IMG/VR virus record: IMGVR_UViG_3300027898_000042
Location: 1 to 23,003 of that record
DNA from: a virus
Reading direction: 5' to 3' (one strand)
Length of the DNA: 23,003 nucleotides
Shown one piece after another: positions 1 to 23,003 of the stretch. The notes beneath the pieces are model-generated. The model saw only the letters and a program-made list of their open reading frames with translations, was not told the origin of the DNA and did not search any database. Positions within the stretch are counted from its first letter, which is position 1; every line of letters starts with the position of its first letter. Position numbers and translations under genes: made by a program.

Positions 1-1
1 A

Positions 2-298
2 TTGGAGGCCGCGCTTATTCACGCCGGAGGATTCGTGACTTGCTTACACCGCGTGGTTATCCAATGCGTTCCCGTGGCCGATTGGGCGCAAGAGGCCGGG
101 AAGACGGTAACGGATGCCATTCAGCATGTGCGCGATGCCTTGGCCAGATTGGCTGATTTTTATCATCCGCCAAAGGAAATGGCCCCCACGGGACTGTCGT
201 TCCCCACCTTCGCACCCCCGCGCGGCGCATATCATACTCCCTCGGCGGGGGATTTCACAGGCGAAGATTTTGACGACCGAGGCCGATTAAGGGCTTGA
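2..298 (+). CDS. hypothetical protein, truncated by window edge
   Basis: The frame is open from the first complete codon and ends with TGA at 296-298, so the gene probably begins upstream of the window; the TTG at position 2 is not a convincing start. The visible 98 residues have a helical, moderately hydrophobic first half and a Pro/Gly/Asp-rich tail (roughly residues 58-98). I recognise no domain. It precedes the phage structural genes in the same orientation and is separated from the next ORF by about 115 bases. Function unknown. Confidence 0.45.
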   Translation: MEAALIHAGGFVTCLHRVVIQCVPVADWAQEAGKTVTDAIQHVRDALARLADFYHPPKEMAPTGLSFPTFAPPRGAYHTPSAGDFTGEDFDDRGRLRA

Positions 299-351
299 CG
301 GATGATTACGGAATGTGCTTATGCCTAGGTAGGGTTGCATTTTGCGCCTTG

Positions 352-366
352 TCTCACAAAATGAGA
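352..366. repeat. small inverted repeat upstream of the first small ORF
   Basis: TCTCA (352-356) and TGAGA (362-366) are perfect complements around a CAAAA loop. They lie in the 114-base gap between the first two ORFs, the only sizeable gap before the terminase genes. The gap also holds a TTGACG (295-300) resembling a -35 box but no good -10 box, so a promoter or operator here is only a suggestion. Confidence 0.25.
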
Positions 367-412
367 ACATAGACCCGCCGCGTGGGTCAATCAATGCCCC
401 AGGAGATTGCGA

Positions 413-628
413 ATGGCACGGCTTACCAGTGCAGCCCGTAAGCGTATCCCGGGCTCTAAATTCGGCCTTCCAAAAGAGCGCGCGTACCCCGTGAATGACC
501 CAAATCATGCCCGGAACGCCAAGGCGCGGGCCTCCGAGGAAGAACGAAAAGGCAAGCTGACCAAACGGCAGGAGGCCGAGATTGATCGTGCCGCTGACCG
601 CGTACTCAAACCGAGGAAGATGAAATGA
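413..628 (+). CDS. small basic phage protein (DUF6582-like)
   Basis: 71 residues from ATG 413, chosen because AGGAGA at 401-406 sits six bases upstream; the TTG at 407 would overlap that ribosome binding site. The pattern LTSAARKRIPGSKFGLP, then YPVNDPNHARNAKAR, is typical of a widespread family of short phage and bacterial proteins of unknown role (DUF6582-like from memory, not searched). The rest is a charged Lys/Arg/Glu helix ending in KPRKMK. Its stop overlaps the ATG of the next ORF (ATGA at 625-628), implying translational coupling. No enzymatic function is suggested. Confidence 0.7.
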   Translation: MARLTSAARKRIPGSKFGLPKERAYPVNDPNHARNAKARASEEERKGKLTKRQEAEIDRAADRVLKPRKMK

Positions 629-801
629 AGCACCCTGTACCCGGCGAGCATAAGCACGAAGGCCATCGTTCGAAAGAACGTGAATGGGACAAGCACCTCA
701 AGGAAGGCGCGAAGCATCTCGAACACCACCACAAGGAAGAGACTCGAGAGGTCGATCACCGGCACCTGGAGCCGCATAAACATCATGGGGGAGTACGTTA
801 A
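625..801 (+). CDS. histidine-rich small protein
   Basis: A 58-residue ORF that starts on an ATGA overlap with the upstream gene and ends TAA directly against the ATG of the next gene, so it is well embedded in the operon. Fourteen of 58 residues are His, with clusters such as EHHHKEE and HKHHGG; almost all the remainder are Lys, Arg or Glu. It is too short for a globular enzyme. Possible roles are metal or nucleic-acid binding, but no family is recognised. Confidence 0.6.
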   Translation: MKHPVPGEHKHEGHRSKEREWDKHLKEGAKHLEHHHKEETREVDHRHLEPHKHHGGVR

Positions 802-1335
802 ATGCCGGGTTGGTTATCGAACGGCCTGCCGCCAATCGGCGCTCCGGTCCAAAATGGTGTCACGGTCACCGCGAACTCCATCAACATCAATGGCACCCTG
901 AGTGGCGGGGAGGGTCTGAGTTATTCCAATCTGACTGCCTCAGCGCTCATCCCTGTGGATACTGAAACCGCGTCGGGTCAGGTCCCGCAGTCAGTCGCGG
1001 CCACCACATTCCAGATCGCGGCGATAGCCAGCGAGATCGTCTCCAATACCGCGACCAGCACCGTGCATGCCGCCACCCTCAATACGGTCGCGGGGCTGAT
1101 CACGACGGAGGCGCTGACCACGGCGGCTGGTTCCACCTATACCTTCACGCTGACTAACTCGCTACTCGTGGCCGGCGCGCCGGCGCCGCAGGTTCAGGTC
1201 CACTCCGGCACGAATACCGGAGGCGGCTTCGCGGTGACCAGCGTGACGAACGCGACGGGCAGCACTGTTATCGTGTTGACCAACACTGGGACGACGGCCT
1301 GGAACGGCACAATCCTGATTGCGTTTCATATCTGA
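802..1335 (+). CDS. putative virion structural or decoration protein
   Basis: 177 residues, starting immediately after the TAA of the His-rich ORF. It is rich in Ser, Thr, Ala, Gly and Val with alternating hydrophobic stretches (for example STYTFTLTNSLLVAG and STVIVLTNTGTTAWNG), a composition typical of beta-sandwich phage head-decoration or fibre proteins. There is no signal peptide, membrane helix or catalytic motif. It lies just upstream of the terminase genes. The structural role is inferred from composition and context only. Confidence 0.55.
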   Translation: MPGWLSNGLPPIGAPVQNGVTVTANSININGTLSGGEGLSYSNLTASALIPVDTETASGQVPQSVAATTFQIAAIASEIVSNTATSTVHAATLNTVAGLITTEALTTAAGSTYTFTLTNSLLVAGAPAPQVQVHSGTNTGGGFAVTSVTNATGSTVIVLTNTGTTAWNGTILIAFHI

Positions 1336-1365
1336 TATGGCGCAATTTTAAGCGGATGAAAATGC

Positions 1366-1659
1366 GTGTCTGATGAAAATGTAGTCAGAGGGGAAGCTGG
1401 ACGCTTTTTACCTGGTCAGGCGCCGAAAAGCCCTGGCCGTCCTCCTGGCGCGCGGTCCAAGTTATCCGAATCATTTCTGAGTGCGATGTGTGCTGATTTT
1501 GAGAAGCATGGTATCGCTACGATCCAACTTGCACGGCTCGCGGACCCGATGGGCTACATAAAGACAGTCGCGGGGATACTGCCAAAAGAACTAACTGGCG
1601 AAGATGGCAGTGCAATCGCATTAAGGATCGAGCGTGTCATCGTCGATCCGAAGAATTGA
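1366..1659 (+). CDS. small terminase subunit-like protein (DUF5681 type)
   Basis: 97 residues from GTG 1366. The N-terminus has GRFLPGQAPKSPGRPPGARSKLSE, a variant of the GRFxxGxSGNPxGRPxGxRxKxxE motif of DUF5681 proteins, followed by a helical part ending in GILPKELTGED, common in the small phage proteins that precede terminase large subunits. Small terminases recognise the packaging site on phage DNA and load the motor. The next gene is the large terminase, whose GTG lies 26 bases inside this ORF. The length is short for a full small terminase, so the assignment rests mainly on motif plus position. Confidence 0.65.
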   Translation: MSDENVVRGEAGRFLPGQAPKSPGRPPGARSKLSESFLSAMCADFEKHGIATIQLARLADPMGYIKTVAGILPKELTGEDGSAIALRIERVIVDPKN

Positions 1660-2920
1660 GACCGCCCGTGCGTTTCTCCCGCTCTTGGAGCCAGCGCGAT
1701 ATAAGGGCGCTCATGGTGGGCGAGGCTCGGCCAAATCCCACTTCTTCGCGGAAAGCCTTGTTGAACGCTGTCTTATGTGCCCAGGCACGCGATGGGTTTG
1801 CGTTCGCGAGGTTCAAAGGTCTCTAAAGGATTCTGTGAAGCGTTTGATTGAGGATAAAATTTCGGGTCTTGAAGTAGGTTCTCAGTTTGGTTACCGGCAC
1901 GACAGCACTCTTACCCCTGGCGGCGGCGTCATTCTTTATCAGGGGATGCAAGATTATACCGCCGAAAGCATAAAATCCCTGGAGGGTTTCCACGGCATGT
2001 GGGGCGAAGAAGCGCAAACCATGTCCGCGCGCTCTCTTGAAATGATCAGGCCGACAATTCGAATGCCTGGGTCAGAATTGTGGTTTAGCTGGAACCCCCG
2101 CGCGGCGACTGATCCGGTTGATGACTTGCTCCGAGGATTAGTGCCTCCGGCCAGCGCGAAAACGATCCGAGTGAACTGGCGTGATAACCCCTGGTTCCCC
2201 GCCGAACTCGAAGAAGAGCGTCTTCATGATCTTCGTGCTAAACCAGATCGTTATATGCACATCTGGGAAGGCGACTACGAACCAAAGGCAATCGGAGCGA
2301 TATGGGACCGCTTGGTAATCCACCGGAACAGAAAGGCTGAATTGCCTTCTCTAAAACGAATTGTTGTGTCAGTCGATCCTGCTGTCTCTGATGAGGCGCA
2401 TAGCGATGAGCATGGGATTATTGTTTCTGGCGTTGGCGATGATGGTCACGGTTACGTCGTTGATGACCTTAGTTGCCGGGGTGGCCCGGAGATTTGGGCT
2501 CAGGCGGCTGTGACAGCATTCGATAAATGGGACGCAGATGCGGTGGTGATTGAACGTAATCAAGGTGGTGATATGTGTCGCTACACACTTCGCACGGTAA
2601 GGCCCGGTCTTCCGGTTATTGAAGTTACGGCAACCCGTGGCAAGCATGTTCGGGCCGAGCCGATCGCCGCGCTTTACGCTCAAGGTAAAATCGGCCATGT
2701 CGGCACGTTTCCTGAACTCGAAATGCAGATGTGCCAGATGACGGCGGGTGGTTACGCTGGCGAAGGGAGCCCTGACAGGGTTGACGCATTGGTTTGGGGT
2801 CTGACGCAGCTATTCGGTGCCATGACGCGATCTAAAACTGTTGATGCCGTTCCCACCTTCGTCCCAAAAATCCCGCCGCTTCGACCCGGTTCCAACGGCG
2901 CCTCATGGCTCCGGCGTTAG
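1634..2920 (+). CDS. terL: terminase large subunit
   Basis: 428 residues; GTG 1634 is preceded by AAGGA (1623-1627). This is the ATP-driven motor and nuclease that packages phage DNA through the portal. Walker A is GGRGSAKS (residues 28-35); the Walker B/catalytic Glu region is MWGEEA (122-127); the coupling-type motif SWNP is at 152-155. The C-terminal RNase H-like nuclease has its acidic residues at D248 (SVDPA), E307 (VIERN) and D384 (RVDAL). The WVCVREVQRSLKDSV and SLEGFHG segments match the PBSX/Terminase_3 group. Length is normal and all key residues are present, so it should be active. Confidence 0.95.
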   Translation: MSSSIRRIETARAFLPLLEPARYKGAHGGRGSAKSHFFAESLVERCLMCPGTRWVCVREVQRSLKDSVKRLIEDKISGLEVGSQFGYRHDSTLTPGGGVILYQGMQDYTAESIKSLEGFHGMWGEEAQTMSARSLEMIRPTIRMPGSELWFSWNPRAATDPVDDLLRGLVPPASAKTIRVNWRDNPWFPAELEEERLHDLRAKPDRYMHIWEGDYEPKAIGAIWDRLVIHRNRKAELPSLKRIVVSVDPAVSDEAHSDEHGIIVSGVGDDGHGYVVDDLSCRGGPEIWAQAAVTAFDKWDADAVVIERNQGGDMCRYTLRTVRPGLPVIEVTATRGKHVRAEPIAALYAQGKIGHVGTFPELEMQMCQMTAGGYAGEGSPDRVDALVWGLTQLFGAMTRSKTVDAVPTFVPKIPPLRPGSNGASWLRR

Positions 2921-2961
2921 TCACCATCGGTTCAGTTACACCTAAAGGAAAGGCCATCCCC

Positions 2962-3291
2962 ATGCGTGAACCCCATCGTAAAGAAATGCGTCGCGAAGAG
3001 CCGAAGCGGAAGGAAGAACCCCGTAAGCCGCATCACGAAGCGTATATGCGCGGCCATAAAGACGGCAAGGCGGGGAGGCCCGCGAACCCTGGCGATCCTG
3101 AGACCAAGGCTGGTGGCCGCGGTGACGGGATGCGTGAGGCCACCCGCGAAAAGCCCGGAACCGAACGGGGTAAGCCCAATATGGGTAAGCAGCCGTCGCT
3201 CAAGTCGGACGGGATGAAGATAGCGGCGCGCGGCGAACGTGGTGCATCGAAGTTGTCGCCTATGAAGGCGGCTGAGATGCGGGTGCGGTGA
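2962..3291 (+). CDS. small basic protein, unknown function
   Basis: 109 residues from ATG 2962, preferred over the in-frame ATG at 2905 because AAGGAAAGG (2944-2953) precedes it and because 2905 lies inside the terminase gene. It is extremely hydrophilic: the first 30 residues are almost only Arg, Lys, Glu, Pro and His, and the rest is Gly/Lys/Arg-rich with no hydrophobic core, so it is probably disordered and could bind nucleic acid. It overlaps the next start (GTGA, 3288-3291). No family recognised. Confidence 0.55.
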   Translation: MREPHRKEMRREEPKRKEEPRKPHHEAYMRGHKDGKAGRPANPGDPETKAGGRGDGMREATREKPGTERGKPNMGKQPSLKSDGMKIAARGERGASKLSPMKAAEMRVR

Positions 3292-3485
3292 GTGCATCCT
3301 TTGCCGCGCCGCCGCTTTGCTGCCCGTCATGCCGCGTCCAGGATCGCGACGTGCGCCTGATGCGCGGTGGGACGCCTGATAAGGGCTGGCCGGACGGAAA
3401 GGTGCCGTATGAGGCGCTGCGCTGCCCGGAATGTGACTGGCAAGGCGTAGCGGTGGAACATCTCGGTTCAGGGAAGATGATATGA
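3288..3485 (+). CDS. zinc-ribbon small protein
   Basis: 65 residues from GTG 3288. Two CxxC knuckles, C12-x2-C15 and C46-x2-C49, the second followed by D-W, form a classic zinc ribbon; the intervening 30 residues include GGTPDKGWPDGKVPYEALR. Such small ribbons can bind nucleic acid or protein; no enzymatic residues are seen. It is coupled at both ends by overlaps (GTGA upstream, ATGA downstream). The zinc-binding fold is well supported, its role in the phage is not. Confidence 0.65.
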   Translation: MSASFAAPPLCCPSCRVQDRDVRLMRGGTPDKGWPDGKVPYEALRCPECDWQGVAVEHLGSGKMI

Positions 3486-3676
3486 ACCACAACATCAGCG
3501 ACCCCAAACCAACGGGCAACTTCTCGCAGCCGCCGTTGCGTTCTCTGGACGAACGGCGCGTCGATCCCGGGACGGTGCGGCGGGAGAACATCGACACCCG
3601 TTCGCCGCTTTCAACGGAAATCCCCCGGGGCCGCGATAATACCCGGTCGCCCGGCAGAGAGAAGGAGAAACGGTGA
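3482..3676 (+). CDS. hypothetical small hydrophilic protein
   Basis: 64 residues from ATG 3482, overlapping the stop of the zinc-ribbon gene (ATGA). Rich in Arg, Pro, Asp and Ser with no hydrophobic core; likely disordered. The stretch NFSQPPLRSLDERRVDPGTVRRENIDTR has no family I recognise. It is retained as a gene because of tight overlap on both sides, same strand and lack of a better frame. Confidence 0.45.
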   Translation: MNHNISDPKPTGNFSQPPLRSLDERRVDPGTVRRENIDTRSPLSTEIPRGRDNTRSPGREKEKR

Positions 3677-3894
3677 TGGCGCGTGTTCCTGTTGCCGCTC
3701 AGGCTGAAGCGAAAGACCGCCGCCGGTATGAGGTCGAAGATGCGATGCGCACGCTGGTTCGCGCGGAACAGATTCGTAAAGACCCGAAACTCATGGATGA
3801 CGTTCGCGTGCTGGCCACGGACCTGAAAAAGGTTGCTGGGCGCGAACCGCCGAAGAAGGAACGGGACAAACGTCGCGAGATTAAGAAGCGGTGA
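3676..3894 (+). CDS. hypothetical small charged protein
   Basis: 72 residues from ATG 3676; a GTG one codon earlier is equally possible, and GAAGGAGAAA (3661-3670) provides the ribosome binding site. The middle (RRYEVEDAMRTLVRAEQIRKDPKLMDDVRVLATDLKKVAG) should fold into two or three amphipathic helices, followed by a very basic tail, KKERDKRREIKKR. It sits 53 bases before the portal gene. Function unknown; a helical protein with a basic tail could bind DNA. Confidence 0.55.
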   Translation: MARVPVAAQAEAKDRRRYEVEDAMRTLVRAEQIRKDPKLMDDVRVLATDLKKVAGREPPKKERDKRREIKKR

Positions 3895-3947
3895 CCGAAT
3901 GCCACTCTAACATGATCTTCGAAAAAATTTTGTGCGCGCCTTAGTCT

Positions 3948-6113
3948 ATGTCGCTATCCATTGACGGACCAGACACAGAGATTGAAACGGAAGGCGAAAC
4001 CGAAGAAGCCGCTATCGTGCGTCGCGCGCACCGCCGCTTCAAGAAGTGGCAGGCGTGGGAGAAAGAGGCCGGAGAACATTGGCTGAGCGACTACAAGTTC
4101 GCTAATGGCGATGCTTACAACAACTTTCAGTGGCCTGACGCGATCTATCAGACCCGGGGGGATCGCCCCACTCTTACAGTCAATGAGACACGCCAGCACA
4201 ATCTTCACATTATCAATGAGGCCAAACAGAACAAAGCCAGCGTCCGATACAGACCTGTCGGCGACGGCGCCTCCCCTGAAAGCGCCGAGGCTATGGAAGG
4301 CATTTATCGCCACATCCAAAACCTTAGCAACGGACAGATGGCGCAGGGGCAAGCGATTAGTTTTCAGGTCCAGGCAGGTCTCGGCTACACCATTATCCGG
4401 TCTAAGTTTATCGATCAGAAATCCTTTGATCAGGATATATGGATTGATGGTTGTCCCAATCCTCTTGCCGTCGCGCTTGATCCTGATTCAGTTCAACCTG
4501 ACGGTTCTGACGCCCGTTTCGGATTTATCTTCGCGGATAGACCCAGAGACGAAATGGAGGAAAAATATAAGCGCCTACGCAATCGTGGGGCCACGGCAAA
4601 CGCGGTTGACGGTCAAGACAGCGGTTGGATCAGAGAAGATCATATCCGCGAGGCGGAGTATTACGAGGTCACCGAAGATCGGGATGAGTTGCTAGGAGAT
4701 GACGAAGGGAACGTGATATTCCGTAGTCAAACCCCGGCGAACTTATTGAAGAGGTGGGAAGAAGAGGCCAAGGCACGAGGTTCAAAACTAAAGCGCCGCC
4801 CTATCGTGCGGAAGTCTGTTAAGTGGTATCTGATTGTTGGCGACATCATTGTTGATGAGACCGATATCCCAGGGACATCCGTGCCGATCATTCCATGGGT
4901 CGGAGAGGTTACGGTCATAGATCAGCGTCTTGATCGTAAGGGCCACACCCGTTGCATGCTGAGCGCGCAGCAGATGGAGAATTATAACTGGTCTGCTTCC
5001 GTGGAGTTTGGCGCGCTACAAAGTAAGACACCATGGTTGATCGCGGCGGCGGCCATAGGCACCTATATGTCTTATTGGGCAAACGCCAACACGGAAAATC
5101 CGGCGTTTCTGCCTTGGATACACGTTGATGAAAACGGAAAGGATATCCCCTCCCCTCAACGCCAACAGCCTCCCGTGAGTGCTCCCGCCTATCTTGAAGG
5201 TGTCACCATGGCGAGGCAGTTCATGCTATCGGCCAGCGGCCAATATGAGGCGGAACTTGGCGCTCCTGGGAATGAAAGGTCGGGGAAGGCGATCAACGAA
5301 CGGCAGAGACAAGGCGACCGCGCTACCTATCATTTTATCGATAATCAGGCTCTGGCAATCAGGCGGCAAGGCGAGATCATCAAGGAATGGATACCGGTGA
5401 TTTATGACACGCCTCGCGTGTTGCGGATTATCGGGGAAGACGGAACCGAATCACACGTTCAAATCGATCCTGAAGCTATGGTGGCGCATCAGCGAACGGC
5501 CGATGGCGCGGCGGCGATCCTGAACCCCGCTGTAGGAAGGTATGAAGTCGTTTCCGATGTGGGGCCTGACTATGCCACGCAACGGCAGGAAGCGTTCAAT
5601 GCGATCGTGCAAATTCTGACGCAGGCACCGCAGCTAATTGATCGTATTGGAGACCTGTTGTTCAAGGTGGCCGACTTCCCACTGGCGGATCAGATCGCGG
5701 AACGGCTGAAACCCGGGCTGCCACCGGAGGCGCAACAGGCGATTACGGGGCTTCAGAAGCAGCTACAGAACCAAAATAGGCTTCTTGGAGAGGCTATGCA
5801 GGCGTTATCTGAGGAGCGGTTGAAGGCCAAGGATTACGACACGGAAAACACCGTCAAGGCGTTTGACGCCGATACACGCCGCCTCAGTGCGATGCAGAAG
5901 ATGCTGCCGATGGATGCCCAGGAGTTGCAGAAACTGATCCATGAGACCATGCGGCAGGCGTTGCAGGACAATTTGGGGCCAGTTATTGGAAACCTTGTGC
6001 AAGGCGTGCAACGGGATGCCGATCCCGCGTCTGGCGACGGTTCCGGTGAATTGCCGATCAGGGTGCCGGATGTTGGACAACAGGCCGCGAGTCCAGGAGG
6101 GATGGCGCCATGA
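3948..6113 (+). CDS. portal protein (P22 gp1-like)
   Basis: 721 residues, very near the 725 of P22 gp1. The portal forms the ring at one head vertex through which DNA is packaged and ejected and on which the tail is built. The N-terminal part (AIVRRAHRRFKKWQAWEKEAGEHWLSDYKFANGDAYNNFQWP) and the P-rich core (NPLAVALDPDSVQPDGSDARFGFI) are typical of the P22_portal family; residues about 580-690 form the long helical barrel/coiled region (LQKQLQNQNRLLGEAMQALSEERLKAKDYDTE). An in-frame TAG lies two codons upstream of ATG 3948, which fixes the earliest start; no strong ribosome binding site is visible. Its position after the terminase and before scaffold and coat matches P22. Confidence 0.92.
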   Translation: MSLSIDGPDTEIETEGETEEAAIVRRAHRRFKKWQAWEKEAGEHWLSDYKFANGDAYNNFQWPDAIYQTRGDRPTLTVNETRQHNLHIINEAKQNKASVRYRPVGDGASPESAEAMEGIYRHIQNLSNGQMAQGQAISFQVQAGLGYTIIRSKFIDQKSFDQDIWIDGCPNPLAVALDPDSVQPDGSDARFGFIFADRPRDEMEEKYKRLRNRGATANAVDGQDSGWIREDHIREAEYYEVTEDRDELLGDDEGNVIFRSQTPANLLKRWEEEAKARGSKLKRRPIVRKSVKWYLIVGDIIVDETDIPGTSVPIIPWVGEVTVIDQRLDRKGHTRCMLSAQQMENYNWSASVEFGALQSKTPWLIAAAAIGTYMSYWANANTENPAFLPWIHVDENGKDIPSPQRQQPPVSAPAYLEGVTMARQFMLSASGQYEAELGAPGNERSGKAINERQRQGDRATYHFIDNQALAIRRQGEIIKEWIPVIYDTPRVLRIIGEDGTESHVQIDPEAMVAHQRTADGAAAILNPAVGRYEVVSDVGPDYATQRQEAFNAIVQILTQAPQLIDRIGDLLFKVADFPLADQIAERLKPGLPPEAQQAITGLQKQLQNQNRLLGEAMQALSEERLKAKDYDTENTVKAFDADTRRLSAMQKMLPMDAQELQKLIHETMRQALQDNLGPVIGNLVQGVQRDADPASGDGSGELPIRVPDVGQQAASPGGMAP

Positions 6114-6244
6114 AACCTGAGAAGCGCGGTATCAAGGGGAAGAAGCCCGATGATCGCGAACCGGACAAGAGGACCGGCGCCGCGAAAAACGCCAGGCGGC
6201 ATCCGAAGATCGAGATCGGGCACAAGGGGGCGAAGAAGAAGTGA
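6110..6244 (+). CDS. very small Lys-rich ORF
   Basis: 44 residues from ATG 6110, overlapping the portal stop (ATGA) with GGAGG (6097-6101 region) upstream, and overlapping the GTG of the next ORF. About one quarter of the residues are Lys and another eighth Arg; it ends GHKGAKKK. Similar tiny basic ORFs sit after portal genes in related phages. Probably disordered and nucleic-acid binding if translated. Confidence 0.45.
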   Translation: MKPEKRGIKGKKPDDREPDKRTGAAKNARRHPKIEIGHKGAKKK

Positions 6245-6459
6245 AACGCTACCCTACCAGTTTCCAGGACGCCGACTGGCACGATCGTATGAGTGCGGCT
6301 CCCGATCCGAACGGTTTCATCGCACAACGCGGCGCCCCCACATGGGAAAAGTTGCACGATATGTGCGCCGGGTTTGTCCGTGACTGGGAAAGGTTGCCGG
6401 AACGGGATCGAAGGGCGTATGCGTTTCCAAATCCAGAGGATCGGAGAATGGCGAGATGA
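6241..6459 (+). CDS. hypothetical protein
   Basis: 72 residues from GTG 6241, overlapping the previous stop (GTGA) and ending on an ATGA overlap with the next gene. Aromatic- and Arg/Asp-rich: DADWHDRMSAAPDPNGF, then WEKLHDMCAGFVRDWERLPERDRRAYAFP, which looks like one or two amphipathic helices. No known family. Its reality rests on the tight coupling with neighbours. Confidence 0.5.
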   Translation: MKRYPTSFQDADWHDRMSAAPDPNGFIAQRGAPTWEKLHDMCAGFVRDWERLPERDRRAYAFPNPEDRRMAR

Positions 6460-6854
6460 AGCGGCGCGCGCCCCATATCCGCACGAAGCGCCTCGTCGAT
6501 TCGCTCCCGTTTGGTCCCGGTCTTAACGCGCACAGGCTTGTCGCGAAGACCGCGATCGAGATGGCCGAGGCCATGTTCGAACTCTATGCCCAGGATAATG
6601 CTTGGTATCGCAAGATGCGCGCTGACGGTGCGGTAACCGAAAAACAGGCCCGCAAGGTGTTCGTGGAACGGGTCGCGCCTCGGCTTTTGGAAGATGCCCG
6701 CAAGACACTGGTTTCCATGCTCGGACAGCCGGAAGACGTGGTTTCCGAGCACATGAAACAGGAGATATACGAGGCTCTGTTGCTGGATAACGACCTCCGG
6801 GCGAAGCGTTTTGTCGCGCCGGAAGAGGCGACGTTTCCGAGTAGCTTGCATTGA
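6456..6854 (+). CDS. hypothetical helical protein
   Basis: 132 residues from ATG 6456. Predominantly alpha-helical by composition (AHRLVAKTAIEMAEAMFELYAQDNAWYRKM, ARKVFVERVAPRLLEDARKTLVSML), with a basic N-terminus (MKRRAPHIRTKR). No catalytic motif or membrane segment. It lies between portal and scaffold, where P22 has no gene, and may be a lineage-specific head factor. I do not recognise the family. Confidence 0.6.
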   Translation: MKRRAPHIRTKRLVDSLPFGPGLNAHRLVAKTAIEMAEAMFELYAQDNAWYRKMRADGAVTEKQARKVFVERVAPRLLEDARKTLVSMLGQPEDVVSEHMKQEIYEALLLDNDLRAKRFVAPEEATFPSSLH

Positions 6855-6860
6855 GATGAG

Positions 6861-7103
6861 ATGGTTAATCCATTGATCAAAATTACAACTATGACCGGCG
6901 CTTTAACCGCTGGGGATGTCATCACCTTCGCGGGTGTAACCCGCTATCATTGGCTCGTCCGTTTCGCGGCCTGGGTGACCAGAACAAAATTGGAACCTCC
7001 TCGGCCTCGTGAATTTGTCGTGGGCAGTTGGACAAATGATGAGACGTGCGATCTTTACCCGTCCGGGGCGGTTCCCCGTGCGACTAACCGAGAGGCACCA
7101 TGA
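6861..7103 (+). CDS. stand-alone relative of a coat-protein domain
   Basis: 80 residues from ATG 6861. Residues 11-26, MTGALTAGDVITFAGV, match coat residues 242-257, ITGTLAAGDIITFASV, at 11 of 16 positions, and the following REFVV...DLYPSGAVP parallels RQFVV...TIYPALIPG in the coat. The segment between is replaced by an unrelated aromatic/basic stretch. In P22-type coat proteins this motif belongs to a beta-rich domain on the capsid surface. The ORF therefore looks like a duplicated and diverged domain made as its own protein, perhaps a decoration or assembly factor. Its stop overlaps the scaffold start (ATGA at 7100). Homology is my own alignment; function is inference. Confidence 0.6.
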   Translation: MVNPLIKITTMTGALTAGDVITFAGVTRYHWLVRFAAWVTRTKLEPPRPREFVVGSWTNDETCDLYPSGAVPRATNREAP

Positions 7104-7912
7104 GCGATACACTGACGGATACCCCCCAGGACGCGCCACAAGACGTTGCAGTGGCCCCGGCCGATCAAACGGTAGTTGATACTCCCCAAACGCAAGACGC
7201 GGCACCAGACGACACCAAGGCCGTCCCCGACGCCGATCAACCCGGTGACACGCCACCGCCTCCTAAGCCCAAACAAGGTGACCGCCGGTTTGCTCAGGTA
7301 ACAGCCCGGCTCGCGGCTGAATCAGAGGCAAGAGCCGCCGCTGAACGCCGCGCTGAAGCCGCCGAGGCGTTGCTCAATGCAAACAAAGCGCCAACCGATC
7401 AGGCGCCACCGCCCCCGGTGGTTGACGATGAAGCCCGCATCGCTCAGGTCATCGCGCAACGACAGTTGAACTCGCGGCTAGGGCAGATCGACAGTAAGGG
7501 CAAGGAGGCATTGGGCGCGGAAACATGGGAATCCGCCAAGGCAACCATGACGGCGCTCGGTGCCACGGCGAACCAAACATTTCTTCAGGCGCTTGCCGAA
7601 ACTGAAGCGCCCGAGAAAGTCTTCGCCGCCTTGGCAGACGACGCCGACGGTCTTGTCGAACTCCTTGCCAAAACCCCGACTGCGATGGCGGCGGCGATTG
7701 GCCGAATGGACGCAAAAATGTCTCAGCCGCCCCCGCCGATCAAAACGCCGCCATCGTCTGCCGCGCCTCGTCCCGCCGTTCCGCTTCAGGTCGCGGCGGT
7801 GCTGCCGGAGCCCACGATCTTCGACGATAATCTTTCCATGGCAGAATGGAACGCGATTTTCGAGAAGTCGGACCTGGGGAGGAAGTTGTTGGGACGGAGG
7901 CCGGGGCGGTGA
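7100..7912 (+). CDS. scaffolding protein
   Basis: 270 residues directly upstream of the coat gene, the P22 gp8 position. Scaffolds direct coat subunits into the procapsid and then leave. The N-terminal 60 residues are acidic and Pro/Gln-rich (disordered); residues 64-95 are an Ala/Glu/Arg coiled coil (ARLAAESEARAAAERRAEAAEA); 110-200 are helical; 209-225 are Pro-rich; the C-terminus has an acidic motif (FDDNLSMAEWNAIFEK) followed by the basic GRKLLGRRPGR, like the basic coat-binding end of P22 scaffold. Sequence is weakly conserved in this class, so the call rests on architecture and position. Confidence 0.75.
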   Translation: MSDTLTDTPQDAPQDVAVAPADQTVVDTPQTQDAAPDDTKAVPDADQPGDTPPPPKPKQGDRRFAQVTARLAAESEARAAAERRAEAAEALLNANKAPTDQAPPPPVVDDEARIAQVIAQRQLNSRLGQIDSKGKEALGAETWESAKATMTALGATANQTFLQALAETEAPEKVFAALADDADGLVELLAKTPTAMAAAIGRMDAKMSQPPPPIKTPPSSAAPRPAVPLQVAAVLPEPTIFDDNLSMAEWNAIFEKSDLGRKLLGRRPGR

Positions 7913-7935
7913 CGTTCGGTTTCTAAGTTAAGCGG

Positions 7936-7954
7936 TAAGGGCCGCCGGGCCTTA
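7936..7954 (+). other. hairpin in the gap between scaffold and coat genes
   Basis: TAAGG-G-CC (7936-7943) pairs with GGCCTTA (7948-7954) with one bulged G and a four-base loop. It starts 24 bases after the scaffold stop in a 202-base leader before the coat gene. There is no T-run after it, so it is more likely an RNA processing or stability element than a terminator. Apart from this hairpin and the short ORF at 8052, I see nothing recognisable in 7913-8114. Confidence 0.3.
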
Positions 7955-8051
7955 AATGTGCGAATAGCCTACCACTACGTTGCGTGGCTAACGATACAAC
8001 TCCAACGCGAGTGGCAAATCAGACCTCCGTCAAGACCTCTTAGGGAGTGAG

Positions 8052-8108
8052 ATGGATTTTTGTTTGTCCAGCACTTGTAGCTTCGGCTCGTGCATTCGTT
8101 TGGAGTAG
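8052..8108 (+). CDS. possible 18-residue Cys-containing leader peptide
   Basis: ATG 8052 follows AGGGAGTGAG (8042-8051) and encodes MDFCLSSTCSFGSCIRLE, with Cys evenly spaced at 4, 9 and 14. Its last codons contain the GGAG (8102-8105) that serves the coat GTG, and it stops six bases before that start, so ribosomes finishing here could feed coat translation. It may be a chance ORF; the evidence is the ribosome binding site and spacing only. Confidence 0.25.
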   Translation: MDFCLSSTCSFGSCIRLE

Positions 8109-8114
8109 AATAAA

Positions 8115-9619
8115 GTGGCCAACAGCCTGCTTACGATCAACATGATCACAAGGCTGGCCGTCAGACTGTGGAAAAATACGAATGCGTTTATGCGCAACCT
8201 CGATTAACATGTACGGTCGAGAATAAACTGCGTGAATTGACTGGGACACCCTTAGAGCCATTGTCGCCACAGCGTAGCCCGAAAGAGCAGGCGCGAAGGT
8301 CAAAAAGCACAATGGATTGGGCAATCAGCAGCCAAGACCCTCGCAAGTGGGTAAGGTTCAACGATCATCCCGCAAGGGAGTAGGGCCAAGCGGCCCGAAG
8401 CGCGCAGCCCCCGATACGGGGTGATGATATGATCTGTTCTGCAATGAAAGTTGCAGCAGCCTTGGCGGTTCAAGGATAGCGATCTTGAACGAACAGAAAG
8501 ACACAGTACGACGACCAATACGCCCGCGAGGGCGCCAAGATCGGCAGTCAGTTGCGTATCCGTCTGCCCGTCGATTTCACCGTGCGGCATGGCGCGGCGG
8601 CATCGTTCCAGGATGTGAGCGAACAGTTCACGACCCTGACGATGGCGACGCAGGACGGCGTGGATATGACGTTCCCGTCCATCGATCTCACGCTGTCCAT
8701 TGATGACTTCGCGGAACGCTATATCGCCCCGGCGGTGAACAACCTCGCTGGCGATGTCGCGGTCGGTGTGATGGCGGGTGCCGAGGGCGGCGTCTGCAAC
8801 TACATCGACAACGAAGCCGCTGGCGTGATCATCACCCCGTCGATCAACACGTTCCTGACCGCGAACGCCATCCTGGCTACGCAGTCGGCGCCCGTGCTTA
8901 ACCATCGGATCGTGATCAACCCGTACACCGATGCCCGAACCGCCGGAGCGTTGGCTGGGCTCTTCAATCCCGCTACTGAAATCAGCGAACAGTATCGTTC
9001 AGGTGGGATGAAGAACGCGCTTGGCCTCGATTGGCTGAGCGATCAAACCGTCATCCAGCACACTTCCGGCACCTTCACGGCCGGGACTGTTTCTGGCGCC
9101 GGGCAGACCGGCAGCGTGATCACCGTCAACGCGATCACCGGCACTTTGGCGGCGGGCGATATCATCACGTTCGCCAGCGTGAATGGGGTCAACCGTATCA
9201 CCAAGAAATCCTACGGGCAGCTTCGGCAGTTCGTGGTGGTGAATGCGGTGGCGTCAAGCGGGACCTCCATCACGATCTATCCGGCGTTGATCCCTGGGGG
9301 CGTTGGGGGTGCCCAGGTCCAATACCAGACGACCGATATCAGCCCGGCGAACTCGGCCACGATCACGTTGCAAGGGCCGGCCAACACCACCTACCGGAAG
9401 AACATCGTCTTTGTCCCCGAGGCGATTACGATGGCGACGGCCGATCTGGAAATCCCGCCTAAGGTTGATGCCGCCCGCCATGAGTTTGACGGTGTGTCGA
9501 TGCGGATGGTCACTCAATATGTGATTGGGACTGATCAGACGGGAACCCGGCTTGACGTGGTTTGGGGTGCGCTTTGGATAAGGCCGGAATGGGCGACAGT
9601 CGTCGCAGATGCCCTTTGA
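8115..9619 (+). CDS. major coat protein (P22 gp5-like), split gene: join 8115-8204, 8501-9619
   Basis: Exon 1 (GTG 8115, GGAG at 8102-8105) gives 30 residues, MANSLLTINMITRL...AFMRNLD, the standard N-terminus of P22-type coat proteins; it is then stopped by TAA. Exon 2 continues at 8501 in the same phase: TQYDDQYAREGAKIGSQLRI, the next conserved block. Joined, the protein has 402 residues (P22 gp5 has 430). Later landmarks: DGVDMTFPSIDLTLSIDDFAERYI, the ITGTLAAGDIITFASV beta-domain (242-257), RQFVV, and a C-terminal TGTRLDVVWGALWIRPEW typical of the family. Four hundred-odd copies would form the icosahedral shell. A reader starting at the in-frame TTG 8552 would lose the N-terminal arm. The intervening 8205-8500 is a group I intron. 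Confidence 0.9.
8205..8500 (+). ncRNA. group I intron, subgroup IA-like, without ORF
   Basis: The self-splicing RNA interrupts the coat gene between codons 30 and 31. P1: exon CTCGAT (8199-8204) pairs with GTCGAG (8216-8221), placing the required U-G wobble at the 5' splice site. P3: 8228-8234/8401-8407, 7 bp. P4: about 8241-8244/8325-8328. P5: 8249-8251/8319-8321 plus 8258-8263/8310-8315. P6: 8337-8340/8349-8352. P7: 8360-8368/8429-8438 with one bulge. P7.1 (8369-8378, GCAA loop) and P7.2 (8383-8396) are the extra hairpins of IA introns. P8: 8409-8421. P9: 8439-8456; P9.1: 8468-8490. The intron ends in G8500. The Q-like AATCAGCAGCCAAG and R-like GGTTCAACGATCA segments fit. No endonuclease ORF is present. 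Confidence 0.92.
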
Positions 9620-9624
9620 GAAAT

Positions 9625-9702
9625 GGGGTCGCCGCTGCGATGGACTGGCTTTGGCCCTGTGCGCCCAAGGTTAACGGCCTACCTAATCGCGGCGGCGATC
9701 CC
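9625..9702 (+). terminator. long-stem hairpin after the coat gene
   Basis: GGGGTCGCCGCTGCGAT (9625-9641) pairs with ATCGCGGCGGCGATCCC (9686-9702) along 17 bp with two G-U pairs and a 44-base loop, six bases after the coat stop. It is followed by the T-rich TTCTTTCT (9703-9710). This may be a partial terminator or an mRNA 3'-end stabiliser that sets coat expression above the downstream genes. The T-run is interrupted and the loop is long, so strong termination is uncertain. Confidence 0.5.
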
Positions 9703-9733
9703 TTCTTTCTCACTTAACAGTCAGGAGTAACCG

Positions 9734-10384
9734 ATGTCAATCGAAACCGAACTCGCCCAGACCCAGTTCCTGGAACGCGGCGGCGTGCTGGCACGTGCTA
9801 TCGCCAAGAAGCAGGAAACCGGCGAAATGCACCGCCGCGGGGCCTATCAGTTCCAAGAATACCCAAAGATGTTGCGAATCTCCGAGGGTATCCAGGAGCG
9901 GCACTACGAAACGGAAACCATCAAAGGAAGCACCCGCTCCTGGACCGTCGATGAGGAAATCTTTCGCGATGTGATCGTTCATTCCGAAGAAGAAGAAGAG
10001 CGCGTGCTTTCCGGCGGCAAGACCCGCGACCAGGTCGAAGATGAACGTCAGGCGTTGATCGCGAAATGCCGTATCCATGGCATCACCGTCGATCTGAATT
10101 GGTCGGCAACACGGCTGCGGCGTGAATTGGGCGAAAAGGTCGATGCGCCCGATCCTGTCGATCAGATGGCGGCGATGCGGAAGGAGCTTGAAGACCTTCG
10201 CGAGATGCAGAGGCTCCGTAAGGAGATCGACGATCTCAAGGCGCAACTTACGCCACAGCCGGATGATGTCGAGGAATTGCGGGCACAACTGCTGGCGCTC
10301 GATATCAAGCCAGATAACCGGTGGGGCGCTCCACGTCTCCGGGAAGAACTGGAGAAGGCTACCGCACCGGAGAAAGTGGCATGA
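9734..10384 (+). CDS. hypothetical protein with two HeH/SAP-like repeats
   Basis: 216 residues; AGGAG (9722-9726) precedes ATG 9734. Residues 1-95 form a charged unknown domain with an acidic cluster (HSEEEEER, 83-90). A helix-extension-helix-like unit occurs twice: about 105-134 (RQALIAKCRIHGITVDLNWS...) and 180-208 (EELRAQLLALDIKPDNRWG...), both ending in RLRxEL. A coiled coil (MRKELEDLREMQRLRKEIDD, 148-167) separates them. HeH/SAP/LEM-type units often bind DNA or proteins. It is the first gene after the coat hairpin. Family not recognised. Confidence 0.65.
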   Translation: MSIETELAQTQFLERGGVLARAIAKKQETGEMHRRGAYQFQEYPKMLRISEGIQERHYETETIKGSTRSWTVDEEIFRDVIVHSEEEEERVLSGGKTRDQVEDERQALIAKCRIHGITVDLNWSATRLRRELGEKVDAPDPVDQMAAMRKELEDLREMQRLRKEIDDLKAQLTPQPDDVEELRAQLLALDIKPDNRWGAPRLREELEKATAPEKVA

Positions 10385-10752
10385 ACGAAGATCGGCTGGC
10401 GCTCCTGGAAATCGCTGAACGGGACGCCGAGACCGCCATTGCTGAGTTGAAAGCGCGGTGGGAAAGCGATGATGCGGCCACCGCTGCCGCACGGGAGATT
10501 GAACTCGGAAGGCACACTGAGGGCGCCAAGGTAAGGGCCGACATGCGGGCTTTCCTTGGGGGGCGTCCGCCTGCTGGCACTGAGCCACTCGCGGAGGTCG
10601 AACCGGAGCCAACATCCGAATTCGCGAGAGTGGAAGCGGCTCCGCCGACGCCGCCATACGTTGAACCCGCACCCGTCTTTTCCGGGATGGTTGTTCCACC
10701 TGATCCGGTAGTCCAGCCGCATGAACCCGTCCCGCTGATGGCGCCTGAATAA
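10381..10752 (+). CDS. hypothetical Pro/Glu-rich protein
   Basis: 123 residues from ATG 10381 (ATGA overlap with the upstream stop), preferred to the GTG at 10321, which lies inside the previous gene. Residues 1-55 form a charged helix (LLEIAERDAETAIAELKARWESDDAATAAAREIE); 60-123 are Pro/Glu/Val-rich and disordered (EPEPTSEF, PPTPPYVEPAP). No known family. Coupled to its neighbour and probably made with it. Confidence 0.55.
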   Translation: MNEDRLALLEIAERDAETAIAELKARWESDDAATAAAREIELGRHTEGAKVRADMRAFLGGRPPAGTEPLAEVEPEPTSEFARVEAAPPTPPYVEPAPVFSGMVVPPDPVVQPHEPVPLMAPE

Positions 10753-10755
10753 CAC

Positions 10756-11082
10756 ATGACCGCTGATGATATCATTGCCGCCAATCCCCAGTTCACATGG
10801 CGGCACGCCAAAATGCAGGGCAAAGACGGCCTTGTCGGCACCGGCAAAGACGGCAAGGAGTTCTTCACGCTCTGGATGGGCGAATACGTTTCTGATGTCG
10901 CGTTGCCACTCCGGCGTGGAACCGTGCGCCTAATGCTTTACAATCTTGAAAACTGCCAACCTGGGAAGACATACGCGACCATCGCGGATGACCGAACCGC
11001 GAAACGGTTCAAGAAAATGGGTATCCCTTTTTTCGCGGATGAAGCCGGACATATCCATATGCGGGTGGCCGAGGCCGCATGA
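10756..11082 (+). CDS. hypothetical protein
   Basis: 108 residues starting three bases after the previous stop and ending on an ATGA overlap with the gp4-like gene. Mixed composition suggests a small folded domain: DGKEFFTLWMGEYVSDVALPLRRGTVRLMLYNLE, then DDRTAKRFKKMGIPFFADEAGHIHMRVAEA. No catalytic signature or transmembrane helix. Lying just before the tail-accessory genes, it may be a head-completion factor, but this is only positional. Confidence 0.6.
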   Translation: MTADDIIAANPQFTWRHAKMQGKDGLVGTGKDGKEFFTLWMGEYVSDVALPLRRGTVRLMLYNLENCQPGKTYATIADDRTAKRFKKMGIPFFADEAGHIHMRVAEAA

Positions 11083-11816
11083 CCGCCAACAATCTTGTCA
11101 CACCCCAGGATATCGTCACTTTCTCCTTGAAAGCGGCGGGCATCCTGGGTGTGGGGCAATCTACACTGGCGGAAGATAACTCCGATGTGTTCGCCGCTCT
11201 GAATGCGATGATCGGGGTATGGAATCGGCGCCGTTGGCTAATATGGCATCTGATCGACACGGCTTATGTTTCCACTGGTTCCCTCTCTTACACGGTGGGA
11301 CCGGGTGGAAATTTCAATATCCCTAGACCGCCACGTCTTGAGGCAGCGTTTTTCCGCCAATACCCAAGCGATGAACCGCAGACGGTTGATTATCCGTTGG
11401 AGATTCTTCAGTCGCGCGAAGACTACAATCAAATCGCTCTGAAAACGCTGATAAGCTGGCCCACCTACATATTTTACGATGCGGCATTTCCGACTGGGTT
11501 CGTGTATCCCTGGCCGGTTCCGCAGGCCAGTATTTACGAACTCCACATCACGACGATGGACACAATAAGGGCGTTTTCTTCTCCTGTTCAATCCATAAAC
11601 CTGCCGCCTGAGTTTTTTGAAACTCTGTGGTCTAATCTAGCGTTACGTCTGGGGGCTATTTACCCAGGAGCGTCCATTACCGATGACACCAGAAATCTCG
11701 CCAAGGCATCACTGGCGGCGATAGAAAGCGCGAACACGCAAATTCCTCGATTGAGGATGCCAGCCGGATTGTCGAGACCCGCGCTTTATAATGTGTTTAG
11801 CGACCAAACATACTGA
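11079..11816 (+). CDS. P22 gp4-like tail accessory / head completion protein
   Basis: 245 residues. The N-terminus NLVTPQDIVTFSLKAAGILGVGQSTLAEDNSDVFAALNAMIGVW is the helical signature of the P22_Tail-4 group (domain that docks under the portal); the rest is beta-rich with the PPEFFETLWSNLALRLG helix and a Pro-rich end. In P22 gp4 binds the portal and starts tail-hub assembly. It sits between coat and gp10-like genes as in P22. It is longer than P22 gp4 (166), as is common in relatives outside enterobacteria. No transglycosylase motif is visible. Confidence 0.75.
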   Translation: MTANNLVTPQDIVTFSLKAAGILGVGQSTLAEDNSDVFAALNAMIGVWNRRRWLIWHLIDTAYVSTGSLSYTVGPGGNFNIPRPPRLEAAFFRQYPSDEPQTVDYPLEILQSREDYNQIALKTLISWPTYIFYDAAFPTGFVYPWPVPQASIYELHITTMDTIRAFSSPVQSINLPPEFFETLWSNLALRLGAIYPGASITDDTRNLAKASLAAIESANTQIPRLRMPAGLSRPALYNVFSDQTY

Positions 11817-11837
11817 CCTAGACCAAGGAGCACTCCA

Positions 11838-12311
11838 ATGGCAACACCCGATAGCCTTCTCGTCAGCGGACCCACGTTTCAGCAAGTCCCCGCTGCCACC
11901 GTTCTTATCACCCCTCCAGGCGGCACACAGGTCAGCCTCGCGAATGCGATCAACGGAGGAACCGTTGTAACGTCCTCAACAGGTTTCGCTTTGACAAACT
12001 TCGCCAGCATCACCCCGGCGGGTTCTAATCTGGCGACCGCGCCGCTTATTGGTTCCGTTGTGACAAATCTCGGAGCCGCCGCGTCCACCACGGGGGCTGC
12101 GTTGCCGTTGTCCACGAATGTTCCCGGTCTTCCGCTTTTTCTTATTAACACTGGCACGGCGGCGGTCCATATTTACGGTTCGGGCGGCGATACGATTGAC
12201 GGAACGGCGGGGACCACGGGCGTTACGTTGACGAATACCCATCGATGCTTCTTTACCGCGACGGCGAGCGGTGCCTATGTCTCCGGTCCCGAGGGCGGCG
12301 TTAGCTCGTAA
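11838..12311 (+). CDS. putative beta-structured virion protein
   Basis: 157 residues; AAGGAG (11825-11830) precedes ATG 11838. Rich in Thr, Gly, Ala and Val. The C-terminal half (FLINTGTAAVHIYGSGGDTIDGTAGTTGVTLTNTHRCFFTATASGAYV) is the same kind of unit as the end of the protein at 13888-14328 (VWNAGANNLSIYPPTGGVINSFA...). Likely a tail- or head-attached structural or decoration protein. No known family name. Confidence 0.6.
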   Translation: MATPDSLLVSGPTFQQVPAATVLITPPGGTQVSLANAINGGTVVTSSTGFALTNFASITPAGSNLATAPLIGSVVTNLGAAASTTGAALPLSTNVPGLPLFLINTGTAAVHIYGSGGDTIDGTAGTTGVTLTNTHRCFFTATASGAYVSGPEGGVSS

Positions 12312-12316
12312 GTCTG

Positions 12317-13888
12317 ATGCGGATTCCCCTTACAAGCGGCGCCTATACGGCAAGAAGTGTAATTTCTTCGGCGCAGAGATGCGTCAACCTTTTCGCTGAA
12401 AAAAACCCGCCTGACTCAGAAGTTCCGTTCACCTATTACAATGTTCCTGGGCTAACGCATTTGGCGTATCCGGCTACTTCCGGGCAAGGACGCGGGCTTT
12501 ATTGGGCGAACTCAGGTGCGCTTTTTTATGTGTGCGGGAATACAGTCTATTACGTCTCTCCGTCATGGGTGCTGACCTCTCTTGGCACAATCGGAACGTC
12601 CGTAAATCCTGTCAGTATGGTGGACAATGGATCAAATATCGTTTTGGTCGATGGGTCCGCGAATGGATACGAGATCAACCTTGCCAGTCATGCGATGACG
12701 CCAATCAATATAACGAACAATTCGCCGCCAGGTCCTGCCGTTTATGCGTTCTATGGCGCGGATCGTGTGGATATATTGGATGGTTTCATTTTGCTGAACT
12801 ACCCGGGAACGCAGACGTTCTATTCGACGTATGACAACGAGGTTGTGTTCGATTCAACCTATTTCGCTGAAAAGAACGGGTATTCGGATAATCTTGTCGC
12901 GGTGATCGTGACGCGGCGGACAATTTGGCTCCTGGGTGAGCGCACCTCGGAAATATGGTTTAATGCAGGAGCTCCAAACTTTCCGTTCCAGATCATGCCA
13001 GGACCGTTCATTCAGCATGGATGCATCGCGAAATACAGCGTAGCCCAGGTTGACGGCGCCATCTTCTGGCTCTCGCAGGATCAAGCCGGGACCTTTACTA
13101 TCGTGAGGGGCGAGGGGTTCGAGGTGAAGCCGATTAGCAATGCCGCGATGGAAAATGAGTTTGCGTCCTATCCTACGGTCTCAGATGCCATTGGTCTTTG
13201 TTTCACGATGAACGGACACACTTTTTACCAGATCACCTTCCCAACGGCGAACAAGACCTGGCGTTGGGACGAACGAACCCCGACGCTTTGGCATGAGGCT
13301 GTATGGACGGATACCAACGGCAACGACAACCGGCATCGCGCTAACTGTGCCGCCTGGGCCTATGGAAAAAATGTTTGCGCGGACTGGCAGACTGGGGAAT
13401 TGTATGCCTTCGATCTGAACAACCATACCGATAATGGTGCGCCGATGCAGTTTCGGCGCGGATATCCGCATATGATGAAGGATGGTCATCAGGTGATTTA
13501 TTGTGGCTTCACCCTGGATGTTGAAGCCGCTACATCGTCTGATACCGTGTCTGTAGCGGGGCCATTCCCTGTTTTTACGGACCCGGCACCATTGATCCAA
13601 ACGGTAGATGCCGGGCCAGTTGAAGATGCGATTCTCGCTGGTCCGGTGCCTGCGGGGGTTAACGCGCAACCTCTGGTCAACCTCAGATGGAGCGATACGC
13701 GCGGCCGGACATGGGGCCAGCCCGTTCCTCAAACACTCGGGGCTACCGGTCACTATCTCGCGCAACCCGCCTGGAAGCGCCTTGGGCGGGCGCGAGACAG
13801 GGTGTTTGAGGTCTATGGCACGATTCCCGGTAAGATCGCGATAAATGGGGCGTTTCTCGACCCCGAGCCCATCCCGATGAGGAACTGA
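12317..13888 (+). CDS. P22 gp10-like packaged-DNA stabilisation / tail hub protein
   Basis: 523 residues. Start block MRIPLTSGAYTARSVISSAQRCVNLFAEKNPPDSEVPFTYYNVPG is the family hallmark, followed by beta-propeller-like repeats (GLYWANSGALFYVCGNTVYYVS; VSMVDNGSNIVLVDGSANGYEI), LGERTSEIWFNAGAPNFPFQ and IQHGCIAKYSV. In P22 gp10 follows gp4 on the portal and closes the channel so DNA stays in. Slightly longer than P22 gp10 (472), with the same neighbour order. Its stop overlaps the next ATG (TGATG, 13886-13890). Confidence 0.9.
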   Translation: MRIPLTSGAYTARSVISSAQRCVNLFAEKNPPDSEVPFTYYNVPGLTHLAYPATSGQGRGLYWANSGALFYVCGNTVYYVSPSWVLTSLGTIGTSVNPVSMVDNGSNIVLVDGSANGYEINLASHAMTPINITNNSPPGPAVYAFYGADRVDILDGFILLNYPGTQTFYSTYDNEVVFDSTYFAEKNGYSDNLVAVIVTRRTIWLLGERTSEIWFNAGAPNFPFQIMPGPFIQHGCIAKYSVAQVDGAIFWLSQDQAGTFTIVRGEGFEVKPISNAAMENEFASYPTVSDAIGLCFTMNGHTFYQITFPTANKTWRWDERTPTLWHEAVWTDTNGNDNRHRANCAAWAYGKNVCADWQTGELYAFDLNNHTDNGAPMQFRRGYPHMMKDGHQVIYCGFTLDVEAATSSDTVSVAGPFPVFTDPAPLIQTVDAGPVEDAILAGPVPAGVNAQPLVNLRWSDTRGRTWGQPVPQTLGATGHYLAQPAWKRLGRARDRVFEVYGTIPGKIAINGAFLDPEPIPMRN

Positions 13889-14328
13889 TGCCCTATATCG
13901 ACGGGCTTCCTCCTGCATCGACCGCCAATGGCGCGGATGTGATCGCTCTTGACCAGGGCGGCACGCCGGGTGTGCCAGGCACAGCGACCACACGGCAGGC
14001 CAGTTTGGCTCAGATCGCGGCCGGGGTTTATCAGGGTGCCATGGTGAACTTGACGGCGGCCGGGAACTCCCAAGGCACCGCTTTTCAGTTAACACCGGGG
14101 CTCAGCGTCTTTACGACGGTGGCATCTGGAACGGGGGGAGCAATCCCAGCCGGGGCCGCGGTAAGGAGTATTTATGAGGTCTGGAATGCCGGGGCCAATA
14201 ATCTGTCGATCTATCCTCCTACGGGCGGCGTGATAAATTCATTTGCAACCAACGCGGCTGCCATCATTCTCCCAGGAGGCTCGGCGACTTTCGTGCTGTG
14301 CTCCACAACTCAGGTATATGCGCGATGA
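13888..14328 (+). CDS. putative fibre-associated / structural protein
   Basis: 146 residues from ATG 13888, one base overlap with the gp10-like stop. The N-terminus LPPASTANGADVIALDQGG...TTRQASLAQIAAGV is a common start in phage tail-fibre adaptors; the C-terminal beta unit (YEVWNAGANNLSIYPPTGGVINSFATNAAAIILPGGSATFVL) resembles that of the 11838 gene. Probably virion surface. The specific role is not known. Confidence 0.6.
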   Translation: MPYIDGLPPASTANGADVIALDQGGTPGVPGTATTRQASLAQIAAGVYQGAMVNLTAAGNSQGTAFQLTPGLSVFTTVASGTGGAIPAGAAVRSIYEVWNAGANNLSIYPPTGGVINSFATNAAAIILPGGSATFVLCSTTQVYAR

Positions 14329-15476
14329 TGCGATTTTTTGCCGTCTTCTTGTTGATGTCGTGGAGTGCGGCGGCCCAGGTCGTGGGGCCGCTTCAGGCGC
14401 AAAACAATCTGGCGGAAATCGCCGCGAATGGGACTGCCGCGCAGGCGGCTGCCCGGACCAATCTTAACATTACTGGCGGGGCTTTAAGTGCGTTATTGGT
14501 CGGGAATGGAACCACAAGCGGAAGTCCCTACCAGTTCCAGTCCGCGAGCAGCGCCGATCCATCGACACTTTCGGCAAACCCGCGCCAGAATATGTTTTTC
14601 ACGACGCTGAGTTATGGCAGCACATCATCAACCATTTGGGAAAATGCCGATTCTTTCGTTACGGTCAATGGTCCAGGGACCGCTAACGGAGAAATCAACG
14701 CTTTCCATGCCTATATGCAGTTTAATGCTGGTGCGACGGTTGCCGGGCTGGAAACATACGAAGCGTCAATGTTCAATAAAGGCAATATTAGCGGGCAATT
14801 TGCAGGGTATCTCGGCGTTTTCACGAACGACACGGCCGGAACAGCCGGGACTATTTACGGCGCGAAATTTGGCCTGACGAACAGCAACACTACGGCCGCC
14901 TCGATTGGCACATGGGCCGCCATCGACATCGAGGCCATGATTGGGGCCGGAACAAAACCGACGAACTACTACGCGATCCGAAACGCCGATCCCAATGGGA
15001 CCATATCGACTATCGGTCAGGTGTTGATCGGTGGTCTCGGTGCGGCAGGTTACAGCAACACGAACCTCAGTATCTCTGGGCCTGATAATCTTGGCAGTTC
15101 CTGGGTAACCTTTATGAAAAATGCTGCCACTTCGACGTTGTTCGCAGTCGCGGATAACGGTCAGGTGTCACTTGGATTTGGTCAGGTCGTGGTTCAGCCT
15201 TCCGCGCTTGGTTCGGTCATTGGGATTCAGGGGACCGATAATGCCGCTGGGACATACACGCTTGCCTCGAAGAATCTTGCTGGCACGATCATTTTTGGCA
15301 TCAATAATGCGGGGGTGGCGCTTGGTGGTAACATCGTTGCGTCGGGCGCGTTTGCCGCTAATGGATCAACGGCTCTTTCGCTTACCAACATCGGTCCTCC
15401 TGGAGCGCATTCGACCGTGCAGGAATGGCTTGTGATCAGTGATGGAACAAATATCCGCTACATTCCGACTTTTTGA
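14325..15476 (+). CDS. tail fibre-like protein with N-terminal signal peptide
   Basis: 383 residues from ATG 14325 (overlapping the upstream TGA; an ATG one codon later is possible). Residues 1-17, MMRFFAVFLLMSWSAAA, look like a secretory signal with cleavage before Q18. Then a fibre-type adaptor LQAQNNLAEIAANGTAAQAAARTNLNI (30-56), followed by a Gly/Thr/Asn/Ala-rich beta region to the end (EWLVISDGTNIRYIPTF). Body and context say fibre or receptor-contact protein; a signal peptide is unusual there, because fibres normally assemble in the cytoplasm. No enzymatic motif. Confidence 0.65.
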   Translation: MMRFFAVFLLMSWSAAAQVVGPLQAQNNLAEIAANGTAAQAAARTNLNITGGALSALLVGNGTTSGSPYQFQSASSADPSTLSANPRQNMFFTTLSYGSTSSTIWENADSFVTVNGPGTANGEINAFHAYMQFNAGATVAGLETYEASMFNKGNISGQFAGYLGVFTNDTAGTAGTIYGAKFGLTNSNTTAASIGTWAAIDIEAMIGAGTKPTNYYAIRNADPNGTISTIGQVLIGGLGAAGYSNTNLSISGPDNLGSSWVTFMKNAATSTLFAVADNGQVSLGFGQVVVQPSALGSVIGIQGTDNAAGTYTLASKNLAGTIIFGINNAGVALGGNIVASGAFAANGSTALSLTNIGPPGAHSTVQEWLVISDGTNIRYIPTF

Positions 15477-15482
15477 GGACCC

Positions 15483-15773
15483 ATGAAACGTATCCTCCTT
15501 CTCGCCGCCCTCTGGCCCTCGCTGGCCCTGGCCGAACCGCCGCCAACGGTTGAATTGCCGACCGATCTTGTCGTGAAACTGCGCCAGTTCCTCGGCACTC
15601 TTCCGCATGATCAGGTCGCCGCGCTGATCACCGGGATTGAGACCTGCGTATCGGTGCAGGTCCCGCAAAATGGCGTCATCGCCGATCATGGGCAGTGTCC
15701 GGCGGTGTCGAAGGCGATCCAGGACCGGGCGCCAAAATCCGTTGCTCCTGAATCTTCCGAAAAGCCGCATTAA
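15483..15773 (+). CDS. small secreted/periplasmic phage protein
   Basis: 96 residues from ATG 15483, GAGGACCC upstream. MKRILLLAALWPSLALA is a clear Sec signal peptide (cleavage before E18); there is no lipobox Cys. The mature part, with PTDLVVKLRQFLGTLPHDQVAALI and two Cys (in ETCVSV and HGQCPAV), resembles short exported proteins seen in alphaproteobacterial phage fibre clusters. A disulfide is possible in the periplasm. Function unknown; it is not an obvious spanin. Confidence 0.6.
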   Translation: MKRILLLAALWPSLALAEPPPTVELPTDLVVKLRQFLGTLPHDQVAALITGIETCVSVQVPQNGVIADHGQCPAVSKAIQDRAPKSVAPESSEKPH

Positions 15774-15775
15774 CG

Positions 15776-16342
15776 ATGGCCCTGAACCCCCTCGCGATCA
15801 ACTTTCCCCACGGACAAGTCCCCGTGGTCGATCCCGCGACGGGTACTCCAACCACATCGTTCTGGTATATGTTCCAGGGGTTCCTGATCAGGACCGGCGG
15901 TCCTTTGGGGATCGGAACCGCGGATGTCGCGGCTGTCGCCAATGAAGCGTTGACCAACGCGGCCGCCGCTCAAGGAACAGCAAACACCGCGTTGACCAAC
16001 GCGGCCGCCGCTCAAGGAACAGCAAACACCGCGTTGACAGATGCCACGACGGCGCAAACGACCGCGAATACCGCGATTACCGATGTTGTTGCTGAGACTG
16101 CCCGCGCCGAGGCCGCGGAGGCGCTATTGGCACCGATCGCGTCTCCCACATTCACGGGGGTAGCAACCTCGCCAGAATACGCGGTCGGAACATCCGCGGG
16201 TCCTACCTGGTCTACAGGTGGCGGCGTTCCTTCATCGACAATGCCGCGAGGCTCTCTTTACTCCCGTGTTGGAGGCGGCGTGGGATCGACCTTATACGTC
16301 AGTCAAGGTGGCGGGACGTGGAACCCGGTGGCTGGGGTATGA
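15776..16342 (+). CDS. tail fibre-like protein with tandem repeat
   Basis: 188 residues, two bases after the previous stop. N-terminus NFPHGQVPVVDPATGTPTTSFWYMFQGFLIRTGG is the common virion-attachment start of small phage fibre proteins. Residues 58-99 are a repeated heptad-like ALTNAAAAQGTANT (two perfect copies plus a degenerate third), likely a trimeric coiled coil. Then IASPTFTGVATSP, a fibre repeat signature, and a Gly/Ser-rich end. Probably part of the host-contact apparatus. Stop overlaps the next ATG (16339-16342). Confidence 0.7.
   Translation: MALNPLAINFPHGQVPVVDPATGTPTTSFWYMFQGFLIRTGGPLGIGTADVAAVANEALTNAAAAQGTANTALTNAAAAQGTANTALTDATTAQTTANTAITDVVAETARAEAAEALLAPIASPTFTGVATSPEYAVGTSAGPTWSTGGGVPSSTMPRGSLYSRVGGGVGSTLYVSQGGGTWNPVAGV
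15947..16030 (+). repeat. 42-bp perfect tandem duplication
   Basis: Two identical 42-base copies, 15947-15988 and 15989-16030, each encoding ALTNAAAAQGTANT within the fibre-like gene. A diverged third copy follows (16031-16078). Sequence identity at DNA level implies a recent in-frame duplication that changes coiled-coil length by 14 residues. Confidence 0.9.
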
Positions 16343-17400
16343 CCCAGTTTATCGTCTACGGTCTGCCGAGGTCCCGCACTTTTTGGCTCTCGCGTTTTCT
16401 GTCATTCGGCCAATGGCATTGCGGCCACGATGAGATCAGACACGCGCGGTCAATGGACGATATAAAATCCTGGTTCTCTCAGGACTTTACCGGGACCGTG
16501 GAAACTGCCGCCGCGCCATGGTGGCGTTTGGTTCAGAATATGCAGCCAGGTATTAAGACGGTCGTGGTGCGGAGGCCAGTTGACGAGGTCGTGGACAGCA
16601 TGGCGCGGCTTGGGCTCCGCTTCGATCCTACATCCGTTGCCACCAACCTCCGGCACCTTGACCGTAAACTTGATCAGATCGAACGGCGCGTGCCCAATGT
16701 GTTATCTGTGACTTTCTCTGATCTGATGACAGAGAGTGTTTGCGCCACGGTTTTTGAGCATTGCCTGGGCGCCCCGCTCAATCCTGAATGGTACGCGGTC
16801 ATGGTTCCGTTGAACATTCAAATGAACTTTGGCGCGTGTCTTCGCTATTATCATGCGAATCAGCCTCAACTAACAAAAATCGCATCGATAGCAAAACATC
16901 GCATTCTCGCGGATATGAGACCAAGAACGTATGATATTGAAGGAATGACCATTCAGCAGGAATCATTCGAGACGTTTTTCCAGGATGGCCGCCATTTGTT
17001 TGACGAACATCTGGTCTTGGTAGGAGAAGAGCCAGGGGCTTATCTCAACAAGAACGTCCCGATGATGCGGCATTTATACGATGCGGGGGTTATGCAGATC
17101 ACGACGGCCCGATCAAATGGACGGATGTTCGGATACCTCATGGCCCTTGTTAATCCTTCAATGGAGTCCGAAGCGATCACAACGGCGATACACACGACCT
17201 TTTTTGCATCTCGCGATGTTCCTGGTCTTGGGATGAAGCTACAGCGGGCCTCTCTCGCGGCGCTCCGGAAACGTGGCGTAGACGAGGCTTTCTGGATTGC
17301 TGGAACGCGCGGCGATGGCCCTCGATTGGATGTTCTATATCGCCGGTTGGGTGCTGAAAATTTTGGGCAGATGTTCAAACTCAACATGACGGTGCATTGA
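16339..17400 (+). CDS. sulfotransferase-like / GNAT acetyltransferase fusion
   Basis: 353 residues from ATG 16339 (overlapping the fibre stop). Residues 4-17, FIVYGLPRSRTFWL, form the 5'-phosphosulfate (PAPS) loop; 75-88, VVVRRPVDEVVDSM, is the 3'-phosphate site, so residues 1 to about 190 resemble a sulfotransferase. Residues about 203-353 have the GNAT pattern: GRMFGYLMALVNPS (261-274, beta-4), VPGLGMKLQRASLAALRKRGVDEAFWI (294-320, acetyl-CoA loop and helix) and LDVLYRRLGAENFGQMFKLNM (330-350). A stand-alone GNAT of this kind is common in the tail cluster of similar phages. The R/QxxGxG loop is degenerate, so acetylation may be lost. Substrates are unknown; a modifier of a virion or host surface is inferred. 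Confidence 0.75.
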   Translation: MTQFIVYGLPRSRTFWLSRFLSFGQWHCGHDEIRHARSMDDIKSWFSQDFTGTVETAAAPWWRLVQNMQPGIKTVVVRRPVDEVVDSMARLGLRFDPTSVATNLRHLDRKLDQIERRVPNVLSVTFSDLMTESVCATVFEHCLGAPLNPEWYAVMVPLNIQMNFGACLRYYHANQPQLTKIASIAKHRILADMRPRTYDIEGMTIQQESFETFFQDGRHLFDEHLVLVGEEPGAYLNKNVPMMRHLYDAGVMQITTARSNGRMFGYLMALVNPSMESEAITTAIHTTFFASRDVPGLGMKLQRASLAALRKRGVDEAFWIAGTRGDGPRLDVLYRRLGAENFGQMFKLNMTVH

Positions 17401-17401
17401 G

Positions 17402-18184
17402 ATGGGAATCGGGGCAGCGGTAGCAGCAGGGGTCGGCGCCGTTGGCGCGATTGGCGGTGCGCTGATCTCATCCAGTGCGTCGAAGTCTGCTGCCTCCACT
17501 CAGGCCGCCGCCGCCAATAATGCCACGGCCGCCGCACAAGCCCAGTTTGAGCAAACGCAACAGACGGAAGCGCCTTTCGTCCAGGCCGGTTCAACCGCGC
17601 TTGGAAGCCTGGAAAGCGGGCTTGGTTTGCCCAACACAACCGGGCCCGGTGGTAGCGCGGGTCCGGCATCGAATAATCCTCTGACGGCTAACGGGATACC
17701 GGGTCTCACGTTTCAACCCACTCAGGCGCAACTTGAAGCAACGCCGGGTTATCAATTCGATCTTGAACAGGGATTGCAGGCGACACAGAATGCAAATTCC
17801 GCGACGGGAAATGGGGTCTCCGGTAATGCCCTTAAGGGTGCCGCCGCTTATGCGACCGGGCTTGCAAATAACACCCTTACGACTCAGCAGGGAATTTATC
17901 AGCAAAATCTCTCAAACGTGCTGACACCCCTTCAATCCCTCGTTAATTCCGGCCAGCAGGCAGGACTTCAGGTTGGCCAGCAGGGCCTCCAGGCCACGCA
18001 GAACGCGAATGCTTTCGCGGTGGGCGGCGCGAATGCTTCAGCAGCCGGGACAGTGGGGGCGGCAAACGCATTGACATCGGGGCTTTCCTCGGTTGCGAAC
18101 GCGCCGCTGAATTATGCGCTATATAGTCAGTTGCTGGGTGGTAATGTGGGCGTTGGAAACGCTGCTTCAAGCGGGTATTATTAA
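17402..18184 (+). CDS. DNA transfer/ejection protein, gp7-like position
   Basis: 260 residues, one base after the previous stop. The Gly/Ala-rich N-terminus (residues 1-22, GIGAAVAAGVGAVGAIGGALI) could insert in membrane; then coiled, Ala/Gln-rich; core FVQAGSTALGSLESGLGL, FQPTQAQLEATPGYQFDLEQG, GVSGNALKGAAAYATGLANNTL is the signature of proteins annotated as phage DNA transfer proteins. GLQATQNAN occurs twice (124-132 and 195-203). In P22 gp7 is an internal protein that leaves with the DNA. The order supports the same role. Confidence 0.75.
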   Translation: MGIGAAVAAGVGAVGAIGGALISSSASKSAASTQAAAANNATAAAQAQFEQTQQTEAPFVQAGSTALGSLESGLGLPNTTGPGGSAGPASNNPLTANGIPGLTFQPTQAQLEATPGYQFDLEQGLQATQNANSATGNGVSGNALKGAAAYATGLANNTLTTQQGIYQQNLSNVLTPLQSLVNSGQQAGLQVGQQGLQATQNANAFAVGGANASAAGTVGAANALTSGLSSVANAPLNYALYSQLLGGNVGVGNAASSGYY

Positions 18185-18661
18185 ATGCCATCCCCCAACC
18201 CTCTCACCTCTGACCGTCCCCAAAAGATCGCGGCAAACGATCTCATGCTGCATCATGCCCGTGTTTGGCAGCACGTCAATTCGTTGCCGTATTCTGATGT
18301 CATCCAAAAATCGAAATCCATAGAATATATCCTTCCACGTCTTGGCGAACTGGCCGGGAATCCGAACGTCAAATCCAAGGATGTGATCAAGGCGGCGGCT
18401 CAGGCAGCGGCGGACGGCGAGGTCAGTCCAGATGAGGCCGTTAAGTTTATCTCCGGAATGCCGCCTGATCCCGACAAACTTCAGGGATGGCTCAAAACTC
18501 TCTACGCGGCGAATCTGGCTGCTCAGGTGCATATGAAGGCAGCGATCATCCAGAAGTCTCAGCAACCCTCGCAGGCGCCGCAAAACGCTCCGGCGGGGGC
18601 GCCTCTGCAAAGCGTGGCGCCCCCGCCAGCATCGATGACGCCGGGAGTGTCGAATGTCTGA
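18185..18661 (+). CDS. hypothetical protein between ejection proteins
   Basis: 158 residues, ATG directly after the TAA of the gp7-like gene. Helical body (HHARVWQHVNSLPYSDVIQKSKSIEYILPRLGELAG, KDVIKAAAQAAADGEVSPDEAVKFISGMP), then a Pro/Ala/Gln tail (from about residue 120). Overlaps the next gene by 8 bases. Could be an assembly partner of the ejection proteins; no recognised family. Confidence 0.6.
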   Translation: MPSPNPLTSDRPQKIAANDLMLHHARVWQHVNSLPYSDVIQKSKSIEYILPRLGELAGNPNVKSKDVIKAAAQAAADGEVSPDEAVKFISGMPPDPDKLQGWLKTLYAANLAAQVHMKAAIIQKSQQPSQAPQNAPAGAPLQSVAPPPASMTPGVSNV

Positions 18662-20093
18662 GACTGGCGGCATCAATGCGAGTATCCCTTTGCAGGCGAA
18701 AGCGCCTCCGCCCCCCGATCCGATTGCCCAGATTGGTAATTTCGCCAATGCCGCGAACGCCTTAAATCAATTAAAACTATTCCCTGGCCAGCAAGCGTTA
18801 CAAGGGCAGGCGGTTCAAGGCGGCGCGGTCAATCTGTCGCAACAGATCAATCAGGCTGTCAATCAGAGCCTCACGCCGCTTCTGGCGCAGCCCGCGGGCA
18901 GCATCACACACAAAGCGCTTACCGATGCGCTCGGCGGCGTGGAGGCCCGTGGGGTGCCTACGGGTGGCTTCCTGGGGGCTCTCAATTCCATGGCCCCGAT
19001 GGGTGACGGCCCTGCATTTGATCAGGCGATTAGGTCCTTGATCACGTCTCAGGCGATGAAGAGTCCGGAGAATTCCGTCGCAGCCGTGACGGGGACGCCG
19101 ACGCAAATCAATCAGGGACCTTTTATTCAGACGGGCATTACTCCCGGCCCTGGCGCTCCCGGTTTTGGTACATTCCAGGCGCACGGCGGCGCGGTGCCGG
19201 TTGGTCTTTCTCCTTCGGAATCCGCTTCTCAGGTTGGTCGTCCCGTTACAGCGCAAGAAGCCGTGGCGTTAGGTGTCCCTCCCGGCACGATCATCAACGA
19301 AACGCTGGCCCAACGGCTTCAACAGCAAGGGGCCGGGAGTCTGGTCAATCCCGCGCCCGGAGCGTCTGGTCCAAGCCCCATGGGAACGGGGCGGTTGCCC
19401 CCGGCTTTACTCAACCCCAATCGGACACCGGTGCCCGTTATTGGCGCTCTGGACCCGGCGACACAAGCCGCTCTTACCACGAAAGGCCCACAAAGCCAGG
19501 TCGCATTCCAAGGTGTTACAGATCGAGGGAATCAGGCCGTTCAGCAAAACGCCATTCTCAGCAATATGCAAAACGATCTGGCGCAGTTCGCTTCTGGGAC
19601 TGGTGTCAATAAGACACTCGACTTCAAACGGGCGATTGTCTCCTGGGCACCTCAACTCGCGCCCGCGTTGGGGGTCGATCCAAAGTCCGTCGCGGCAAAC
19701 GAGTCTTTCGACAAACTCGCGGCCCAGATCGCGGATGCTCAGGGAGCGGGAAGCGATCATCGTCTCGATGTGACGCAAGCCGCGAACCCGCATGCCGGAT
19801 TGTCGCCAGAAGGCGCTGATCTCATCATTCGTCAACTTCGCGGCAATACGGATTATCTCCGCGCCCAACAGCAACTCGCAGTTCAATATCCAGATAAAAC
19901 GGACTACCAGGGATTTACCGCCAGGTTAGCGGCGAATCTCGACCCCCGTGCGTTCCAGTTCGCGCAACTTTCGCCCGCGCAGAAACAAACCTATTTCCAG
20001 AGCATGAGCCCAGCAGACAAAGCCGCGCTTAAAAAGTCCTATGGATGGGCACAAGCCCAGGGATTGATTGGGACGCCAAATGCCGGTCAGTGA
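18654..20093 (+). CDS. internal virion / ejection protein, gp20-like position
   Basis: 479 residues from ATG 18654. Gln/Ala/Pro/Gly-rich throughout, with helical, mostly uncharged stretches (QQINQAVNQSLTPLLAQ, NAILSNMQNDLAQFASGTG) and a C-terminal helical region (FQFAQLSPAQKQTYFQSMSPADKAALKKSYGWAQAQG). It lies between gp7-like and the transglycosylase-bearing protein, the place of gp20 in P22, whose product enters the cell with the DNA. No sequence match to P22 gp20 is claimed; composition and order are the evidence. Confidence 0.6.
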   Translation: MSETGGINASIPLQAKAPPPPDPIAQIGNFANAANALNQLKLFPGQQALQGQAVQGGAVNLSQQINQAVNQSLTPLLAQPAGSITHKALTDALGGVEARGVPTGGFLGALNSMAPMGDGPAFDQAIRSLITSQAMKSPENSVAAVTGTPTQINQGPFIQTGITPGPGAPGFGTFQAHGGAVPVGLSPSESASQVGRPVTAQEAVALGVPPGTIINETLAQRLQQQGAGSLVNPAPGASGPSPMGTGRLPPALLNPNRTPVPVIGALDPATQAALTTKGPQSQVAFQGVTDRGNQAVQQNAILSNMQNDLAQFASGTGVNKTLDFKRAIVSWAPQLAPALGVDPKSVAANESFDKLAAQIADAQGAGSDHRLDVTQAANPHAGLSPEGADLIIRQLRGNTDYLRAQQQLAVQYPDKTDYQGFTARLAANLDPRAFQFAQLSPAQKQTYFQSMSPADKAALKKSYGWAQAQGLIGTPNAGQ

Positions 20094-22710
20094 TTACGAT
20101 CCAATTATCGAACAAGCCTCGCGAGAGTGGAACGTTGATCCGAACCTATTGCGGTCTGTCATGCAGCAGGAAAGCGGTGGCAATCCAGTCGATAAAAGCG
20201 GTCGTCCGATTCGATCATCCGCCGGAGCGGCTGGGCTGATGCAGATAATGCCGGAAACGCAATCCGGTCTTGGTGTATCCAATCCCGACGATCCCTACCA
20301 ATCGATCTATGGCGGCGCGAAATATCTCAGTCAGATGCTTGACCGCTATCAACGCCCAGAGTTGGCGGTCGCGGCGTATAATGCTGGGCCTGACAGGATG
20401 GACGCCCATCTGGCAAACGGAACGCCACTCCCCGCCGAGACGGGCGCTTATGTGCCATCTGTCGCGGCAAATTATGCGATGTTCGCGAAAGCAAAGGCTT
20501 CCCCGCCCCCGCCGTCTGAAACTCTACCATCGGACGCTGACTTTCTGGCGCAAACAACCGGGCAGAGAGGCGCCGCGCCGGTTTCCGGTGTACAAACGAT
20601 GGTGATCCATCCGAGTGCCGAGACTCCTGCCTTACCAAGCGATGAAGATTTTCTGACCGCGACGGGCGCGAAGGCCGCTGCTGCCCCTGCGGCCACCATG
20701 GCGCAGCCTGCCCCGGTTTCCCCTGTCATGGGCGACCCTCGCGTTGCTCAAAATGCGCTTGGTGGCGATCAGTTCATCCCGAATGCCGCGCCGAACCCGC
20801 TTTCGTCAGCCTATCAGACAATAACGAACGCGCTGGCACCACCAACGGGTTATACGAATTCCGCGATTTATCCACTATCACGGAATGATGCGACTGGCGC
20901 GATTGGTCCAGGTATTCCGGGATGGATGCGCGGATTGGCGCAAGGCGCGACTGATCTTGCTTTTAGCCCTGCGTTGGGAACCGTGACACCATCTGCCACG
21001 GCGGCTTTGATTAATGTTGTTCCCGGCTTAATGGCCTCTCCGGCGGCTGGGGCCGGGCGCGCTATAGCCGATGCCTACACAGCCCGGAATTTACCGCCCG
21101 CGCCAGCCGCTTCTCCCGTGGTTGCACCTAATCCCTTGGCGACTCCGACCGCTCTTCCGGCTCCCAGTTTTGTGCCGCCTGGGGCGGAGGTTCCAATTCT
21201 ACCGCGTATTCAGCAGTTGATCGAGGCTGATAACGCGATGGCGCGAACACGCCCCACGGAAATTCCGCCAAACGCAACTGACAACCCATTAAATGCCGAG
21301 AGACCGTACGCGCCAGTGGCACAACCCGCTAATCCGCTGAGCGGTGGCCCCGCGACTGTTCCACAGGCAAATGTGGTTGTTCATCCACCCGCTCCGTCCC
21401 CCGCGTCAACCGCGACGGCACCGGAAATGATCCCAAACGGGCTCACACCCGCGCAGGTAGCCGAATTCGAACATATACCAACAGAATTACCGCCGATGTC
21501 AGGACAAATTCGTACCCCGGCGGATGCTGCCAATCGAGCCGATCAGATCATCAATCATTTCGCCAGCATCGGAAACAAAACGCCAATTCCTGGCGCGGAA
21601 GGTTCCCTTCCAACCATTACCGGAAACTCTGGGCTTGCAACACTTTACCGCGCCGTTCGCGATTCTGACACGCCGGTTCCTTTCACGACACTGGAAAGTG
21701 CAGGGAAGGCCAAAATTGGCCAACAGCTAGAAAACCTTGTCGGAAAGCCGGAAGACGTTGATCCGGATGTAGCGGGCTCTCTCGCAAACAGGTTAGAAAC
21801 TGAAACAAAACCGATGCGGGATGCGGTTTTTGCGAACAAGACTGAAACTGATCCTACGCCTGTCATTGATACGATTCATAACATCCTGGCGAGCCCGGCG
21901 GGTCAACGTGATGCCGTGGTATCCAGTCTGGGGAATGTGCTTACAAAATTGGTTGATAAAGACGGCGAAATTTTACCAAAAGCGACTGACCCTGAACAAC
22001 TTTATGGCGTTGACAAGGCTATTCGTGACGCAATGACGCCCCTCGCCGCCGGAACTAAGGCGGATGGCCGATTGGCGGCTTCGGAACTCATGCAGGTTCG
22101 CGACGCACTGAGAGGGGCGATTGAGCAAGGCGCCCCTGGTTTCAACGATTATATGGCGAAATATGCTGAATTGGCAAAGCCTGTCACGGAAATGAAGTAT
22201 CTGCAAAGCCGAAAGCTAACTAATTTGCAGGACGAGACTACGTTGCCAAAGCTGCAATCCATGATGGATGATATCGCGAAACAGCAGCGTGCGAATGGCA
22301 TTAAGCCCGCTGATAGCCTCTCTCCTGACACCCTATCGAAACTTGAGGATATCCGCCAGCAACTTCAACGCGAACATTTTACCGCGACGGCGGGGAAAGC
22401 GTTGGGAAGCAATACATTCCAGAATCTCGCCACGAATTCTATCACGGGGCGACTTGCCGGACACGTCGGTAATGCGCTGGTCGGAACTGGCGTCGGCGCG
22501 CTAACCGATATGGTAGCGGGCGGTGGTGGATTGACAGGCGCGGTGGTTGGCAACGCGATATCTGGTGTCGCGAAAGGTTACGCCGAAAAACAAGCCGTTG
22601 CCGCCGCCGCGCGAGCGGAAACCGGACGGCAAATGTTGATGAAGGAATTAAGAGACAGATTGCTGAACATAAACAATAAAGGCGTTCAGTCTCTTTCAGG
22701 GCAACCTTAA
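20080..22710 (+). CDS. ejection protein with N-terminal lytic transglycosylase (SLT) domain
   Basis: 876 residues from ATG 20080 (TTG 20068 is the alternative; 14-base overlap with the upstream gene). Residues 10-135 are an SLT domain: catalytic E31 in MQQESGG, AGLMQIMP (51-58), AVAAYNAGP (96-104). It cuts peptidoglycan glycan strands during DNA entry. LPSDADFL (149-156) and LPSDEDFL (185-192) repeat in a Pro/Ala-rich linker. The middle is helical; the C-terminal 120 residues are Gly/Ala-rich and hydrophobic (LAGHVGNALVGTGVGALTDMVAGGGG), suitable for a membrane channel. It has the gp16 position of P22; in T7 the SLT domain is likewise on the large core protein. Confidence 0.85.
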   Translation: MPVSDYDPIIEQASREWNVDPNLLRSVMQQESGGNPVDKSGRPIRSSAGAAGLMQIMPETQSGLGVSNPDDPYQSIYGGAKYLSQMLDRYQRPELAVAAYNAGPDRMDAHLANGTPLPAETGAYVPSVAANYAMFAKAKASPPPPSETLPSDADFLAQTTGQRGAAPVSGVQTMVIHPSAETPALPSDEDFLTATGAKAAAAPAATMAQPAPVSPVMGDPRVAQNALGGDQFIPNAAPNPLSSAYQTITNALAPPTGYTNSAIYPLSRNDATGAIGPGIPGWMRGLAQGATDLAFSPALGTVTPSATAALINVVPGLMASPAAGAGRAIADAYTARNLPPAPAASPVVAPNPLATPTALPAPSFVPPGAEVPILPRIQQLIEADNAMARTRPTEIPPNATDNPLNAERPYAPVAQPANPLSGGPATVPQANVVVHPPAPSPASTATAPEMIPNGLTPAQVAEFEHIPTELPPMSGQIRTPADAANRADQIINHFASIGNKTPIPGAEGSLPTITGNSGLATLYRAVRDSDTPVPFTTLESAGKAKIGQQLENLVGKPEDVDPDVAGSLANRLETETKPMRDAVFANKTETDPTPVIDTIHNILASPAGQRDAVVSSLGNVLTKLVDKDGEILPKATDPEQLYGVDKAIRDAMTPLAAGTKADGRLAASELMQVRDALRGAIEQGAPGFNDYMAKYAELAKPVTEMKYLQSRKLTNLQDETTLPKLQSMMDDIAKQQRANGIKPADSLSPDTLSKLEDIRQQLQREHFTATAGKALGSNTFQNLATNSITGRLAGHVGNALVGTGVGALTDMVAGGGGLTGAVVGNAISGVAKGYAEKQAVAAAARAETGRQMLMKELRDRLLNINNKGVQSLSGQP

Positions 22711-22959
22711 ATTGAACGGCTCATCTGTTACGAATGCGCGGTTCTTGCGAATGAAAGATGGAATCCCGCTTAAAATCCACGCCAACAGAGGAACGCATAT
22801 CAGTGCTTCTTCTGGGCTAATAAACGCCCCCGTTATTCTGTCCATGATCACCAGGCACACGGGAAGAAAGACTAAAAATATACCGATGCGAGCGGGACGG
22901 TTTCCCATGGCCCAGAAGTATACCAGCGCGCCACCTAAGACAGTCCATACCAACCACAT
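22696..22959 (-). CDS. small three-helix membrane protein
   Basis: 87 residues on the - strand. ATG at 22959 is favoured over the GTG at 22965 because AGGAGGT (22970-22964) lies just upstream and the GTG falls inside it. Three hydrophobic stretches: MWLVWTVLGGALVYFWAM, IGIFLVFLPVCLVIM and ALICVPLLAWILSGIPSF, ending in a basic/acidic tail. It could be a holin-like lysis, superinfection or host inner-membrane protein, but no family is recognised. It converges on the ejection gene, sharing 15 bases at the 3' ends. Confidence 0.65.
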   Translation of the reverse strand: MWLVWTVLGGALVYFWAMGNRPARIGIFLVFLPVCLVIMDRITGAFISPEEALICVPLLAWILSGIPSFIRKNRAFVTDEPFNLRLP

Positions 22960-23003
22960 AGGCACCTCCTGATGTCTTCTTCCGCGTCCCTTCTACCAGA
23001 ACC

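Follow-up and report, generated by a model that had tools for sequence, protein, structure and literature searches.

A group I intron interrupting the coat gene of a P22-like phage

How can a phage make its coat protein when the gene for it runs into a stop codon after only 30 codons? The question arises in a 23,003-bp virus contig, analysed at its full length and called the window here, which is one metagenomic contig with one copy of the interrupting element. Nucleotides 8205–8500 are very probably a self-splicing group IA intron, free of an endonuclease gene, within the gene for the major coat protein of an uncultured P22-like podophage.

The interrupted coat gene

The assignment to P22-like phages holds: besides the PF11651 coat protein, the window has genes for a P22 portal, a head-closure protein, and a large terminase subunit (Terminase_3). 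The features of the gene and its surroundings are:

1634–2920, + strand: terminase large subunit (Terminase_3; PF04466/PF17289)
3948–6113, + strand: P22-like portal protein (PF16510, E 1e-134)
8102–8105, + strand: likely ribosome binding site GGAG, from the sequence, 9 nt 5′ of the GTG start
8115–8204, + strand: coat gene exon 1, 30 codons, VANSLLTINMITRLAVRLWKNTNAFMRNLD (supported by the uninterrupted homologues L008–L010)
8501–9619, + strand: coat gene exon 2, 372 codons and a stop (PF11651, E 3e-29)

The structural gene block also contains, at 16318–17397 (+), a gene for a 360-aa protein with a weak match to a PHROG annotated as hydrolase.

The coat frame opens at GTG 8115, extends for 30 codons, and closes at TAA 8205–8207; it is picked up again at 8501 (TQYDDQYAREGAKIGSQLRI), which places the intron between codons 30 and 31. 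This layout of a short open frame that resumes downstream, proposed in a first-pass annotation, is confirmed in the sequence. Joining 8204 to 8501, with 8205–8500 deleted, yields 1,209 nt with a single terminal stop and no internal ones, and so restores the uninterrupted 402-aa coat protein that had been predicted. The joined protein belongs, as proposed, to the P22_CoatProtein family, matching PF11651 in a profile search with an E value of 3e-29 and 102.4 bits against a cut-off of 24. The protein of exon 2 is 53% identical to the PAE2 coat protein.

The nearest coat genes are uninterrupted, namely L008 (86% protein identity) and L009 and L010 (both 87%), and in the coat tree the window lies among intronless sisters. 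The spliced window gene aligns with L008 over 1,209 nt with 0 gaps at 78% DNA identity. At the junction, marked here by a slash, L008 reads CGCAACCTCGAC/ACGCAG and the window CGCAACCTCGAT/ACACAG, with the same amino acids; the window's CGCAACCTCGAT provides the U required at a group I 5′ splice site, where L008 has CGCAACCTCGAC. An intronless allele with contiguous exons is found in L008–L010 and in about 240 other coat genes. Comparison with such genes, the check proposed for the split gene, found that close relatives do possess the 8115–8204 segment and are colinear across the junction.

Fold and splice sites of the intron

The interruption matches the group I intron model RF00028 at 8179–8456 (+) with 60.5 bits and an E value of 2.6e-13, above the Rfam gathering score of 50, which bears out the proposal that a group I intron splits the coat gene. 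It is the sole Rfam match in the window and the single RF00028 match of the whole 23,003-bp record. The parts of the intron are:

8205–8500, + strand: group I intron of 296 nt, subgroup IA (probably IA2), without an endonuclease gene (RF00028, covariation)
8205–8207, + strand: in-frame TAA, the first intron bases (sequence)
8199–8221, + strand: P1, exon CUCGAU (8199–8204) with internal guide GUCGAG (8216–8221), including the U8204·G8216 wobble
8363–8367, + strand: P7 5′ strand GAUCA, partner of UGAUC at 8430–8434 (covariation)
8409–8421, + strand: short P8 hairpin CCCC-GATAC-GGGG, the position of the HNH ORF in L022
8430–8434, + strand: P7 3′ strand UGAUC (covariation)
8439–8456, + strand: P9 hairpin CTGCAAT-GAAA-GTTGCAG (RF00028 match; helix 13 of the covariation structure)
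8500, + strand: terminal (omega) G (sequence)

The U–G splice-site helix, the helices P3 to P9, and the terminal G named in the first-pass annotation were recovered as U8204·G8216, the covarying core, and G8500. P1 has no more than 6 bp, and P10 is either short or unclear. Since P1-like helices of at least 6 bp within 60 nt occur by chance at 12.6% of window T positions, P1 alone is weak evidence, and its complementarity was rejected as a stand-alone argument. A total of 43 U/G splice pairs leave the frame open; the 8204/8500 pair agrees without gaps with relatives such as L008.

The fold was examined by covariation in the window intron and five homologous coat-gene introns (n = 6) with endonuclease ORFs cut out. 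Pairs were counted on the RNAalifold structure together with P7, which was added by hand from the RF00028 consensus. Across 70 pairs, 94.9% of cells are paired and 46 pairs have changes on both sides, counts biased towards the fold since six sequences are few and the structure derives from the same six. None of 500 shuffles reached as high a value, and sliding the partner strand lowered pairing to 31–41% (maximum 40.5%). The core P3-P4-P5-P6-P7-P8 with its P3/P7 pseudoknot is present by covariation, P3 and P7 being 100% paired across the six introns. All five P7 pairs form in 6/6 introns and three of them have double changes: the window has GAUCA/UGAUC, L022 GGUCA/UGACC, intron A of L271 GACCA/UGGUC, and the others GACUA/UAGUC. 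Hairpins P7.1/P7.2 between P7 and P3′ (helices 9–11 of the covariation structure) point to subgroup IA. A narrower placing in IA2 is probable.

There is no homing endonuclease in the window intron, whose ORF has no Pfam domain, and none was recognised elsewhere in the 23-kb record; present mobility of the intron is therefore doubtful.

Interrupted coat genes in related phages

Coat genes were gathered from IMG/VR, GTDB genomes, and GenBank phages by coat protein or exon searches, which left 253 distinct genes after removal of duplicates. Eight of the 253 (about 3%) are interrupted. Seven of these eight contain introns of group I, eight in total, which occupy five sites that all fall in codons 1–33. 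The window intron lies at codon 30/31, those of L022, L388, and L269 at codon 33, the two of L271 at codons 8 and 33, that of L083 at codon 18, and that of L358 at codon 22/23. Codon 33 encodes the Tyr of the conserved QYDD motif. Besides the window, the coat genes L022, L269, L271, L358 (70.2 bits), and L388 have introns above the RF00028 gathering score, and L083 falls just below the cut-off of 50 with 49.7 bits. At 8/8 sites the final exon base is U and the intron-terminal base G, and inspection shows a P1 with its U·G pair in L022, L388, L269, L271 (A and B), L358, and L083. HNH_3 ORFs occur in two of the introns (L022 and L388), and the HNH-bearing relatives match the window intron only in core sequence.

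Removal of the intron opens the coat frame in L022, L358, and L388, and also in L269 if an extra 55-nt insertion is removed as well. One internal stop remains in the joined gene of L083. The joined gene of L271 is out of frame and no simple removal restores it, so not every such coat gene is intact. In the coat tree the interrupted genes are scattered among intronless relatives, with the exception of L269 and L271, which are sisters.

The closest relative of the window intron is in L022 (IMGVR_UViG_3300047509_000141), kinship being judged from an identity matrix. Without its ORF, the L022 intron is 74.7% identical to that of the window, and all others compared are at 50–68%. A scan of IMG/VR for the common core motif returned L022 only (the window's own record was possibly left out of the scan), and a pattern search among coat genes for introns in the window's codon region likewise gave only L022. 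The two introns share the gene and a 75% identical core; however, the L022 intron is 767 nt long, with the HNH_3 ORF replacing the P8 loop, and its splice site is within codon 33 (CAG T/AT), 7 nt downstream of that in the window. The guide of each intron matches its respective site. Two histories would account for the 7-nt offset: homing at one site with a short relocation afterwards, or the separate insertion of two related introns.

The concentration of introns at the start of the gene was compared with the remaining sequence. In the seven intron-bearing records (0.22 Mb), which were selected by their coat-gene interruption, all RF00028 matches are inside the coat gene. Only 95 long records with intact coat genes offer an unselected look at other genes, and these gave 0 RF00028 matches in 3.64 Mb, in a scan where introns with large ORFs can fall below the cut-off. 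Under random placement over the coat and non-coat sequence examined, the chance of 8/8 introns in coat genes is about 1e-9, and about 2e-9 for all eight within the gene's first 100 nt, both idealised figures. A joint reading, which we offer tentatively and think rather unlikely to hold in full, is that codons 1–33 of P22-type coat genes serve as a dedicated landing zone where group IA introns settle in phages otherwise free of them, with at least five insertion points (codons 8, 18, 22/23, 30/31, and 33). The window intron would then have moved locally, by 7 nt, from the codon-33 site associated with HNH, and its internal guide would have been re-matched; reverse splicing once the endonuclease was lost is one conceivable route.

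Several further irregularities were seen in these and other records. Short insertions lie past codon 22 of the coat gene in L269 (1611–1665, 55 nt) and L271 (about 1598–1682, ~85 nt). Each contains a stop codon and the P1 of a group I intron (AACACU/GGUGUU, with U·G) and lacks a catalytic core; in L358 a full intron occupies this site. Translational bypass after KNT was considered for these insertions and dropped, the hairpin being a group I P1 at the L358 intron site; matched take-off and landing codons were not found there. Among the matches listed by a pattern search for further core-less insertions, no additional coat gene had one. L007 (GenBank MW202674) has a ~270-nt insertion at about 1727–1994, near codon 86 of its P22 coat gene, for which an Rfam search returned no match; the two halves of the gene are annotated as separate coat proteins. 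Upstream of the two-intron coat gene of L271 is a GIY-YIG endonuclease ORF (380–985, minus strand). Duplicated N-terminal coat fragments precede the full coat gene in L058 (2992–3156) and L426 (2066–2182), and a coat gene in a bacterial genome, L088 (Rhodanobacter glycinis NZ_RCZB01000001), has an in-frame stop in the QYDD motif (QYDD*FAR). In the sequenced Phage C72C1 (L002, OQ984150), an RF00028 intron (3903–4143, 81.8 bits) between two ORFs both annotated as major head protein splits a further capsid gene. Vibrio phage 1.232.O (L003, MG592596) also has an RF00028 intron (2948–3218, 83 bits), which starts where the annotated major capsid CDS ends; an HNH nuclease gene comes next.

Proposed splicing and origin, and significance

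We infer that the intron is self-splicing. In the late transcript, ribosomes would read exon 1 and halt at the UAA that opens the intron in unspliced RNA, which would leave the ribozyme core free to fold. Stop codons shield phage intron cores in this manner in T4. P1 would position U8204 against the internal guide, a guanosine cofactor would attack after U8204, and the freed 3′-OH would then attack after G8500. Ligation of the exons would yield an mRNA for the complete 402-aa coat protein. The likely source of the intron is a mobile ancestor with an HNH gene, like that of L022, and the HNH gene would have been lost later; alternatively, the intron may have been minimal on arrival. As the window copy has no endonuclease, it may now be passively inherited or moved by an enzyme supplied in trans.

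Could the intron instead have decayed and no longer splice, leaving a broken coat gene in a defective or remnant phage? The loss of any endonuclease and the short P1 would fit such decay, and decay does occur in this coat gene, since L269 and L271 carry core-less intron-like remnants beside intact introns. However, the window's intron forms the paired core helices P3–P9, the exons on either side are open and conserved, and the surrounding terminase, portal, and head genes are intact, so that this explanation is very unlikely. Splicing would be dispensable if a shorter coat protein of 355 aa began at TTG 8552 in exon 2, where an open frame does start, with 8115–8500 serving as an untranslated leader that contains a structured RNA. 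Such a protein would lose the QYDDQYA..GAKIG block and the 30 N-terminal codons retained by every intact relative, and exon 1 possesses its own start and ribosome binding site; we regard this as extremely unlikely. An assembly chimera, in which the intron of another phage was joined into the coat gene, is conceivable for a single metagenomic contig. Yet the intron's own guide pairs with the 5′ exon, whose last base is U instead of the C of relatives, and the independent contig L022 carries, in the same gene, a sister intron at a distance of 7 nt, which makes an artefact of this kind no more credible than the internal start.

Group I introns in capsid genes are known from other phages. Mycobacteriophage LittleE (Cluster J) has a probable one, with splicing demonstrated by RT-PCR and protein data (PMC3706429). 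As in the window, its 5′ exon ends in U, its intron ends in G, and relatives have intronless alleles; LittleE is, however, a mycobacterial siphophage with an HK97-like capsid gene and an 819-bp intron containing an endonuclease ORF, whereas in the window the gene is of the P22 coat type and the intron a minimal one of 296 nt. The LittleE paper also cites lactococcal Tuc2009 (PMC3706429). Group I introns interrupt the major capsid gene of crAss-like phages in the Delta and Zeta groups as well, sometimes several per gene (PMC7886860), but their capsid is of another lineage and their large genomes are intron-rich, while no introns were found outside the coat gene in the window's group. The introns of T4, SPO1, Twort, and Bastillevirinae are mostly IA-type, as in the window, and many have an endonuclease in a peripheral loop (PMC11878797); they differ in residing in genes for DNA polymerase, nucleotide metabolism, lysis, or terminase, and the Bastillevirinae survey mentions no capsid-gene intron (PMC11878797). 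No report of a group I intron in P22-type coat genes was found in the open literature. The first-pass view was that an intron in a coat gene of this class seems uncommon; a capsid-gene intron is indeed uncommon, but it is not new given LittleE, the crAss-like phages, and the six further P22-type coat genes found here. With capsid-gene group I introns already published, interest centres on the N-terminal hot spot and the 7-nt offset.

Gene callers break up coat genes of this kind, as in Phage C72C1 and MW202674, whose capsid genes are annotated as two pieces. Each particle requires hundreds of copies of the coat protein, so that an intron in the coat gene must splice very efficiently. Such an intron is a natural test case for the survival of a selfish ribozyme within a highly expressed gene. 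Together, the intronless, minimal, HNH-bearing, multi-intron, and core-less variants of one short region provide a ready-made system in which intron gain, loss, and relocation can be studied.
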